The notes beneath the pieces are model-generated. The model was not told the DNA's origin and made no database searches. It was given only the letters and a program-made list of their open reading frames with translations. The position numbers and the translations under genes were made by a program. Below, piece after piece: positions 1 to 64,000 of a stretch of 64,000 bases of DNA; position 1 is the stretch's first letter; each line of letters starts with the position of its first letter. The DNA is from Streptomyces sp. NBC_01298 (lineage in GTDB: Bacteria > Actinomycetota > Actinomycetes > Streptomycetales > Streptomycetaceae), in contig NZ_CP108414.1 in assembly GCF_035978755.1 (NCBI RefSeq), positions 2,046,001-2,110,000 on the forward strand, read 5' to 3'.

Positions 1-205
1 CCCCGGGCACCGAGAGCCGGAAGTCGTGCGCGGCCATGAACCCGACCAGCGCGTCGCCGTCGTAGGCCCCGATCCGCAGGCAGGGGCGGAGCAGCTCGTG
101 GTGCCGCTCGCGCCCCTCCTTCTCCGGGCGGTCGTGGAAGACCAGGTACGCGAGCTCCAGAGCACGGTCGATGTCGGACTCGGGCACCTCGCGGATCTCC
201 ACCAT
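1..205 (-). CDS. GNAT acetyltransferase, Eis-like, N-terminal part only (runs off left edge)
   Basis: The first 68 codons of a minus-strand gene, starting at ATG 205. The residues seen (an acidic start MVEIREVPESDIDRALELA, then LRIGAYDGDALVGF) match the N-terminal beta-alpha unit and the first strands of a GNAT fold, in the style of the Eis aminoglycoside/lysine acetyltransferases, with a DRLVG-like strand followed by a conserved VPG. The acetyl-CoA loop and the C-terminal half lie outside the window, so the substrate is unknown. The start codon sits inside a perfect 10-base inverted repeat (198-207 and 224-233), which could fold over it in the mRNA. The family call is fairly good; the Eis assignment is tentative. 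Confidence 0.6.
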   Translation of the reverse strand, partial: MVEIREVPESDIDRALELAYLVFHDRPEKEGRERHHELLRPCLRIGAYDGDALVGFMAAHDFRLSVPG

Positions 206-233
206 GATCCGGAGACTAATCGGTCATGGTGGA
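198..233. promoter_or_regulatory. Inverted repeat overlapping a start codon
   Basis: Arms TCCACCATGA (198-207) and TCATGGTGGA (224-233) are perfect complements separated by 16 bases. The left arm contains the ATG of the minus-strand acetyltransferase. It could be an operator dyad or an mRNA hairpin hiding the start codon. Nothing in the sequence decides between the two. Confidence 0.4.
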
Positions 234-295
234 CCAGTCACTTCATAACGGCTGATTCTCGATGCGGGCCGGTTCTCGCCCCGCCCGGTGGCGGT

Positions 296-1621
296 TCAGC
301 GCGCGGCGGGTCCCGTCCAGTCCGCCGGGACGTGCCCGAGCCGGACCCGCTGCGGGTGGTCGCCGACGGGTACGGAGACGCGTTTGGCGCCGGTGGCGAA
401 GTCGATGGCGGTGACCTGGTCCGCGCCGCTCTCGGAGATCACGCAGCCGGTGCCGTCTCCGTCGACGGTGGCCCAGTAGGGCTTGGCGGCGGGGACGAGG
501 GGCCCCTGCTCCAGGGTGGCCCGGTCCACGACGGTCGCGTAGTCGTCCATGGTCCCCGCGACGCACAGCTTGGATCCGTCCGGGCTCATGGACATGCCGT
601 GGTGCCGGGAGTCGTTGACCCAGGTGGTGCGGTCGGTGCTGGTGGCGGGGTTCACCGGGAGGGTCTTGATCCGGGTGATCCGGTCGGCGGCCACGTCGTA
701 CTCGACGAAGCCGTTGAAGAAGGACACCTGGAAGTACATCTTCGACTCGTCCGGGGTGAAGGACATGGGCCGCACCGCGTCGGACAGGTCGGAGCGCCCG
801 AAGGCGTCGAGGCGGGCCCGCATGTCGATCACCCGGACCGGGCGGAGGGTCTGCGCGTCGGCGACCGTGATCCTGCGGTCACCCTTCGTCCAGTCCAGCC
901 AGGGCGCGTCGAGGGCGGAGGTCACGTCGCCGATGGAGCTGTTCCACAGGAAGCGGCCGTCCCGGGTGAAGGTGTTCTCGTGCGGCTTGTCGCCGGTGGT
1001 GAAGGAGCCGGCCTGCCGGCCGGTCGCGATGTCGAGGACGTGCACGGTGTTGGCGGTGGAGGCCGAGACCGCCACGCGGGTGCCGTCCGGGGAGACCGCC
1101 ATGTGGTCGGCCCGGTAACCGGCGACGGGAAAGCGCCAGTTGACCTGGCCGGTGCGGACGTCGATGGAGACGACGTCGGCGAAGCTGGGGCGGGAGGCGA
1201 CGACGGCGGAGCCGTCCGGGGTGGTGTACATATCGTCCACGAACTGGTCGTGGCCCTCGCCCGCGGTGGCCCGGACGCCCAGGAAGTAGGCGAGCTTCAC
1301 CGGGTTGAGGTAGATCTCCCTGAGCCGCTCCTCCTTGTCCGGAACCATGTCGATCCGGCCCACCTTGGCCAGGTCCCCGGTGGAGGCGAGGACGTCTGCG
1401 GTGCCCTCCCAGTTGTTGCCCACGAACAGGACCTCGCGCGGGCCCGCACCGGCGGCCCCGGAGCCCGCCTCGGACCCGGAGCCCGCCGCGAATCCGGCCC
1501 CCGCCGCGGGCGCGGGACCCACCGCGAGGGCGGCCAGCGCCAGCGCGGCCACGGCCGCCAGGGCGGGCAGGCCGCGGCCGGCCCCACGCTCACGACGGTT
1601 ACTCGATCGACTGGCAGACAT
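296..1621 (-). CDS. Secreted YncE-like beta-propeller (WD40/YVTN-type) protein
   Basis: 441 residues from ATG 1621. A frame extending further upstream crosses the hairpin terminator at 1681-1713 and has no support. Residues 1-45 have an Arg-rich n-region and a long Ala/Leu core ending in an Ala-rich c-region, so the protein is exported by a Sec or Tat signal. The rest is a string of propeller blades with repeated motifs: MAVSPDGTRVAVS with VHVLDIATGR, MSMSPDGSKLCVAG, and SGADQVTAIDFATG. Such SPDG / I-D-TG blades mark the YncE / 40-residue YVTN family of extracellular propellers, often used for binding or quinohemoprotein-like roles. No catalytic residues are evident and no partner gene adjoins, so the function is unknown. 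Confidence 0.75.
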   Translation of the reverse strand: MSASRSSNRRERGAGRGLPALAAVAALALAALAVGPAPAAGAGFAAGSGSEAGSGAAGAGPREVLFVGNNWEGTADVLASTGDLAKVGRIDMVPDKEERLREIYLNPVKLAYFLGVRATAGEGHDQFVDDMYTTPDGSAVVASRPSFADVVSIDVRTGQVNWRFPVAGYRADHMAVSPDGTRVAVSASTANTVHVLDIATGRQAGSFTTGDKPHENTFTRDGRFLWNSSIGDVTSALDAPWLDWTKGDRRITVADAQTLRPVRVIDMRARLDAFGRSDLSDAVRPMSFTPDESKMYFQVSFFNGFVEYDVAADRITRIKTLPVNPATSTDRTTWVNDSRHHGMSMSPDGSKLCVAGTMDDYATVVDRATLEQGPLVPAAKPYWATVDGDGTGCVISESGADQVTAIDFATGAKRVSVPVGDHPQRVRLGHVPADWTGPAAR

Positions 1622-1680
1622 CCGGTCAACTCCGTTATGGGGAGACGCTGTTACCGGCCGGTAAGATAGGCGGAACGACG

Positions 1681-1713
1681 AAAGGGCGCAACCCCCACGG
1701 GGTTGCGCCCTTT
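1681..1713. terminator. Strong hairpin terminator
   Basis: AAAGGGCGCAACCCC, a 4-base loop and GGGGTTGCGCCCTTT form a 15-bp perfect stem with A/T tails on both sides. It lies just downstream of the minus-strand xdhC (stop 1742) and upstream of the propeller gene, and can terminate in both directions. Confidence 0.88.
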
Positions 1714-1741
1714 GCACACCGCGCTAAAGCCCGTCAGCTCT

Positions 1742-2905
1742 TCAAGCGACGGAACCGATCCTGCTGATCACCGTGTTCGCGACGTCCGGGTGGATCGGGA
1801 TGTGCGCGCCGGTCAGGGCCGCGCCGGTGCCGCCGCGCCGGTTGGCGACGATCTCGGCGGCGATGGACAGCGCGGTCTCCTCCGGCGAGCGGGCCCCGAG
1901 GTCCAGGCCGATCGGGGAGCGCAGCCGGGCCAGCTCGAGCTCCGTCACGCCGACCTCGCGGAGCCGCTTGTTGCGGTCCTCGTGAGTGCGGCGGGAGCCC
2001 ATGGCGCCGACGTAGGCGACGGGAAGTTTGAGGGCCAGTTCGAGAAGGGGGACATCGAACTTGGCATCGTGCGTGAGGACGCACAGGACCGTCCGGCCGT
2101 CGATCGCACCGGCGGAGGACTGCTCCTCCAGGTAGCGGTGCGGCCAGTCGACCACGATCTCGTCCGCCTCGGGGAAACGCTTCCTCGTGGCGAAGACGGG
2201 CCGGGCGTCGCACAGGGTGACGTGATAGCCCAGGAACTTGCCGATCCGCACGAGCGCGGAGGCGAAGTCGATGGCCCCGAAGACGACCATCCGGGGCGGC
2301 GGGACGCTGGACTCGACCAGCACCTTGAGCGGCTCTCCGCAGAGGCGGCCGTCGGCGCCGATCTCCAGCACGCCGGTCTTGCCGGCCTCGAGCATGGCCC
2401 GGGCCTCGTCGGCGATGGCCCGGTCCAGCTCGGGGTGAGCGCCGAACCCGCCCTCGTAGGAGCCTTCGCCCCTGACGAGTACGGCGCGGCCCATGAGCTC
2501 GGCCGGGCCTTCGGCGATCCGCGCGACCGCCGCCGCCTCCCCGCGGGCGGCGGCGGCCAGCGAGGCCGCGAACACCTCCCGGGAGGGAGAGCCCACGGGG
2601 ACCGGGGTCACCAGGATGTCGATGATTCCGCCGCAGGTCAGACCCACGGCGAAGGCATCGTCATCGCTGTACCCGAAGCGCTCCTGGACGGTCTCGCCGT
2701 CCTCCAGCGCCTGCTGGCACAGCTCGTACACCGCACCCTCCACACATCCGCCGGAGACCGAACCGATGGCCGTGCCGTCACTGTCTACGGCGAGGGCCGC
2801 TCCGGGCTGCCGGGGTGCGCTCCCGCCGACCGCCACGACCGTGGCGACGGCGAAGTCACGTCCCTGCTCGACCCACCGGTTCAGTTCTTCGGCGATGTCC
2901 AGCAT
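1742..2905 (-). CDS. xdhC: XdhC/CoxI family molybdenum-enzyme maturation factor
   Basis: 387 residues from ATG 2905, preceded by GAGGAGG eight bases upstream. The N-terminal CoxI/XdhC domain shows the family signature ATVVAVGGSAPRQPGAAL, followed by GSVSGGCVEGAVYE and a conserved LTCGGIIDILV. The C-terminal Rossmann domain (MVVFGAIDFASALVRIGKFLGY, then ALKLPVAYVGAMGSRRTHEDR) is also typical. XdhC proteins bind molybdenum cofactor, help add the terminal sulfido ligand and insert it into xanthine dehydrogenase. The gene sits 83 bases after the NCS2 permease and close to the xanthine dehydrogenase operon on the same strand, which supports a maturation role for that enzyme. Confidence 0.9.
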   Translation of the reverse strand: MLDIAEELNRWVEQGRDFAVATVVAVGGSAPRQPGAALAVDSDGTAIGSVSGGCVEGAVYELCQQALEDGETVQERFGYSDDDAFAVGLTCGGIIDILVTPVPVGSPSREVFAASLAAAARGEAAAVARIAEGPAELMGRAVLVRGEGSYEGGFGAHPELDRAIADEARAMLEAGKTGVLEIGADGRLCGEPLKVLVESSVPPPRMVVFGAIDFASALVRIGKFLGYHVTLCDARPVFATRKRFPEADEIVVDWPHRYLEEQSSAGAIDGRTVLCVLTHDAKFDVPLLELALKLPVAYVGAMGSRRTHEDRNKRLREVGVTELELARLRSPIGLDLGARSPEETALSIAAEIVANRRGGTGAALTGAHIPIHPDVANTVISRIGSVA

Positions 2906-2988
2906 GGGGGCCTCCTCGGAGAGGTTCAGATTCCAGTATCGGATACGTGGAGGGTGCGGGGTTTGCTACGGATTCAGACCCGGCCGGC

Positions 2989-4452
2989 TCAGCCGACGCC
3001 GAGCCAGCTCTCGATCGGGTGGAGCGCGAAGAAGACCAGGAAGATTCCGGTCAGCGCCCACATGAAGCCGCCGATCTCACGGGCCTTGCCCTGAGCGACC
3101 TTGATGGCGACGTAGGAGATGACACCCGCGGCGACACCGGCGGTGATCGAGTAGGTGAAGGGCATGACCACGACGGTCAGGAAGACCGGGATCGCGGTCG
3201 AGGAGTCGGCCCAGTCCACGTGGCGGGCGTTCTGCATCATCATCGCGCCGATGACGACCAGGGCCGCGGAGGCGACCTCACCCGGGACGATCTGCGTGAT
3301 CGGGGTGAAGAAGAGGCAGGCGGCGAAGAACAGGCCGGTGACGACGGAGGCGAGGCCCGTGCGGGCACCCTCGCCGACGCCGGTCGCGGACTCGACGAAC
3401 ACGGTCTGGCCGGAGCCACCCGCGATGCCACCGATGGCGCCACCGGCACCGTCGATGAACAGCGCCTTGGACAGGCCCGGCATGCGGCCCTGCTCGTCGG
3501 CGAGCTTGGCTTCGGTACCGACGCCGATGATGGTGGCCATCGCGTCGAAGAAGCCGGCGAGCACCAGGGTGAAGACGATCATGCCGACCGTCATGTAGCC
3601 GACGTCGCCCCAGCCGCCGAAGGAGACGTCACCGAAGAGCGAGAAGTCCGGCGCCGAGATCGCGGAGCCGGTGAGCTCCGGCGGGCCGTTCTTCCAGGCC
3701 TTGGGGTCGATGTCCACGATGGCGTTGAGGATCGCGGCGAGGACCGTGCCACCGACGATGCCGATCAGGATCGCGCCGGGCACCTTGCGGGCCTGGAGCA
3801 TGAAGATGGCGATCAGGGTGACGGCGAAGAGCAGGACGGGCCAGCCGGAGAGCTCACCGGTCGCACCGAGCTGGACGGGGGGCATGAACTCCCCGCCGTT
3901 GCCGACGAAGCCCGCCTTCACGAAGCCGATCAGGGCCACGAAGAGGCCGATGCCCATGGTGATGGCGTGCTTGAGCGCGAGGGGTATCGCGTTCATGATC
4001 ATCTCGCGGAGGCCGGTGACGACCAGGAGACAGATCACGACGCCGTAGACCACGCACATGCCCATGGCCTGCGGCCAGGTCATCTGGGGGGCCACCTGCG
4101 AGGCCAGCACGCCGGACACGGAGAGGCCGGCGGCGAGCGCGAGCGGGACCTTGCCGACGAAGCCCATGAGGAGCGTCGTGACGGCCGCGGCGAACGCCGT
4201 GGCGGTGATGATCGCCGAGGCGGCCATCGTGTGGCCGTCGACGTCCTTGCCGGAAAGCAGCAGGGGGTTCAGCAGGAGGATGTAAGCCATGGCCATGAAG
4301 GTCGTGATACCGCCACGAACTTCGTTTCCGACCTTGGATCCGCGCTTGCTGATGTGAAAGTACCGGTCGAGCCAAGACTGTCCAGCGGGGGTCGAAGAGC
4401 CGTCTCCGGCTTCCTCCGCACTGGTCTTGGGCTCCACAGAGGACTGGGTCAT
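2989..4452 (-). CDS. NCS2 family purine permease (AzgA-like)
   Basis: 487 residues from ATG 4452; a frame extending upstream of this Met has no RBS. About 12-14 hydrophobic segments follow a short cytosolic N-terminus. The AzgA-type signature is clear: VRGGITTFMAMAYILLLNP near residue 45, GFVGKVPLALAAGLSVSGVLA, and FDAMATIIGVGTEA near residue 320. The family is a set of proton symporters for adenine, guanine and hypoxanthine. Its position between the xanthine dehydrogenase operon and xdhC suggests import of hypoxanthine or guanine for oxidation to urate. A hairpin terminator at 4789-4816 separates it from the operon upstream, so it probably has its own promoter within 4453-4788. Confidence 0.9.
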   Translation of the reverse strand: MTQSSVEPKTSAEEAGDGSSTPAGQSWLDRYFHISKRGSKVGNEVRGGITTFMAMAYILLLNPLLLSGKDVDGHTMAASAIITATAFAAAVTTLLMGFVGKVPLALAAGLSVSGVLASQVAPQMTWPQAMGMCVVYGVVICLLVVTGLREMIMNAIPLALKHAITMGIGLFVALIGFVKAGFVGNGGEFMPPVQLGATGELSGWPVLLFAVTLIAIFMLQARKVPGAILIGIVGGTVLAAILNAIVDIDPKAWKNGPPELTGSAISAPDFSLFGDVSFGGWGDVGYMTVGMIVFTLVLAGFFDAMATIIGVGTEAKLADEQGRMPGLSKALFIDGAGGAIGGIAGGSGQTVFVESATGVGEGARTGLASVVTGLFFAACLFFTPITQIVPGEVASAALVVIGAMMMQNARHVDWADSSTAIPVFLTVVVMPFTYSITAGVAAGVISYVAIKVAQGKAREIGGFMWALTGIFLVFFALHPIESWLGVG

Positions 4453-4788
4453 GGTGCCTAACTCCCAAGGTTCAAAGGGGCACCCGCATAAAGATTGGAG
4501 ACACGGGATTTGGGAAAACGCGTTTGGCTGCACGACCCGGGGTGACGGCCCGAGGCGACGCACATGGTGCACTGCGTGTACTGCGGGTACTGCGAGGGTT
4601 CTGCGGTACGGCTGGTACTCCTGGTGTCACCTGGGGTAGGCGGTGACCCGGGGGGGTACTACGGGGGGGTACTTCCGGGGAAAACTTGACCGCGAGCGGT
4701 GCGGTGCTGATGACTCCGGACTTCTGTGCTCCGGGCGGTGCGACTGGAAGTGTGACGTTCCCGTGTCACACCGCCCGGAAATCTGGGG
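4453..4788. other. Gene-free leader/promoter region of the purine permease with local repeats
   Basis: No coding signal on either strand. It holds two 12-base direct repeats CGGGGGGGTACT (4649-4660 and 4662-4673), and at about 4571-4607 a run of quasi-repeats built on ACTGCG spaced 9-12 bases apart. Both lie upstream of the minus-strand permease. They may be regulator sites, and the G-runs could form a G-quadruplex. No purine riboswitch fold was recognised. Confidence 0.4.
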
Positions 4789-4816
4789 GGTCCGGGGGCC
4801 TCGCGGCCCCCGGACC
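4789..4816 (-). terminator. Terminator of the xanthine dehydrogenase operon
   Basis: GGTCCGGGGGCC and GGCCCCCGGACC form a perfect 12-bp stem around a TCGC tetraloop, starting 8 bases past the stop of the Mo-binding subunit. There is no U-tract, which is common for Streptomyces terminators. Confidence 0.8.
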
Positions 4817-4823
4817 GGCCGTC

Positions 4824-7229
4824 CTAGAGGGTGCCGGTGAGCAGTTCCGGACGGATCGGCGTCTTGTTGATCTCCAGACCGGTCGCCGCCCGGATCGCCG
4901 CGATGACGGCCGGGGTGGACGAGAGGGTCGGGGCCTCGCCCATACCGCGCAGGCCGTACGGGGCCTTCGGGTCGGCGAGCTCCAGGACGTCGACCGGGAT
5001 GGTCGGGGTGTCGAGGATGGTCGGGATCAGGTAGTCCGTGAAGGAGGGGTTGCGCACCTTCGCGGTCTTCGGGTCCACGATGATCTCTTCCATGATCGCG
5101 ACGCCCAGGCCCTGGGTGGTACCACCCTGGATCTGGCCGACCACGGAGAGCATGTTCAGCGCCTTGCCGACGTCCTGGGCGGTCGCCAGCTCGACGACCT
5201 TGACGAGGCCGAGCTCGGTGTCCACCTCGACGACCGCGCGGTGCGCGGCGAAGGTGTACTGGACGTGGCCGTTGCCCTGGCCGGTGACCAGGTCGAAGGG
5301 CTCGGTCGCGGCGTGACGGAACTCGAGCTCGATGTCGATCGCGTCCTCGCCCTCGAGGATGTCGGCGATGTCCGCGAGGACCTCTCCGCCATCGGTGACG
5401 ACCTTGCCGCCTTCGAGGAGCAGCTCGGCGGTCGCCCACGCGGGGTGGTACGAGCCGTTCTTGCGCCGGCCGATCTCCAGGACCCTCTCGCGGACGGCCT
5501 CACAGGTGTTCTTCACGGCGCCACCGGTCATGTACGTCTGCCGCGAGGCGGACGTGGAACCGGCGGAGCCGACCTGCGTGTCGGCCGGGTGGATGGTCAC
5601 CTGCGTGACACCCAGCTCGGTACGGGCGATCTGCGCGTGGACGGTGATGCCGCCCTGGCCGACCTCCGCCATGGCCGTGTGGACCATCGCGACCGCTTCG
5701 CCGTTGATGACCTCGAGGGTCACGCGGGCGGTGGAGTAGTCGTCGAAGCCCTCGGAGAAGCCGACGTTCTTGATGCCGACCGCGTAGCCGACGCCGCGGA
5801 CGACGCCTTCACCGTGGGTGGTGTTCGACAGACCACCGGGCAGCGCGCGGACGTCCGCGTTCTCGCCGGCGGTCTCCCACTGGCGCTCCGGCGGCAGCGG
5901 GCGGGCCTTGACCCGGCGCAGCAGCTCGGCGACGGGCGCCGGAGCGTCCACGACCTGGCCGGTGGGCATGATCGTGCCCTGCTCCATGGCGTTGAGCTGA
6001 CGGAACTCGACCGGGTCCATGCCCAGCTTCGCCGCGAGCTTGTCCATCTGGGCCTCGTAGGCGAAGCAGGCCTGGACGGCGCCGAAGCCGCGCATCGCGC
6101 CACAGGGCGGGTTGTTCGTGTAGAGCGCGATCGCCTCGATGTCCACGTCCTCCAGGACGTACGGACCGACCGAGAGGGAGGAGGCGTTGCCCACGACCGC
6201 CGGGGAAGCGGACGCGTAGGCGCCGCCGTCCAGGACGATCTTGCACTTCATGTGCGTGAGCTTGCCGTCCTTGGTGGCGCCGTGCTCGTAGTACAGCTTC
6301 GCCGGGTGACGGTGCACGTGGCCGAAGAAGGACTCGAAGCGGTTGTAGACGATCTTGACCGGCTTGTTCGTGGCCAGGGCCAGGAGGCAGGCGTGGATCT
6401 GCATCGAGATGTCTTCGCGGCCACCGAACGCGCCGCCGACGCCCGAGAGCGTCATGCGGACCTTCTCCGGCGGCAGGCCCAGGACCGGGGCGATCTGCTG
6501 GAGGTCCGAGTGCAGCCACTGGGTGGCGACGTAGAGCTCGACACCGCCGTCCTCGGACGGTACGGCCAGACCGGACTCCGGGCCGAGGAAGGCCTGGTCC
6601 TGCATGCCGAAGGTGTACTCGCCCTCGACGATGACGTCGGCGCGCTTGCGGGCCTCTTCCACGTTGCCGCGGATGATCGGCTGGCGGTGCACGATGTTCG
6701 GGTGCGGGACGTGACCGATGTGGTGGTCGTCGCGGCCCTCGTGGATCAGCGGCGCGCCCTCGGCGAGGGCGGAGGCCTCGTCCGTGACGAGCGGCAGCTC
6801 ACGGTAGTCGATCTTGATCTTGGCGGCCGCGCGGCGGGCGGTCTCCGGGTGGTCGGCGGCCACGAGGGCGACCGGCTCACCGTGGTGACGGACCCGGCCG
6901 TTGGCGAGAACCGGGGTGTCCTGGATCTCGAGGCCGTAGTTCTTCATCTCGGCCGGCAGGTCGTCGTACGTCAGCACCGAGTAGACACCCGGCATCGCCA
7001 GGGCCTCGGAGATGTCGATCGAGACGATCTCGGCGTGGGCCACGGTGCTGCGGAGCGTCTGGCCCCACAGCATGTCCTCGTGCCACATGTCCGAGGAGTA
7101 CGCGAACTCACCGGTCACCTTGAGGGTGCCGTCCGGGCGCAGCGTGGACTCGCCGATGCCGCCCTTGGTGTGGTTCTGCGTGACGTTGGTCGGCGTACCC
7201 GCCGGGACCGTGCGCGTGTTCTGGGCCAT
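4824..7229 (-). CDS. Xanthine dehydrogenase, molybdopterin-binding large subunit
   Basis: 801 residues from ATG 7229. It binds the molybdenum cofactor and hydroxylates hypoxanthine and xanthine to urate. The N-terminal hammerhead domain (residues about 20-140) contains GEFAYSSD and RHHGEPVALVAA. The Mo-binding domains show the glycine motif GVGGAFGGRE near residue 270, the NPPCGAMRGFGA loop near 375, MAEVGQGG near 530, and the catalytic glutamate in RGMGEAP close to the C-terminus. It is the last gene of a three-gene operon with the 2Fe-2S and FAD subunits, with a 2-base gap to the preceding gene. This matches the split-subunit PucCDE-type bacterial enzyme; subunit letters differ between species, so none is given. 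Confidence 0.93.
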   Translation of the reverse strand: MAQNTRTVPAGTPTNVTQNHTKGGIGESTLRPDGTLKVTGEFAYSSDMWHEDMLWGQTLRSTVAHAEIVSIDISEALAMPGVYSVLTYDDLPAEMKNYGLEIQDTPVLANGRVRHHGEPVALVAADHPETARRAAAKIKIDYRELPLVTDEASALAEGAPLIHEGRDDHHIGHVPHPNIVHRQPIIRGNVEEARKRADVIVEGEYTFGMQDQAFLGPESGLAVPSEDGGVELYVATQWLHSDLQQIAPVLGLPPEKVRMTLSGVGGAFGGREDISMQIHACLLALATNKPVKIVYNRFESFFGHVHRHPAKLYYEHGATKDGKLTHMKCKIVLDGGAYASASPAVVGNASSLSVGPYVLEDVDIEAIALYTNNPPCGAMRGFGAVQACFAYEAQMDKLAAKLGMDPVEFRQLNAMEQGTIMPTGQVVDAPAPVAELLRRVKARPLPPERQWETAGENADVRALPGGLSNTTHGEGVVRGVGYAVGIKNVGFSEGFDDYSTARVTLEVINGEAVAMVHTAMAEVGQGGITVHAQIARTELGVTQVTIHPADTQVGSAGSTSASRQTYMTGGAVKNTCEAVRERVLEIGRRKNGSYHPAWATAELLLEGGKVVTDGGEVLADIADILEGEDAIDIELEFRHAATEPFDLVTGQGNGHVQYTFAAHRAVVEVDTELGLVKVVELATAQDVGKALNMLSVVGQIQGGTTQGLGVAIMEEIIVDPKTAKVRNPSFTDYLIPTILDTPTIPVDVLELADPKAPYGLRGMGEAPTLSSTPAVIAAIRAATGLEINKTPIRPELLTGTL

Positions 7230-7231
7230 GG

Positions 7232-7840
7232 TCAGACCGCCTCAGACTGACGGGCGGCCGCGAGGCGGACCGCGTCGAGGATCTTCTCGTAGCCCGTGCA
7301 GCGGCAGAGGTTGCCGGACAGGGACTCACGGATGTCCTGGTCGGACGGGGAGGGGTTCTCCTCCAGCAGCGCGTCGGCCTGGACCAGGAGGCCCGGGGTG
7401 CAGAAACCGCACTGGACGGCGCCGGCGTCGATGAACGCCTGCTGGATGTTGGAGAGCTCGACACCCTCGCCGGTCTGCGAGTCGCCCGGCTTGGCCTGCC
7501 ACTGCTTGGCCGCGTCCAGGGTGACGCCGCCCTTGCTGCCGCAGCCGCCGCCGGTGCCGCAGGCACCGCCGTGGCCGTGCTCGTCGCGCTGCTTGGCGAA
7601 CTCCGCCAGGCCCTCGACGGTCACGACGTCGCGGCCCTCGACCTGACCGGCCGCGACCAGACAGGAACAGACCGGCACTCCGTCGAGACGGACGGTGCAG
7701 GAACCGCACTCGCCCTGCTCACAGGCGTTCTTCGAACCGGGCAGGCCCAGGCGCTCGCGCAGGACGTAGAGAAGGGACTCGCCCTCCCAGACGTCGTCGG
7801 CTTCCTGCTGACGGCCGTTGACAGTGAAATTGACGCGCAT
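7232..7840 (-). CDS. Xanthine dehydrogenase, (2Fe-2S) subunit
   Basis: 202 residues from ATG 7840. It carries both iron-sulfur clusters that pass electrons from molybdenum to FAD. The plant-type ferredoxin cluster ligands are in NACEQGECGSC with VPVCSCL. The second cluster uses CGFCTPG and NLCRCTGYEKI. Between them lies an insert of roughly 45 residues, rich in His, Gly, Cys and Lys (HGHGGACGTGGGCGSKGG), that the usual 155-170-residue family members lack; its two extra cysteines could bind metal. The gene nearly abuts both neighbours (2-base gaps), indicating one translationally coupled transcript. Confidence 0.93.
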   Translation of the reverse strand: MRVNFTVNGRQQEADDVWEGESLLYVLRERLGLPGSKNACEQGECGSCTVRLDGVPVCSCLVAAGQVEGRDVVTVEGLAEFAKQRDEHGHGGACGTGGGCGSKGGVTLDAAKQWQAKPGDSQTGEGVELSNIQQAFIDAGAVQCGFCTPGLLVQADALLEENPSPSDQDIRESLSGNLCRCTGYEKILDAVRLAAARQSEAV

Positions 7841-7842
7841 GA

Positions 7843-8739
7843 TTACGCAGCCCCTTCAAGCGAGCGGCCGTTGTTCGAACCGCGGTACTGCTCCCACGTC
7901 CAGACGAGCTGGCGGCGAGCCATGATGCCGACCGCGTGGCGGCGGTACTTCGCCGTGCCGCGGACGTCGTCGATCGGGTTGGCCGCGCCGGAGGCGAGGT
8001 CACCGAACTGCTTGGCGATCGACGGGGTGATGACCTTGCCGGACTCCCAGAAGCCACCCTCTTCGAGCGCGGCGTTGAGGAACTCCTCGGCGGCCTTCGC
8101 CCGGATCGGGGTCGGCGCGGCCGAACCGATACCGGTACGGACCGTGCGGGTCTCGGGGTGCAGCGCCAGGCCGAACGCGCAGACGGCGATGACCATCGCG
8201 TTGCGGGAGCCGACCTTGGAGTACTGCTGGGGGCCGTCCGCCTTCTTGACGTGGACGGTCTTGATGAGCTCGTCGGCGGCCAGCGCGTTGCGCTTGACGC
8301 CGGTGTAGAACTCGTCGATCGGGATCAGGCGGGATCCGCGTACGGACTCCACCTCGACCTCGGCACCCGCCGCGAGGAGCGCGGGGTGGGAGTCGCCGGC
8401 CGGCGAGGCGCAACCGAGGTTGCCGCCGACACCGCCGCGGTTACGGATCTGCGGGGACGCGACCGTGTGCGAGGCGAGCGCGAGTCCCGGAAGCTCCGTG
8501 CGGAGGTTCTCCATGATCTGCGTGTACGGGACGGAGGCGCCCAGACGTACCACGTCCTCGCCGACCTCCCACTCCCGCAGGAGACCGATGCGGTTCAGGT
8601 CCAGGAGGTACTCCGGCCGACGGTGGTCGAAGTTGATCTCGACCATCACATCGGTGCCACCCGCAATCGGCACAGCTGTGGGGAACTCGGCCTTAGCGGC
8701 GAGCGCCTCCTCCCAGCTGGCGGGGCGAAGGAAGTCCAT
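7843..8739 (-). CDS. Xanthine dehydrogenase, FAD-binding subunit
   Basis: 298 residues from ATG 8739, first gene of the three-gene operon. The N-terminus MDFLRPASWEEALA and the FAD-pyrophosphate loop TAVPIAGGTDVMVEIN are diagnostic. The second FAD motif ASPQIRNRGGVGGNLGCASPAGD lies near residue 100. The CO-dehydrogenase flavoprotein C-terminal domain follows. It accepts electrons from the 2Fe-2S subunit and hands them to NAD+. The promoter must lie in 8740-8993, shared with the divergent pucR-type regulator. Confidence 0.93.
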   Translation of the reverse strand: MDFLRPASWEEALAAKAEFPTAVPIAGGTDVMVEINFDHRRPEYLLDLNRIGLLREWEVGEDVVRLGASVPYTQIMENLRTELPGLALASHTVASPQIRNRGGVGGNLGCASPAGDSHPALLAAGAEVEVESVRGSRLIPIDEFYTGVKRNALAADELIKTVHVKKADGPQQYSKVGSRNAMVIAVCAFGLALHPETRTVRTGIGSAAPTPIRAKAAEEFLNAALEEGGFWESGKVITPSIAKQFGDLASGAANPIDDVRGTAKYRRHAVGIMARRQLVWTWEQYRGSNNGRSLEGAA

Positions 8740-8763
8740 GTGCGGCTCTCTTCTTCTTAATCG

Positions 8764-8847
8764 GGTCGTTCACTTCAAGCCAGGAGGCCGTTGGGCCCTC
8801 GACTGGTCGTTCACGTGCTGTTAACGCGGTGTGGACTCAGTACACCG
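8764..8847. promoter_or_regulatory. Candidate regulator sites between xanthine dehydrogenase and PucR genes
   Basis: The divergent intergenic region holds an exact 10-base direct repeat GGTCGTTCAC at 8764-8773 and 8805-8814, 41 bases apart (about four helical turns). It also has an inverted repeat CGGTGT-N9-ACACCG at 8827-8847. Direct repeats on one helix face suit a PucR/CdaR-type activator, but the binding protein is an inference. Confidence 0.4.
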
Positions 8848-8993
8848 GCCCTGCGTCCCCCGGGTGCAGTCACCGAAACCATGAAGGAGTTGGCTGGGGA
8901 CCTCCCTCGTCTTGTAGATTCGTATGAAAGGCAGGATGCGACGACCTGCCCGATTTCCAACGGCAACATTCGAGACAGATCGGCGGCGACATC

Positions 8994-10673
8994 ATGCGGC
9001 TGCGCGCACTGCTGGAAACCGAGGCGCTGGGGCTGCGGCTGCTGGGCGGCGAGGAAGAACTCGACCGGACGGTCCGCGGGGTCATGACGACCGACCTACG
9101 GGATCCCAGCCGATACCTATCCGGAGGGGAACTGGTCCTCACTGGCCTGGCCTGGAGACGAAATTCAGCCGACTCCGAGCCGTTCGTACGAATCCTCGCG
9201 AGCGCCGGCGTGGCCGGGCTCGCGGCCGGCGAGGCGGAGCTGGGTGACATTCCCGACGACCTCGTCACGGCGTGTCTTCGCAACCGTCTCCCGTTGTTCG
9301 CTGTAAACGAAGACGTTGCATTCGCCACCATCACCGAGTACGTGGTGCGGCAGGTGTCGGGAGAGCGTGCCGGGGACCTCGCGGCCGTCGTGGACCGCCA
9401 TCGGCGGCTCATGACCTCCGGTCCGGCCGGTGGCGGACCCGATGTGGTGCTCGATCTGCTCACCACGGACCTCGATCTCCGGGCCTGGGTGCTCTCGCCC
9501 ACCGGACGGCAGATCGCCGGGGCGGGCGAGCCGCTGGCGCCGGGCATCTGCGCGGCACTGGCGAGCGAGCACCTCGCGGCGGTCCGGACGGGCCGCAGGG
9601 GACCGCACCGGATCTCCCTCCAGGGTATTACGTACTCCCTCTTCCCGATCAGGGGACACGGGCGCGGCGCCGCCGGTCCGGCGGCCCGGGACGTCCGCGA
9701 GAGCGTGCTCTCCGACTGGCTGCTGGCCGTCGAGGCCGACGCCGGCGACTGGCCCGCCGAGCGGCTCGACCTGCTCCAGGGCGTCACCCAGCTGATCGCC
9801 GTCGAGCGGGACCGCCGCGACGCGGCCCGTACGGTGCGCCGCCGCCTCGCCCAGGAGGTCCTGGAGCTGGTCCAGACGGGCGCTCCGCCCGCCGAGATCG
9901 CCGCCCGCCTGCGGGTGGCCGCGCCGGTGCTCCTGCCGGGGCTGGGCGCCGCCCCGCACTGGCAGGTCGTCGTGGCCCGGGTGGACTGGGACGGCGGTGA
10001 CATCGCGGGCGGCCCCGTCGCCCAGTCGCTGCTGGAGGAGATCCTCGTCGACCCCTCCGTCTCGGGTCCCGAACCCTCGGACCGGATCGCCGTCGCGCAC
10101 GCCGGGGACGAGGCGATCGCCCTCGTACCGCTGCCCGCGCCCGCCGGGGAGCCCGGCGAGGAGAAGGGCCCCGACACCGCCCTGCACGCGGAAACGCTGC
10201 TCGCGGCCGTACGGGACCCCCTGGCGGCCGGACTCGCCGACGACGGCCGGCTCACCCTGGGCGTCAGCGCGGCCGTGTCCTCCGCCGAGGGCCTGCGCGG
10301 GGCCCTGGAAGAGGCCCGGCACGCCCGCCGGGTCGCCGCGGCCCGCCCGGGCCGCGTCTGCGCGGCCGGCCACCACGAGCTGGCCTCGCACGTCCTGCTG
10401 CTCCCGTTCGTCCCGGACGACGTCCGCCGCGCCTTCACGGCCCGGCTGCTGGACCCGCTGCGCGACTACGACCGCCGCCACCGCGCGGAGCTCATCCCCA
10501 CCCTCGAAGCCTTCCTGGACTGCGACGGCTCGTGGACCCGCTGCGCGACGCGGCTGCACCTCCACGTCAACACGCTGAGGTACCGGGTCGGGCGAATCGA
10601 GCAGTTGACGGCACGGGACCTTTCCCGGCTCGAGGACAAGCTCGACTTCTTCCTTGCACTGCGGATGAGCTGA
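8994..10673 (+). CDS. PucR family transcriptional regulator
   Basis: 559 residues from ATG 8994. The N-terminal PucR (purine catabolism regulator-like) domain spans about residues 1-130: MRLRALLETEALGLRLLGG, GVMTTDLRDPSRYLSGGELVLTG, and VNEDVAFATITEYV. A GGDEF-like CdaR middle segment follows. The C-terminal HTH_30 domain ends in RCATRLHLHVNTLRYRVGRIEQLTARDL. It is divergently transcribed from the xanthine dehydrogenase operon and very likely controls it in response to purine degradation intermediates or nitrogen status. The length is normal for the family. Confidence 0.92.
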   Translation: MRLRALLETEALGLRLLGGEEELDRTVRGVMTTDLRDPSRYLSGGELVLTGLAWRRNSADSEPFVRILASAGVAGLAAGEAELGDIPDDLVTACLRNRLPLFAVNEDVAFATITEYVVRQVSGERAGDLAAVVDRHRRLMTSGPAGGGPDVVLDLLTTDLDLRAWVLSPTGRQIAGAGEPLAPGICAALASEHLAAVRTGRRGPHRISLQGITYSLFPIRGHGRGAAGPAARDVRESVLSDWLLAVEADAGDWPAERLDLLQGVTQLIAVERDRRDAARTVRRRLAQEVLELVQTGAPPAEIAARLRVAAPVLLPGLGAAPHWQVVVARVDWDGGDIAGGPVAQSLLEEILVDPSVSGPEPSDRIAVAHAGDEAIALVPLPAPAGEPGEEKGPDTALHAETLLAAVRDPLAAGLADDGRLTLGVSAAVSSAEGLRGALEEARHARRVAAARPGRVCAAGHHELASHVLLLPFVPDDVRRAFTARLLDPLRDYDRRHRAELIPTLEAFLDCDGSWTRCATRLHLHVNTLRYRVGRIEQLTARDLSRLEDKLDFFLALRMS

Positions 10674-10861
10674 GAAGATCCACCGCCTGACCGGCCGGGG
10701 GGCCGGTCGGGACCGACCGGGGGCCGTGCGGGGGTGGCTGATGATCCGTCCGGACTTTGTGAAAGAGTTCACCCGACCCCTTGGCCGAACCCGCCGATCC
10801 GTGCTCTCATTTCGCCCCAGGGCTCAACGACGTGCTGCTTGGTTGCTTTGGGGAGGGCAAT

Positions 10862-11647
10862 GTGGCGGATACCGCCATGTCCAGTGCCGGAACTATCGGG
10901 GGAGACGACCCCCTCCAGCGGGCGATATGGCGGCTGCGCTCGCGCGGCTGTTGGACCGACGCGGCGGCCCTGCTGACGCCGCACCTGCACGATGCCGGAG
11001 CCGCCGTACAGCGGACCGGGCTCCTGGTCGAACGCTGCCTGTTCACCGGGCAGGGCTGGGCCGAGGCCGAGGACGCCCTACGGGTGGCCGAAGCGGTGTC
11101 CCAGGACGACGACGACCGCGGCGCGGCGGCGTGCGAGCGGGGTCACCTGGCGTACGCGGCGACCGTACTGGGCGTACGCGACCGGGCCGACGAGGCCCGC
11201 TCGGCCCTGGGGCGGGCGGCGGCGCTGCTGTCCCCGGGCTCCCGCACCCGGCCGCTGCTGGACTTCCGCCGGGGCCTGGTGGCCGAGCACCTGGCGGACG
11301 CCCCCTCATCGGCCCTGCCGGCCTACCGGCGGGCCCACGCGGGCGCCCTCGCCCACGGCGACACCCTCCTCCTGTCCTTCACCTGGCGGCACCTGGCGGC
11401 GCTGGCCCTGCGGGACGGCGAGGTCGCCGAGGCCCGCAAGGGCTTCGCGGAATCCCTCCGCATCCGGGAGGACCTCGGCTTCCTGATCGGCACGGCACCC
11501 GCCCTGGCGGCCCTGGCCGAAGCCGAACCGGAACCGGAGGCCGCCCGCCTCCGCGCCGAGGCCCGCCGCCTCTTCCACCTCCTGGGCGGCATCCCCACAT
11601 GGCTGGCCGACCAACTCCACCCCGCACCAGCCCCTACACCTTCTTGA
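10862..11647 (+). CDS. TPR-like alpha-helical protein of unknown function
   Basis: 261 residues. GTG 10862 is chosen because GGGAGG lies five bases upstream; an ATG at 10781 gives 27 more residues but has no RBS. The protein is almost entirely Ala/Leu/Arg-rich helix pairs of about 34-40 residues (EDALRVAEAVSQDDDDRGAAACERGHLAYAATVLGV, then DEARSALGRAAALL, then ARKGFAESLRIREDLGFLIG), as in tetratricopeptide or transcriptional-activator repeat domains. There is no enzyme motif, signal peptide or DNA-binding domain. It probably binds another protein. It stands alone, with pucR upstream and a gene-free repeat region downstream. Confidence 0.65.
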   Translation: MADTAMSSAGTIGGDDPLQRAIWRLRSRGCWTDAAALLTPHLHDAGAAVQRTGLLVERCLFTGQGWAEAEDALRVAEAVSQDDDDRGAAACERGHLAYAATVLGVRDRADEARSALGRAAALLSPGSRTRPLLDFRRGLVAEHLADAPSSALPAYRRAHAGALAHGDTLLLSFTWRHLAALALRDGEVAEARKGFAESLRIREDLGFLIGTAPALAALAEAEPEPEAARLRAEARRLFHLLGGIPTWLADQLHPAPAPTPS

Positions 11648-11744
11648 CGCGCCGGACTCCTCCTCGACGCACCGCTGCGCGGGACTCCGTCCGTCGGTGA
11701 CCCGGCGGGGTGCTCGCCTCCGCCGTCCCGGCGCGGGGCCCGGT

Positions 11745-11925
11745 GGGCGGGTGCGGGTGGCTCGGCCCTGCGGGGCGGAGTTCCCCTACCCGCCCTTCCA
11801 CCGTTCCCCGGGCGCTGCCCGGACCCCGGTCCGGGCACGCCGGACCGGCTGAAGAGCAGGGGCCCCGGGCTGCGCCCGGACCCCCTGGGGCTCCGCCCCA
11901 GACCCCGGTCCTCAAACGCCGGAGG
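11745..11925 (+). repeat. Dispersed intergenic repeat, copy 1
   Basis: The segment 11745-11832 matches the reverse complement of 47578-47668 over most of its length. Examples are the CCCTGCGGGGCGGAGT block, the CCGTTCCCCGGGCGCTGCCC block and the TCAAACGCCGG end. The segment 11863-11906 is identical in 44 bases to 47471-47514. The element is GC-rich and hairpin-prone, does not code, and lies after convergent or terminating genes at both places. Confidence 0.7.
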
Positions 11926-11995
11926 GCTGGAGTGGCGCGGGCGGCCTGAAATATCCCCCAGCCGGGGTCGGGGGCTGCGTGCCGGGGTCGGGGAC

Positions 11996-12122
11996 GGGGG
12001 CGGGGTGGGGTGTTGGCCGGGACGTAAAGCGTGATGTGTGGCGCACTACTCGGGATTACTGTCGAAGTACGGCACAGGGCGCCTAAATCATGCAGTCCAG
12101 GCCGACACCCCACCCCGCCCCC
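11996..12122. repeat. 127-base block bounded by 23-base inverted repeats
   Basis: Bases 11996-12018 (a G-rich arm GGGGGCGGGGTGGGGTGT followed by TGGCC) and 12100-12122 are reverse complements with one mismatch. The interior, 12019-12099, is markedly less GC-rich than its surroundings. It resembles a small inverted-repeat element or a non-coding RNA hairpin. No target-site duplication was identified. Confidence 0.5.
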
Positions 12123-12226
12123 GGCACCGACCCCCCACCCGCAGCGAGCGCCACACCGGCACAACCCCAGCCCCGCCGGCGCTTGAGGCGCAGGGCCCCG
12201 GGGACAGCGTCCCCGGCAGCATCGGC

Positions 12227-12913
12227 TCAGGCAGACCCGAAGTGGGCGCGGATCAGCGACTCCGCCACCCCCACGTCACCCAAAGACAGCGCGGCCACAA
12301 CCGCGCAGTGCTCCGCCGCATCCGCCACCAGCTCCGCCCGCCGCACCCGCCGCGGCCCCGGCAGGGGCCACTGCGAGCGCCGGTGGAGATCCTCCGCCAC
12401 CAGCAGGAGCTGCGCGTTGCCGGCCAGCCCGAGCACCGCACGGTGAAACGCCCGGTCCGCATCCGCATACCGCGCCGCATCACCCGCGGCCGCCGCCGCC
12501 TCCGCCTCAGCCGCCGCAGGCACCACCGCGGCCCAGGCCCCCGCCGGCACCGTACGGGCCAGCCGCAGCATCACGGGGACTTCGAGCAGCGCCCTGACCT
12601 CGGCCAGTTCCGCCAGCTCCCCCGGGGTCCGGGTCAGGACCCGGAACCCCCGGTTCGGGAGGCATTCCACGACCCCCTCCAGCGCCAGCTGCTGCATCGC
12701 CTCGCGCACGGGCGTCGCGGAGACCCCGAACCGCTCCCCCAGGGCCGGGCCCGAGTAGATCTCCCCCGGCTCCAGCTCGCCCGCGAGCAGCGCCGCACGC
12801 AGGGCGTCGAGGACCTGCCCGCGCACGGAGTGCCGTACGACCTTGCGGTCCTGCTTGCGGTCCTGCTGTTCCGGTACCCGGGCTCGGGCCGTATCGCGCA
12901 CTCGGTCCTCCAC
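12227..12913 (-). CDS. GntR family regulator, FadR/FCD subfamily
   Basis: 228 residues from GTG 12913; an upstream GTG at 12955 would add 14 residues, and neither start has a strong RBS. The N-terminal winged helix is standard GntR: VLDALRAALLAGELEPGEIYSGPALGERFGVSATPVREAMQQLALEGVVE. The C-terminal FCD domain has the helical core LAELAEVRALLEVPVMLRLA, then ADADRAFHRAVLGLAGN, and a late histidine region (VADAAEHCAVVAALSLGD), where metal and ligand bind in this family. Ligand and targets are unknown. It is divergent from the FhuF-like gene, and the iron box at 12971-12989 lies between the two. Confidence 0.85.
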   Translation of the reverse strand: MEDRVRDTARARVPEQQDRKQDRKVVRHSVRGQVLDALRAALLAGELEPGEIYSGPALGERFGVSATPVREAMQQLALEGVVECLPNRGFRVLTRTPGELAELAEVRALLEVPVMLRLARTVPAGAWAAVVPAAAEAEAAAAAGDAARYADADRAFHRAVLGLAGNAQLLLVAEDLHRRSQWPLPGPRRVRRAELVADAAEHCAVVAALSLGDVGVAESLIRAHFGSA

Positions 12914-12970
12914 GGGTTTCGACCTGCCCCCGAAGAATAGCCCGCCTTCCCACACCCCACGAAGATCAGA

Positions 12971-12989
12971 TAAGGTAAGGCTTACCTGT
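12971..12989. promoter_or_regulatory. Iron box (DmdR1/IdeR-type operator)
   Basis: TAAGGTAAGGCTTACCTGT matches the actinobacterial iron-box consensus TWAGGTWAGSCTWACCTWA at 17 of 19 positions and is a near-perfect palindrome. It ends 28 bases before the ATG of the FhuF-like gene, where a bound iron-loaded DmdR1/IdeR repressor would block transcription. It predicts induction on iron starvation. Confidence 0.85.
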
Positions 12990-13017
12990 TAACGATCGCG
13001 TGCTTGGGGGGTTCGTC

Positions 13018-13905
13018 ATGACCATCACAGCCGACGCGCCCGCCCAGAGCCGCGTACAGCCCGTCCGCACCCCCGCCCCGCCCGGCTCTCCGGTGGCGGA
13101 CGCGTACGCACGGCTGACCACCGCCTACGGCGGACTGCGCGTCACCGAACTCGCCCCGCACGAACCCTCCCCCCGCGGTGTGGGGTGGGTCGGCGCGGAC
13201 GAGCTCGCGGCGGGCGGCGAGGCCCTGGAGACGTTCCTCGCGTGGGACGAGGCGCAGATGCTCCGCGACTACGGGCGCCCGGGTCGGCCCGACGTGGTGG
13301 CGGGCTTCGGACTGCACCGGTACGCGTGGGAGGCCTGTCTGCTGTTCACGGCTCCCTGGTTCCTGGACCGGCGCGTGCCGCTCCTGCCCCCGGAAGCCGT
13401 GTCCTTCCACCGGACCGACGGCCGGATGGCCGTCCGCGTCCACTCCTTCGCATGCCTGCCGGACGACCCGGCGGCAGCGCTCCCCGGGGCCCGGGTCGTG
13501 CCCGACGAGGACGCGCTGCGCGCGGAGGTACGGGCCGCGGTGGCCCTGCACCTCGAACCGGTGGTGGAGGGCTTCGGCCCGCGGACGCGGCGCGGGCGGC
13601 GCGCCCTGTGGGGCATGGTGACCGACGACGTGGTCGAGAGCCTCTGGTACGTGGCCAACCTGCTCGGCGAAGCCGAGGAGCAGCGGGCGATGCGCGAGCT
13701 GGACCGGCTCTTCCCGGGTTCGACCGCCCCGTACACGGGAGGCGCGGGCTTCCGGACCCTCGAAGCCCCGGACGGCCGGCAGCTGCCCACCCGCAACCGG
13801 GCGAGCTGCTGCTTCTTCTACACGATCCGCCCGGACGACACCTGCGTCACCTGCCCCCGCACCTGCGACGAGGACCGCGTGGCACGCCTGACGGCCGACA
13901 GCTGA
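13018..13905 (+). CDS. FhuF-like ferric-siderophore reductase ((2Fe-2S) protein)
   Basis: 295 residues from ATG 13018; a GGGGGG stretch lies eight bases upstream, so this is preferred over GTG 13000. The C-terminus carries the FhuF iron-sulfur signature: Cys-Cys in RASCCFFY, about ten residues, then CVTCPRTCD, giving the C-C-x10-C-x2-C pattern of the unusual 2Fe-2S cluster. The N-terminal two-thirds match the family in size, with a weakly conserved helical domain. FhuF-type proteins reduce ferric iron from siderophores in the cytosol. The upstream iron box shows it is iron-repressed. No siderophore transporter or synthase gene is adjacent. Confidence 0.85.
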   Translation: MTITADAPAQSRVQPVRTPAPPGSPVADAYARLTTAYGGLRVTELAPHEPSPRGVGWVGADELAAGGEALETFLAWDEAQMLRDYGRPGRPDVVAGFGLHRYAWEACLLFTAPWFLDRRVPLLPPEAVSFHRTDGRMAVRVHSFACLPDDPAAALPGARVVPDEDALRAEVRAAVALHLEPVVEGFGPRTRRGRRALWGMVTDDVVESLWYVANLLGEAEEQRAMRELDRLFPGSTAPYTGGAGFRTLEAPDGRQLPTRNRASCCFFYTIRPDDTCVTCPRTCDEDRVARLTADS

Positions 13906-14265
13906 GAGCCGCAGTCCGTCCCTACGGCGCCAGGGTGCGCAGGGGTGGGCGGCATCCGACGGGCCCGGACCTCCCCGACGGTCGGCCGGTGTCATCCGCC
14001 CGGACGTACGGCCGCCACCGAGTTTGCGCGCCGCCGCCTCCACCGCCTCAACCCACCCGTCCGGCTGACCGAAATCGAACTCAACCCGCCATGTGCGAGC
14101 GGGAGTTCGATCCGCAACACCCTATCCGGCGGGCTCCGCCCCCCGTTGGCGTCCACTTGCCCCGAAACCCGCGTGTACGACTCACCGGCTGCGCCACTAT
14201 GGCGCCCGGAAAGCCGCACCGGCCACAAGCCGAACAGCCGCATACGCGAGGCAAGGGACAACCGC
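13906..14265. other. Gene-free region between the iron reductase and the DUF2637 gene
   Basis: 360 bases with no coding signal. It holds a long imperfect hairpin (14074-14111: ATCGAACTC, a 3-base bulge, CCGC, a 9-base loop, then GCGGGAGTTCGAT) and a small perfect one (14191-14205, GCGCC-ACTAT-GGCGC) 60 bases before the next start. The first may end the iron-reductase transcript. Its GTTCGAT arm superficially resembles a tRNA T-arm, but no cloverleaf fits. Confidence 0.5.
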
Positions 14266-15387
14266 ATGAGACTGACCGACATATCGCTGGACTGGCTGCT
14301 GCCCGGCAGCCTGCTGATCCTGGGCGTACTTGCGGCAGTGGCGGTACTGGCCCGGGGCAAGCGCGAAGGCGAGAAGGCCGGAGCGGCCGAGGACAGCTGG
14401 GAGCGCAGCGAGGAACGGAGGCGGCGCAAGGAAGCCGTCTACGGGACCGCCTCCTACGTCCTGCTCTTCTGCTGCGCGGCGGTCGCCGCGGCGCTCTCCT
14501 TCCACGGGCTGGTCGGCTTCGGCCGGCAGAACCTCAACCTGTCCGGGGGCTGGGAGTACCTGGTCCCCTTCGGCCTCGACGGCGCCGCCATGTTCTGTTC
14601 GGTGCTCGCCGTCCGCGAGGCCAGCCACGGCGACGCGGCCCTCGGCTCGCGCATGCTGGTCTGGCTGTTCGCGGGAGCGGCCGCCTGGTTCAACTGGGTG
14701 CACGCCCCCCGCGGTCTCGGCCACGACGGGGCTCCGCAGTTCTTCTCCGGCATGTCGCTGTCGGCGGCCGTGCTCTTCGACCGCGCGCTGAAGCAGACCC
14801 GCCGGGCCGCACTGCGCGAACAGGGCCTGATTCCGAGGCCGTTGCCGCAGATCCGGATGGTCCGCTGGCTGCGGGCACCCCGGGAGACCTTCGGCGCGTG
14901 GTCGCTGATGCTGCTGGAGGGGGTCCGCACGCTGGACGAGGCCGTGGACGAGGTGCGCGAGGACAAGAAGGAGAAGGAGAACGACCGGCACCGCCGGCGG
15001 GAGCAACACCGGCTGGACCGGGCGCACATCAAGGCGCTCGGCCGTCAGAACCGGGCGTTCGGGCGGGTGGCCCGGGCCCGTCAGGTCGAGGTGCCGGGGC
15101 TGGCCCCCGGAGCGGGCTCCGCGCCGGTCGGCGCGGAGCCGGCCATAGCGGAATCCGGACAGCTGCCGCTACGGCGCCGGCCCTCCCTGCAGGCCGTGAG
15201 CGGAACCGACCCTCTCGATAGGACCGAAAGGACCGACAGGACCGACAGGACCGACAGGACCGAGTCGGCCGCCACGGCCGCCGGCCCCCGGACGGTGGAC
15301 CTCACCGCCGAGGACGACACGCAGACGCTCCCCCGACTCGACTCCCTGGAGCGCAAACTGAAGGACCTGGAGCAGCAGTTCGGCTGA
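14266..15387 (+). CDS. DUF2637 membrane protein with coiled-coil C-terminus
   Basis: 373 residues from ATG 14266, with AAGGGA upstream. Hydrophobic segments lie at about residues 8-27 (LDWLLPGSLLILGVLAAVAV), 60-82, 95-125 and 130-150. The DUF2637 region (LVPFGLDGAAMFCSVLAVREAS, LVWLFAGAAAWFNWVHA) follows the first two. The second half is hydrophilic and charged, with a Glu/Arg-rich stretch and a final LDSLERKLKDLEQQF helix likely to coil. DUF2637 proteins are widespread in Streptomyces, some next to plasmid transfer (Spd) genes, but their role is unknown; no transfer genes are present here. Five 9-base units (15220-15264) encode a repeated Arg-Thr-Asp linker. Confidence 0.75.
   Translation: MRLTDISLDWLLPGSLLILGVLAAVAVLARGKREGEKAGAAEDSWERSEERRRRKEAVYGTASYVLLFCCAAVAAALSFHGLVGFGRQNLNLSGGWEYLVPFGLDGAAMFCSVLAVREASHGDAALGSRMLVWLFAGAAAWFNWVHAPRGLGHDGAPQFFSGMSLSAAVLFDRALKQTRRAALREQGLIPRPLPQIRMVRWLRAPRETFGAWSLMLLEGVRTLDEAVDEVREDKKEKENDRHRRREQHRLDRAHIKALGRQNRAFGRVARARQVEVPGLAPGAGSAPVGAEPAIAESGQLPLRRRPSLQAVSGTDPLDRTERTDRTDRTDRTESAATAAGPRTVDLTAEDDTQTLPRLDSLERKLKDLEQQFG
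15220..15264 (+). repeat. Five tandem copies of a 9-base unit inside a coding region
   Basis: The unit AGGACCGAC occurs five times in a row; the first copy ends in AA and the last in AG. It encodes a repeated D-R-T linker in the DUF2637 protein. The copies are nearly identical, so the linker length is likely to vary between strains. Confidence 0.8.
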
Positions 15388-15449
15388 CGCCGCCGATGCG
15401 GCGGGCCCAGGCCCGTCCGGGAAGCGCGTCGCGGGGTCCGCCCGGTCAC

Positions 15450-15962
15450 TCAGGCGGGCCCCGCCTCCTTCGCTCCGTCGAATTCGAACCACACGAGTTC
15501 GAACCACACCACCTTGCCGCCGCCCAGCGACACTCCGAGCGCGTCCACGCCCCAGGCGTCGGCGAGCGACTGCACCAGCACCAGCCCCCTGCCGTGCGTA
15601 CCGTCGTCGGCGGACGGTACGTGCGGCCGGGGCCGGCGGGCGGCGTAGTCGCGGACCTCCACCCGGAGCCGGTCGTCGGCGAGCGTCGCGGAGATCTCGG
15701 CGCCCTGATCCGTGTGGACGAGGGCGTTCGTGACGAGCTCGGTGATCAGCAGCTCGGCCACCTCGGCAGCCTCCGTACGGCACCGGTGACGCATCAACTC
15801 CCTTAAGTCCCTGCGGACTTCTCCCACGGCTTTCAAATCGGCCCGCCGCACGCTGCGGGTGATCCCCGAGGCGTCCCCCGCCGTCCCGTCCTCGGCCGAC
15901 GGTTCGCGCGGCACCGGCCGCCCCCTCCGCCACAGCTTTCCGGCCTTCGCCCCCACCCGCAC
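15450..15962 (-). CDS. Anti-sigma-factor-type ATP-binding protein (HATPase_c, RsbW-like)
   Basis: 170 residues. GTG 15962 is chosen because GGGAGGT lies eight bases before it; a longer frame from 16055 has no such signal. The GHKL fold motifs are clear: N-box ELLITELVTNALVHT, a D-x-G-containing segment RVEVRDYA, and G-box DDGTHGRGLVLVQSLADAWGV. This lone kinase domain is the serine-kinase anti-sigma type (RsbW/SpoIIAB family) found in dozens of copies in streptomycetes, normally paired with an anti-anti-sigma factor or PP2C phosphatase. No such partner adjoins; a degenerate PP2C-like protein lies about 1.9 kb away. Target unknown. Confidence 0.85.
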   Translation of the reverse strand: MRVGAKAGKLWRRGRPVPREPSAEDGTAGDASGITRSVRRADLKAVGEVRRDLRELMRHRCRTEAAEVAELLITELVTNALVHTDQGAEISATLADDRLRVEVRDYAARRPRPHVPSADDGTHGRGLVLVQSLADAWGVDALGVSLGGGKVVWFELVWFEFDGAKEAGPA

Positions 15963-16061
15963 GGCGATGTACCTCCCGCATGTCCCCGCTACCCGACGGC
16001 CCGTCGGTCGAACAGGCCTACGGGATGCATGCCCCCCGGGGGAATCCGCACGCATCCGGGC

Positions 16062-17804
16062 TCAAGGGCGCGGCACGTTGCGGAGGTTGGATCGAGCCAT
16101 CTGGATCATCCGGCCCACCCCTCCGTCCAGCACGATCTTGCTGGCCGAAAGTGCGAATCCGGTCACCATCTCGGCGCTGATCTTCGGTGGAATCGACAGC
16201 GCGTTGGGGTCCGTGACCACGTCCACCAGAGCGGGTCCCTTGTGCTTGAAAGCATCCTTCAAAGCCGCTGTGAGCTGCTTGGGCTTCTCCACGCGGACCC
16301 CGTACGCGCCCGCCGCGCGGGCGATCGCGGCGAAGTCGGGGTTCTTATTCGTCGTTCCGTACGAAGGAAGGCCGGAAACCAGCATCTCCAACTCGACCAT
16401 ACCGAGCGATGAGTTGTTGAAGAGGACCACTTTGACGGGGAGGTCGTACTGCACCAGGGTGAGGAAATCTCCCATCAGCATGGAGAAACCGCCGTCGCCC
16501 GACATCGACACCACTTGACGTCCGCGATCGGTGAACTGTGCGCCGATGGCCTGCGGAAGGGCGTTGGCCATGGAGCCGTGGCTGAAGGATCCGATGATGC
16601 GGCGCTTTCCGTTCGGGGAAAGATAGCGCGCCGCCCATACGTTGCACATGCCCGTGTCCACGGTGAACACGGCGTCCTCGTCGGCCAGTTCGTCGAGCAC
16701 GGCGGCCACGTACTCGGGATGGATGGGCGTGTGCTTCTCCACCTTGCGCGTGTACGCCTTCACCACTCCCTCCAGCGCGTCCGCGTGCTTCTTCAGCATC
16801 CGGTCGAGGAACCGGCGGTCTGTCTTGGCCTTCACCCGGGTGTTCAGCGCGCGCAGGGTCTCCCGTACGTCGCCCCAGACCGCGAGGTCCAGCTTGGAGC
16901 GCCGGCCGAGGTGTTCGGGCCGGATGTCCACCTGGACGATCTTGACGTCGTCGGGGAGGAAGGCGTTGTACGGGAAGTCCGTGCCGAGCAGGATCAGCAG
17001 ATCGCACTCGTGGGTGGCCTCGTAGGCCGCGCCGTAGCCGAGCAGCCCGCTCATACCGACGTCGTAGGGATTGTCGTACTGGATCCACTCCTTGCCGCGC
17101 AGGGCGTGGCCGATCGGCGCCTTGACCCGGCCGGCGAACTCCATGACCTCGGCGTGCGCGCCGGCGGTGCCGCTGCCGCAGAACAGGGTGACCCGGTCGG
17201 CCTCGTCGATGAGCCGGACCAGCTTGTCGATCTCGCCGTCGCCGGGCCGTACGGTCGGCCGCGCGGTCACGAGCGCCTGCTCGACGCTCTGCTCCGGGGC
17301 GGGCAGGGAGGCGATGTCCCCGGGCAGCGACACCACGCCGACGCCGCCGCGCCCGATGGCGTGCTGGATGGCGCTCTGCAGGACCCGGGGCATCTGCCGG
17401 GGGTTGGAGATCAGCTCGCTGTAGTGGCTGCACTCGGTGAACAGCCGGTCGGGGTGGGTCTCCTGGAAGTAGCCGAGGCCGATTTCGGAGGAGGGGATGT
17501 GGGAGGCCAGCGCGAGGACCGGCGCCATGGAACGGTGGGCGTCGTAGAGCCCGTTGATCAGGTGGAGGTTGCCGGGGCCGCAGGAGCCCGCGCAGGCGGC
17601 GAGGGACCCGGTGATCTGGGCCTCGGCGCCGGCCGCGAAGGCTGCGGTCTCCTCGTGGCGCACCTGGATCCACTCGATGCCGCCGGTGCGGCGGATCGCG
17701 TCGACGACGGGGTTGAGGCTGTCCCCGACGACTCCGTACATCCGGCGCACGCCGGCGCGCACGAGGATGTCGATGAACTGCTCCGCCACGTTCTGCTTGG
17801 CCAT
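16062..17804 (-). CDS. poxB: Thiamine-pyrophosphate-dependent pyruvate dehydrogenase (PoxB-type)
   Basis: 580 residues from ATG 17804. Domains run TPP-Pyr (1-180), central (190-330) and TPP-PP (360-540). The N-terminal domain has the activating glutamate in VRHEETAAFAAGAEAQ and begins QFIDILVRAGVRRMYGVVGD. The C-terminal domain holds the TPP/Mg motif MSGDGGFSMLMGDFLTLVQYDLPVKVVLFNNSS. The subfamily converts pyruvate to acetate and CO2, passing electrons to quinone at the membrane. Actinobacterial members keep a C-terminal tail, here short and basic (RMIQMARSNLRNVPRP). Oxalyl-CoA decarboxylase or acetolactate synthase are less likely, because no acetolactate-specific neighbours (ilvN, ilvC) exist. 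Confidence 0.85.
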   Translation of the reverse strand: MAKQNVAEQFIDILVRAGVRRMYGVVGDSLNPVVDAIRRTGGIEWIQVRHEETAAFAAGAEAQITGSLAACAGSCGPGNLHLINGLYDAHRSMAPVLALASHIPSSEIGLGYFQETHPDRLFTECSHYSELISNPRQMPRVLQSAIQHAIGRGGVGVVSLPGDIASLPAPEQSVEQALVTARPTVRPGDGEIDKLVRLIDEADRVTLFCGSGTAGAHAEVMEFAGRVKAPIGHALRGKEWIQYDNPYDVGMSGLLGYGAAYEATHECDLLILLGTDFPYNAFLPDDVKIVQVDIRPEHLGRRSKLDLAVWGDVRETLRALNTRVKAKTDRRFLDRMLKKHADALEGVVKAYTRKVEKHTPIHPEYVAAVLDELADEDAVFTVDTGMCNVWAARYLSPNGKRRIIGSFSHGSMANALPQAIGAQFTDRGRQVVSMSGDGGFSMLMGDFLTLVQYDLPVKVVLFNNSSLGMVELEMLVSGLPSYGTTNKNPDFAAIARAAGAYGVRVEKPKQLTAALKDAFKHKGPALVDVVTDPNALSIPPKISAEMVTGFALSASKIVLDGGVGRMIQMARSNLRNVPRP

Positions 17805-17876
17805 GGAGGGGGCACCCTTCCCTTTTCCGGTTCGGCTCTGCCGCGTGCGCCTCCCATCCACGCATGATCCGCCGGG

Positions 17877-20513
17877 TTACGCCTCCCAGACCGCGGCGGC
17901 CGTCCGGTCGTCGGCGTACCCCTTGAGCCGGAGCTGGGTGTCCGCGAGGAAGGCGGCGAGGCCCGGCGGGGGTGCGTCGGCCCAGCGGGCGGAGAGCTCG
18001 GCGGAGAGCGGCCGCTCCTCGCGCATCGGGTCGGCGAGGCCGCCGGAGCACAGCAGCAGGGTGTCGCCGGGGCGGGCCACGGAGGCCCGGAAGCGGAACG
18101 CGGCCCGGTCGGGGGACGCCGGTCCCGGCTCCTCCAGGTCCCGCCACTGTCCGTCCCGGAGCCGGAACAGCCCGCCCGCGCCCGCGCCGAAGCAGATCCG
18201 GGTGCGGCAGCCGGGGTCCACCGGCAGCAGCAGTCCGCGCAGCCCGGCCGTGTAACCGTCCTCCGGGAGCCCCAGCTCGGCGGCGCGGGCGCGCAGCTGC
18301 CCGTAGCCGCGGTCGGTGAGCCGCTGGAGCCCCGAGCGCAGGGCTTCGCGGCGGCCGTCGCGGATGTCCTGCGACAGCCGCTCCTGGCTCCGCCCGACGG
18401 CCGCGGCGACGGAGCGGCACACCTCGGCGGCCGCCTCGGCGGCCCCGGGTGCGGAGCGGTCCCCGCCGGCGAGCACGACCAGGACCAGCGCGTCGGGGCC
18501 GGTGCCGAAGCGGGCGGTGAGCAGGTAGTCCCGCCGTGCCTCGCCCCGGAACCGGGCGGAGTCCCCGCGCACGGAGGCGGCCCGCAGCGTGTAGCCGCCG
18601 TACTGGGCCCCCTCCAGCACGGTGTCGGGCGTCAGCGAGCCGAGCCCGGCGGGGTCGGCGGCGGGCAACGCGATGGGCTCGGCGGCGTAGGTGGGCGGCC
18701 GATCCCCCAGGTACGCCACCACGGGCCGCGGCCCCCCGGCCCCCTGCCCGGGCCCGTGCCCGGCCTCCGGAGCAGCCCCAGGATCCGGCCCGGGCCATGC
18801 CCCGGCCCCGGAGCCCGCCGCGAGGCCCGCATCGGCACCGCCCCCGGGCGCGGGCGCGGAACCCCAGCCCGTTCCGGAACCGGGATGCGACCCAAGCGCG
18901 AACCCGGTTTCGGGACCGGACCTTGGATCCGAACCGGTGCCGTGTCCGGACCTCGGATCTACGCCAGGGCCGGTGCCGGAGGCGGCGCCAGAGCCGGGGC
19001 CGGAGCCGGAGCTGGGGCCGGAGCTCGGGGCGGAGCCGGGGCCGGGTACCGCGCCCGTGCCGGGGCCCGTGCCACTGTCGGAGCCGCGGGGCGCGCCCAG
19101 GCCGAGGCCCGCGCCCGCGCCGGAGCCGGAGCCACGGCCACCGTCGGAGCCGGCCGTCTCCAGGCCGAGGCCCGCGGCCGTACCGGAGCCGGAGGCAAGG
19201 CCGGGGCCAGAGCTGGAGCCAAACCCGGCGCCGGAGCCCGTGCCGAGGCCCGTGCCGGAGCCAAGGCCACTGTCGGAGCCGGCCGTCCCCAGGCCGAGGC
19301 CCGCGCCCGCGCCGGAGGCGGAGTCGGAGCCCGTGCCGGAGCCAAGGCCACTGTCGGAGCCGGCCGTCCCCAGGCCGAGGCCCGCGCCCGTACCGGAGGT
19401 GGAGTCTGTGCCCGTACCGAGGCCCGCGCCGGAGCCCGAGCCTGAGTCGGAGCCCTGGCCTGAACCCCGATCCAGGCCCGAGCCTGAATCGAGCCCGGGG
19501 TCGGCCCCCGAAGCCGGGGCAGAGTCCGGATCGGGCGCGGAAGCGGAACCCGGGCCCGGGCCCGGGAGTGAGCTGGTGCCCGGCCCCGTCCAGGGGCTCC
19601 GCCCGGCATCCGCGCTCGCACTCGGTGCCGGGGCGGCAGGCCCCGGGTGCCCGGCTCCGGCGTGCGTGCCTTCGGGGTCGTATCCGGCATCCGCCGGGGG
19701 CGTAGCCGCTGGCGGTACGTCGTCCCGTGGGCCCCAGCTCCAGTCGGACGGGTCCCCCGACTCCTCGGCGGGCAGCGCGGGCGGGACGGTGACGCTGCCG
19801 AGGGCGTACCAGGTCTGGCCTCCCTCCCGCGGATCCCGCGGCGGAGGCAGCACCGAGCCGCCGTACGCGTCCTCCGCGCGGGGAAGCGGCCCCGGCGGCT
19901 CCGCCTCCGGCCAGCCAACGACCACGGGCGGCACCGCTTCAGCCTCAGACGCCGCCCCGCCAAAAGCCACCGGCGGCTCGGCTTCCACCTCAGGCGCCGG
20001 TCCGCCAAAAGCCACCGACGGCCCCGCCTCCGGCCAAGGAGCAGCAGCCACCGGCGGCTCCGCCTCCACCCCAGGCGCCACCCCACCAACGACCACCGAC
20101 GGCCCCGACTCCGGCCAAGGAGCAGCAGCCGCCGGCGGCAGCGCCTCCACCCCAGGCGCCGCCCCGCCGACGGCCACGGACGGCGCAGGCCGGGGAGCGG
20201 GCGGGGCCGCCTCCGGAGCCGGGCCAGGAGCGGGCCGGGGAGCGGGCACGGCCCCCTCCGGCCCGGGAGGAGCCACGCGTGGCTCCGCTTGCGCCGCGGG
20301 CAGCGGCGACGGCTCCGCCGGAGCCTGGGCGGCGGGTTCCGTCAGGGGGTCCGGGGTCGCCCGGGGGGCCGGTACCGGGGTCGGGGCGACCAGGACCGCC
20401 GCCGAGCGGAAGCGGTGTTCCAGGGTGTCCCGGGGGTCGGGTTCGGGGCCCCCGTCGGGGTCCTCGTAGAGCTTCTGCCACCAGTCATCCGCGCCCGCGT
20501 CCCGCTGACTCAT
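17877..20513 (-). CDS. PP2C-like protein with very long Pro/Gly/Ser-rich repetitive region
   Basis: 878 residues from ATG 20513. Residues 1-45 are ordinary ([12 protein letters not shown]). Residues about 45-240 are Pro/Ala-rich with loose 25-30-residue repeats built on [15 protein letters not shown]. About 325-590 is almost pure Gly/Ser/Ala/Thr/Asp, partly in 27-residue units (81-base period near 19251-19412). The last 280 residues form a PP2C-like domain, with [19 protein letters not shown] at its start and [13 protein letters not shown] at its end. The usual metal motif DGMGGH is replaced by VLAGGDRS, so phosphatase activity is doubtful. There is no signal peptide or membrane helix. The low-complexity sequence is clean in all reading frames, but only this frame has the folded ends. 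Confidence 0.8.
18790..19640 (-). repeat. Low-complexity coding repeat (GGCTCC/GGAGCC-type)
   Basis: About 850 bases encode the Gly/Ser-rich linker of the PP2C-like protein. The clearest unit is 81 bases long: the block from 19251 recurs at 19332 with only a few changes, and diverged copies occur at 19080-19200. The period is a multiple of three, so unit gain or loss keeps the frame. Assembly collapse or strain variation is likely here. Confidence 0.7.
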
Positions 20514-20560
20514 GGCCCTCATTGTCGGGCTCCGGCGCGACCGAAATCCGGCGAACGCAG

Positions 20561-20601
20561 GAAAAGGGGGGCCCATCGGACCGCCGTCCGATGGACCCCC
20601 C
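20561..20601 (-). terminator. Intrinsic terminator of the subtilase gene
   Basis: Read on the minus strand, GGGGGGTCCATCGGA pairs with TCCGATGGGCCCCCC (one bulge) across a short CGGCGG-type loop and is followed by TTTTCC. It lies 19 bases past the stop of the S8 peptidase. Confidence 0.85.
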
Positions 20602-20619
20602 TGCTCTATGTCGTACGAC

Positions 20620-23600
20620 TTAGCGAATGTCGTACGCCCGCGCGACCATCTGGGTGACGGTGGCGCCGTTCTTGTCGGTCAGTTCGACCTTGAGCATGAC
20701 CTGCTTGCCCGCGGCTCCGGCGTGGTCCACGGTCGCGGTCCACTGCCCGCCGCGCTCGCTCACCTTCGCCTCGGTCCAGCTGCCGCCCTCGTCGTACGAG
20801 TACGACAGCTTGGCCGACTTGAGCGCGCCGGGCGCGTAGCCCGCGTGCCCGCTGACCGAGAGGCCGATCCGCTGGCCGTTGGCCGCGGCCAGCGTCTTCA
20901 TGCCGTCCAGCGGGGCGGAGATCCGCGGGAAGATGACCGGCAGCGCCTGCGAGTACTGCGTCTCGTCCAGCTTCGAGCGGAAGGTCCAGGTGGTCTGGAT
21001 CGCGGAGGATCGCTGCCAAGTGCGGGACGGCTGGCCGACCTTCTCCAGCTGCTGGGTCAGTTCGTACGTGGCCTCGCCGGCCGGGACCTCGAAGGCCCCG
21101 AACGGGTAGCCGGTGTCGCCCAGCGACTCGCCGTCGACCTTGAGCGAGACGTTGCCGAGGTCGCCGAAGCCGCCCTGCTGGGCGTAGTGGCCGGTGTCCC
21201 CCCACATCGCGGAGGAGAAGCCGATCAGGTTGCCCTGCCGCTCGGCGGCCAGCTGCTCCTTGCCCGCGGTGTCGCGCGGCGCCACCGGGCCGATGACCCC
21301 GTCGTACCAGTTCTCGGCGCGCTTCGAGCCCGCCTTGTACGTGCGGTGCTGGTCGGTCATGAACTCGCCCCACGGGAAGCTGCTGGAGACCATGTGGTCC
21401 CAGGCGGTGTCCCCGGCGGAGTAGTACTCGGTGCGCTTGCCCGGTACCGCGACGGTGTCGATGGAGCCGAAGTACACGGCGCCGCCCTGCGGGCGGTAGG
21501 CCCCGGTCACGTCGATGTAGTCGGCGGCGACGCCCATGGACTGGTAGGCCGATTCGACGGCGCCGAGCTCGCGGTCGCGCACCCGGTAGGTGCGGTCGCC
21601 GCGGACCTGGCCCTTCTCGATCTGCGCGAGGTTGTAGACGTACGGGCTCTTCGCGGTGCCCTTCCAGGTCAGCGTGACCCCGCCCTTGACGATCTTGTCC
21701 AGCAGGGCCTGGCCCTCGCCGGTCTCGACGGCCAGCAGCGGAAGGGATCCGCCCGCGTAGCCGCCGAAGGCCTGCCAGCGGCCGGGGGCTTCGCGGTAGA
21801 GCACGACGGCCTTGGCGCCGGCCGCCTTCGCGTTCTGCGAGATCTCGTAGGCCATGGTCTCGTCCGTCACCTTGACCAGGGCGATCGCGCCCTTGGCGGC
21901 GACGGCCGCGAACTCCTCGGGCGTGCCCGAACCGGCGTTGACGAGCGGGGCGCTGCCGGTTCCGTCGAGGTTCTCGCTGCCGGTGGAGGCGGTGATCGGG
22001 TGCAGCACCCGGCCGCCCTTCACCTTCAGCTCGGAGAGCAGCGGGGCGGCCGCCCGCCAGTAGCTGCCGAACTCGAAGTCGCCCTCCTCGGCCTTGCCGT
22101 CGACCGAGGCGTAGTAGCCGCGGATCGTCCGGCCGCCCATGGCGGTGCCGGCGTGCTGCCAGCCCTCCGCGCCCCAGGAGCGGGAGAAGGCGAGGGTGGT
22201 GGCGCGCGCCTCGGTGGGCTTGTCGGTGGCGATGCTCAGCTTGGCCGCCTTGCGGGCGTCCAGCACGATCACCGTGTCCTTCTTGATCTCCGTCTGGGGA
22301 CGGCCGAGGTAGGTGAGCGAGTCGTACATCCGGTCGCCCTCGCCGGCGTCGGGGGTGCCGACGAAGGCGGAGAGGAAGTACGAGCCCGGGCGGACCCGGT
22401 ACACCTGGTCCACGGCGCCCTCGTTGAAGCGGCGCTCACCGGTGGCGTCGTCGGTGCCGATCAGGTCCAGGGAGGACGGGCCGGCGGCCGGCTTGCCCGC
22501 GCGGTCGATGAGCTTGACGCGCACCGTGACCGTCTCGGGCTCCACGTAGAGGGAGAAGGGGGTGGAGACGTGCTCGCCGTTCGCCGTGGCGATGACGCGG
22601 CCGGTGACGTCCCCGTACTGGGAGCGCTCCAGCTTCGCGGCGGGGTCCAGGGCGAGCGGCACCTTGACGGTGGCGCCGGCCGGGACGGTCACGGTGCGCT
22701 TGTCCAGACGCGCGACCTGGCTGCGGACGGCGGAGCCGTCGTTGCCGGTGACCTTCTCCACGGAGAGGTTCAGCGTGACGGGCTTCTTGCCCGTGTTGGT
22801 GTACGGGATCTCCACGCCGGTGCGGTCGCTGCGGTCCTGCGGCCAGTTGTACGTGCCGCCCTGCACCGCGGGGGCGCTGGTGACGGTGGCGCCGATGGCG
22901 GCCTTGACGTCGAGCCGGCCACCGCCGGTCTCCCGTACGTCGCCCGGGACCGCGGTGTTCGCGGAGCCGACGAGCGCGGCCTTGATCTGCTGCGCCGTCC
23001 AGTCGGGGTGGCGCTGCTTGACGATGGCGGCGGCGCCCGCGACGTGCGGGGTGGCCATCGAGGTGCCGGACATGGACTGGTACGCGTACACCCCGCGGCC
23101 GCCCATGTTGGCGGCGGAGATCTGGACGCCGGGGGCGGCGATCTCGGGCTTGAGGGTGTGGTTCAGGCCGGCCGGGCCGCGGCTGGAGAAGGAGGCCGTC
23201 GTGTCGTCGCGGTCGACGGCGCCGACGGTCAGCACGCTGGGCGCGCAACCGGGCGAGGAGACCGTGTTGTTGCCGGGGCCGGCGTTGCCGGCGGCGATGA
23301 CGAAGAGGCTGTCGCTGCTCTGGGCCAGCGCCTCGGTGGCCGCGGCCATCGGGTCGTCGCAGGAGAGCTGGGAGGGGTCGCCCAGGCTCATGGAGATCAC
23401 GTCGGCCTTGCTGTCGACGGCCCACTGCATGCCCGCGATGATCCAGGAGTCCAGGCCGTAGCCGGAGTCGTTGAGGACCTTGCCGCTGAGCAGCTGGGCG
23501 CCGGGGGCGACGCCCTTCTTGGCGCCGCCGCTGGCGGCGCCGGAGCCGCCCACGGTGGAGATGGTGTGGGTGCCGTGACCCTGGCGGTCCTCGGCGGTGT

Positions 23601-24423
23601 CCGAGTCGGTGAAGTTCTTGGCTTCGGCGACGCGGCCCTTGAGGTCGGGGTGTTCGAGGTCGGTGCCGGTGTCGAGGACGGCGACCTTGGTGCCCTTGCC
23701 GTCGAATCCGGCGGCCCACGCCGCGGTGGCGCCGACCTGCTTGGTGGAACGCTCCAGGTTCGCCTGGACCTTGCCGTCCAGCCACAGCTTCTTCAGCGGG
23801 GCGGAGGCGGCCGACCGGGCGTGCGGGCTGACGTTCGCGCCGGTGACGTCGGCCCAGAAGTCGGCGGCCTTCTCCTTGTCGGCGGCGAGTGCGACGCCGC
23901 CGATGGAGCCGAGGACCAGCTTCTGCTCGGCGCCGCGCGGAGCGGGCGGGGTGCTGCGCGCGAGGCTCGCGGAGCGCTCGTACACGGCGATCAGCGGGAG
24001 CTTCTTGGCGTGCGTGTCGTCGTAGCCCTGCCGGATCAGGCCGGTGACGTTGAAGAGCTCCTCGTCGACCTTGCCCGCGGCGAGCGCCGTGACCGCGCTC
24101 TCGGGGTACACGTAGAGGTCCTTGCCCGCCTGGCGGGTCTGCACGATCGGCTGCGAGCCGTCCGCGCGGGGCATCGCGGTGGCGGCCGTACGGCCCTGCG
24201 CGTCGGTGGACACCAGGACGCGGTCGCCGGTGACCAGGGTCACCGTGACGGGGCCGGTGGGCTGCTTCGCCGCCTCCTGGCTCCCCGTGAGGGGCTTCTT
24301 CGCCGTGCCGGACCCTGCTCCGGACGCTCCGTCGCTCGGCTGCGCCGTGGACGGGCCCACGGCCGTGACGGCCAGGACGGCCGCGATGGCCGCTCCCAGT
24401 GCCGTACGCGATATCGGGCGCAT
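20620..24423 (-). CDS. Large secreted subtilisin-like serine peptidase (S8 family)
   Basis: 1267 residues from ATG 24423, with GGGGAGA upstream. Residues 1-28 are a signal peptide (LGAAIAAVLAVTAVG, then an Ala-rich cleavage site). A propeptide of about 200 residues precedes the catalytic domain. The triad is Asp251 (KVAVLDTGTD), His283 (GHGTHTIS) and Ser455 (SGTSMATPHVAGAAA), with the oxyanion Asn380 (IAAGNAGPG). C-terminal regions include beta-sandwich repeats and a protease-associated-type segment around residues 830-890. The architecture matches the very large Streptomyces extracellular subtilases, longer than ordinary subtilisin. It is transcribed away from a TrmB/LuxR-type regulator that may control it. 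Confidence 0.92.
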   Translation of the reverse strand: MRPISRTALGAAIAAVLAVTAVGPSTAQPSDGASGAGSGTAKKPLTGSQEAAKQPTGPVTVTLVTGDRVLVSTDAQGRTAATAMPRADGSQPIVQTRQAGKDLYVYPESAVTALAAGKVDEELFNVTGLIRQGYDDTHAKKLPLIAVYERSASLARSTPPAPRGAEQKLVLGSIGGVALAADKEKAADFWADVTGANVSPHARSAASAPLKKLWLDGKVQANLERSTKQVGATAAWAAGFDGKGTKVAVLDTGTDLEHPDLKGRVAEAKNFTDSDTAEDRQGHGTHTISTVGGSGAASGGAKKGVAPGAQLLSGKVLNDSGYGLDSWIIAGMQWAVDSKADVISMSLGDPSQLSCDDPMAAATEALAQSSDSLFVIAAGNAGPGNNTVSSPGCAPSVLTVGAVDRDDTTASFSSRGPAGLNHTLKPEIAAPGVQISAANMGGRGVYAYQSMSGTSMATPHVAGAAAIVKQRHPDWTAQQIKAALVGSANTAVPGDVRETGGGRLDVKAAIGATVTSAPAVQGGTYNWPQDRSDRTGVEIPYTNTGKKPVTLNLSVEKVTGNDGSAVRSQVARLDKRTVTVPAGATVKVPLALDPAAKLERSQYGDVTGRVIATANGEHVSTPFSLYVEPETVTVRVKLIDRAGKPAAGPSSLDLIGTDDATGERRFNEGAVDQVYRVRPGSYFLSAFVGTPDAGEGDRMYDSLTYLGRPQTEIKKDTVIVLDARKAAKLSIATDKPTEARATTLAFSRSWGAEGWQHAGTAMGGRTIRGYYASVDGKAEEGDFEFGSYWRAAAPLLSELKVKGGRVLHPITASTGSENLDGTGSAPLVNAGSGTPEEFAAVAAKGAIALVKVTDETMAYEISQNAKAAGAKAVVLYREAPGRWQAFGGYAGGSLPLLAVETGEGQALLDKIVKGGVTLTWKGTAKSPYVYNLAQIEKGQVRGDRTYRVRDRELGAVESAYQSMGVAADYIDVTGAYRPQGGAVYFGSIDTVAVPGKRTEYYSAGDTAWDHMVSSSFPWGEFMTDQHRTYKAGSKRAENWYDGVIGPVAPRDTAGKEQLAAERQGNLIGFSSAMWGDTGHYAQQGGFGDLGNVSLKVDGESLGDTGYPFGAFEVPAGEATYELTQQLEKVGQPSRTWQRSSAIQTTWTFRSKLDETQYSQALPVIFPRISAPLDGMKTLAAANGQRIGLSVSGHAGYAPGALKSAKLSYSYDEGGSWTEAKVSERGGQWTATVDHAGAAGKQVMLKVELTDKNGATVTQMVARAYDIR

Positions 24424-24513
24424 CGCTCTCCCCAGGTGAATTCCGGCCAACTACTGCATTGCACGGCGAAATCGCCGCGTAAATGGCTTCTGGCCAGCGG
24501 ATGTTGGTGCTGC

Positions 24514-24542
24514 GGTGGCGCCACCTTGGCAGAGGGGCGCCA
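24514..24542. promoter_or_regulatory. Palindromes between subtilase and LuxR-type regulator genes
   Basis: GGTGGCGCCACC (24514-24525) is a perfect 12-base palindrome. Its TGGCGCC half (24516-24522) is repeated inverted as GGCGCCA (24536-24542), 13 bases on. CTGGCCAG lies nearby at 24490-24497. TGGC/GCCA dyads suit a LuxR-type HTH, so the adjacent regulator may act here. Confidence 0.4.
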
Positions 24543-24576
24543 GGTGCGGCGATGATGTCGGCGGCGGGTTTGCGCC

Positions 24577-25602
24577 GTGGCCGCTTCCCGCCAGGAACGG
24601 TTCCGAGAGGGTTGGGTGGACGAGTTGCTGGGTGCGATAGGTCTCGACGAAGGACAGGAGTCCGCTTACCGCGCGCTGGTCGCGCTGGGGGCGGCGGAGA
24701 TACCGGACCTCGCGCACCGGCTGACCCTGCCGGTGCAGCAGACCGAACGGACCCTGCGCCACCTGGAGCGCCACGGGCTCGCCGCCCAGTCCTCCGCCCG
24801 GCCGGGCCGGTGGGTCGCGGCCCCGCCCGGGGTGGCCCTGGGCGCGCTGCTCACCCAGCAGCGGCACGAGCTGGAACAGGCGGAGCTGGCGGCGGCCCTG
24901 CTGGCGGAGGAGTACCGGGCGGAGGCCGCCGAGCCGGCCGTGCACGACCTGGTGGAGGTGGTGACGGGCGCGAGCGCGGTGGCCCACCGCTTCCACCAGC
25001 TCCAGCTCGGCGCGGTGGAGGAGGTGTGCGCGCTGGTCAGCGGCCGGCCGCAGGTGGTGACGGGGACGGAGAACGAGGCGGAGGAGCGGGCGGCCGTACG
25101 GGGCGTCGCGTACCGGGTGGTCATCGAGCGGGAGGTGCTGACCCTGCCGACCGGGATCCGCGAGGCCTCCACGGCGCTGGCGCGCGGCGAGCACATCAGG
25201 GTGTCGGCCGCGGTGCCGACCAAACTCGTCATCGCGGACCGGACGCTCGCGATGGTCCCGCTGACGGCGCGCGGCGCGGAGCCGGCGGCGCTGGTCGTGC
25301 ACGCGTCGGGGCTGCTGGAGTCCCTGATGGGCCTCTTCGAGGCGGTCTGGCGGGAGTCGCTCCCGCTGCGGCTGGGCTCCACCGGGGCGCCGGAGGAATC
25401 CGATGGCGGACCGGACGCCACGGACCTGGAGATCCTCACCCTGCTGCTGGCGGGGATGACGGACGCGAGCGTGGCGAAGCACCTGGAGCTGGGCCTGCGG
25501 ACGGTGCAGCGGCGGGTCAAGGGCCTGATGGAACTGGCGGGGGTCACGACCCGGCTCCAGCTGGGCTGGTACGCGTACGAACGGGGCTGGGTGGCCCGAT
25601 AG
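24577..25602 (+). CDS. TrmB/LuxR-type transcriptional regulator
   Basis: 341 residues from GTG 24577; GTG 24616, with GAGAGGG just upstream, is an equally good start and would remove 13 residues. The N-terminal winged helix is TrmB-like: LDEGQESAYRALVALGAAEIPDLAHRLTLPVQQTERTLRHLERHGL. A middle helical and ligand-type domain follows. The C-terminal LuxR HTH reads ATDLEILTLLLAGMTDASVAKHLELGLRTVQRRVKGLMELAG. This two-HTH layout is frequent in Streptomyces regulators placed next to secreted proteases. It is divergent from the S8 peptidase with 153 bases between, so control of that gene is the simplest inference. Confidence 0.85.
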   Translation: MAASRQERFREGWVDELLGAIGLDEGQESAYRALVALGAAEIPDLAHRLTLPVQQTERTLRHLERHGLAAQSSARPGRWVAAPPGVALGALLTQQRHELEQAELAAALLAEEYRAEAAEPAVHDLVEVVTGASAVAHRFHQLQLGAVEEVCALVSGRPQVVTGTENEAEERAAVRGVAYRVVIEREVLTLPTGIREASTALARGEHIRVSAAVPTKLVIADRTLAMVPLTARGAEPAALVVHASGLLESLMGLFEAVWRESLPLRLGSTGAPEESDGGPDATDLEILTLLLAGMTDASVAKHLELGLRTVQRRVKGLMELAGVTTRLQLGWYAYERGWVAR

Positions 25603-25626
25603 CCCCAGGTCAGGCAGGCTGAGCAG

Positions 25627-26118
25627 ATGGATCTGCCTCAGCTGCCCCAGTTGCTGCTGGTGGGGCTGGTGCTGGTGCTCGGATTGCTCGGGGTACTGGT
25701 CCCCGGCGTCCCCGGCACCCTCCTCGTCTGGGCCGGGGTCCTGTGGTGGGCGCTGCACGAACGGTCGTCGGTGGCCTGGGGCCTGCTGGCGGGCGCGACG
25801 GCGCTGCTGCTGGTGGTGCAGGTGGTGAAGTGGCTGCTGCCCCCGCGACGGCTCCGGGGCGTCGGCGTCACCCGCCGGATGGTGGTGTACGCGGGCGCGG
25901 GTGCGGTACTGGGCTTCGTGCTGCTCCCGGTCGTCGGCACGGTCCCGGGCTTCGTGGGCGGCATCTACCTCTGCGAGCGGCGCCGCCTGGGCACGCACGG
26001 GGAGGCGTGGGCGTCGGTACGGTCGGTGATGCGGGCGGTGGGGACGAGCGTGCTGGTGGAGCTGTTCGCGTGCCTGCTGGTGGTGGGGGCGTGGGTGGGC
26101 GCGCTCGTGTGGGCGTAG
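25627..26118 (+). CDS. DUF456 membrane protein
   Basis: 163 residues, starting 24 bases after the regulator stop, probably co-transcribed. Four hydrophobic segments are visible, with glycine-rich DUF456 motifs: LVLGLLGVLVPGVPGTLLVWAG at the N-terminus and PVVGTVPGFVGGIYLCERRR near residue 105. A short basic loop (LLPPRRLRGVGVTRR) separates the halves. The family has glycine-zipper-like repeats and no established function. Confidence 0.88.
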   Translation: MDLPQLPQLLLVGLVLVLGLLGVLVPGVPGTLLVWAGVLWWALHERSSVAWGLLAGATALLLVVQVVKWLLPPRRLRGVGVTRRMVVYAGAGAVLGFVLLPVVGTVPGFVGGIYLCERRRLGTHGEAWASVRSVMRAVGTSVLVELFACLLVVGAWVGALVWA

Positions 26119-26144
26119 CCGCGGCGCGGACACCGCGGTCCCCC

Positions 26145-26250
26145 CGGCCACAGCCCGGTCCGCCGGCCGTGGCCTGGCCCGTCGGCCGTGGCCCGGTCCG
26201 CCGGCCGCAGCCCGGTTGACCCGGCCGGGGCCTGGCCCGCCGGCCCGGGC
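26145..26250 (+). repeat. 19-base tandem repeat, about 5.5 copies
   Basis: Units at 26145, 26164, 26183, 26202, 26222 and 26241 share CGGCCNNGGCCNGGTCCGC with scattered changes and one extra base after the fourth copy. The array is intergenic, between the DUF456 gene and the PPOX oxidase gene, and non-coding. Confidence 0.7.
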
Positions 26251-26332
26251 CTCAAACCGGGGCTTAAGGCGTAGGCCCCGCTAGGTCCTCGGCCCGATGC
26301 GCCGCGCGGCCCCGGCTGGGATCGTCTCCCCC

Positions 26333-26728
26333 ATGACCGATATGACGGAGTTCGCGGAGTTCAAGGGTTTCAGTGAGGCCGAGCTGGCCTACCTGCGCGC
26401 GCAGCCGCTGGGCCGGCTCGCGACGGTGGATCCGGCCGGGCAGCCCCAGGCCAACCCGGTGGGTTTCTTCCCGCAGGACGACGGGACGGTCCTGGTGGGC
26501 GGGCTGGCGATGGGCACGACGAAGAAGTGGCGCAACCTCACCACCAACCCCCGGCTGTCCCTGGTCGTGGACGACCTGGTCAGCACGCGTCCGTGGACGG
26601 TGCGCGGCATCGAGATCCGCGGGCGGGCCGCGCTGGAGGTGGGCCCGCACTCCCTGGGCCCCCACTTCAGCCCGGAGGTCATCCGCATCCACCCGGACCG
26701 CGTCCTGTCCTGGGGCCTTTCGGGCTAG
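26333..26728 (+). CDS. PPOX-class F420-dependent oxidoreductase
   Basis: 131 residues from ATG 26333; an in-frame ATG at 26297 has no RBS. This is a flavin/deazaflavin split-barrel protein of the F420-binding PPOX subfamily. Typical motifs are LRAQPLGRLATVDPAGQPQANPV near residue 20, LAMGTTKKWRNLTTNPRLSLVVDD in the middle, and RGIEIRGRAAL near residue 95. The strand order and size are normal. Such enzymes reduce small molecules with F420H2; the substrate is not predictable. Confidence 0.88.
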   Translation: MTDMTEFAEFKGFSEAELAYLRAQPLGRLATVDPAGQPQANPVGFFPQDDGTVLVGGLAMGTTKKWRNLTTNPRLSLVVDDLVSTRPWTVRGIEIRGRAALEVGPHSLGPHFSPEVIRIHPDRVLSWGLSG

Positions 26729-26843
26729 GCCTTTCGGACTGGGCCGGTTGGGCCGGGCCTTTCGGGCTGGGCCTGTTGGGCCGGCGGGTGGGCGGCGCGC
26801 CCGATTTCCCCATGGGTTCCCGACTCCCGGAGCAATCCCCTTG

Positions 26844-26873
26844 CGCAATGGTCAAGAAACGTTGACCATTGCG
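26844..26873. promoter_or_regulatory. 12-base perfect inverted repeat just before the arsR-type start codon
   Basis: CGCAATGGTCAA (26844-26855) and TTGACCATTGCG (26862-26873) are exact complements separated by GAAACG. The right arm ends 3 bases before ATG 26877. This is a classical ArsR-type imperfect-spacer operator placed where a bound repressor blocks transcription or initiation of the arsR-MFS operon. Confidence 0.8.
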
Positions 26874-26876
26874 TCC

Positions 26877-27464
26877 ATGCCTACCGATGAGCCTCCCGAG
26901 GCGCTCCACGTCACCACGGACGAGCAGCTGCGCGCCGTCTCCAACCTCACGCGCCACCGGATCATGGCCGTGCTCCGCTTCGAGCCGGCGACGATCACCC
27001 AGATCGCCGCGCGGGTGGGCCTGGCGAAGGGGAGTTCCAGCTATCACGTGCGGCTGCTGGAGCGGGCCGGGCTGGTGAAGGTGGTCCGGACGCGGAAGGT
27101 CCGGGGGGTCAACGAGCGCTACTACGCGATGGCCGCGCGGTCGATCGTGCTGCCGGATCCGGGCGAGGGCGGGCCGGATCTGCTGATGCGGCACGCGGTG
27201 GCGGACCTGGAAGAGGCGCCGGCGGACGGCGAGCGGCACGTCGGGATGATGCATCTGCGGCTCACCGACGAGCAGTTCGCGGAGCTGGGGGCGCGCCTGG
27301 AGGCATTGGCGCGCGAGTACCGCGAGTTGTCCGATCCGGCCCTGCCGGACGCGTCGTTCGTCTTCGCGCTGTTCCACCCGGCACGTCGCGACCAGAGCAC
27401 CGAGGGCCGGAGCGCCGAGGATCAGAACACCGAGAGCCAGAACACCGAGGGGGAGTCCAAGTGA
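26877..27464 (+). CDS. ArsR-type winged-helix transcriptional repressor
   Basis: 195 residues from ATG 26877; upstream in-frame codons belong to an intergenic region that contains the operator. The DNA-binding core is NLTRHRIMAVLRFEPATITQIAARVGLAKGSSSYHVRLLERAGLVKVVRTRKVRGVNERYYAMAARSIVL. There is no obvious metal-site CxC motif, so the ligand may be a drug or metabolite. The C-terminal region carries a low-complexity tail of Asp/Glu/Ser/Thr repeats (DQSTEGRSAEDQNTES). It overlaps the MFS gene by 4 bases (GTGA), and the dyad at 26844-26873 suggests autorepression together with the exporter. Confidence 0.85.
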   Translation: MPTDEPPEALHVTTDEQLRAVSNLTRHRIMAVLRFEPATITQIAARVGLAKGSSSYHVRLLERAGLVKVVRTRKVRGVNERYYAMAARSIVLPDPGEGGPDLLMRHAVADLEEAPADGERHVGMMHLRLTDEQFAELGARLEALAREYRELSDPALPDASFVFALFHPARRDQSTEGRSAEDQNTESQNTEGESK

Positions 27465-28771
27465 GCACTGGCATAACGAAGTTCCCGGCCGGATTCGGGC
27501 GGCTGTGGACCGCGCAGACGGTGTCCTCGCTCGGTGACGGGGTGACGCACGCCGCGCTGCCGCTGATCGCGCTGACGCTGACGCGGGATCCGATGGCGCT
27601 CGCCGTCGTCACGGCCGCCGGAACGCTGCCGTGGCTGCTCTTCGGGGTGCTCGGCGGTGCGCTGGTGGACCGTTGGGACCGCCGGCGCACGATGTGGGTC
27701 GCGGACGCGGGACGCGCGGTGCTGCTCGCGGTACCGGTGGCCGCGGCCGCGTTCGACGTGCTGAGCATTCCGCTGCTGGCGGTCGTCGCCTTCCTGCTCG
27801 GCATCGGCGGACTCTTCTTCGACACGGCGGCCACGGCCTATCTGCCGGACCTGCTCGGCCGTGACCCCGCGCTCCTGGAGCGCGCCAACTCCCGCCTGCG
27901 CGGGGCCCAGACCGCCGCGTCCGGCTTCGCCGGGCCGCCCGCGGGCAGTGCGCTGCTCGCGCTCGGCCGGGCGGTTCCGCTGCTCGCCGACGCGGTGTCG
28001 TTCGCGGTCTCCGCCCTGCTCGTACGGTCGCTGCCCAGCGTGCCCCGGCCCGTACCGCAGGCCCGCGAGTCGCTGCTGCGGCAGGCGCGGGCCGGGGCCT
28101 CGTACGTCTTCCGGGACCGGTTGCTGCTCGGGCTCGCGCTGCGCCCGGCGGTCGGGAACATCGCCTTCATCGCCGTGGAGACCGTCCTCGCCCTCTTCGC
28201 GCACGACCGGCTCGGCATCGGCGCCTTCGGCTTCGGTCTGCTCCTCACCGCGGAGGCCACCGGCGGCCTGCTCGGCGCGGCCATCGCCTCCTTCCTCGGC
28301 CGGCGGCTCGGTACCGGCACCGCGCTGACCTGCACGGCCGCCATCGAGGGACTGGCCGTCCTGGGGCTCGCCACCGCCCAGAACCCGTACGTGGCCGGCC
28401 TCGCGCTCGCCGTCTGCGGGGCGGGCATGGGCGCCACGATGGTGCTCGCGCCCTCCCTGCGGCAGACGATCGTCCCGGCGCACCTGATGGGCCGGGTCGC
28501 CTCCACCAGCCGCATGCTCGGCATGTGCGCCGCCCCGTTCGGCGCCTTCCTCGGCGGCTGGCTGGCCACCGCGTACGACGTGCGGACCCCGCTCTACGCA
28601 GCCTCCGGCCTCCTCCTCGCCATGACCGCCATCACGGCGAACATGACCAGCAACCGCCGGGTCGAGGCGGCCCTGCGTGCCGCCGGGGCGACCCCGGCCG
28701 GCACGCCGGACCAGCGGGACTCCGAGGATCGGAGCAAGGAAGACCACGGGGCGTCCGCGCCCCGCCCGTAG
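27461..28771 (+). CDS. MFS transporter, EntS/enterobactin-exporter-like
   Basis: 436 residues from GTG 27461, overlapping arsR by 4 bases. Twelve hydrophobic segments fit MFS exporters. The N-terminus FGRLWTAQTVSSLGDGVTHAALPLIALTLT and the loop GGALVDRWDRRRTMWVADAGRAVLLAVP are the EntS-type signature (DRxxRR motif A). Another conserved segment, PSLRQTIVPAHLMGRVASTSRM, lies near residue 335. As an ArsR-regulated efflux pair it probably exports a toxic compound sensed by the repressor. The C-terminus ends in a short charged tail. Confidence 0.87.
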   Translation: MSTGITKFPAGFGRLWTAQTVSSLGDGVTHAALPLIALTLTRDPMALAVVTAAGTLPWLLFGVLGGALVDRWDRRRTMWVADAGRAVLLAVPVAAAAFDVLSIPLLAVVAFLLGIGGLFFDTAATAYLPDLLGRDPALLERANSRLRGAQTAASGFAGPPAGSALLALGRAVPLLADAVSFAVSALLVRSLPSVPRPVPQARESLLRQARAGASYVFRDRLLLGLALRPAVGNIAFIAVETVLALFAHDRLGIGAFGFGLLLTAEATGGLLGAAIASFLGRRLGTGTALTCTAAIEGLAVLGLATAQNPYVAGLALAVCGAGMGATMVLAPSLRQTIVPAHLMGRVASTSRMLGMCAAPFGAFLGGWLATAYDVRTPLYAASGLLLAMTAITANMTSNRRVEAALRAAGATPAGTPDQRDSEDRSKEDHGASAPRP

Positions 28772-28796
28772 ACCAGGCGGGGAACCCGGGGGCCCA

Positions 28797-28816
28797 GGGC
28801 GGGTGCAAAACCGCCC
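28797..28816. terminator. Hairpin between convergent MFS and rsgA genes
   Basis: GGGCGG (28797-28802) and CCGCCC (28811-28816) pair around an 8-base A-rich loop. It lies 25 bases after the MFS stop and 35 bases after the minus-strand rsgA stop, so it may serve both. Confidence 0.6.
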
Positions 28817-28851
28817 CGGGGCGGGTGATCACGGGAGCGGGTCGGTGGCCG

Positions 28852-29968
28852 TCAGGCGCGGCCCGTGCGCTTCGCGGAATAGTTCGCGCGGCCCTCCGCC
28901 GAGCGGAGCCTCCAGTCGCGCCTGATCTCCGCCCGGAGCCGCGCGTCCGTCTTCGCGACGATCCGCTGGTTCTCCCGCAGCAGCTTGCGGTAGCTCTCCA
29001 GCCGACGCTCGGGCAGCTCTCCGGAGTCAACGGCGGCCCGCACCGCGCACCCCGGCTCCGCCTCGTGCGCGCAGTCCTGGAAGCGGCACCGTTCCGCGTA
29101 CTCCTCGATCTCCGAGAAGACCTGGCCCACGCCCGCCTCCGCGTCGTAGAGCCCGACGCCCCGCAGTCCGGGGGTGTCGATGAGCACGCCGCCGCCCGGC
29201 AGTACGAGCAGGTTGCGCGTCGTGGTGGTGTGGCGGCCCTTGCCGTCGACGTCGCGGGCGGCCTGGACCTCCATCACCTCTTCCCCGAGCAGGGTGTTGG
29301 CCAGCGTGGACTTGCCCGCGCCGGAGATGCCGAGGAGCACGCTCGTACCGCCCCCGACGACCGCGGCGAGCACGTCCGTGCCCTCCCCGGTCATCGAGGA
29401 GACCGTGAGGACCGTGACCCCGGGGGGCCGTGGCCTCCACGTCCTCGACGAGGTGCGAGAGGGTGACCGGGTCCGGGACCAGATCCGCCTTGGTCAGGAC
29501 CACGAGGGGCTGCGCCCCCGATTCCCAGGCGAGCGCGAGGAACCGCTCGATGCGGCCGAGGTCCAGTTCGACCGCCAGGGACACCGCGATGATCGCGTGG
29601 TCGACGTTCGCGGCGAGGATCTGCCCCTCGGACCGCTGGGAGGAGGTGGACCGCACGAAGGCGGTCCGGCGCGGCAGGTACGTCTTCACGTACCGCGGAG
29701 TGCCGTGGGCCTCGACGACCGCCCAGTCGCCGGTGCAGATGACCCGGAGCGGGTCGTGCGGGGTGACGAAGGCGGTGTCGGCGCGGACGACGCCGTCCGC
29801 CGTCATGACATCGCACTGGCCGCGGTCGACCCGTACGACCCGGCCGGGCACGAGGCCCTGGTCGGCGTGGGGGGCGAACTCGGCGGCCCACGCGTCGTCC
29901 CAGCCGTAGGGGGCGAGGACGTGCTGAGCATCAGTGGTGGAAGAGGTGTCGAGCGAAGCGTGGAACAA
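28852..29968 (-). pseudogene. rsgA: Ribosome-associated GTPase RsgA, interrupted by a +1 frameshift
   Basis: The 5' part (29968 to about 29428) encodes the OB-fold and G4 region: APYGWDDAWAAEFAPHADQ, PGRVVRVDRGQCDVMTADGVVRA, and VLTKADLV. The 3' part in another frame encodes G1 GISGAGKSTLANTLLG, G3 DTPGLRGVG and the zinc site CRFQDCAHEAEPGC. The frames join at a run of six G's on the plus strand (29422-29427; C's in the gene). One base fewer restores a continuous family-like sequence (...EATAPGVTVLTVSSMTGEG...). RsgA is a circularly permuted GTPase that tests late 30S maturation. Start TTG 29968 is chosen because GAAGGG lies six bases upstream and no other start fits. A sequencing error at the homopolymer is as likely as a real mutation. 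Confidence 0.8.
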
Positions 29969-29993
29969 GGGGAACCCTTCGAAGGGCGGCCCC
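29969..29993 (-). promoter_or_regulatory. Hairpin sequestering the rsgA ribosome binding site
   Basis: On the minus strand GGGG-CCG-CCCT-TCGA-AGGG-TT-CCCC folds into two stacked stems that abut the TTG start and bury the GAAGGG Shine-Dalgarno. Together with the upstream 24-codon reading frame this is the layout of a translational attenuator. Folding is read by eye and not computed. Confidence 0.5.
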
Positions 29994-30017
29994 GGCGGCG
30001 CGGAAGATGTGTGGGTG

Positions 30018-30092
30018 TCAGCCGGAGACCACAGGGGTGGAAACGATGATGAACTCCTGAATGCGGGCAGCGCCCGTCACCATGACCGTCAT
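30018..30092 (-). CDS. 24-codon reading frame upstream of rsgA; possible leader peptide
   Basis: ATG 30092, stop 30018-30020. An ideal AGGAGGT lies upstream (30103-30109), about 10 bases from the ATG or 7 from a TTG directly before it. The peptide begins MTVMVTGAARIQEF and ends in IIVSTPVVSG. It is rich in Val, Ile and Thr with a short hydrophobic core, so FIIVST resembles the stalling segment IFVIST of the ErmC leader. It ends 49 bases before the rsgA start, with the RBS hairpin between them. A -10-like TATGGT with CTGGTG 18 bases upstream (30178-30207, minus strand) could transcribe both. Real translation is inferred only from RBS and layout. Confidence 0.5.
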   Translation of the reverse strand: MTVMVTGAARIQEFIIVSTPVVSG

Positions 30093-30418
30093 CAATGTCC
30101 TCACCTCCTGCTTCTTCTCAACGAACCGACACCGTTCCCTCGAGCACGACGCACGGCCGAACCCCGGAACGATGAAAACCATAGCCCCGCCCCGGGCACG
30201 GCACCAGCGATTAAACGCGGGGCCGACGTCAGACCGCGGGTCGTACGGCACCCTGGGCGGGGACCCCGGGCTCGCCGGGCCCACGCCGCACCGCCTCCGA
30301 CCACGGCCCCGCGATGCCCGCTCCGGAGATCAGGACCCGTTGGCCGTCATGGGATCAGCCTGAACTTACCGTCGGTCAGCGGCGAGGAGAAAACCTGTCG
30401 CCAAGTGGGCCAAGGGAC

Positions 30419-30424
30419 TAGGCT
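30419..30424 (+). promoter_or_regulatory. -10 box of a leaderless tetR-type mRNA
   Basis: TAGGCT ends 7 bases before ATG 30432, so transcription should begin at or near the start codon. A weak -35 candidate, CTGTCG, lies at 30395-30400 (18-base spacer). No Shine-Dalgarno is present, which agrees with a leaderless message. Confidence 0.5.
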
Positions 30425-30431
30425 GTTCCTC

Positions 30432-31280
30432 ATGGAAAACCGCGGAACCGTAGATTCTGAGACGCTTTACGAGACACGAACTGCCCCTGTCTCGTCGCAG
30501 AATGCGTCGAATATCGAGACGGCTTCCGACACCCGGCGGCGGATCCTGCGGGTGTCCATGGAGCTGTTCGGAGTCCACGGCTTCCACGAGACCTCACTGC
30601 GGGAGATCGCCGAGCGGGTGGGCGTCTCCAAGCCCGCCGTGCTCTACCACTTCCCCGGCAAGGCCGACATCCTCGGCGCCCTGGTCGAGCCGATGCTCCG
30701 CGATCTGGCTACCGCCCTGGCCCTCGCCACCGCGTCGGCGCAGCCCGGTACCGGCCCCGGGGCCGGTACCGGTACCGGCCCCGAGCGGGCGCGGTGGGCC
30801 GCCATCGAGGGGGTCCTCGACGTCTGGCTGAAGCACCGCCACCTGCTGCGGCTGAACCTGCAGGACATGGCCCTGGCCACCCCCGGACCGGCCTTCGCCC
30901 GCCTGCGCGACGCCATGCTCCGGGCGAACTCCCTGGTCGCGGGTGCGGACCCCGGCTTCGCGGAGCGGGTACGGGCCGCCCAGGCCATCGCCATGCTCTC
31001 CGACCCGGTGGTGCTCTTCGCGGACGCCCCCGTCCCCGCGCTGCGCGAGGCCGTGCTGGACGGCGTACGGCGGCTGCTGGACCGGCCCGCCGAACCGGCT
31101 CCGACCGCGCGGGCCGTACCGGGAGGCCGGCGCGGGCGGCCCGCCGCCATGAGCCCGGCCATGGTCGAGGCGGCCCGCCGGATGCACGCCGCGGGCAGCG
31201 GGGCCACCGCGATCGCCGCCGCCCTCGGCGTCTCCCGGGCCACGGTCTACCGGCACCTGCCCCAGGAGGACACCGAGTGA
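30432..31280 (+). CDS. TetR family regulator with an extra C-terminal helix-turn-helix
   Basis: 282 residues from ATG 30432. Residues 1-35 are a Ser/Thr-rich tail. The TetR HTH spans about 36-95: DTRRRILRVSMELFGVHGFHETSLREIAERVGVSKPAVLYHFPGKADIL. A ligand domain of about 120 residues follows. Residues about 235-282 (RGRPAAMSPAMVEAARRMHAAGSGATAIAAALGVSRATVYRHL) form a second HTH like the C-terminal domain of Hin-type serine recombinases. Ordinary TetR proteins have one DNA-binding domain, so this fusion is unusual. No recombinase catalytic domain is present. The target is unknown; the next gene is a small VOC protein. Confidence 0.85.
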   Translation: MENRGTVDSETLYETRTAPVSSQNASNIETASDTRRRILRVSMELFGVHGFHETSLREIAERVGVSKPAVLYHFPGKADILGALVEPMLRDLATALALATASAQPGTGPGAGTGTGPERARWAAIEGVLDVWLKHRHLLRLNLQDMALATPGPAFARLRDAMLRANSLVAGADPGFAERVRAAQAIAMLSDPVVLFADAPVPALREAVLDGVRRLLDRPAEPAPTARAVPGGRRGRPAAMSPAMVEAARRMHAAGSGATAIAAALGVSRATVYRHLPQEDTE

Positions 31281-31333
31281 CGGGCCGGCCGCCGGTGTCC
31301 GATTCGTTCAAGACCGGCCCGGCCGGACGTGCC

Positions 31334-31339
31334 TAGGGT
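31334..31339 (+). promoter_or_regulatory. -10 box of a leaderless VOC gene
   Basis: TAGGGT ends 6 bases before ATG 31346; no Shine-Dalgarno is present. A clear -35 was not found. Confidence 0.4.
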
Positions 31340-31345
31340 GAGTTC

Positions 31346-31747
31346 ATGACTCCCCGACTCGACATGATCGGCATCGTCGTCTCCGACATGGCCGCATCGC
31401 TCGCCTTCTACCGCCGCGTCGGCATCGAGGTGCCCGCGGAGGCGGACTCCCAGCCGCACGTCGAGGCCGTCCTGCCGGGCGGGCTGCGGATCGGCTGGGA
31501 CACGGAGGAGGCCATCCGCTCCTTCGACCCGTCCTGGACCCGCCCCACGACCGACGGCCGGGTGGGCCTGGCGTTCCTCTGCGGCTCCCCCGCCGAGGTG
31601 GACTCCCTGTACGCCGAACTGACGGAGGCCGGGCACACGGGCCACCTGAAGCCCTGGGACGCCTTCTGGGGGCAGCGCTACGCCGTCGTCCTGGACCCGG
31701 ACGGCTCCGGGGTCTCCCTCTTCGCACCGGCGGAGCCCGTCGCGTAG
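31346..31747 (+). CDS. VOC (glyoxalase/bleomycin-resistance) superfamily protein
   Basis: 133 residues from ATG 31346, one compact glyoxalase-fold domain with the paired beta-alpha-beta-beta-beta units. The N-terminal unit MIGIVVSDMAASLAFYRRVGI and the C-terminal strand YAVVLDPDGSGVSLFAP are typical. The metal-binding His/Glu positions of glyoxalase I are not all evident, so an enzymatic role is uncertain; drug binding or dioxygenase-like activity are alternatives. Its 3' end overlaps the convergent AraC-family gene by 70 bases. Confidence 0.85.
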   Translation: MTPRLDMIGIVVSDMAASLAFYRRVGIEVPAEADSQPHVEAVLPGGLRIGWDTEEAIRSFDPSWTRPTTDGRVGLAFLCGSPAEVDSLYAELTEAGHTGHLKPWDAFWGQRYAVVLDPDGSGVSLFAPAEPVA

Positions 31748-32418
31748 GACCCCGGCGTGGTCCCGGCCAGGGTGCGCGCCTCGCGGGTCCAGTGGGCCTG
31801 GTCGGCGTAGCCGGCCGCCGCGGCCACCGCCGCCGGGGGCAGCCCGCGCCGGGTCAGCGCGAGGGCCCGCTGGAGGCGCAGGATCCGCCCGAGCGTCCGG
31901 GGCCCGTACCCGAAGGCGTCGAGCGAGCGCCGGTGCAGCTGCCGCTCGCCGAGGCCCACGGCCCCCGCCACCGCGGCCACGCCCTGCCCGGCCCGCAGCC
32001 GGGCCGCGACCTCCGTGACCAGGGGGTCCGGGAGCCCGCCGTCGGCCGCGCGGAGCAGGGCCAGCTCCTCCAGTCCCGCGCGGGGATCCCCGTACGAGGC
32101 CACGCGCGCGGTGAGGCGCCGCACCTCGGCGGCCGGCCACAGGTCGGCCAGCTCGACCCGCCGGTCCCGCAGCACCCGGGCCGGTACGCCGAGCAGCGCG
32201 GGCGCCGTGCCGGGGGCCAGCCGGATCCCGGCGAATCCGGAGCCGGAGACCTCTCCGGCGGGGTGCGGGGCGGTGTCGGGTCCGGCCACCAGGAGGCGCC
32301 CGTCCACCCACAGCAGGTCCATGCACCCGTCGGGCAGCACCACGCCGCCGTTTCCGCCGGCCCGCCAGAGCACGGCGCCGGGCAGCGCGCGGGACGGCCG
32401 TTCCTCGTACACGCCCAC
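31678..32418 (-). CDS. AraC family transcriptional regulator
   Basis: 246 residues. GTG 32418 begins a frame matching the family N-terminus (YEERPSRALPGAVLWRAGG); further upstream the frame runs antisense through the BrkB gene and is not coding. The DUF6597-like N-terminal domain contains VVLPDGCMDLLWVDGRLLVAGPD. The C-terminal AraC HTH pair reads VAAVAGAVGLGERQLHRRSLDAFGYGPRTLGRILRLQRALAL and GLPPAAVAAAAGYADQAHWTREARTLAGTTPGSY. The final 15 residues are antisense to the VOC gene. Confidence 0.83.
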   Translation of the reverse strand: MGVYEERPSRALPGAVLWRAGGNGGVVLPDGCMDLLWVDGRLLVAGPDTAPHPAGEVSGSGFAGIRLAPGTAPALLGVPARVLRDRRVELADLWPAAEVRRLTARVASYGDPRAGLEELALLRAADGGLPDPLVTEVAARLRAGQGVAAVAGAVGLGERQLHRRSLDAFGYGPRTLGRILRLQRALALTRRGLPPAAVAAAAGYADQAHWTREARTLAGTTPGSYATGSAGAKRETPEPSGSRTTA

Positions 32419-32462
32419 CAGGCTACGACGGCGGCCGGCGCCCGACCCGGTCGGCGCCGACG

Positions 32463-33587
32463 TCAGTGCTTGCGCAGCCGGGAGTGGTAGTCCTCCGGAG
32501 GCAGGAACCTCGACCAGCGCTCGGGGAACTCCGAGGGCATGCCCCCGTCCTCGTCGCCGTCGTCGTCCTCCGACTCCCCCTCGGCCAGGGCCCGCCAGGC
32601 GGCCGCCCGGGCCACCAGCTGGGCGGCCTCCGCCTCGCGGACCCGCTCGTTCGCCTCGCGCGCCGCGGCTGTAGCCACCGAGGGCCAGACCCGGTCGATG
32701 GCGGCGTTGACGGCGGCTCCGACGAGGACGGCGAAGGCGGAGATGCCGATCCACAGCAGGATGGCCACGGGGGCGGCCAGCGACCCGTAGATGGTCGGGC
32801 CTTCCACCGTGTTGGTGAGGTAGATCCGCAGCAGGAACGAGCCGAGCACCCACATCGCGAGGGCGACCAGCGCGCCGGGCACGTCCTCGATCCAGGGCGA
32901 GCGGACCGGGACGGAGACGTGGTAGAGCGTGGTCAGGAAGGCGATGGAGAGCAGCGTGACGACCGGCCAGTACATGACGGCGATCACCTCGGTGCTCCAG
33001 GGCACCAGCCGCACCACCGCGTCCGGGCCGACCACCATCAGCGGCAGCACGATGGCGCCGATCAGCAGGGCCGCGATGTAGAGGACGAAGGCGAGCAGCC
33101 GGGTCTTGACGATGCCGCGCTGGCCGTCGAGTCCGTACATGACGGTGATGGTGTCGATGAAGACGTTGACGGCGCGCGAGCCGGACCAGAGGGCGAAGGC
33201 GAACCCGAGGGAGATGAGGTCGGGGCGGCCCCGGCCCGTGACGTCGTCGAGCATCGGTTTGGCGATGTCGTTGACGCCCCGGTCGGAGAGCACGGTGCCG
33301 ACCGCGCGCAGGATGTTCTCCTCGATGCTGGCGACGGTCGTACCGCCCGACCAGCCGTCCACGTACCCGAGGAGGCCCAGCAGGCCCAGGAAGAGCGGGG
33401 GCAGCGAGAGCAGGGTGAAGAAGGCCGCCTCGGCGGCGAGTCCGAGGATCCGGTACTCGATGCACGAGTTCACGGTGTCTTTGAGCAGCAGCCACGCCAT
33501 CTTGCGCTTGGAGACGTTGCGGTAGAGGGCGCGGGCCCGGTGGAGGCGTCCCGGAATCCGCTCAGGTGTTTCTTTCGCGTGCTGCAC
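32463..33587 (-). CDS. YihY/BrkB family membrane protein
   Basis: 374 residues from GTG 33587. About six transmembrane segments lie between residues 45 and 290, with the BrkB motifs ILGLAAEAAFFTLLSLPPLFLGLLGLLGYV, LGFAFALWSGSRAVNVFIDTI, and VEGPTIYGSLAAPVAILLWI. The N-terminus and the last 85 residues are cytosolic and charged, the end carrying an Asp/Glu-rich patch. The role of the family is unresolved (once called ribonuclease BN in error). It is transcribed back to back with the acyl-CoA dehydrogenase gene from a shared core promoter. Confidence 0.9.
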   Translation of the reverse strand: MQHAKETPERIPGRLHRARALYRNVSKRKMAWLLLKDTVNSCIEYRILGLAAEAAFFTLLSLPPLFLGLLGLLGYVDGWSGGTTVASIEENILRAVGTVLSDRGVNDIAKPMLDDVTGRGRPDLISLGFAFALWSGSRAVNVFIDTITVMYGLDGQRGIVKTRLLAFVLYIAALLIGAIVLPLMVVGPDAVVRLVPWSTEVIAVMYWPVVTLLSIAFLTTLYHVSVPVRSPWIEDVPGALVALAMWVLGSFLLRIYLTNTVEGPTIYGSLAAPVAILLWIGISAFAVLVGAAVNAAIDRVWPSVATAAAREANERVREAEAAQLVARAAAWRALAEGESEDDDGDEDGGMPSEFPERWSRFLPPEDYHSRLRKH

Positions 33588-33592
33588 GTCCT

Positions 33593-33599
33593 TACGGTA
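33593..33599. promoter_or_regulatory. Overlapping divergent -10 boxes of two leaderless genes
   Basis: TACGGT (33593-33598, plus) and TACCGT (33599-33594, minus) overlap by five bases. Each ends 6 bases before its start codon: ATG 33605 on plus and GTG 33587 on minus. Both mRNAs should therefore be leaderless and cannot be initiated at once. No -35 matches were convincing. Confidence 0.55.
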
Positions 33600-33604
33600 T
33601 CGGC

Positions 33605-35260
33605 ATGGCAGCCACCACCCACACAGTCAGCAATCAGGCCCCGCCGCTCGTGGGCCACGACGTATACCGCAGCGACCGGGTCCTGAGCGAGGGGGTGGAG
33701 CGGCATCTCGCGGACGCCGCTCCCGAACTCGCCGCGGAGGTAAGGGAAGAGCTCACGGACCTGGGGCGCGCGGCCGGGTCCCGGCAGGCCCAGGACTGGG
33801 GGACGCAGGCGAACGAGAACCCGCCGAAGCTGCGGACGCACGACCGGTACGGGAACCGGATCGACGAGGTGGAGTTCCACCCCTCGTGGCACCGGCTGCT
33901 CGGGCACGCCGTGGGCGCCGGGCTCACCGACGCGTGGGGGCGGCCGGCGGGGCATCTGCGGCGGGCGGCCGGGTTCTTCGTGTGGTCGCAGGCGGAGGCG
34001 GGGCACGGGTGCCCGGTCTCGATGACGCACGCGGCGGTGCCGGCGCTGCGGACCGATCCGGAGCTGGCGGCCGAATGGGAGCCGCGGCTGACCTCGCACG
34101 TGTACGAGGAGGGGCTGCGGCCGGCCGGGCAGAAGGCCGGGGTGCTCTTCGGGATGGGCATGACGGAGAAGCAGGGCGGCAGCGACGTCCGGGCGAACAC
34201 GACGGCGGCCGTGCCGCTGGACGCCTCGGGCGAGTACCTGCTGACCGGGCACAAGTGGTTCTGCTCGGCGCCGATGTGCGACGGGTTCCTGGTACTGGCG
34301 CAGGCGCCGGGCGGGCTGACGTGCTTCCTGGTGCCGCGGGTGCTGCCGGACGGGACGCGCAACGTGTTCGCGATCCAGCGGCTGAAGGACAAGCTGGGCA
34401 ACCGGTCGAACGCGTCGAGCGAGGTGGAGTTCGACGGGACGTGGGCGCGGCGGGTGGGCGAGGAGGGCCGGGGAGTGCGGACCATCATCGAGATGGTCGC
34501 GGCGACCCGGCTGGACTGCGTGATCGGTTCGGCCTCGCTGATGCGGCAGGCGCTGACGCAGGCCGCTCACCATACGGAGCACCGCTCTGCTTTCGGAGCG
34601 CCGCTCATCGACCAGCCGCTGATGCGCAACGTGCTCGCCGACCTCGCGCTGGAGTCGGAGGCGGCCACCACCCTCACGCTCCGCCTCGCGGCCGCGTACG
34701 ACGCCGTCCAGAGCACGGGCGACGAGCAGGAGCGGGCCTTCCTGCGCATCGCGGTGCCCGCCGCGAAGTACTGGGTGACCAAGCGCTGTACGCCGATGGT
34801 GGCGGAGGCCCTGGAGTGTCTGGGCGGAAACGGCTACGTCGAGGAGTCCGGGATGCCCCGGCTGCTGCGCGAGTCCCCGCTGAACTCCATCTGGGAGGGC
34901 TCGGGCAACGTCCAGGCCCTCGACGTGCTGCGCGCCCTGCAGCGCGAGCCGCAGGCGCTGAACGCCTTCCTCCAGGAGGTGGGCCTGGCGCGCGGGGCCG
35001 ACCACCGGCTGGATTCGGCCATCAAGAACCTGCTGACCGAGCTCGCGGACCTGGAGGGCATCGAGGCACGGGCCCGGCGGGTCGTGGAGCGGATGGCCCT
35101 GGTGCTGCAGGGGTCCCTGCTGGTGCGCTGGGCGCCGCCGGAGGTGGCCGACGCCTTCTGCGCCTCCCGCCTGGGCGGGGACTGGGGCGCGGCCTTCGGC
35201 ACGCTGCCGCACAGTCTGGATCTGGGATCCGTGGTGGAACGGGCCCGGACCGCATCCTGA
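33605..35260 (+). CDS. aidB: Acyl-CoA dehydrogenase family protein, AidB-like
   Basis: 551 residues from ATG 33605, longer than ordinary acyl-CoA dehydrogenases (about 380) and in the AidB range. The N-terminal AidB extension (PPLVGHDVYRSDRVLSEGVERH) precedes the helical domain. FAD-binding motifs are GMGMTEKQGGSDVRANTT near residue 190 and LTGHKWFCSAPMCD near 215. The catalytic-region segment ECLGGNGYVEESGMPRLLRESPLNSIWEGSGNVQALDVLRA lies near 420. AidB is linked to DNA alkylation stress in E. coli; here no ada operon is adjacent, so the role may differ. Confidence 0.88.
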   Translation: MAATTHTVSNQAPPLVGHDVYRSDRVLSEGVERHLADAAPELAAEVREELTDLGRAAGSRQAQDWGTQANENPPKLRTHDRYGNRIDEVEFHPSWHRLLGHAVGAGLTDAWGRPAGHLRRAAGFFVWSQAEAGHGCPVSMTHAAVPALRTDPELAAEWEPRLTSHVYEEGLRPAGQKAGVLFGMGMTEKQGGSDVRANTTAAVPLDASGEYLLTGHKWFCSAPMCDGFLVLAQAPGGLTCFLVPRVLPDGTRNVFAIQRLKDKLGNRSNASSEVEFDGTWARRVGEEGRGVRTIIEMVAATRLDCVIGSASLMRQALTQAAHHTEHRSAFGAPLIDQPLMRNVLADLALESEAATTLTLRLAAAYDAVQSTGDEQERAFLRIAVPAAKYWVTKRCTPMVAEALECLGGNGYVEESGMPRLLRESPLNSIWEGSGNVQALDVLRALQREPQALNAFLQEVGLARGADHRLDSAIKNLLTELADLEGIEARARRVVERMALVLQGSLLVRWAPPEVADAFCASRLGGDWGAAFGTLPHSLDLGSVVERARTAS

Positions 35261-35282
35261 TCGCGTCCTGATCGCGAGCTGA

Positions 35283-35337
35283 CGGAGGGCCCCAACCCTC
35301 CGGAAGCCGGGCTGATGCGGAGGGCCCCAACCCTCCG
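35283..35337 (+). terminator. Tandem duplicate hairpin terminators
   Basis: CGGAGGG-CCCCAA-CCCTCCG occurs at 35283-35302 and again, exactly, at 35318-35337, followed by AAAA. They sit 22 bases downstream of the aidB-like stop. Two identical stems in a row give a strong terminator and suggest local duplication. Confidence 0.75.
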
Positions 35338-35498
35338 AAAAGCACCACGGTGCGGGATCCGGGCCCGTTGACCTGGATCAGGGATGGCGCCGCGCCGACT
35401 CGGCACCACCCCTGATCCGAGAAGCCCCGAGGAAGGAGCTGTCACGTCGCTCGGCGACGTCCGCACAGTTTCGATCGGGCGACCGGGACTTGGCGAGA

Positions 35499-35516
35499 GT
35501 TGCAAGACGTTGCAAC
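35499..35516. promoter_or_regulatory. TTGCAA-type operator candidate
   Basis: GTTGCAA-GACG-TTGCAAC is a perfect dyad 115 bases upstream of the GAF regulator gene. TTGCAA pairs are typical of Fis/AcoR-type or similar dimeric regulators. Autoregulation is inferred. Confidence 0.45.
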
Positions 35517-35630
35517 CTTTGACTCGGAACCGTCCTCCGGGCGTCCCGGTCGGCCCCTGGGAAGCGGCGCGCACCGGACGGCCCCGCGGACGGCAACCGT
35601 CGTACGCATGTTCGGCACGGGGAGGTTCCG

Positions 35631-36944
35631 GTGGTCCACACCACAGGCAGCGCGGTCGATGCGGCACGCATCTCGGCCATGGACGCGCGGGCCGCCGCGC
35701 GTCTGCTCAAGGGGGTACGGGCGGCCGCGCTGGCCGGGGACCGGCCGCCGGCCGCGCCGCGCCCCGAGATCGCCGAGTCCTGGCGCCGGATGATGGCGGG
35801 CGGTGTCCACCCCGACCGCGACAGCCGCTCCCGGATGCTGTCGGCCGCCGAGACCGAGGAGCGCCGCCAGACCTCTCCGCTACGGGAACTGCTGCCCGTC
35901 CTGCGCGAAGGACTGCTGCCCTCCCTGGACGAGGCCCTGCACATCATGGTCGTCGCCGACGCCGACGGGCGGCTGCTGTGGCGGGAGGGCCACTCCTCGA
36001 TCCTGCGCAACGCGGACCGCCTCGGCTTCGGGGTGGGCGCCCACTGGGACGAGGCGGTGGTCGGCACCAACGGGGTCGGCACCGCCCTGGTGACCCGCAG
36101 GCCGGTCCAGGTGTTCTCGGCGGAGCACTTCGTCTCCAGCCACCACGACTGGACCTGCGCCGGAGCCCCCGTACGGGACCCCCGCGACGGCTCGCTGCTC
36201 GGGGTCCTGGACGTCAGCGGGCCGCTGGCCACCATGCACCCGGCGACCCTGACCTGGGTGAGCTCGGTGGCCCGGCTCGCGGAGCGGGAGCTGCGGGTGC
36301 GGCACCTGGAGTCGCTGGAACGGCTGCGGACGGTGGCGGCCCCGCTGCTGGCCCGGATGCCGGGGCGGGCGCTGGCCGTGGACGGCAACGGCTGGACGGC
36401 GGCCGTCACCGGACTCGCGCCCACGGAGCGGATCCCGCTGCCGAAGAGCTTCGGTCCGGGCCGGGTGTGGGTGCCGCAGCTCGGGGACTGCCTCGTCGAG
36501 CCGCTGCCGGGCGGCTGGCTGGTGAACGTCACCGAGGCCCGTACCGGCGCCGGGGCGGCCGCCCGCGTCGTCCTCGACCTCAGCCGGCCCGGCGCGTGGC
36601 GGGCCACCGTCTACGGGGCCGCGGGAAGCTGGTCGCAGGAGCTGAGCCCGCGCCACGCGGAGCTGCTGTTCCTGCTGGCGGAGGCCCCCAAGGGCCGCTC
36701 GGCGGCGGAACTCTCGCAGGAGCTGTTCGGGGACCCGACGCGCACGGTGACGGTCCGCGCGGAGATCTCCCGGGTGCGCCGCAACCTCGGCGGCGTGCTG
36801 GCCCACCGCCCGTACCGCTTCGCGCACGACGTGGAGGTCGAGCTGATCCGCCCGGCGGACCCGGCCGCGCTGCTGCCGCACTCCACGGCGCCCGCGGTCG
36901 TCAGCGCCCGGCTGGGCCCCGCGGCGAGCGGCATGATTCCCTGA
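35631..36944 (+). CDS. GAF-domain transcriptional regulator (AcoR-like, lacking AAA+ domain)
   Basis: 437 residues from GTG 35631, with GGGAGG upstream. Residues 45-110 resemble the N-terminus of AcoR-type activators (RPEIAESWRRMMAGGVHPD). The GAF domain follows (LHIMVVADADGRLLWREG, GAHWDEAVVGTNGVGTALVTRRPVQVFSAEHF, GSLLGVLDVSGP), common in acetoin/aldehyde-responsive regulators. A sigma-54 AAA+ domain is absent. The C-terminus is a winged helix (LSPRHAELLFLLAEAPKGRSAAELSQELFGDP, EISRVRRNLGG). It likely senses an aldehyde or alcohol; no such dehydrogenase gene is adjacent. Confidence 0.85.
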   Translation: MVHTTGSAVDAARISAMDARAAARLLKGVRAAALAGDRPPAAPRPEIAESWRRMMAGGVHPDRDSRSRMLSAAETEERRQTSPLRELLPVLREGLLPSLDEALHIMVVADADGRLLWREGHSSILRNADRLGFGVGAHWDEAVVGTNGVGTALVTRRPVQVFSAEHFVSSHHDWTCAGAPVRDPRDGSLLGVLDVSGPLATMHPATLTWVSSVARLAERELRVRHLESLERLRTVAAPLLARMPGRALAVDGNGWTAAVTGLAPTERIPLPKSFGPGRVWVPQLGDCLVEPLPGGWLVNVTEARTGAGAAARVVLDLSRPGAWRATVYGAAGSWSQELSPRHAELLFLLAEAPKGRSAAELSQELFGDPTRTVTVRAEISRVRRNLGGVLAHRPYRFAHDVEVELIRPADPAALLPHSTAPAVVSARLGPAASGMIP

Positions 36945-36949
36945 CGTCC

Positions 36950-37513
36950 ATGAGCACGAGCACACTGACCACCTGGTCCCTGGAAATGACCGCACCGTCC
37001 GATCTCGTCGCGGCGGCCGTGCCGGGCCCGGAGATCCGGATCGTCCGCTCGGAGGTCCCCTCCCCCGAGTTCAGCCGGTTCCTCTACGCCTCGGTGGGCG
37101 GGGACATCCACTGGACGGACCGGCTGTCGCTGACCCGCGCGCAGTGGGTGGAGCAGCTGGACCGTCCGGGCGTGGAGACCTGGGTGGCGTACGACCGGGG
37201 CACCCCCGCGGGGTACGTGGAACTCGACCCGCAGCCGGACGGTGTGGTGGAGATCATGTACTTCGGCCTGATCCCCGAGTTCCGGGGCCGGCGCATCGGC
37301 GGCCACCTGCTGACCGTGGGCATCGAGCGGGCCTGGTCCCTGGCCGAGCGCTGGCCGGAGCTGACCCCGACGCGGCGCGTCTGGCTGCACACGTGCAGCG
37401 ACGACGGCCCGACGGCCATGGCGAACTACCTCCGGCGCGGCTTCAAGGTCTTCAAGGAGGAGACGGAGGAGAAGGCCGTCGCCCCCACCCCGGGCCCCTG
37501 GCCCGGCGCGTAG
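36950..37513 (+). CDS. GNAT family N-acetyltransferase
   Basis: 187 residues from ATG 36950, five bases after the GAF regulator stop, so the two are likely co-transcribed. The GNAT core reads WVAYDRGTPAGYVELDPQPDG, then IMYFGLIPEFRGRRIGGHLL (acetyl-CoA P-loop R/Q-x-x-G-x-G type, here RGRRIGG), then AMANYLRRGFKVFKEE. The first 30 residues are a poorly conserved extension. Substrate unknown. Confidence 0.85.
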   Translation: MSTSTLTTWSLEMTAPSDLVAAAVPGPEIRIVRSEVPSPEFSRFLYASVGGDIHWTDRLSLTRAQWVEQLDRPGVETWVAYDRGTPAGYVELDPQPDGVVEIMYFGLIPEFRGRRIGGHLLTVGIERAWSLAERWPELTPTRRVWLHTCSDDGPTAMANYLRRGFKVFKEETEEKAVAPTPGPWPGA

Positions 37514-37526
37514 CCGCTCCGACAGG

Positions 37527-37555
37527 GGGGCGGCGGCCCCGCGGGGCCGCCCCCT
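37527..37555 (+). terminator. GC-rich hairpin after the GNAT gene
   Basis: GGGGGCGG-CGG-CCCC pairs with GGGGCCGCCCCC with a 3-base bulge. It begins 14 bases after the GNAT stop and separates that gene from the sulfur cluster. Confidence 0.6.
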
Positions 37556-37687
37556 CCCCGGGACAAGCGGGCACAAAGGGGCCGGTGAGGTGACGCCGAT
37601 CACGGACATCTTGCCATTCGAGACGACTTCGTCCGCATCGTGGACAGTAGTGGACTCCTCCAATCGCCACATGCCACGCTTCCCCCC

Positions 37688-37771
37688 ATGAACGGAGCTG
37701 GAATTGCCTTGGTGAGTCGGCGGCACGTCGACCTCGGCCGCATGTCCAGCGCCATCTGTCCGGCGCGCTGA
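37688..37771 (+). CDS. Sulfur-assimilation leader peptide (SRRHVDLGRMSSAICP family)
   Basis: 27 codons from ATG 37688 to TGA 37771 encode a peptide whose core SRRHVDLGRMSSAICP is conserved upstream of sulfite-reductase and cysteine genes in streptomycetes. GTG 37712 is an alternative start. The single cysteine sits four codons before the stop, so translation through it should slow when cysteinyl-tRNA is scarce. A hairpin (37872-37888) lies between the leader and the sulfite reductase gene. Cysteine-responsive attenuation is therefore the inferred role. Its position 209 bases before the first structural gene fits. Confidence 0.8.
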   Translation: MNGAGIALVSRRHVDLGRMSSAICPAR

Positions 37772-37871
37772 CGCAACTCACCGCCGCGACAGCGCCCCGC
37801 ACCGACGTCGCCGCGGAAGCGAACACACCGCCCGTCGTCAGCCACCACCGCAGTCCCCTGTAGGCCGAACA

Positions 37872-37888
37872 CCGCCCCACAAGGGCGG
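37872..37888 (+). promoter_or_regulatory. Hairpin in the sulfur operon leader
   Basis: CCGCCC-CACAA-GGGCGG lies 100 bases after the leader peptide stop and 92 before the sulfite reductase start. It could be the attenuator hairpin. No U-tract follows. Confidence 0.45.
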
Positions 37889-37980
37889 CGGATCTGCCAC
37901 ATCCCGCTCCACGCGCGCCAGGGGTCACGCCGCCGCTCCCCCTGCCCCTGCCTCGAGCCGCCCAAGAAGGACGTACCGCC

Positions 37981-39690
37981 ATGGCCGCCACCCCCGATAC
38001 GACCGCAGCAGCCGCACCCGCCGCCGCCGCGCGCCGCAAGACCGGCCGTCACCGCGGTGAGGGCCAGTGGGCCGTCGGACACCACACGCCCCTCAACGGC
38101 AACGAGCAGTTCAAGAAGGACGACGACGGTCTCAATGTGCGGGCGCGCATCGAGAACATCTACTCCAAGGCGGGCTTCGACTCGATCGACCCCAACGACC
38201 TGCGCGGCCGTATGCGCTGGTGGGGCCTCTACACCCAGCGCAAGCCCGGGATCGACGGCGGCAAGACCGCGATCCTGGAGCCGGAGGAGCTGGACGACAA
38301 GTACTTCATGCTGCGCGTGCGCATCGACGGCGGCCGGCTGACCACCGAGCAGCTGCGCGTCATCGGTGAGATCTCCGAGGAGTTCGCCCGCGGCACCGCC
38401 GACCTCACGGACCGGCAGAACGTGCAGTACCACTGGATCCGCATCGAGGACGTCCCGGAGATCTGGCGCCGTCTGGAGGCCGTCGGCCTCTCGACCACCG
38501 AGGCCTGCGGTGACACCCCCCGCGTGATCCTCGGCTCGCCCGTCGCCGGCATCGCGCTGGACGAGATCATCGACGGCACCCCCGCCATCGACGAGATCTA
38601 CGCCCGCATCGTGGGCAACCCCGACTTCTCGAACCTGCCCCGCAAGTTCAAGTCCGCGATCTCCGGCTCGCCGCTGCTCGACGTGGCGCACGAGATCAAC
38701 GACATCGCCTTCGTCGGCGTGAACCACCCCGAGCACGGCCCCGGCTTCGACGTCTGGGTCGGCGGCGGTCTCTCCACCAACCCGAAGCTGGGTGTGCGCC
38801 TGGGCACCTGGGTCTCGCTCGACGAGGTCCCGGACATCTACGAAGGCGTCATCTCGATCTTCCGCGACTACGGATACCGCCGGCTGCGCACCCGCGCCCG
38901 CCTGAAGTTCCTCGTCGCCGACTGGGGCCCGGCCAAGTTCCGCCAGGTCCTGGAGGACGAGTACCTGAAGCGCAAGCTGACCGACGGCCCCGCGCCCGAG
39001 CAGCCCAGCGGCCAGTGGCGCGACCACGTCGGCGTGCACCAGCAGCAGGACGGCAAGTTCTACGTCGGCTTCGCGCCCCGCGTGGGCCGTGTCGACGGCG
39101 CCACCCTGACGAAGATCGCCGCCGTCGCCGAGCAGCACGGTTCCGGCCGGCTGCGCACCACCGCCGAGCAGAAGATGATCGTGCTCGACATCGAGGCGGG
39201 CCAGGTCGACTCGGTCGTCGCGGCCCTGGAGGCGCTGGACCTGCGGGTCAACCCGTCCCCGTTCCGCCGCGGCACGATGGCCTGCACCGGCATCGAGTTC
39301 TGCAAGCTGGCCATCGTCGAGACGAAGGCGCGCGGCGCCTCGCTGATCGACGAACTGGAGCGCCGCCTGCCGGGGTTCGCCGAGCCGCTCACCATCAACA
39401 TCAACGGCTGCCCGAACGCCTGCGCCCGTATCCAGGTCGCGGACATCGGTCTCAAGGGCCAGCTGGTCCTGGACGACGAGGGCAACCAGGTCGAGGGCTA
39501 CCAGGTCCACCTGGGCGGCGCACTCGGACTGGAGGCCGGATTCGGCCGCAAGGTCCGCGGGCTCAAGGTCACCTCGGCCGGTCTGCCGGACTACGTCGAG
39601 CGGGTCGTCACGCGCTTCGAGAAGCAGCGCGAGGACGGCGAGCGCTTCGCCAGCTGGGTCACCCGCGCCAAGGACGAGGACCTGTCGTGA
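37981..39690 (+). CDS. Ferredoxin-dependent sulfite (nitrite/sulfite) reductase
   Basis: 569 residues from ATG 37981. It contains the duplicated ferredoxin-like and siroheme domains. The siroheme/[4Fe-4S] ligands are the C-x5-C and C-x3-C motifs: ACTGIEFCKLAIVETK and NINGCPNACARIQ. Other typical segments are NVQYHWIRIEDVPEIWRRLE, and EIYARIVGNPDFSNLPRKFKSAISG. It reduces sulfite to sulfide with six electrons from ferredoxin. Placement with cysH, cysC, cysD and cysN points to sulfite rather than nitrite. The chelatase at the other end of the cluster can supply siroheme. It overlaps the next gene by 4 bases (GTGA). Confidence 0.93.
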   Translation: MAATPDTTAAAAPAAAARRKTGRHRGEGQWAVGHHTPLNGNEQFKKDDDGLNVRARIENIYSKAGFDSIDPNDLRGRMRWWGLYTQRKPGIDGGKTAILEPEELDDKYFMLRVRIDGGRLTTEQLRVIGEISEEFARGTADLTDRQNVQYHWIRIEDVPEIWRRLEAVGLSTTEACGDTPRVILGSPVAGIALDEIIDGTPAIDEIYARIVGNPDFSNLPRKFKSAISGSPLLDVAHEINDIAFVGVNHPEHGPGFDVWVGGGLSTNPKLGVRLGTWVSLDEVPDIYEGVISIFRDYGYRRLRTRARLKFLVADWGPAKFRQVLEDEYLKRKLTDGPAPEQPSGQWRDHVGVHQQQDGKFYVGFAPRVGRVDGATLTKIAAVAEQHGSGRLRTTAEQKMIVLDIEAGQVDSVVAALEALDLRVNPSPFRRGTMACTGIEFCKLAIVETKARGASLIDELERRLPGFAEPLTININGCPNACARIQVADIGLKGQLVLDDEGNQVEGYQVHLGGALGLEAGFGRKVRGLKVTSAGLPDYVERVVTRFEKQREDGERFASWVTRAKDEDLS

Positions 39691-39866
39691 GCGAGCGCGC
39701 CGCACCGTTCTACTGCCCGTACTGCGGCGACGAGGACCTGTTCCCGAACGAAACAGGTCACGGCGCCTGGGAATGCAGGGCCTGCAATCGAGCCTTCCAG
39801 CTGAAGTACCTCGGGCTGCTGGCCCGGGGTGTTCAGTCCAACGACGCTGGAGGGGACGAGATATGA
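39687..39866 (+). CDS. Small Cys-rich (zinc-ribbon-like) protein of the sulfur operon
   Basis: 59 residues from GTG 39687, overlapping the sulfite reductase stop and the cysH start (ATGA) by 4 bases each. Two CxxC pairs, FYCPYCGDED and WECRACNRAF, give a rubredoxin- or zinc-ribbon-like knuckle, so it probably binds zinc or iron. The tight coupling and position between sulfite reductase and cysH suggest a redox or scaffold role in sulfite formation. A homologous short protein occurs at this place in many Streptomyces. Function unproven. Confidence 0.75.
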   Translation: MSERAAPFYCPYCGDEDLFPNETGHGAWECRACNRAFQLKYLGLLARGVQSNDAGGDEI

Positions 39867-40591
39867 CCACGATTCAGGACGCGGATCTCACGACGGGCGA
39901 GTTCGAGTCGGCCGACCTCAAGGGGCTGGCCGAGCAGGCGGGCCGGGACCTCGAGGACTCCACCCCGCTGGAGATCCTCACCTGGGCGGCCGAGACCTTC
40001 GGCAAGAAGTTCGCCGTGACCTCCTCCATGGAGGACGCGGTCGTCGCCCACCTCGCCTCCCGCGCCTTCCCCGGCGTGGACGTGGTCTTCCTCGACACGG
40101 GCTACCACTTCGAGGAGACCATCGGCACCCGTGACGCGGTCGAGGCCGTGATGGACGTCAACGTCATCACGCTCACCCCGCGCCAGAGCGTCGCCGAGCA
40201 GGACGCCGAGTACGGCCCCGAGCTGCACGACCGCGACCCCGACCTGTGCTGCGCGCTGCGCAAGGTCAAGCCGCTCGAAGAGGGCCTGACCGCGTACGAC
40301 GCCTGGGCCACGGGCCTGCGCCGCGACGAGTCCCCGACCCGGGCGAACACCCCGGTGGTCGGCTGGGACGAGAAGCGGCGGAAGGTCAAGGTCTCGCCGA
40401 TCGCCCGCTGGACCCAGGACGACGTGGACGCGTACGTCCTGGAGCACGGCGTGCTCACCAACCCGCTGCTGATGGACGGTTACGCCTCCGTCGGCTGCGC
40501 CCCCTGCACCCGCCGGGTGGCGGAGGGCGAGGACGCCCGCGCCGGCCGCTGGGCCGGGCGCGGCAAGACCGAGTGCGGGCTGCACGGCTGA
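39863..40591 (+). CDS. cysH: Adenylyl-sulfate (APS) reductase, CysH
   Basis: 242 residues from ATG 39863. The PP-loop motif VTSSMEDAVVAHLAS near residue 52 and the DTGYHFEET segment near 75 are typical. The C-terminus has ECGLHG, whose cysteine forms the thiosulfonate intermediate. A CC pair (LCCALRK) and CAPC near residue 215 are the ligands of the [4Fe-4S] cluster of the assimilatory APS reductases, which use APS directly; this predicts that PAPS is not the main reductant substrate. Its start overlaps the small upstream gene and its stop is adjacent to cysC. Confidence 0.92.
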   Translation: MTTIQDADLTTGEFESADLKGLAEQAGRDLEDSTPLEILTWAAETFGKKFAVTSSMEDAVVAHLASRAFPGVDVVFLDTGYHFEETIGTRDAVEAVMDVNVITLTPRQSVAEQDAEYGPELHDRDPDLCCALRKVKPLEEGLTAYDAWATGLRRDESPTRANTPVVGWDEKRRKVKVSPIARWTQDDVDAYVLEHGVLTNPLLMDGYASVGCAPCTRRVAEGEDARAGRWAGRGKTECGLHG

Positions 40592-40668
40592 TGACGACCA
40601 GCGGCACGGCCGGCGGCACGGCCCCCGGCAAAACCACTGCACGTACAGAACCGACGGAGACGAACCAG

Positions 40669-41214
40669 ATGAGCGTGAGCGACCAGGGCGCCACGGTGTG
40701 GCTGACCGGGCTGCCGAGCGCGGGCAAGACCACCATCGCCTACGCGCTGGCCGAGCGGCTGCGCGCCGAGGGCCACCGCGTGGAGGTCCTCGACGGCGAC
40801 GAGATCCGCGAGTTCCTCTCCGCCGGTCTCGGCTTCAGCCGCGAGGACCGGCACACCAACGTGCAGCGGATCGGCTTCGTCGCCGAACTCCTCGCGTCCA
40901 ACGGCGTCAAGGCGCTCGTCCCCGTGATCGCGCCGTTCGCCGACAGCCGCGAGGCCGTCCGCAAGCGGCACGCCGCCGAGGGCACGAGCTACCTCGAAGT
41001 GCACGTGGCCACTCCGGTGGAGGTGTGCTCCGAGCGTGACGTGAAGGGCCTGTACGCCAAGCAGGCGGCGGGCGAGATCTCCGGTCTGACCGGGGTCGAC
41101 GACCCGTACGAGGCACCGGAGTCCCCGGACCTCCGTATCGAGTCGCACACGCAGTCCGTACAGGAGTCGGCTTCGGCCCTGCACGCGCTGCTCACCGAGA
41201 GGGGTCTGGCATGA
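40669..41214 (+). CDS. cysC: Adenylyl-sulfate kinase, CysC
   Basis: 181 residues from ATG 40669, which has GGAG nine bases upstream; ATG 40591 (overlapping the cysH stop) would add 26 non-conserved residues. The P-loop GLPSAGKTTIAYALAERLRAEG, the DGDEIREFLSAGLGFSREDRHTNVQRIG segment and the lid region RHAAEGTSYLEVHVATPVEVCSERDVKGLYAKQ are all standard. It phosphorylates APS to PAPS. As CysH looks like an APS reductase, PAPS here may serve sulfotransferases. It overlaps cysD by 4 bases. Confidence 0.92.
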   Translation: MSVSDQGATVWLTGLPSAGKTTIAYALAERLRAEGHRVEVLDGDEIREFLSAGLGFSREDRHTNVQRIGFVAELLASNGVKALVPVIAPFADSREAVRKRHAAEGTSYLEVHVATPVEVCSERDVKGLYAKQAAGEISGLTGVDDPYEAPESPDLRIESHTQSVQESASALHALLTERGLA

Positions 41215-42149
41215 CCGCCACCGTCGCACACGTCCACGAAGGGACGGACGCGCCCTACGCGCTGTCGCACCTCGACGCCCTCGAGTCGGAGGCCGTGCAC
41301 ATCTTCCGCGAGGTGGCGGGCGAGTTCGAGAAGCCGGTGATCCTCTTCTCCGGCGGCAAGGACTCGATCGTCATGCTGCACCTGGCGCTGAAGGCGTTCG
41401 CGCCCGCGCCGGTGCCGTTCACCCTGCTCCACGTGGACACCGGCCACAACTTCCCCGAGGTCCTGGACTACCGCGACCGCGCCGTCGCCAAGCACGGGCT
41501 GCGCCTGCACGTGGCCTCCGTCCAGGAGTACATCGACGCCGGCAAGCTCCGCGAGCGTCCCGACGGCGTCCGCAACCCGCTGCAGACCGTCCCCCTCACG
41601 GAGGCGATCCAGAGCCTCAAGTTCGACGCGGTCTTCGGCGGCGGCCGCCGCGACGAGGAGAAGGCCCGCGCCAAGGAGCGCGTCTTCTCCCTGCGCGACG
41701 AGTTCTCCCAGTGGGACCCGCGCCGCCAGCGCCCCGAGCTGTGGCAGCTCTACAACGGCCGCCACGCGCCGGGCGAGCACGTGCGCGTCTTCCCGCTGTC
41801 CAACTGGACCGAGCTGGACGTGTGGCAGTACATCGCCCGCGAGAAGATCGAACTGCCGGAGATCTACTTCGCCCACGAGCGCGAGGTCTTCCAGCGCAAC
41901 GGCATGTGGCTGACGGCCGGCGAGTGGGGCGGCGCCAAGGAAGGCGAGACCACCGAGACCCGCCTGATCCGCTACCGCACCGTCGGTGACATGTCCTGCA
42001 CCGGTGCCGTCGACTCCGACGCCACCACGCTGGACGCCGTGATCACCGAAATCGCCGCCTCCCGGCTCACCGAGCGGGGCGCGACCCGCGCCGACGACAA
42101 GCTGTCCGAGGCCGCGATGGAAGACCGCAAGCGCGAAGGGTACTTCTAA
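41211..42149 (+). CDS. cysD: Sulfate adenylyltransferase subunit 2, CysD
   Basis: 312 residues from ATG 41211, overlapping cysC. The PP-loop is FSGGKDSIVMLHLALKAF near residue 45, followed by LLHVDTGHNFPEVLDYRD. The central segment FGGGRRDEEKARAKERVFS and the C-terminal RYRTVGDMSCTGAVDSDA are conserved. With CysN it forms the GTP-driven ATP sulfurylase, which makes APS from sulfate. The gene ends one base before cysN. Confidence 0.95.
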   Translation: MTATVAHVHEGTDAPYALSHLDALESEAVHIFREVAGEFEKPVILFSGGKDSIVMLHLALKAFAPAPVPFTLLHVDTGHNFPEVLDYRDRAVAKHGLRLHVASVQEYIDAGKLRERPDGVRNPLQTVPLTEAIQSLKFDAVFGGGRRDEEKARAKERVFSLRDEFSQWDPRRQRPELWQLYNGRHAPGEHVRVFPLSNWTELDVWQYIAREKIELPEIYFAHEREVFQRNGMWLTAGEWGGAKEGETTETRLIRYRTVGDMSCTGAVDSDATTLDAVITEIAASRLTERGATRADDKLSEAAMEDRKREGYF

Positions 42150-42150
42150 A

Positions 42151-43491
42151 ATGACCTCCACCACCGAGCAGTTCGCCGACCTGTCGGCGACCACGCTGCT
42201 GCGCTTCGCGACCGCGGGTTCCGTCGACGACGGCAAGTCCACCCTGGTCGGCCGCCTCCTGCACGACTCCAAGTCGGTCCTCACCGACCAGCTGGAAGCC
42301 GTGGAGCGGGTCTCGGCCAGCCGCGGTCAGGACACCCCCGACCTCGCGCTGCTCACCGACGGCCTGCGGGCCGAGCGGGAGCAGGGCATCACCATCGACG
42401 TGGCCTACCGCTACTTCGCGACCGCCCGGCGCCGGTTCATCCTGGCCGACACCCCCGGGCACGTGCAGTACACCCGGAACATGGTCACCGGCGCCTCCAC
42501 CGCCGACCTCGCCGTGGTCCTCGTCGACGCCCGCAACGGCGTGATCGAGCAGACCCGCAGGCACGCCGCCGTCGCGGCCCTCCTCCGGGTCCCGCACGTG
42601 GTCCTCGCCGTCAACAAGATGGACCTGGTGGGCTACCAGGAGTCGGTCTTCGCGTCGATCGCCGAGGAGTTCACCGCGTACGCCACGGGCCTGGGCGTCC
42701 CGGAGATCACCGCGATCCCGATCTCCGCGCTGGCCGGCGACAACGTGGTGGAGCCCTCCGCGAACATGGACTGGTACGGCGGCCCCACGGTGCTGGAGCA
42801 CCTGGAGACCGTCCCGGTCAGCCACGACCTCACCGCCTGCCCGGCGCGTTTCCCGGTGCAGTACGTGATCCGTCCGCAGACCGCCGAGAACCCGGACTAC
42901 CGGGGCTACGCGGGCCAGATCGCCTCCGGCGTGCTGCGGGTCGGCGAGGCCGTCACCGTCCTGCCGTCGGGCCGCACCTCGGTCATCGAGGGCATCGACG
43001 CGCTCGGCGAGAGCGTCGACATCGCGTGGGCCCCGCAGTCGGTGACCCTGCGCCTGAAGGACGACATCGACATCTCGCGCGGCGATCTGATCGCGCCGTC
43101 GTCGAGCTCCCCCGCCACCACGCAGGACGTCGTGGCGACGGTCTGCCACGTGGCGGACCAGCCCCTCGCCGTGGGCGCCCGGGTGCTGATCAAGCACACG
43201 ACGCGCACGGTGAAGGCGATCGTCAAGGAGATCCCCTCGCGGCTGACCCTGGACGACCTGTCCCAGCACCCGAACCCCGGGCAGCTGGTGGCCAACGACA
43301 TCGGCCGAGTCGTCGTCCGTACCGCCGAGCCGCTCGCGCTCGACTCGTACGCCGACTCGCGCCGCACCGGGTCCTTCCTCCTGATCGACCCGGCGGACGG
43401 CACGACCCTGGCGGCCGGCATGGTCGGCGAATCCTTCGCCTCCACCGCCGAAACGACCGTCCAGGCTGATGAAGAAGGGTGGGACTTCTGA
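42151..43491 (+). CDS. cysN: Sulfate adenylyltransferase subunit 1 (GTPase), CysN
   Basis: 446 residues from ATG 42151. It is an EF-Tu-like GTPase: G1 GSVDDGKSTLVGRLLHDSK, G2/G3 EREQGITIDVAYRYF with DTPGHVQYTRNM, and G4 NKMDLVGYQE. Beta-barrel domains II and III follow. GTP hydrolysis drives APS formation by CysD. No fused APS kinase domain is present, consistent with the separate cysC. The gene ends 3 bases before a 32-codon reading frame and about 210 bases before the transporter genes. Confidence 0.95.
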   Translation: MTSTTEQFADLSATTLLRFATAGSVDDGKSTLVGRLLHDSKSVLTDQLEAVERVSASRGQDTPDLALLTDGLRAEREQGITIDVAYRYFATARRRFILADTPGHVQYTRNMVTGASTADLAVVLVDARNGVIEQTRRHAAVAALLRVPHVVLAVNKMDLVGYQESVFASIAEEFTAYATGLGVPEITAIPISALAGDNVVEPSANMDWYGGPTVLEHLETVPVSHDLTACPARFPVQYVIRPQTAENPDYRGYAGQIASGVLRVGEAVTVLPSGRTSVIEGIDALGESVDIAWAPQSVTLRLKDDIDISRGDLIAPSSSSPATTQDVVATVCHVADQPLAVGARVLIKHTTRTVKAIVKEIPSRLTLDDLSQHPNPGQLVANDIGRVVVRTAEPLALDSYADSRRTGSFLLIDPADGTTLAAGMVGESFASTAETTVQADEEGWDF

Positions 43492-43493
43492 TC

Positions 43494-43592
43494 ATGCTTG
43501 CCGATATCTACTCCACCTTCGCGAAGGAGGGCGGCCGCGTAGGCAGCGGCTCCCTCGGCAGCGGCACGGGAGGCGTGGGGCGATGTGCGTGA
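43494..43592 (+). CDS. Possible small reading frame after cysN
   Basis: 32 codons from ATG 43494 to TGA 43592, starting three bases after the cysN stop with GAAGGGTGGG upstream. The N-terminal half is charged (MLADIYSTFAKEGG) and the C-terminal half Gly/Ser-rich. Its stop overlaps a second 30-codon frame (43583-43675) that has GGGAGG nine bases upstream, is basic, and ends KRRRAS. Either could be a leader for the transporter operon or a remnant of a deleted gene. No family recognised. Confidence 0.3.
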   Translation: MLADIYSTFAKEGGRVGSGSLGSGTGGVGRCA

Positions 43593-43702
43593 TGACGTAC
43601 GCGCACCGCATGCGCGCCCACACCCCCCACGAGCTCTACCTGCCCTTGTTCAGCAAACGAAGACGTGCGTCGTGATACGACGCTACGAGAGGGAGCCCTC
43701 CC

Positions 43703-44845
43703 GTGCCTGCCAACGGATCCACCCGTGCTGTACACACCCGTAATGGCCTGCGCCGCAGCATCGTCGCCGCTGCCGCCCTGCCGCTCCTGATCGGCGCCCT
43801 GGCCTCGTGCGGCTACGGCTCCGACGCCAAGAAGGACGACGCTCCCAAGGCGAACGTCGCGGACACCTCCGCCAAGAAGCTGTCGGCTTCCGAGGTCCGC
43901 ATCGGCTACTTCCCGAACCTGACCCACGCCACCGCGCTGGTCGGTCTCCAGGAAGGCCTGATCGCCAAGGAGCTCGGCGCCACCGCCATCAAGCCGCAGT
44001 CCTTCAACGCCGGCCCGTCCGAGATCGAAGCCCTCAACGGCGGCTCTCTCGACATCGGCTTCATCGGCCCCTCGCCGTCGATCAACGCCTATGTGAAGTC
44101 CAAGGGCTCCAACCTGCGGATCATCTCCGGCTCCGCCTCGGGCGGCGTCAAGCTGGTCGTGAACCCGGCGAAGATCAAGACCCTGGACGACCTCAAGGGC
44201 AAGAAGATCGCCACCCCGCAGAAGGGGAACACGCAGGACGTCGCGTTCCTCAACTGGATCGCCGAGAAGGGCTGGACGGTCGACCCGGAGTCCGGCAAGG
44301 GTGACGTCTCCGTCGTCCGCACGGACAACAAGGTCACCCCGGACGCCTTCAAGCAGGGCTCGATCGACGGCGCCTGGGTGCCGGAGCCCACGGCCTCCAA
44401 GCTCGTCGCCGAAGGCGGCTCGGTCCTCCTCGACGAGACCTCCCTGTGGCCCGACAAGAAGTTCGTGATCACGAACATCATCGTGTCCCAGAAGTTCCTC
44501 TCGGAGCACCCGGACGTCGTCGAGGCCGTGCTCACCGGCACGGTGAAGACCAACGCGTGGATCAACGCCAACCCGGACAAGGCCAAGGCCTCGGCGAACG
44601 CGAAGCTCGCGGCGGAGGGCGGCAAGCCGCTCGACGCGAAGGTCATCGACCCGGCGTGGCCGAGCATCCTCATCACGAACGACCCGCTGGCGTCGACGCT
44701 GAAGACGCAGTCGGAGTGGGCGGTCAAGGCCAAGCTCATCGAGCAGCCCGACCTGAACGGCATCTACGACCTGAAGCTCCTGAACAAGGTGCTCAAGGCC
44801 GCGGGCCAGCCCGAGGTCGCCGACGCCGGTCTCGGCGTCAAGTAA
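43703..44845 (+). CDS. ABC transporter substrate-binding lipoprotein, aliphatic-sulfonate/taurine type
   Basis: 380 residues from GTG 43703, with GAGAGGGA upstream. A signal peptide with positively charged n-region (HTRNGLRRS) and core AAAALPLLIGALASC ends in a lipobox LASC, making a lipoprotein anchored at the membrane. The mature part is an SsuA/TauA-type periplasmic-binding fold: VRIGYFPNLTHATALVGLQEGLIAKELG, FIGPSPSINAYVKSKG, KGKKIATPQKGNTQDVAFLNWI. Members bind sulfonates, taurine or related anions. Its location in the sulfur cluster supports organosulfur uptake. Confidence 0.9.
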   Translation: MPANGSTRAVHTRNGLRRSIVAAAALPLLIGALASCGYGSDAKKDDAPKANVADTSAKKLSASEVRIGYFPNLTHATALVGLQEGLIAKELGATAIKPQSFNAGPSEIEALNGGSLDIGFIGPSPSINAYVKSKGSNLRIISGSASGGVKLVVNPAKIKTLDDLKGKKIATPQKGNTQDVAFLNWIAEKGWTVDPESGKGDVSVVRTDNKVTPDAFKQGSIDGAWVPEPTASKLVAEGGSVLLDETSLWPDKKFVITNIIVSQKFLSEHPDVVEAVLTGTVKTNAWINANPDKAKASANAKLAAEGGKPLDAKVIDPAWPSILITNDPLASTLKTQSEWAVKAKLIEQPDLNGIYDLKLLNKVLKAAGQPEVADAGLGVK

Positions 44846-44910
44846 CCCTCCGAAGTAGCCCTCAGTAGTCCTTCCCGTCCAGCAACCCTTCAGTACCCGT
44901 CCCGAATCCC

Positions 44911-44917
44911 AGGAGGT
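44911..44917 (+). promoter_or_regulatory. Strong RBS of the ABC ATPase gene
   Basis: AGGAGGT, seven bases before ATG 44925, is a full anti-Shine-Dalgarno match. It fixes the start at 44925 and not at the GTG formed within the RBS itself (44916). Confidence 0.8.
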
Positions 44918-44924
44918 GACGACC

Positions 44925-45719
44925 ATGGCCACCATGCTTGCCAAGGCTGCCGAGGGCACCGTAGCGGAGCAGACGCACGCCGCTCGGATCGAGCACGTCT
45001 CGAAGTCCTTCTCCGGCCCGGCCGGATCGCAGCTCGTCCTGGACGACATCAGCCTCGATGTCGCTCCCGGAGAGTTCGTCACCATCCTGGGTGCCTCGGG
45101 CTGTGGAAAGTCCACCCTGCTCAACCTGGTCGCCGGACTGGACAAGCCGTCCGCGGGGTCGATCGAGACCCCCGGCGGCCGTCCGGCCCTGATGTTCCAG
45201 GAGCACGCCCTCTTCCCGTGGCTCACCGCGGGCAAGAACATCGAACTCGCCCTGCGCCTGCGCGGGGTGGCCAAGGCCGACCGCAAGCCGGAGGCCGAGC
45301 GGCTGCTGGAGCTGGTCCGGCTCGGCGGCTCGTACGGCAAGCGGGTCCACGAGCTGTCCGGCGGCATGCGCCAGCGCGTGGCCCTGGCCCGGGCGCTCGC
45401 CCAGGACAGCCAACTGCTGCTGATGGACGAGCCGTTCGCGGCGCTCGACGCCATCACCCGCGACGTGCTGCACGGCGAGCTCACCCGCATCTGGGAAGAG
45501 ACGAACCTGTCCGTCCTGTTCGTCACGCACAACGTCCGCGAGGCCGTCCGCCTCGCCCAGCGCGTGGTTCTCCTCTCCTCCCGCCCCGGCCGGGTCGCGA
45601 AGGAGTGGACCGTGGGCATTCCGCAGCCGCGCCGCATCGAGGACGCGGACGTCGCGGAGCTGTCCCTTGAGATCACTGAACACCTGCGTGGGGAGATCCG
45701 CCGCCATGGCCAGCACTGA
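44925..45719 (+). CDS. ABC transporter ATP-binding protein, SsuB/TauB type
   Basis: 264 residues from ATG 44925. Walker A GASGCGKSTLLNLVAG, Q-loop MFQEHALFPW, signature LSGGMRQRVALARALA, Walker B LLLMDEPFAALDA and the H-loop FVTHN are present and intact. The sequence is of the nitrate/sulfonate/taurine group. It energises uptake by the lipoprotein upstream and the permease, whose start overlaps its end by 14 bases. Confidence 0.93.
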   Translation: MATMLAKAAEGTVAEQTHAARIEHVSKSFSGPAGSQLVLDDISLDVAPGEFVTILGASGCGKSTLLNLVAGLDKPSAGSIETPGGRPALMFQEHALFPWLTAGKNIELALRLRGVAKADRKPEAERLLELVRLGGSYGKRVHELSGGMRQRVALARALAQDSQLLLMDEPFAALDAITRDVLHGELTRIWEETNLSVLFVTHNVREAVRLAQRVVLLSSRPGRVAKEWTVGIPQPRRIEDADVAELSLEITEHLRGEIRRHGQH

Positions 45720-46608
45720 CACCACTCCCGAGGCCCCGTCCAAGGCCAAGGCCGAGGACCTCGCCGGACTGGAGGCGGGCCTCGACGCGCTCGACGCCGT
45801 CCAGACCCACCGCACGCCGGTCCGCGAAGTCCTCGTCAAGAAGGTCCTGCCGCCGGTCATCGCCGTCGGCCTGGTCCTCCTCGTCTGGCAGATCCTCGTC
45901 GCCGCGAAGGTCACCGACGAGACCAAGCTCCCCGCCCTGTCCTCCGTCTGGGACAGCCTGTCCGACATGTGGATGAAGGGCACCCTGCTGGAGGTCATCT
46001 GGACCTCCGTCTCGCGCGGTCTGCTCGGCTTCCTGCTGGCCCTGGCCATCGGTACGCCCCTCGGACTGCTCGTCGCCCGGGTGAAGTTCGTCCGCGCCGC
46101 GATCGGCCCGATCCTGCAGGGCCTGCAGTCGCTGCCCTCGGTCGCCTGGGTGCCCCCGGCGGTGCTCTGGTTCGGGCTCAACGACGCGATGATGTACACC
46201 GTCATCCTGCTCGGCGCCGTCCCGTCGATCGCCAACGGCCTCGTCTCCGGCATCGACCAGATCCCGCCGCTGTTCCTGCGGGCCGGCCGCACCCTGGGCG
46301 CCACCGGCCTGCGCGGAGCCTGGCACGTGGTCATGCCGGCCGCGCTGCCCGGCTACCTGGCCGGCCTCAAGCAGGGCTGGGCCTTCTCCTGGCGCTCCCT
46401 GATGGCCGCCGAGATCATCGCCAGCTCCCCCGACCTGGGCCTGGGCCTGGGCCAGCTCCTCGAAAACGGCCGCAACAACATCGACCTGCCCGGCGTGTTC
46501 CTCGCGATCATCCTGATCCTGGTCGTCGGCATCGCGATCGACCTGCTCATCTTCAGCCCGGTCGAGCGGTGGGTGCTGCGCACCCGCGGCCTGCTGGTCA
46601 AGAGCTGA
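45706..46608 (+). CDS. ABC transporter permease, SsuC/TauC type
   Basis: 300 residues from ATG 45706, overlapping the ATPase gene. Six hydrophobic segments follow an unusually long acidic N-terminal tail (about 55 residues). The EAA-type cytosolic loop appears as FLRAGRTLGATGLRGAWHVVMPAALPGYLAGLKQGWAFSWRSLMAAEII. Typical BPD_transp_1 permease of the sulfonate/taurine family. Confidence 0.92.
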   Translation: MASTDTTPEAPSKAKAEDLAGLEAGLDALDAVQTHRTPVREVLVKKVLPPVIAVGLVLLVWQILVAAKVTDETKLPALSSVWDSLSDMWMKGTLLEVIWTSVSRGLLGFLLALAIGTPLGLLVARVKFVRAAIGPILQGLQSLPSVAWVPPAVLWFGLNDAMMYTVILLGAVPSIANGLVSGIDQIPPLFLRAGRTLGATGLRGAWHVVMPAALPGYLAGLKQGWAFSWRSLMAAEIIASSPDLGLGLGQLLENGRNNIDLPGVFLAIILILVVGIAIDLLIFSPVERWVLRTRGLLVKS

Positions 46609-46613
46609 TCACC

Positions 46614-47387
46614 GTGTCGGCGCTCTCCGCTCGCTCCCCGGCCCTGCTCGTCATCGCCCACGGCAGCCGCGATCCGCGGCACGCGGCGACCGTGCACGCC
46701 CTCACCCGGCGGGTACGGGCGCTGCGGCCGGGGCTGCGCGTGGAGACCGCCTTCCTGGACTTCGACACCCCGACCGTCGACCAGGCGGTCGCCTCGCTGT
46801 ACCTGTCGGGCGTACGCGAGATCGTGGCGCTCCCCCTCCTCCTGACGAGGGCGTTCCACGCGAAGTCCGACATCCCGGCCGTGCTCGCGGGCGCCGCGTC
46901 CCACCTGCCGGACCTCTCGGTCCGGATCGCGGATGTGCTCGGCCCGTCGCCGCTGCTGCTGGCGACCCTGGAGCGCCGGCTGTGGGAAGCCGGCCTCACC
47001 CCGGCGGACCGCGCCACCACCGGTGTGGTGCTCGCGTCCGCCGGCTCCTCGGACCCGGAGGCGATCGCAGTGATCGCTGAAACCGCGCGGGAGTGGCGGC
47101 ACACCGGTTGGTGCGCCGTGCGGCCTGCGTTCGCCTCCGCCGCTCTCCCCCGGACGGAGGACGTCGTACGGGCCCTGCGCGCCGAGGGCGTCCGCCGGAT
47201 CGCGGTGGCCCCCTACGTCATCGCCCCCGGCCGGCTCCCCGACCGCATCGCGGCGGGCGCGGCTGAGGCCGGCGCGGATGTGGTGGCCGACGTCCTGGGC
47301 CCCTCTCCGGAACTGGCCCGCCTGCTGCTCCGCAGATTCGACGCGGCCACCGTCACCCCGACCCGCGTCCCGGCCCTGGCAGCCTGA
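46614..47387 (+). CDS. Sirohydrochlorin chelatase (CbiX/SirB-type)
   Basis: 257 residues from GTG 46614, five bases after the permease stop. Two CbiX repeats are visible. The first starts ALLVIAHGSRDPRHAATVHALTRRV, with the metal His in AHGS and LLLTRAFHAKSDIPAVL near residue 80. The second starts TTGVVLASAGSSDPEAIAVIAE, where the His is replaced by Ser-Ala, and ends APYVIAPGRLPDRIAAGAAEAGADVVADVLG. It inserts Fe2+ (or Co2+) into sirohydrochlorin; siroheme is the sulfite reductase cofactor, which explains its place at the end of the cluster. Confidence 0.88.
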   Translation: MSALSARSPALLVIAHGSRDPRHAATVHALTRRVRALRPGLRVETAFLDFDTPTVDQAVASLYLSGVREIVALPLLLTRAFHAKSDIPAVLAGAASHLPDLSVRIADVLGPSPLLLATLERRLWEAGLTPADRATTGVVLASAGSSDPEAIAVIAETAREWRHTGWCAVRPAFASAALPRTEDVVRALRAEGVRRIAVAPYVIAPGRLPDRIAAGAAEAGADVVADVLGPSPELARLLLRRFDAATVTPTRVPALAA

Positions 47388-47452
47388 CCCGCCGCTGCGC
47401 GGGCCGGAGTTCCCCGCTGCGACCTTTGCCGCTGCGCGGGGCGAAGTCCCCT

Positions 47453-47668
47453 ACCCGCCCTTCGCCCGTTCCCCGGGCTGCGCCCGGACCCCCTGGGGCT
47501 CCGCCCCAGACCCCGCGCCTCAAACGCCGGCGAGGCTGAATTTTTCCGGCGGAGCCGGAAAATCCAGCCCGTCCGGCGTTTGAGGACCGGGTCCGGGCAG
47601 CGCCCGGGGAACGGTGGAAGGGTGGGTAGGGGACTCCGCCCCGCAGGGCCACCCATCCGCACCCGGCG
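47453..47668. repeat. Dispersed intergenic repeat, copy 2, with long palindrome
   Basis: The segment 47471-47514 is identical to 11863-11906, and 47578-47668 is the inverse of 11745-11832. At its centre CAAACGCCGG (47521-47530) pairs with CCGGCGTTTG (47573-47582), enclosing TTTTCCGGC-GGA-GCCGGAAAA (47542-47562). The region lies between convergent genes and should also act as a bidirectional terminator. Confidence 0.75.
47542..47562. terminator. Bidirectional hairpin terminator between convergent genes
   Basis: TTTTCCGGC-GGA-GCCGGAAAA is a perfect 9-bp stem with a 3-base loop, carrying A/T flanks that give a U-tract on both strands. It lies 155 bases past the chelatase stop and 109 past the reductase stop. 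Confidence 0.8.
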
Positions 47669-47670
47669 GC

Positions 47671-48675
47671 TCAGCCCCGCGCCGCGGCCTCGTCGGCCAG
47701 GGCTGTGAGGTCCGAGGCGGACATCGCGCCGGGCGGCAGGCCCTCCCGGGCGAAGATGTTCGCCGCCACGCGCAGCGTGTCGTTGACCGGCGCGGCCACC
47801 CCGTGCAGCCGCCCGAGCAGCACGATCTCCCCGTTGAGATAGTCCGCCTCCACCGACCCCGTCCCCCGCGCCAGGCTCTGCCAGGACGATCCGCCCCGCG
47901 CCGCTCCGGCCGGCGCCTCGACCTTCCCGCCGCGCGCCTGCGACTGCTCGTCATCCGAGGCCCAGTCGATCCCGGCCGCGGTGAAGGCGGCCTTGGCCTC
48001 GCGCACGGCCCGCAGCAGCAGCGCGGCCTTCGCGGGCTCCGGCTCGGGGCCGGTGGTCGCCTGGATCGCGTTGCCCAGGTTGCCGAGCAGCTTCGCGTAC
48101 TTCCACCGCATCACGTCCTCGACGACCGGCGCCCCGAACCCGGCCTTCTCCAGGTCGGCCGCGATCCGCCGGGCCCGCGCGTCCGCTCCCCCGGCGGCCT
48201 TCCCGAGGTGCAGGATCCCGGTCAGCGGCGCGCACAGCGCGGAGACCACCCCCGGCTCCAGGAAGGTCGCCGGCAGCCACACGCAGACCCCGTACACGCG
48301 CGCGAAGCGCCGTAGGGCGAGGCGTTCGCTCTCCACCCCGTTCTGCGCGCACAGCACCGGCAGCCGCTGCGCGGCCGTACCGCCGCCCGCGACCTCCGCG
48401 TCGCCCCACGCCTCGAGCGCTGCGAGTGCGTCCTGGGTCTTCACGGTGAGCAACAGCACGTCGTCGGGGCGCAGTTCGCCGAGCTCTGCCGGACCGCCGA
48501 CCACGGGCAGCCGGTGCATCCGCTCCCCGTCCGCCGTGGTGAGCCGCAGCCCGTCCGCCCGCAGGGCCTCCGCGTGAGGGCCGCGCGCGACGAGCACGAC
48601 CTCGCTGCCGGACTCCGCGAGCCGTCCGCCGATGGTCGCGCCGATCGCTCCGGCGCCGATGATGATGTAACGCAT
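47671..48675 (-). CDS. Ketopantoate reductase family (PanE-like) dehydrogenase
   Basis: 334 residues from ATG 48675; GTG 48681 would add two residues. The NADP-binding N-terminus MRYIIIGAGAIGATIGGRL and the mid segment LLLTVKTQDALAALEAWG are typical of 2-dehydropantoate 2-reductases. The C-terminal helical domain holds MRWKYAKLLGNLGNAIQATTG with the conserved Lys and Asn. A paralogue of PanE or a related 2-hydroxyacid dehydrogenase is possible; no pantothenate gene adjoins. Confidence 0.85.
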   Translation of the reverse strand: MRYIIIGAGAIGATIGGRLAESGSEVVLVARGPHAEALRADGLRLTTADGERMHRLPVVGGPAELGELRPDDVLLLTVKTQDALAALEAWGDAEVAGGGTAAQRLPVLCAQNGVESERLALRRFARVYGVCVWLPATFLEPGVVSALCAPLTGILHLGKAAGGADARARRIAADLEKAGFGAPVVEDVMRWKYAKLLGNLGNAIQATTGPEPEPAKAALLLRAVREAKAAFTAAGIDWASDDEQSQARGGKVEAPAGAARGGSSWQSLARGTGSVEADYLNGEIVLLGRLHGVAAPVNDTLRVAANIFAREGLPPGAMSASDLTALADEAAARG

Positions 48676-48685
48676 GCCCACGAGC

Positions 48686-48714
48686 CTGGCACATCCGCGG
48701 GCCTGGGATACGGT
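48686..48714 (+). promoter_or_regulatory. Promoter of a leaderless aldo/keto reductase mRNA
   Basis: CTGGCA (48686-48691), 17-base spacer, TACGGT (48709-48714), then 6 bases to ATG 48721. This is a reasonable housekeeping-sigma promoter with transcription starting at the ATG. Confidence 0.55.
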
Positions 48715-48720
48715 CGGGCC

Positions 48721-49578
48721 ATGTCTGTTGACGTGGATGAGACGTTCGCCCTCGGGGGCGACCTGCCCGTGCGCCGCCTCGGACTCGGCACCGGCGGTCT
48801 GGTCGGCTCCGGCTACTGGGGCGCGCGCGACACGCGCCCCGCGTCGGTCGCGCTGCTGCGCACCGCCGTCGCACGCGGGGTCACCCTGATCGACACCGCC
48901 GACAACTACGGCCCCCACCTGGCCGAGGAGCTGGTCGCCGAGGCCCTCCACCCGTACGGGGAGCGGCTGGTGGTCTCCACCAAGGGCGGGGTGGTGCGCA
49001 CCGGCCCCGACCAGTGGCACGCGGCGGGCCGCCCGGAGGACCTGCGCTCGATGTGCGAGGCGAGCCTGCGCAGGCTCCGCCTCGACCGGATCGACCTCTA
49101 CCAACTGCACCGCTTCGACCCGGCCGTCCCGCCGGCGGAGCAGCTGGGCACGCTGGCCGAGCTCCGGGCGGAGGGCAAGATCCGCCACATCGGGCTGAAC
49201 ACGGTGACGGCGGACCAGCTCAGGGAGGCCCTGGCCGTGGTGCCGGTGGCCTCGGTGCAGAACCCGTACAACGTCCTGGACCGCTCCTCCGCGGAGCTCC
49301 TCGCCCTGTGCGAGGCCCGGGGCATCGCCTTCCTCCCCTACTACCCGCTGGGCAGCGGGGCCCTGACCCGGGAGAGCGCCGCCGCGCTGACGGCGGTCGC
49401 CACCGAACACGGCGCGTCCACCGGCCAGATCGCCCTGGCCTGGCTCCTCCAGCACTCCCCGGTCCTGTGCCCCACCCCCGGCACGGGCTCCCCGGACCAC
49501 CTGGCGGAGAACCTGGACGCGGCGACGGTCCACCTGACCCCGCACGAGATGACCCTGCTGAACGGGCTGGCGGACTAG
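48721..49578 (+). CDS. Aldo/keto reductase
   Basis: 285 residues from ATG 48721. TIM-barrel AKR motifs: RRLGLGTGGLVGSGYWG, IDTADNYGPHLAEELVAEAL (catalytic Asp and Tyr), RLVVSTKGGVVRTGPDQW (catalytic Lys), DRIDLYQLHRFDP (catalytic His), and LAWLLQHSPVLCPTPGTGSPDHLAENLDA near the C-terminus binding NADPH. The substrate is not predictable. Confidence 0.92.
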   Translation: MSVDVDETFALGGDLPVRRLGLGTGGLVGSGYWGARDTRPASVALLRTAVARGVTLIDTADNYGPHLAEELVAEALHPYGERLVVSTKGGVVRTGPDQWHAAGRPEDLRSMCEASLRRLRLDRIDLYQLHRFDPAVPPAEQLGTLAELRAEGKIRHIGLNTVTADQLREALAVVPVASVQNPYNVLDRSSAELLALCEARGIAFLPYYPLGSGALTRESAAALTAVATEHGASTGQIALAWLLQHSPVLCPTPGTGSPDHLAENLDAATVHLTPHEMTLLNGLAD

Positions 49579-49615
49579 GCCGTCTCTTTCGGACCTTGCC
49601 GATCGGCCCGGCCCG

Positions 49616-50551
49616 TCAGAGGGACGCGCGCCGGCTCGCGTCCGGAACCAGGACCGTCTTTCCGCGGACGAGGGTTCCCGCTTCGGCTTCCGCGTGTACG
49701 TCGGCCAGGTCGGCCAGCGGGCGGACCGCGGCGGGGGCGACCTCCAGGTCGCCCGCGTCGACCAGCTCGACCAGGCGCGCGAGCTGCCCGGTGTCCTGGC
49801 GGGCCACCAGGTGGATGCCGCCGGGGATCGGGGTCGCCACGGAGACCGCCACGCCGCCCGGTCCGAGGAGGGCCGGCAGGGCGGCGGCGGCCTCCGGGGC
49901 GATCGGGGCCAGGTTGAGCACGGCGTCCAGGGGTTCACCCTCCAGGGCCGTGGAGAGCGGACCGGCCGTGTGGTCGATCACCCGCCGGGCCCCGTACCGC
50001 CGCACCGCCAGGGCGCTGCGCGGGCTCGCGGTCGCCACGACGGTGGCCCCGGCCCAGCGCGCGAGCTGCACGGCGAAGGCGCCCACGCCGCCGCCGGCCC
50101 CGTTGATCAGGATCCGGCTGCCCGGGCCGATCCCGGCCGCCTCGAACAGCGCCTGCCAGGCGGTCAGTCCGGCCACCGGGATCGCGGCCGCCGCCGTGAG
50201 GGGGAGGGAGCGGGGGGCGGGGACCAGCAGTCCAGGGGCGACGGACACGTACGGGGCGGCGGTTCCGCCCGCGTCCAGCCGGCCGATCACCCGTTCCCCG
50301 GTGGTCACGACCGTGCCGGCCAGGTCCCAGCCCGGGACGTACGGCAGGTCCAGGGGCAGGACGTCCCGCAGCCACCCGGCGCGCAGGGCGAGTTCGGACG
50401 GGTTGAAGGAGGTGGCCGCCACCTCTACGAGGACCTCGCCCGGAGCCGGGACGGGGACCGGTACTTCCTCGTGGCGGATGACGGCGGGGCCGCCGTAGGC
50501 GTGGATGCGGGCCGCGAGCATCGTGGCGGCGGGCTGTCGGGTTGCGTTCAT
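49616..50551 (-). CDS. NADP-dependent oxidoreductase, quinone-reductase type (MDR family)
   Basis: 311 residues from ATG 50551. N-terminal GroES-like domain MLAARIHAYGGPAVIRHEEVPVPVPAPGEVLVEVAATSFNPSELALRAG, nucleotide-binding motif GSRILINGAGGGVGAFAVQLARWAGATVVATAS, no zinc-ligand cysteines. This is the quinone oxidoreductase/zeta-crystallin branch of medium-chain dehydrogenases. It is divergent from an AraC regulator with 82 bases between, which probably controls it. Confidence 0.88.
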   Translation of the reverse strand: MNATRQPAATMLAARIHAYGGPAVIRHEEVPVPVPAPGEVLVEVAATSFNPSELALRAGWLRDVLPLDLPYVPGWDLAGTVVTTGERVIGRLDAGGTAAPYVSVAPGLLVPAPRSLPLTAAAAIPVAGLTAWQALFEAAGIGPGSRILINGAGGGVGAFAVQLARWAGATVVATASPRSALAVRRYGARRVIDHTAGPLSTALEGEPLDAVLNLAPIAPEAAAALPALLGPGGVAVSVATPIPGGIHLVARQDTGQLARLVELVDAGDLEVAPAAVRPLADLADVHAEAEAGTLVRGKTVLVPDASRRASL

Positions 50552-50558
50552 GACCCCC

Positions 50559-50626
50559 ACGCTATGAGCCGGGAGGAAGACGATCCATGCGTGAGGATCC
50601 ATGTTTCCTGCGCATCCGTCTAAGCT
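50559..50626. promoter_or_regulatory. Divergent promoter region with direct repeats
   Basis: Minus-strand -10 TAGCGT (50559-50564) lies 7 bases from ATG 50551, and plus-strand -10 TAAGCT (50621-50626) lies 7 bases from GTG 50634; both mRNAs look leaderless. Between them GATCCATG occurs twice (50582-50589 and 50596-50603), 14 bases apart, a spacing AraC proteins could read. Confidence 0.5.
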
Positions 50627-50633
50627 GCCGGGC

Positions 50634-51638
50634 GTGGACGTACTCAGCGATGTCATCGCGCTCATGCGTACGGGCAGGCCCACGTCGGCGCTCGTACGGT
50701 GGCACGCGCCCTGGGGCCAGCGGTTCCCCGCGGTCCCCGGGTCCGCCGGGTTCCAGGTGGTGCTCAGCGGAAGCTGTCTGCTGGAGAAAGCCTCGGGGCC
50801 GGTCCGCCTGAACCCCGGGGACGTGCTGTTCCTGCCGCACGGCCACGGGTACACCTTGCTCGGCGAGCCGTCGGCGCAGCCGGCCGAACCCCGCTGGGAC
50901 CCCACCCGCGAACCCGCCCTGCTCGTCCGGGACACCGTCGGGGAACCGGGCTCCGGGCCGGTCACCGTAACCCTGTGCGGCGGATACAAGATCGAGGCGG
51001 AGTTCGCGCATCCGCTGCTGCGCGAACTCCCCGAGGTGCTCCACCTGCCGGCCGGGCAGCCCGGCGCGGCCGAGGCGGTGGCCCTCCTGGCCCGGGAGGC
51101 CGAGGAGCCCGGGCTGGGGACGGACACGCTGCTCCCGGCCCTGCTGGACGTGCTGCTGCTCTACGTCCTGCGGGCCTACGTGGGCGGAGCTTGCGGACCG
51201 GGCGGGGCTTGCGGACCGGGCGGGGCCGCCGGGACCGACGGGGAGGCCGGGCGGACGGGCTGGGCGGCGGCGCTCGCCGACCCCGCCGTCGGCGCCGCAC
51301 TGGCAGCCGTCCACACCGAACCGGACCGCCCCTGGACGGTCGCCTCCCTGGCGGCACGGGCCGGACTGTCGCGGGCCGCGTTCGCCCGCCGGTTCCACGA
51401 ACGCGTCGGGCAGCCGCCGCTCGCCTACCTGACGTGGTGGCGCATGACCACGGCCGCGCGCCTGCTGCGCACCACCGACACGTCCCTGTCGGTCCTGGCG
51501 GCCCGCTCCGGCTACACCTCGGAGTACGCCTTCGCCCACGCCTTCAAACGGGCCCACGGGATCCCGCCCGGACGCTTCCGCGGCGGGCGGCACGACGAAG
51601 GGACGGCCCAGACCGTTTCCCTCGGATCACCTCGCTGA
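50634..51638 (+). CDS. AraC family regulator with cupin-type N-terminal domain
   Basis: 334 residues. GTG 50634 is chosen because the -10 box ends just before it; a frame from 50601 reads through the promoter. The AraC-binding cupin domain (residues about 15-115) contains VDVLSDVIALMRTGRPTSALVRWHAPWGQRFPA and LVLSG-like strands with LNPGDVLFLPHG. After a Gly/Ala linker with two 18-base repeats (51184-51219), the HTH pair reads RPWTVASLAARAGLSRAAFARRFHERVGQPPLAYLTWWRM and SLSVLAARSGYTSEYAFAHAFKRAHGIPPGRFR. It likely regulates the divergent oxidoreductase. Confidence 0.88.
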   Translation: MDVLSDVIALMRTGRPTSALVRWHAPWGQRFPAVPGSAGFQVVLSGSCLLEKASGPVRLNPGDVLFLPHGHGYTLLGEPSAQPAEPRWDPTREPALLVRDTVGEPGSGPVTVTLCGGYKIEAEFAHPLLRELPEVLHLPAGQPGAAEAVALLAREAEEPGLGTDTLLPALLDVLLLYVLRAYVGGACGPGGACGPGGAAGTDGEAGRTGWAAALADPAVGAALAAVHTEPDRPWTVASLAARAGLSRAAFARRFHERVGQPPLAYLTWWRMTTAARLLRTTDTSLSVLAARSGYTSEYAFAHAFKRAHGIPPGRFRGGRHDEGTAQTVSLGSPR

Positions 51639-51717
51639 CCAGATGGGGATGCCGGCGAGGTGGAGTCCGGCGAGATGGATGCCGGCGGCCTGGCCGTAGC
51701 GGGTGGCCGGGCCGGGG

Positions 51718-52275
51718 TCATTCCTCCGTGAGTTCCACCAGCTTCACGACGGTGTTCCAGTTGCGGGTGGTCACGTCCAGGCCCTTGACCACCGCCGGCT
51801 TCGCGAGGGACTCGCCCAGTTTGGAGCGGCCCAGGCCGTTGGGGGCGTAGAGGTAGATGACGCGGTCGCCCACGCGGTACTCCTCCGGGAGGTACGCGGG
51901 GGCGTCGATCGAGGCGAAGCGGGACTCGGCGGGCTGCTCGGAGCAGAAGGTGGCGTGGAGCTGTTTGCCTTCGAGTTCGGCCGCGGGGAAGGGGCAGGCG
52001 TCGGCGACGGCGCGCAGGTGGGCGCCGTCGAGCACCAGGCAGGGGACCCGGAAGCCGAAGTGGGCCTCGATGGCGGCCTCCAGCTCGCGGGCGAGGGCGG
52101 TCGGGGTCTTGCCGCTCGCGTCGGCGAAGACGGCGTTGCCGCTCTGGAGGTACGTCTGCACCTCCTCGTGGCCGAGGTCTGCCAGGACTTGGCGCAGCTC
52201 GGCCATCGGGACCTTCTTGTTCCCGCCGACGTTGATGCCCCGGAGCAGCGCCGCGTACTTCGTCGTCTTGGTCAT
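51718..52275 (-). CDS. DUF1697 protein
   Basis: 185 residues from ATG 52275, overlapping the upstream GNAT gene by 4 bases (ATGA). The DUF1697 signature is at the N-terminus: YAALLRGINVGGNKKVPMAELRQVLADLGHEEVQTYLQSGNAVF, and the C-terminal end reads SKLGESLAKPAVVKGLDVTTRNWNTVVKLVEL. No activity is established for this family; coupling to the acetyltransferase indicates a two-gene transcript. Confidence 0.93.
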   Translation of the reverse strand: MTKTTKYAALLRGINVGGNKKVPMAELRQVLADLGHEEVQTYLQSGNAVFADASGKTPTALARELEAAIEAHFGFRVPCLVLDGAHLRAVADACPFPAAELEGKQLHATFCSEQPAESRFASIDAPAYLPEEYRVGDRVIYLYAPNGLGRSKLGESLAKPAVVKGLDVTTRNWNTVVKLVELTEE

Positions 52276-52901
52276 GGCTGCACGATAGGGCGCAGCCCTG
52301 ACAACGCCGACGACGCCGACGACGCTGACAGCGCGGATCGGGCATCATCCGCGTGCCGCAGGTGCAGGTGCCCGTCGAGCGGGTAGGAGGGCGGCGCCGA
52401 CGGCAGGATCCTGCCGAACGCGTAGCCGCTCTTCTCGGCGACCCGGCAGGATGCCGCGTTGTCCGCCTGGTGGAGGAGTTCGAGGCATTCCAGACCATCG
52501 GCCCGGAAGGACTCGAAGGCCCAAGTACCGAGGGCGTCCAGGGCTCGTGGGGCCACGCCCCGCCCTCGGGCCCGCGCCGCCGTCCAGTAGCCGACCTCGG
52601 CGGAGGGCTTGCCGGGTCCGACTCCCTTCAGCACCACGTGGCCCGCCACAGCGGGGGCCCCGAGGGTCTCCTCCAGGACGGCGAAGCCGAACCGCGTGCC
52701 CGAGGCCCAGTCCCGCTCCCGGTCCCGCACCCACCGCAGCCCGTCCTCCGCGCCCTCCACGGGAGGACTCGCCCACCGCCGCAGGCCGGGATCCCGGTAC
52801 GCCTCGACCAGCGCGGTGACATCGTCCGCGCACCAGGGGCGAAGCACGAGCGCGGGCGCGGTCCACGTCGCGGCCGCGTGGAGGGTGACGGGAGCGTTCA
52901 T
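52272..52901 (-). CDS. GNAT family acetyltransferase, RimJ/RimL-like
   Basis: 209 residues from ATG 52901. LVLRPWCADDVTALVEAYRDPGLRRWAS begins a RimJ/RimL domain; the acetyl-CoA site is VGYWTAARARGRGVAPRALDALGTWAFE, followed by ELLHQADNAASCRVAEKSGYAFG. The C-terminus ends in a short Ser/Ala repeat encoded by the GACGACGCCGA-like bases at 52290-52335. Substrate unknown. Confidence 0.88.
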   Translation of the reverse strand: MNAPVTLHAAATWTAPALVLRPWCADDVTALVEAYRDPGLRRWASPPVEGAEDGLRWVRDRERDWASGTRFGFAVLEETLGAPAVAGHVVLKGVGPGKPSAEVGYWTAARARGRGVAPRALDALGTWAFESFRADGLECLELLHQADNAASCRVAEKSGYAFGRILPSAPPSYPLDGHLHLRHADDARSALSASSASSALSGLRPIVQP

Positions 52902-52978
52902 GATCGGATCGTACGCAGCCGCGTCCCGGCCCGTTCAGGATTCCCTTCCGCGGCGCCGCCGGACTCGCCGACCACCGC

Positions 52979-54199
52979 TCACCGCCGTCCGGGCAGTTCG
53001 GCCTCGATCAGGTCGGCCGCCTGGTGCGTGCCGCCCTCCGTTGCCATCTCGCGGCGGATGAGGTCCGCGCGGGCGGCGACCTCCGGGTCGGCGACCAGGG
53101 CGAGGACCGCCTCGCGCAGGGTCGTGGCGTCGGCCTCGGCCATCGGGACGTGCCGGGCGACGCCCAGGCCGGCCAGCGTGTCGGCGTTGCCGAACTGGTC
53201 GACCGCCTGCGGGACCGCGACCATCGGGGTCCCGGTGGCCAGCCCCTCCTGGCAGCCGCCCGTGCCCGCGTGGGTGATGAAGGCGGCGGCCCGGCGCAGG
53301 ATGTCCAACTGGGGGACCCAGCGGTGGACTTCGACGTTGGCGGGGATCTCGCCGATCTCGGCCTCGTCGGTGAACTTGCCGATCTGGAGCACCACGTGCC
53401 AGTCGGGCAGGTCCCCGAAGGCCTCCACGCACGTCCGGTAGAAGGCCGGCTGCTTGGTGAAGGTGGACCCGAAGGAGACCAGGAGGACCTTCTTCCCCTC
53501 GGCGCCCGCGGGGCGCGTCCAGGTGCCCTGCGTGGCACTGCGGTCACCCTGGCAGGCGCCGACGAAGGTGTACACGGTCTCGTCGACCCGGTCGGCGTGG
53601 GGCTGGAGGGCGCGCGGCATGAGGACGACGCTGCGGCGGGGGCGGCCGACGAACCGGTCGCTGTCCTCGTCGATGCCGTTCTCGTCGAGCCAGGCCCGGA
53701 ACCGGGCGTAGTACGCCCGCCCGCGCTCGGAGGCGCGCAGTGCGGCGGTCATCGGCGCGGCGACCTCCTCCTCGTAGCCGGTCCAGGCGACCAGGGTCGG
53801 GGAGAGGGAGACCGCGGGGACGCCCCAGCGGTGGGCGAGGACGATCGCGGGGTAGGCGGTGATGTCGTGGAGGACGAGGTCCGGCTCGTCGCCGTCGAAG
53901 GCGGCCGCGAGTTGCGGGAGGGCCTGGACGGCGTCGGCGAGGAAGGGCTCGATGTTGTCGATGACCTCGGTGCCCCACGCGTCGGGGTCCTCGTCGGTGG
54001 GGAGGGTGGAGTTCCAGACCACCGGGGTGGCGCCGGTCTCGGCGATCTTGTCCGCGTACGCGGCCGGGATGGCGTAGCTGACGCGGTGGCCGCGGGCGAC
54101 CAGTTCGCGGATCACTTCGATGCTCGGGTTGACGTGTCCGGCGGCGGCGATGGAGAACATGGCGATGTGGGCGGGCTGCGCGGTGGCGGTGGCGGTCAT
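52979..54199 (-). CDS. mgt: Macrolide-inactivating glycosyltransferase (MGT/OleD family)
   Basis: 406 residues from ATG 54199. GT-B fold of family GT1: N-terminal acceptor domain starts [41 protein letters not shown], with the catalytic His in AAGHVNP and a paired Asp near residue 110. The C-terminal UDP-sugar motif is [48 protein letters not shown]. Such enzymes glucosylate macrolides with UDP-glucose and give self-protection or intrinsic resistance. No macrolide synthesis genes are nearby. Its promoter carries a palindromic operator, so it is probably inducible. Confidence 0.93.
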
Positions 54200-54205
54200 G
54201 AGGGA

Positions 54206-54234
54206 ACCATAACGAGACGAGACGTCTCGTGCAA
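54206..54234 (-). promoter_or_regulatory. mgt promoter with palindromic operator in the spacer
   Basis: On the minus strand TTGCAC (54234-54229), exactly 17 bases, then TATGGT (54211-54206), 6 bases before ATG 54199: a near-consensus promoter of a leaderless mRNA. The spacer contains ACGAGACGTCTCGT (54217-54230), a perfect 14-base palindrome reaching into the -35 box. A bound TetR-type repressor would exclude RNA polymerase. Confidence 0.8.
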
Positions 54235-54355
54235 CCTATTGGCCGGCAGACCGCCAGTTCGGGGGAAGGGCGGGCCGGTGCGAAACTTGTCCGGTCATGA
54301 GCACCCGGGTACGCCCGGGGCACCCGGAGACACCGACACGGACCGCGGAGACGGC

Positions 54356-55222
54356 ATGGACGAGGCACGGGCCCGGCAGGCCCTGACGGCGGCGGGCCTG
54401 GCAGGGGCGGGTTCGCCCGCTCCCCGGCTGCTGGCCCTCGGCGAGAACGCCGTCTTCGCGCTCGGCGACGACCTGGTCGCCAAGGTCGGCCGGGAGGCGG
54501 CGCTGCTGCCGCGGGCCGAGCTGGAACTCGCCGTGGCGGGCTGGCTCGCGGAGTCCGGGGTCCCCGCGGTCCGCGCGGCCGAACCGGAGCCGCGGCTGGT
54601 GGACGGGCACCCGGTGACCTTGTGGCACCGGCTCCCCGACGCGGTCCGCCCGGCCGGCCCGGAAGACCTCGCAGCGCTGCTGCGGCGGATCCACGCCCTG
54701 CCCGCGCCCCCCTTCGTCCTGCCCCCGCGCGATCTGCTGGGCGGGGTCGAGCGCTGGCTGCGGCTGGCGGGCGGGGCGATCGATCCGGCGGACGCGGCGT
54801 ACCTGCGGGCCCGCCGCGACGGGTACGCCTCCCAGGTCGCCGCCCTCACCCCGCACCTCGCGCCGGGCCCGATCCACGGCGACGCGCTGCCCCGCAACGT
54901 GCACGTGGGCCCGGACGGGCCGGTCCTCGTGGACCTGGAGACGGTCTCCGCCGACCTGCGCGAGCACGACCTGGTGGTGATGGCCCTCTCCCGAGACCGG
55001 TACGCCCTGCCGGGCGCGGCGTACGAGGAGTTCACGGCGGCGTACGGCTGGGACGTGCGCGACTGGGAGGGCTGCGCGGTCCTGCGCGGCGCCCGCGAAA
55101 CGGCCAGCTGCGCCTGGGTCTCCCAGCACGCCCCGGCCAACCCGAAGGCCCTGGCCGAGTTCCGCCGCCGGGTGACCTCCCTGCGCGAGGGCGACCCGGA
55201 AATCCGCTGGCACGCCTTCTAG
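54356..55222 (+). CDS. Aminoglycoside-phosphotransferase-like kinase (APH family)
   Basis: 288 residues from ATG 54356, with GGAG upstream. Small protein-kinase-like fold: glycine-region LLALGENAVFALGDDLVAKVGR with the ATP-binding Lys, catalytic loop GPIHGDALPRNVHV (Asp and Asn), and LVDLETVSADLREHDLVVMAL with the metal Asp. The substrate could be an aminoglycoside, homoserine or another small alcohol. It is not necessarily a resistance gene. Confidence 0.85.
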   Translation: MDEARARQALTAAGLAGAGSPAPRLLALGENAVFALGDDLVAKVGREAALLPRAELELAVAGWLAESGVPAVRAAEPEPRLVDGHPVTLWHRLPDAVRPAGPEDLAALLRRIHALPAPPFVLPPRDLLGGVERWLRLAGGAIDPADAAYLRARRDGYASQVAALTPHLAPGPIHGDALPRNVHVGPDGPVLVDLETVSADLREHDLVVMALSRDRYALPGAAYEEFTAAYGWDVRDWEGCAVLRGARETASCAWVSQHAPANPKALAEFRRRVTSLREGDPEIRWHAF

Positions 55223-55243
55223 GACCGGCGTATCGATTCCCCC

Positions 55244-55888
55244 ATGAAACTTTCCCTCTCCCTCCACCGGGCCCGGCTCGGCCCGGCGGAGTTCCAGGTG
55301 ATCCGCCCGGCCCGGCCGCCGGAGCGCGCGGTGCTGTCGGACGGCCGCTGGTACCTGGACGCCCAGGTCGACCAGCAGGCCGCGCAGCTCGTCGCCGCGC
55401 TGTGGTCGCTCGCCGCCACCTCCCCGCGCTCACTGGTCCACGTACCGCTGCGGCGCACCGATCCCGACACCGGGGAACCGGGCCTCGACCTGGTCCTCCT
55501 GCACCACTCGCTCCAGTTCGCCCCCTCGCGCTGGAAGGAGCTGCGAGCCCGGCTGGGACCGGGACGGCCGCGGACCGCGGACCTGCCCGGACCGCTTTCG
55601 GACGGCCGCGCCCGCGAGCTCCGGCCGGAGCGGCAGCACCGGGAGAACCGGGACCGGTTCCACCAGCGGGTCCACGCCGGGGCGCTGTTCATGACGGGCA
55701 GCGCCGCGTTGTTCGCCGACACCTCATGGCTCTTCGCCGACGTGGCCCACCGGGGTCCGGGGTACGTCCACGCCCGCCCCGACCACGGGCACTACTGCGC
55801 CCGGATGGGGCAGGGCGACGGCCTCGTCGCCGACGGCGGCGGCAGCGCGATCCACGTCGTCTACCGCGATCAGTGGCCGGACCGCTGA
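55244..55888 (+). CDS. Conserved hypothetical protein
   Basis: 214 residues from ATG 55244, 21 bases after the APH-like stop and probably in the same transcript. No recognised domain. It is hydrophilic, with no membrane segment or signal peptide. Notable segments are KLSLSLHRARLGPAEFQVIRPA at the start, RHRENRDRF-like charged helices in the middle, and VADGGGSAIHVVYRDQW at the end. Codon use is typical of the window, so it is likely a real, genus-restricted gene. Confidence 0.65.
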   Translation: MKLSLSLHRARLGPAEFQVIRPARPPERAVLSDGRWYLDAQVDQQAAQLVAALWSLAATSPRSLVHVPLRRTDPDTGEPGLDLVLLHHSLQFAPSRWKELRARLGPGRPRTADLPGPLSDGRARELRPERQHRENRDRFHQRVHAGALFMTGSAALFADTSWLFADVAHRGPGYVHARPDHGHYCARMGQGDGLVADGGGSAIHVVYRDQWPDR

Positions 55889-55907
55889 CCCGCGGCCCCC
55901 TCCGGCG

Positions 55908-56513
55908 TCAGGCCGCCGCGCCGGATCCCGCGCCGGCCTGCCAGGCGCGGCCGATGCCGCGCAGCATCGCCGGGTACACCCCGAGGTGGCGGAAGGGCTT
56001 GATGCCCACCATGTAGAGGGCGCCGAGGAGTCCGTTCGGCTTGACCAGGATCGCCATCCGGCCGTGGTAGCCGCCCGCTCCGTCCTCGTCCGGGACCCAG
56101 CCGATGTGCAGGATCCCGTGCACGGTCCGGTTGGCGGTCTCCAGCGCCCACTCGTCATGCGTCTGGTAGACGGTGCTGAACGTGGGCGAACCGGACGCCG
56201 AACCCCGGGCGTTCGCCCGCAGGTCCTCGGGCAGCCGGTCCCGCAGGCTCGGCACCCGGCCGCCGAGGCCGTCGGCGGGCTTGTCCCAGCCGAGCAGCGC
56301 GCCCAGCTTCCAGCGGACCGCGAAGAGCACGCGCACCGCCGGAGAGGCGGCCTCGTGCTGCCCCCAGCCCTTCTCGAACTGCTCCACGAGCCGTGCGAGG
56401 TCGTCCGGACCGCCCGGCGTCGGGAGCTCCCACACGTCCTCGACCCGGAAGTCGCCGGCGATCTCGTGGATCCGCCAGGGCCGATCGGTGTGCGCGGTTC
56501 TGGGCAGTCTCAT
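55908..56513 (-). CDS. DUF2867 protein
   Basis: 201 residues from ATG 56513. The DUF2867 pattern is clear: RLPRTAHTDRPWRIHEIAGDFRVEDVWELPTPGG at the start, VRWKLGALLGWDKPADGLGG in the middle, and HIGWVPDEDGAGGYHGRMAILVKPNGLLGALYMVGIKPFRHLGVYPAMLRGIG near the end. The family has a START-like fold and binds hydrophobic ligands by inference only. It converges on the hypothetical gene with 19 bases between. Confidence 0.9.
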   Translation of the reverse strand: MRLPRTAHTDRPWRIHEIAGDFRVEDVWELPTPGGPDDLARLVEQFEKGWGQHEAASPAVRVLFAVRWKLGALLGWDKPADGLGGRVPSLRDRLPEDLRANARGSASGSPTFSTVYQTHDEWALETANRTVHGILHIGWVPDEDGAGGYHGRMAILVKPNGLLGALYMVGIKPFRHLGVYPAMLRGIGRAWQAGAGSGAAA

Positions 56514-56602
56514 GAGCGAGCCCCGATCTGTGCGATCCCTTATGGAAAAGACTAGGGCTCTCGGTGTGGGCGAGGGCATCTTCCACGCGTGCTTCGGCGA
56601 CG

Positions 56603-57346
56603 TCAGATCCGGTACGGCACCACGGGCCAGGCCCGCTCGACTATCGCCTCGGGGTCCGTGGTGCGCCGCAGGTAGCTCTGCAGCGAGGCCGCCTGTTCGG
56701 CCGCCGCGCGGATCTGGAGCTCGTGCAGGTCCGCCAGGGCGACCGTCCCTATCGCCGCGTGCACGGCGCCCATCCGCCGAGCGGCGCGGGCCGCCGCCAG
56801 CGCGTCCGCGCCCGCGTCGTGCGCCGCTTCCAGGCTCACCCCGTAGTGCTCGCAGAGGGCCTGGAGGGTGCGCCGGCCCTTGCGGTAGCGGTCCGCGTGC
56901 TTGTCCAGGACCAGGGGGTCGATGACGGGCGGCGCGGTCGTACCCGGCCAGCGCTCGCCCAGCGGGCGGATCCCGTGGCGGCGGCACTCGCGGTCCAGCA
57001 GGGTCAGGTCGTACCGCGCGTTCATCACCACCAGCGGGGTTCCCGAGCTCAGCGCCTCCACGAGCGTCCGGGTGATCTCCTCGATCGCCGGGGCCGCCGC
57101 CATCCCCCGCGAGCGGGCGTGGTCCGTGGAGATGCCGTGGATCGCCGAGGCCTGCTCCGGGATCGGCACGCCCGGGTCGACCAGCCAGGTCCGCTCGCGG
57201 GCCACCTGACCGTCCGGGCCGACCGTGAGGACGGCCGCCGTCACGATCCGGTCGGATTCGGTGTCGGTGCCCGTGGTCTCCAGGTCGAAGGCCACCATCG
57301 GCCCGCCGTGCCAGTCCCCCATCCAGTCCCCCGCCCGGTCCCCCAT
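56603..57346 (-). CDS. DEDDh 3'-5' exonuclease (DNA polymerase III epsilon-like)
   Basis: 247 residues from ATG 57346, with GGGGGGA upstream. ExoI motif MVAFDLETTGTDTESD near residue 20, IHGISTDHARSRGM near 70, ExoII around LVVMNARYDLTLLDREC, and ExoIII with the catalytic His in EAAHDAGADALAAARAARRMG near 180. It belongs to the stand-alone epsilon-like exonucleases that degrade single-stranded DNA or RNA, such as RNase T or DnaQ-like repair proteins. No polymerase partner adjoins. Confidence 0.92.
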   Translation of the reverse strand: MGDRAGDWMGDWHGGPMVAFDLETTGTDTESDRIVTAAVLTVGPDGQVARERTWLVDPGVPIPEQASAIHGISTDHARSRGMAAAPAIEEITRTLVEALSSGTPLVVMNARYDLTLLDRECRRHGIRPLGERWPGTTAPPVIDPLVLDKHADRYRKGRRTLQALCEHYGVSLEAAHDAGADALAAARAARRMGAVHAAIGTVALADLHELQIRAAAEQAASLQSYLRRTTDPEAIVERAWPVVPYRI

Positions 57347-57438
57347 CGTGTTCCCCCCGTACCCGTCCCTCTACGTCAACGGCTTTCAGCCTGACACGGG
57401 CCACTGACAGCCCCGGAGGCGGGGCGGCCGGCGACCGC

Positions 57439-58719
57439 TCAGGACACCGGGCGGGAGTCCTGCCAGATCGACTCGAATTCCTCGCGGTAGGTCGGGAACA
57501 GCCCGTGCTCGTGGTCGGGCCGCACCGGTGCGGCCCGCCCGCCGCCGCGCAGGACGAGGACCGGCGCCTCCATGCCCCGGGCCCGGCGCAGGTACGACTG
57601 GACCACCGCGATGCCCGAGGACTCGCCCTCCACCAGGTACGCGGTGAAGCGCGGGGTCTCGTCGAAGACGTGGATCTCGAAGCGCGAGGGGTCGCGCAGG
57701 CCCGCCCGCACCCGCCGCACGTGCAGGATGTTCATCTCCACCGAGCGGCTCAGCTCGCCCTTGCGCAGGCCGAGCTCCCGCTCGCGCCGCTTGACGGCGC
57801 TGCTCGCCGGGTTGAGGAACAGCAGCCGCACCCGGCAGCCGGCCTCCGCGAGGCGTACGAGTCTTCGGCCCGAGAAGTTCTGGACCAGCAGGTTGAGCCC
57901 GATGCCGATGGCGTCGAGCCGCCGCGCGCCGCCGAAGAGGTCCTCGGCCGGGAGCTGGCGCTGAAGCCGCACCCGGTCCGGGTGGACGGAGATGACGTCC
58001 GCGTACCGGTCGCCGACCAGGTCCTCGACGGCGTCGATGGGCAGCCGGTCCGCCGCCGGGGAGCCCGCGCCGCCGCCCAGTACCTCCAGCAGCCGCGCCG
58101 ATGCCCGCTCGGCCTGTTCCAGGACGGCCCGGGACAGGGCCCGGTTCCGCGAGACGACGTTGCGCGTGACCTCCAGCTCGTCCAGCGCCTGCTCGATCTC
58201 GCGCCGGTCGTCGAAGTAGGGCTCGAAGCAGGGCCAGTGCTGGACCATCAGTTCCCGCAGCTGCGGGAGGGTGAGGAAGCTCAGCACGTTGTCGTCGGCG
58301 GAGTCCAGCAGGTAGCCCTTGCGGCGGCTGACCTCGCGTACGGCGACCGCCCGCTGCACCCACTCCTGGCCGGCGGGGCCGGCCGCGGCCACCACCCAGT
58401 CGTCGCCTCCGTGCACGGGCTCGTAGACGGGCCGGAGCACCGCTCCGACCACGGAGCGCAGCCGCTGTTCGATCAGGTTCAGCCAGATGTACGCACGGCC
58501 GGCGCGCTGGGCCCGGGTCCGGACCTCGCTCCAGGCGTCCGCGCCCCAGTCCAGCTCGGCGCCGGCTCCCGCCTGCGCCTTCCCGGTACCGCCGGCTTCC
58601 GGCGGGGCCAGCGACACGGCCCCGGCGGGAATCGCGCCGGCCGTCCCGCCCGCGGCGTCCGCCGGGCCGCCCTCGTGACCGCCGTCACCAGGGGGCAGCT
58701 CCAGACCTCCCGAGCTCAC
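57439..58719 (-). CDS. SAV2148 family HEPN domain protein
   Basis: 426 residues. GTG 58719 is chosen because AGGAGG lies ten bases upstream; a longer frame to 58947 has no RBS. The N-terminal 60 residues are Gly/Ala-rich. The HEPN-like helical domain includes GRAYIWLNLIEQRLRSVVGAVLRPVYEPVHGGDDW, and the C-terminal part contains LLVQNFSGRRLVRLAEAGCRVRLLFLNPAS, then FEIHVFDETPRFTAYLVEGES (a phospholipase-D/HKD-like fold). HEPN domains often carry RNase activity with an R-x4-6-H motif; none is obvious here. The protein is highly conserved in Streptomyces and of unknown function. Confidence 0.88.
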   Translation of the reverse strand: MSSGGLELPPGDGGHEGGPADAAGGTAGAIPAGAVSLAPPEAGGTGKAQAGAGAELDWGADAWSEVRTRAQRAGRAYIWLNLIEQRLRSVVGAVLRPVYEPVHGGDDWVVAAAGPAGQEWVQRAVAVREVSRRKGYLLDSADDNVLSFLTLPQLRELMVQHWPCFEPYFDDRREIEQALDELEVTRNVVSRNRALSRAVLEQAERASARLLEVLGGGAGSPAADRLPIDAVEDLVGDRYADVISVHPDRVRLQRQLPAEDLFGGARRLDAIGIGLNLLVQNFSGRRLVRLAEAGCRVRLLFLNPASSAVKRRERELGLRKGELSRSVEMNILHVRRVRAGLRDPSRFEIHVFDETPRFTAYLVEGESSGIAVVQSYLRRARGMEAPVLVLRGGGRAAPVRPDHEHGLFPTYREEFESIWQDSRPVS

Positions 58720-59039
58720 CCGTGCACCGCCTCCTGCGTCTGGACGCCCGTCTCCAGTGATCACGGAAGGGTACTCCGCGCGTGCGGCACCCTGCAGCCC
58801 GATGCGGCCCCTGCGGCCCGACGCGGGCTCAGGGTCCGTACCCGGTCCGTCCGTTGGCTTATTATCCGCTCTGCCGACGATCGGATCTCCCCATCGTCCG
58901 CCCACCCTCTTATCAGCTCTCCGGGTCACCCGGTAGGACCCTCCCAAGTCCCCGCGTGGAAGCCCGGTTTCGGGGAAGATCTGCCAGTGACGTGGTCCAC
59001 GCCGGATCAGCCCGACACAGAGGGGAAGAGTCGTTTTCT
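58720..59039. other. Divergent promoter region of the HEPN gene and glgX
   Basis: 320 bases with no gene. A relatively AT-rich patch GCTTATTATCC at about 58858-58867 stands out from the GC-rich surroundings and probably contains a -10 box. The palindromic GGGTCACCCGGTAGG lies near 58930. AGAGGGGAAGAG before ATG 59040 is the glgX RBS. Nothing further was recognised. Confidence 0.4.
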
Positions 59040-61154
<2,115 letters not shown>

Positions 61155-61162
61155 GCGCCGCT

Positions 61163-61304
61163 CCGGCGCCCGGCGCGGGCCCGGGCGGCGCCCGGCACAG
61201 GCGCCGCCGCGGCGCCCGGCACAGGCGCCGCCGCGGCGCCCGGCACAGGCGCCGCCGCGGCGCCCGGACCGGGCGCCGCCCGGGCGCAGGGCTCGGGCGC
61301 CGCC
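61163..61304. repeat. 24-base tandem repeat between glgX and an MFS gene
   Basis: GGCGCCCGGCACAGGCGCCGCCGC is repeated exactly at 61187, 61211 and 61235, with diverged units on both sides. Each unit is itself palindromic around GGCGCC. The array separates the convergent glgX and MFS genes and probably folds into stacked hairpins that terminate both. Confidence 0.75.
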
Positions 61305-62588
61305 TCAGTGCCCGGCGTAGGCGGCGCCTTCCACGAAGGCGTCCGGCCGGGCGCCCCCGCCGGCCACCACCGGGGCGTGCGTACGGCCCGACGGCACCCG
61401 GGTGACCAGGGCCAGGACCAGGCACAGGGCGGCGGCCCCCACGGCCACCGCGAAGGCCGCGGAGGGCCCGTACCACTCGGCGAGCCGCCCGGAGACGGCG
61501 AGCGAGGCGGCCTGTCCGGCGACCAGCGAGCTGGTGGCGAAGGCCATCGACTCGGCGAGCCGGCTGGGGCTCACCGCGCGCTCGGTGATGGCGAAGGCGG
61601 TGATCAGGTGCGGGGCGTAGGCGGCTCCGAGGACGGTGACGACCGCGTACAGCGGCCACAGCGTCTGCGTGAAGAGCAGCGGTACGGAGAGCACGAGCGC
61701 GGCGGCGGTGGCCCACCGCCAGCGCAGCCGCAGCCCGAAGCGGGCGGGCAGCGCGCCGAGCGAGAGCCCGACGGCGGCGCTGACGACTCCCATGGCCGCG
61801 TACACGATGCCGGCCTGGCCGGGGACGCCCAACTGCGCGGTCAGGGCGGCGATTCCGGCCTGGCAGGCGCCGAACATGGCGCCCTGGAGGGCGAGGGAGC
61901 CCCGCACGGCGAAGACCACGCGCGGCGGGCGGACCCGGACGCGGTCCTTCTTCCGGCCGGCTCCCGCGGGCACTCCGGCCGTGACGGCGGCGGTCGGGTG
62001 CAGTGCGTAGAGGCTGCCGAAGACGGCGACGAGGGCGGCCGCGCCGCCGAGGGCGACGGCCGGGTGCAGGACGAGGGTGGCCAGCCCCACGAGGGCGGGC
62101 CCGAAGACGAAGGAGACCTCGTCCAGGGTGCCTTCGAGGGAGTGGATGGCGCCCACGACGCCCTCGTCGGACTTGGCGCGGTGGGCCAGCGCCACGGAGC
62201 GGGTACGGGCGAGCGGGCCGATCAGCGGGACGGAGGCCCCGGTGACGAAGCCGATCGCGGCGAGCGGGACGGTGGCGAGCTCGGAGAGCGCCCCGGCCAC
62301 CAGGGCGGCGGTCGCCACCGCGTTGACGGCGGCGGCCGTCAGGACGACGGAACGCTGCCCGTGACGGTCGGCGAGCCGGCCCAGGACGGGTCCGAAGACC
62401 ACCTGTCCGGCGGAGAGGGTGCCGCCGACTATGCCCGCGGTGGCGAGGGAGCCGCTGGTCTCGGCGACGAGGAGGACGCTGCCGAACTGCGACATCGCGA
62501 CGGGCAGTCGGGCGAGGAAGGAGATGAGCGGGAGTAGGGGCCCGGTCAGGGCAATGACTCTTCGATAGGTGTTGACGGTTCCAAACAC
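61305..62588 (-). CDS. MFS transporter
   Basis: 427 residues from GTG 62588; no strong RBS, and the mRNA may be short-leadered. Twelve hydrophobic segments. The loop VLGRLADRHGQRSVVLTAAAVNAVATAALVAG (motif A, DRxGQR) and HRAKSDEGVVGAIHSLEGTLDEVSFVFGPALVG are characteristic of a drug/sugar efflux group common in actinobacteria. Substrate unknown. The gene lies between glgX and treY on the opposite strand and may be unrelated to them. Confidence 0.88.
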   Translation of the reverse strand: MFGTVNTYRRVIALTGPLLPLISFLARLPVAMSQFGSVLLVAETSGSLATAGIVGGTLSAGQVVFGPVLGRLADRHGQRSVVLTAAAVNAVATAALVAGALSELATVPLAAIGFVTGASVPLIGPLARTRSVALAHRAKSDEGVVGAIHSLEGTLDEVSFVFGPALVGLATLVLHPAVALGGAAALVAVFGSLYALHPTAAVTAGVPAGAGRKKDRVRVRPPRVVFAVRGSLALQGAMFGACQAGIAALTAQLGVPGQAGIVYAAMGVVSAAVGLSLGALPARFGLRLRWRWATAAALVLSVPLLFTQTLWPLYAVVTVLGAAYAPHLITAFAITERAVSPSRLAESMAFATSSLVAGQAASLAVSGRLAEWYGPSAAFAVAVGAAALCLVLALVTRVPSGRTHAPVVAGGGARPDAFVEGAAYAGH

Positions 62589-62670
62589 TTGAGCAACGTT
62601 AACCCGGCGCAGTCACCCGGATGCATTGGGTAATGGCACGGAATCCCGCATCCTGGGTACGTACGTTCTC

Positions 62671-64000
62671 ATGAGCCTGCCCCCGCGTACCGGTCGCCCG
62701 AGTCCCGATTTCAACCGGCCTGAATCCGATGGACCACCGGCCGTCATCCCGGCGTCGACCTACCGCCTTCAGCTGCGCCCCGAGTTCACCTTCGGCCACG
62801 CCCGGGCCGTCGTACCGTACCTCGCCTCGCTCGGCGTGTCCCACCTGCACCTGTCCCCCGTGCTGGAGGCGGTGCCCGGTTCCTCCCACGGTTACGACGT
62901 CACCGACCACACCCGGGTCCGGGTGGAGCTGGGCGGGGAGGAGGGGCTGCGGGCCCTGGCCGCCGAGGCCCGGGCGCACGACCTCGCACTGGTGCTCGAC
63001 ATCGTGCCGAACCACATGGCGCTGCCTACGCCGCTGCGCCTCAACCGGCCCCTGTGGGAGGTGGCCCGGGAGGGCCCCGGCTCACCGTACGCGCGCTGGT
63101 TCGACATCGACTGGGAAGCGGGCGGGGGGCAGCTGCTGCTGCCCGTGCTCGCGGAGCCGCTGGATCCCGCCGAGGTCAAGGTCGACGGGAGGGGCGAGCG
63201 GGCCGTCCTGCGGATCGGGGAGCTGGAGTTCCCGCTCCGGGAGGGCACGGCCGGGCTGGAGCCGGCGGCGCTGCTCGCCGCCCAGTGGTACCGGCCCGCG
63301 TGCTGGCGGGAGGCCCGGACCGGCCTCAACTACCGACGCTTCTTCACCATTTCGGAGCTGATCGGGGTGCGCGTCGAGGACCCCGAGGTCTTCGGCGCCA
63401 CCCACGCCAAGGTGCTGGAGCTGGTCCGGGACGGGGTCGCCGAAGGTCTGCGGATCGACCACGTGGACGGACTGGCGGACCCCGAGGGCTACCTGCGGCG
63501 GCTGCGGGACGCCGTCGGCCGGGACTGCTGGGTGGTGGTCGAGAAGATCCTGGCCCGCGAGGAACGGCTCGCTCCCGCCTGGCCGGTGGCCGGGACCACC
63601 GGGTACGACGCGCTGTACCGGGTGGACGGGGTGCTGACCGACCCGGCCGGGGCCGCACGGCTCGACGCCCGGTTCCGCGGGGCGACCGGGCAGCCCCGGT
63701 GGGAGGTGACGGCCTCGGCGGGCGCCCGGGAGGTCCTGACCGGCGACCTGGCCGCGGAGCTCGCCACCCTGGAGCGACTGGCCGGTTCGGAACTGGCCTT
63801 TGCCGTACGCGAGTTGCTCATCGCCTACCCCGTCTACCGGCCCTACCCCGGCGATCCGGACCTCGCCCCCGAGGCCCTGGAGCGGGCCGCCGCGGAGGCC
63901 GGCGCGGCCCCGGTGGCGGGCGTACGCGAACTCCTGCTGCGGGACCCGGCCTTCGCGGCCCGCTTCGCCCAGACCTCGGCGGCCCTGCGCGCCAAGTCCC
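62671..64000 (+). CDS. treY: Maltooligosyl trehalose synthase TreY, N-terminal part (runs off right edge)
   Basis: About 443 codons from ATG 62671 to the window end. It begins with a short variable tail, then STYRLQLRPEFTFGHARAVVPYLASLGVSHLHLSPVLEAVPGSSHGYDVTDHT, the start of the GH13_26 barrel. LVLDIVPNHMAL, the nucleophile in GLRIDHVDGLADPEGYLRRL, and the acid in WVVVEKILAREERL are present. TreY turns the reducing end of maltodextrins into trehalose units; TreZ usually follows. It is expected to be longer than 700 residues. A TACGTA -10 candidate lies at 62658-62663, 7 bases before the ATG. Confidence 0.93.
   Translation, partial: MSLPPRTGRPSPDFNRPESDGPPAVIPASTYRLQLRPEFTFGHARAVVPYLASLGVSHLHLSPVLEAVPGSSHGYDVTDHTRVRVELGGEEGLRALAAEARAHDLALVLDIVPNHMALPTPLRLNRPLWEVAREGPGSPYARWFDIDWEAGGGQLLLPVLAEPLDPAEVKVDGRGERAVLRIGELEFPLREGTAGLEPAALLAAQWYRPACWREARTGLNYRRFFTISELIGVRVEDPEVFGATHAKVLELVRDGVAEGLRIDHVDGLADPEGYLRRLRDAVGRDCWVVVEKILAREERLAPAWPVAGTTGYDALYRVDGVLTDPAGAARLDARFRGATGQPRWEVTASAGAREVLTGDLAAELATLERLAGSELAFAVRELLIAYPVYRPYPGDPDLAPEALERAAAEAGAAPVAGVRELLLRDPAFAARFAQTSAALRAKS

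Follow-up and report, generated by a model that had tools for sequence, protein, structure and literature searches.

A conserved upstream reading frame and competing RNA helices suggest translational attenuation of a second rsgA gene in Streptomyces

The region preceding the second rsgA gene (rsgA2) of Streptomyces sp. NBC_01298 is probably a translational attenuator that couples rsgA2 to the efficiency with which a short upstream open reading frame (uORF) is translated, the effect on expression being a prediction. The DNA analysed, hereafter the window, is a stretch of 64,000 nucleotides (positions 2,046,001 to 2,110,000 of contig NZ_CP108414.1), and coordinates are counted from its first letter. 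Comparison of related sequences brings out the uORF, the constraint on its reading frame, an RNA helix (2:3) that shows compensation across families, and the promoter pattern.

The target gene and its leader lie on the minus strand. Two rsgA copies above the Pfam cut-off are carried by the genome, one of them in two pieces, and it is the second copy that lies in the window. Its N-terminal part (29425..29968, minus strand; PF03193 positions 2-78) and its C-terminal part, which is in a different frame (28852..29394, minus strand; PF03193 positions 93-173), both exceed the cut-off for the RsgA_GTPase domain (PF03193), in agreement with the first-pass annotation of the target as an RsgA-type GTPase. 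The frame is split in the window by a single frame change near 29425 (29420-29430, minus strand), within a run of six C, which is missing from all six relatives that were set beside it. Among the matches listed, the other best rsgA2 matches have longer open frames without stops; the rsgA2 copy of one other genome (G348) contains an internal stop. Either an error in the assembly or recent loss would explain the frame change in the window, on which the first-pass annotation is silent. Matches to the N-terminal part at E 1e-18 or better are present in 237 of 246 genomes of the genus, that of the window included.

The housekeeping rsgA of the same genome begins 8 bases 3′ of aroA, and no leader was seen there. 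In S. coelicolor, the copy that adjoins aroA is SCO5211. Given the two RsgA copies and the position of the other one beside aroA, rsgA2 would be the orthologue of SCO6149. Both SCO6149 and SCO5211 are given among the WblC-activated genes and their paralogues (PMC7157823), and the order in which they are listed there suggests that SCO6149 is the WblC-activated member of the pair. In the open-access library searched, SCO6149 was found in that paper alone.

A promoter of the WblC/WhiB7 type precedes the leader. By consensus score, it consists of an AT-rich box, TTTAAT (30210..30215, minus strand), a −35 element, TGGTGC (30201..30206, minus strand), and a −10 element, TATGGT (30178..30183, minus strand), with a 17-nt spacer; the 7-8 bp rule given in PMC7157823 would place the start of the transcript at about 30171. 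Scored against the consensus of Lee and others, GAAAWY-N3-TKGMNN-N16-19-TANNNT (13 points maximum; PMC7157823), 149 of the 167 leaders that had all landmarks (the window being counted twice, as the window and as L089) reached 10 points or more, compared with 5 of 835 shuffles. The promoter in the window scores 9 of 13, and a score of 9 or more was reached by 17 of the 835 shuffles. A general sigma-70 promoter was not found here by consensus scan. The pattern thus indicates that rsgA2 lies behind a WblC/WhiB7-type promoter and makes it a predicted member of the WblC regulon. A link between this leader and antibiotic stress had been proposed in the first-pass annotation, and the promoter type lends it support; the signal is presumably antibiotics or another translation stress, to which the output of rsgA2 would respond.

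The uORF comprises 24 codons (MTVMVTGAARIQEFIIVSTPVVSG; 30018..30092, minus strand), with its ATG at 30092-30090 and its TGA at 30020-30018. It is preceded by an AGGAGGT Shine-Dalgarno sequence (30103..30109, minus strand), helix strand 1 occupying 30102-30108, and 49 bases separate its stop codon from the TTG start codon of rsgA2 (29966..29968, minus strand). A TTG is found at the matching place in most aligned leaders. Close to the end of the uORF, strand 2a (CACCCCT; 30033..30039, minus strand) is the complement of the uORF Shine-Dalgarno sequence, with one mismatch in the window, and it is followed by strand 2b (GTGGTCTCCGGC; 30021..30032, minus strand), which coincides with the final four sense codons. 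Strand 3 (GCCGGGGCCGCCC; 29984..29996, minus strand) can pair with 2b or, via its own CCC, with the rsgA2 ribosome site. In the latter case it contributes to a hairpin (CCCTTCGAAGGG; 29975..29986, minus strand) that covers the rsgA2 Shine-Dalgarno sequence, GAAGGG (strand 4; 29975-29980, minus strand), and that has outer arms GGGG/CCCC (29993-29990 and 29972-29969, minus strand). The frame with its ribosome site, the distance to rsgA and the hairpin over GAAGGG had all been described in the first-pass annotation and were all located where it had placed them. The overall folding energy of the leader in the window is ordinary (z −0.73); the evidence for the leader is therefore its conservation and not its stability. 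A search of 29850-30400 against Rfam gave no family match up to E 5, and a consensus scan of the leader gave no transcription terminator.

By a strict rule that demanded 20-28 codons and a strong Shine-Dalgarno sequence, the uORF was detected at 123 of 129 orthologous loci of the genus but in only 6 of 1290 shuffled regions, counts that do not represent independent events, as several of the loci come from the same or close species. The 129 loci belong to the closest relatives (the best 80 of 572 relatives were kept); some species occur twice and one locus (L042) is labelled Kitasatospora. Five of the six loci that the rule missed (L023, L100, L125, L131 and L133) nevertheless show a uORF peptide, and the genome of the sixth (L134, genome G107) has a leader according to the RNA model described below. 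The uORFs of L023 and L100 start with TTG instead of ATG, and an in-frame TTG stands immediately 5′ of the ATG in the window; ATG was kept in all 77 uORFs of a thinned set for which either ATG or GTG had been allowed. When the start and stop landmarks were searched irrespective of frame, the distance from ATG to TGA was a multiple of three at every one of the 122 loci with both landmarks (129 examined, 7 missed) and took four lengths. The spacer from the uORF stop to rsgA is spread over the three frames (57/39/26). Since the ATG-TGA distances are always in frame, the reading frame appears to have been kept, from which we infer that the uORF is translated.

More distant loci also retain the uORF. 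An automatic uORF call was obtained at 51 of 85 such loci and not at the other 34; five of the 51 (L174, L207, L239, L240 and L241) were removed on visual inspection ahead of scoring, which left 46 loci. These keep a uORF and, when taken together, the pairing as well, whereas their peptides are largely unrelated. Overall, 18 of 193 leader entries are without a scored uORF. An alternative build was observed in several other genera, where the uORF is longer and crosses the rsgA start in another frame (L150, L153, L154, L157, L158, L160, L162, L165, L206, L212, L214, L226 and L233). L255 was assigned a uORF across the rsgA start by reading alone, its stop not being computed.

The sequence of the peptide itself bears on two alternative functions for the uORF. 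In the leader of ErmC, an arrest segment resembling FIIVST halts the ribosome, and the transcript can form helices 1:2, 2:3 and 3:4, the last of which contains the ribosome site of the target. The first-pass annotation had noted FIIVST in the peptide of the window and raised the possibility of a ribosome-stalling leader; on an ErmC-type reading, a macrolide would stall the ribosome at one codon and open rsgA2. FIIVST is indeed present in the uORF of the window and at three other loci, and FIIV in 9 of the 123 uORFs, the window's among them; FIIVST is missing, however, from 119 of the 123. In the reading frame of the uORF, pN/pS was 1.20, compared with 0.64 and 0.71 in the other two frames (77 uORFs, 52 neighbour pairs, genus). 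Many codons have a fixed third position (GTG at 72/77, GTC at 75/77) and vary at the first or second, and insertions and deletions fall mostly in the middle of the peptide. These observations, together with the largely unrelated peptides of the distant loci, make a drug-specific arrest peptide very unlikely. Because only 4 of 123 uORFs carry FIIVST and the residues show no sign of selection, we regard its resemblance to the ErmC leader as having arisen by chance in a single lineage. The uORF could alternatively encode a functional small protein conserved for its peptide, as might be argued from the strong Shine-Dalgarno sequence at 123 of 129 loci and from the glycine with which 122 of 123 peptides end. 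That final glycine, however, falls in a helix strand, there are 98 distinct peptides among the 123 uORFs, and the pN/pS value, in a region where the RNA also limits synonymous change, gives no sign of selection on residues; we consider a functional small protein extremely improbable. The sequences thus point to constraint on the RNA and on the frame. A weaker constraint on the peptide may still exist, because the RNA holds down synonymous change too and the pN/pS value leaves room for it.

Conservation of the helices was examined in an alignment (A1) of 55 thinned Streptomycetaceae leaders, from which 17 divergent loci were left out by hand. Helix 1:2 joins the uORF Shine-Dalgarno sequence to codons near the uORF end, and helix 2:3 joins the final four sense codons to the segment 5′ of the rsgA ribosome site; in the window, helix 2:3 has 11 pairs, two of them wobbles, plus one bulge. 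For the two helices together, 96.5% of 978 cells were paired, compared with 43-54% when the strands were slid, and for helix 2:3 alone the value was 98.1%. Column shuffles of the same leaders were 96.2% paired on average, and 6 of 500 reached the observed 96.5%. Changes on both sides were seen at two pairs, a number reached by 366 of 500 shuffles, the pair types were no better than in shuffles (482/500), and most changes led to wobble pairs. Within Streptomycetaceae, the evidence from alignment for the helices is therefore one of consistency more than of covariation. For hairpin 3:4, 88.9% of cells were paired and the column shuffles were not beaten (241/500). An extra GC hairpin, seemingly covarying, was seen between the uORF stop and strand 3 in many leaders (A1 columns ~125-172); it is absent or minimal in the window and lacking in some leaders, and it was not counted, as MAFFT left it unaligned.

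Compensation becomes apparent across families. In distant genera the sequence differs and the complement is kept, for example CGGGTCCCG/CGGGACCCG in L180 and CCGGGTGTCC/GGGCACCCGG in L219. When the strands of helix 2:3 were swapped between genera, own partners scored 20.4 and swapped partners 16.1, and none of 5000 swaps equalled the observed value (46 loci, 25 genera); outside Streptomycetaceae the values were 19.8 and 16.0, again with 0/5000 (24 loci, 16 genera). This contiguous-helix test was the second statistic tried and used shorter segments, and it included some loci in which the helices had first been noticed on visual inspection. A looser test based on the duplex energy of long segments gave a weak result for helix 2:3 (96/5000; 519/5000 outside the family), and an earlier duplex-energy version was discarded, its similarity clusters having lumped the 46 loci into four. 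Helices 1:2 and 3:4 gave z values of 1.7 and 1.8 in the swap test (2.7 and 1.4 outside the family), which is only suggestive. Shuffle tests of single helices at individual loci have too little power in such GC-rich sequence. Of the two helices that would have to be mutually exclusive in an ErmC-type leader, helix 2:3 is strongly supported and hairpin 3:4 more weakly; in the folds they overlap by two bases in Streptomyces and by six in L219. The rsgA ribosome site can also pair with a CCCTT 3′ of it.

To predict the consequence of these alternatives, each leader was folded with a ribosome parked at the uORF end or at about codon 11, and the energy required to open the rsgA ribosome site was compared. 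With the uORF end covered, the site was harder to open by a median of 1.20 kcal/mol in the 115 loci that remained of the 167 leaders after near-identical ones had been removed, and by 2.9 kcal/mol in the window. The difference fell to 0.07 kcal/mol when strand 2b was shuffled in the 115 loci; 46% of these loci beat all 12 of their own 2b shuffles, and in the window 1 of the 12 shuffles did equally well. In the 46 distant loci the difference was 1.20 kcal/mol, compared with 0.00 for shuffled sequences. The difference had the opposite sign, and exceeded 0.5 kcal/mol, at 8 of the 46 distant loci and, with the ribosome at the start versus the stop, for 15% of the 115 loci. The predicted folding difference is modest. 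Folds with no ribosome and with an early stall had nearly equal opening energies, and the leader would therefore read a general loss of uORF translation.

These predictions suggest the following sequence of events. The WblC/WhiB7-type promoter would make the transcript. During normal translation, ribosomes would reach the uORF stop and cover strand 2b, leaving strand 3 free to form hairpin 3:4 with the rsgA ribosome site, so that rsgA2 would be poorly translated. If ribosomes were to stall early in the uORF, or did not load onto it, 2b would pair with strand 3, and helix 2:3 would eat into the 3:4 hairpin so that the ribosome site opens more easily. What would matter in the uORF is its frame, its strong Shine-Dalgarno sequence and the position of its stop, and its amino acids would matter little. 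One could also envision the opposite polarity, in which helix 2:3 blocks loading of the 30S subunit by the rsgA site and translation of the uORF opens it by coupling; helix 2:3 does end just a few bases 5′ of the rsgA Shine-Dalgarno sequence. We think that this is unlikely, as covering 2b makes the site harder to open in the predicted folds, and the variants with overlapping uORFs are expected to share the sign of control proposed here and so to point away from the reversed scheme. The direction in which attenuation by uORF translation would operate is thus a prediction from folding.

A covariance model of the leader found one strong place in the genome of the window (E 1.8e-26; the next was at 3.1) and, with a limit of E 1, gave a match in 30 of 31 genomes from the genus; the exception, G017, is also the only one of those 31 without a match to rsgA2. 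The sensitivity of the model is limited: at E 0.001 it matched 40 of the 61 family genomes, and a leader in the window's own genome (L290) was missed. Of ten further places that were examined, seven are 5′ of a gene for a methyltransferase-GNAT fusion (six of these genes encode 414-449 residues and one 264; domains checked in three), two are 5′ of rsgA (L255 and L259), and one weak match (L258) is neither. L259 has a divergent rsgA, preceded by a uORF, directly 5′ of the methyltransferase-GNAT gene, so that the two targets are adjacent. With the fusion protein as query, matches at E 1e-60 were obtained in 87 of 242 genomes, some of them partial, and the loci looked at were L290, L250-L254, L257 and L260-L289; L291 had no match to the methyltransferase. 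L290 is the locus in the window's own genome (C1:1371500-1373700, leader at C1:1372390). A uORF was present at 34 of 38 methyltransferase-GNAT loci (30 of 34 distinct places). In 22 aligned leaders of the 28 retained, four of which were trimmed at the end and the omitted ones having uncertain or longer frames, 92.2% of the cells of helix 2:3 were paired; this percentage and the covariation score were reached by 0 of 500 shuffles, and the counts of changed pairs were not unusual. The 28 leaders were what remained of 39 rows after 7 repeats or other genes and 4 without a uORF call had been left out, and their difference in opening energy was 2.06 kcal/mol, compared with 0.37 kcal/mol for shuffled sequences.

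None of the 38 methyltransferase-GNAT loci showed a WblC-type promoter. Because the same leader precedes a gene that lacks this promoter, it gives the impression of an independent module. This result also bears on the possibility that rsgA2 is regulated only at transcription, through WblC, and that the uORF and the helix form a passive 5′ leader that serves, for example, mRNA stability. Such a view would draw on the frequency of the WblC-type promoter among the rsgA leaders and on the listing of SCO6149 in PMC7157823. It does not account, however, for a helix 2:3 and a reading frame that are conserved in their own right, or for the occurrence of the leader without the promoter, and we regard it as improbable. 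Translational attenuation by way of the uORF is the reading that we retain.

How does this proposed attenuator compare with known systems? The first-pass annotation had likened the locus to the ErmC plan, and the part of that comparison that holds is architectural: both have a leader frame with its own ribosome site and a plan of alternative helices 1:2, 2:3 and 3:4, in which the target site would lie within 3:4. It does not extend to a conserved arrest motif, which the rsgA2 leader lacks; the target, moreover, is not an rRNA methylase, and strand 1 is the uORF's own Shine-Dalgarno sequence. Likewise, the expectation that orthologous loci would conserve the leader was borne out for the uORF and the hairpin but not for FIIVST. 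A uORF is reported upstream of wblC/whiB7 in actinomycetes whose translation represses and whose disturbed translation induces, in response to antibiotic stress (PMC11550727). The logic and the bacterial group are those of the rsgA2 leader, and WblC is also the regulator of the promoter type of rsgA2; the wblC uORF, as described there, differs in acting on transcription via a Rho-independent terminator, of which none was found in the rsgA2 leader, where the pairing instead reaches the ribosome site.

In the toiL-topAI system of E. coli, the position in the uORF at which ribosomes stall is proposed to vary with the drug (PMC12121999). As is proposed for the leader described here, the toiL uORF controls translation at the ribosome site of the downstream gene. 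In toiL, however, repression comes from a hairpin between the uORF itself and the ribosome site, which stalling breaks, whereas the repressive hairpin of rsgA2 is local and the uORF end would act as its competitor, with an effect that is predicted by folding; toiL differs further, judging from the same text, in its target gene, in the bacteria concerned and in its coupling to Rho. The ARE-ABCF leaders are5sc and tiaA are also uORF leaders of Streptomyces; they answer to antibiotics and, according to PMC12421871, combine very short uORFs with terminator/anti-terminator structures and resistance targets. Our search of an open-access library, by titles and the starts of abstracts, found no leader of rsgA, and where "RsgA" occurred together with "leader peptide" the latter term stood in reference lists only.

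A broader reading, which we put forward tentatively and hold to be somewhat less than an even chance, is that these leaders form an undescribed, actinomycete-wide family that senses translation, in which the uORF serves to position ribosomes and not as an arrest peptide, and which controls rsgA2 and, with no WblC promoter, the methyltransferase-acetyltransferase gene. Since the strong Shine-Dalgarno sequence of the uORF itself forms strand 1, such a leader may sense how many initiation-competent 30S subunits are available, and a factor for 30S maturation would then receive feedback on what it produces. In the papers compared, the targets of similar uORF leaders are resistance genes, wblC/whiB7 itself or a toxin-antitoxin system. 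The rsgA2 leader instead precedes a spare GTPase of 30S assembly, and it is kept across actinomycete genera with little sign of selection on its peptide. This suggests that translation stress is answered by adjusting ribosome assembly, in a second, translational layer beneath WblC control. The leader also offers a route to other genes that are wired alike, and one unrelated gene family has already been found in this way.
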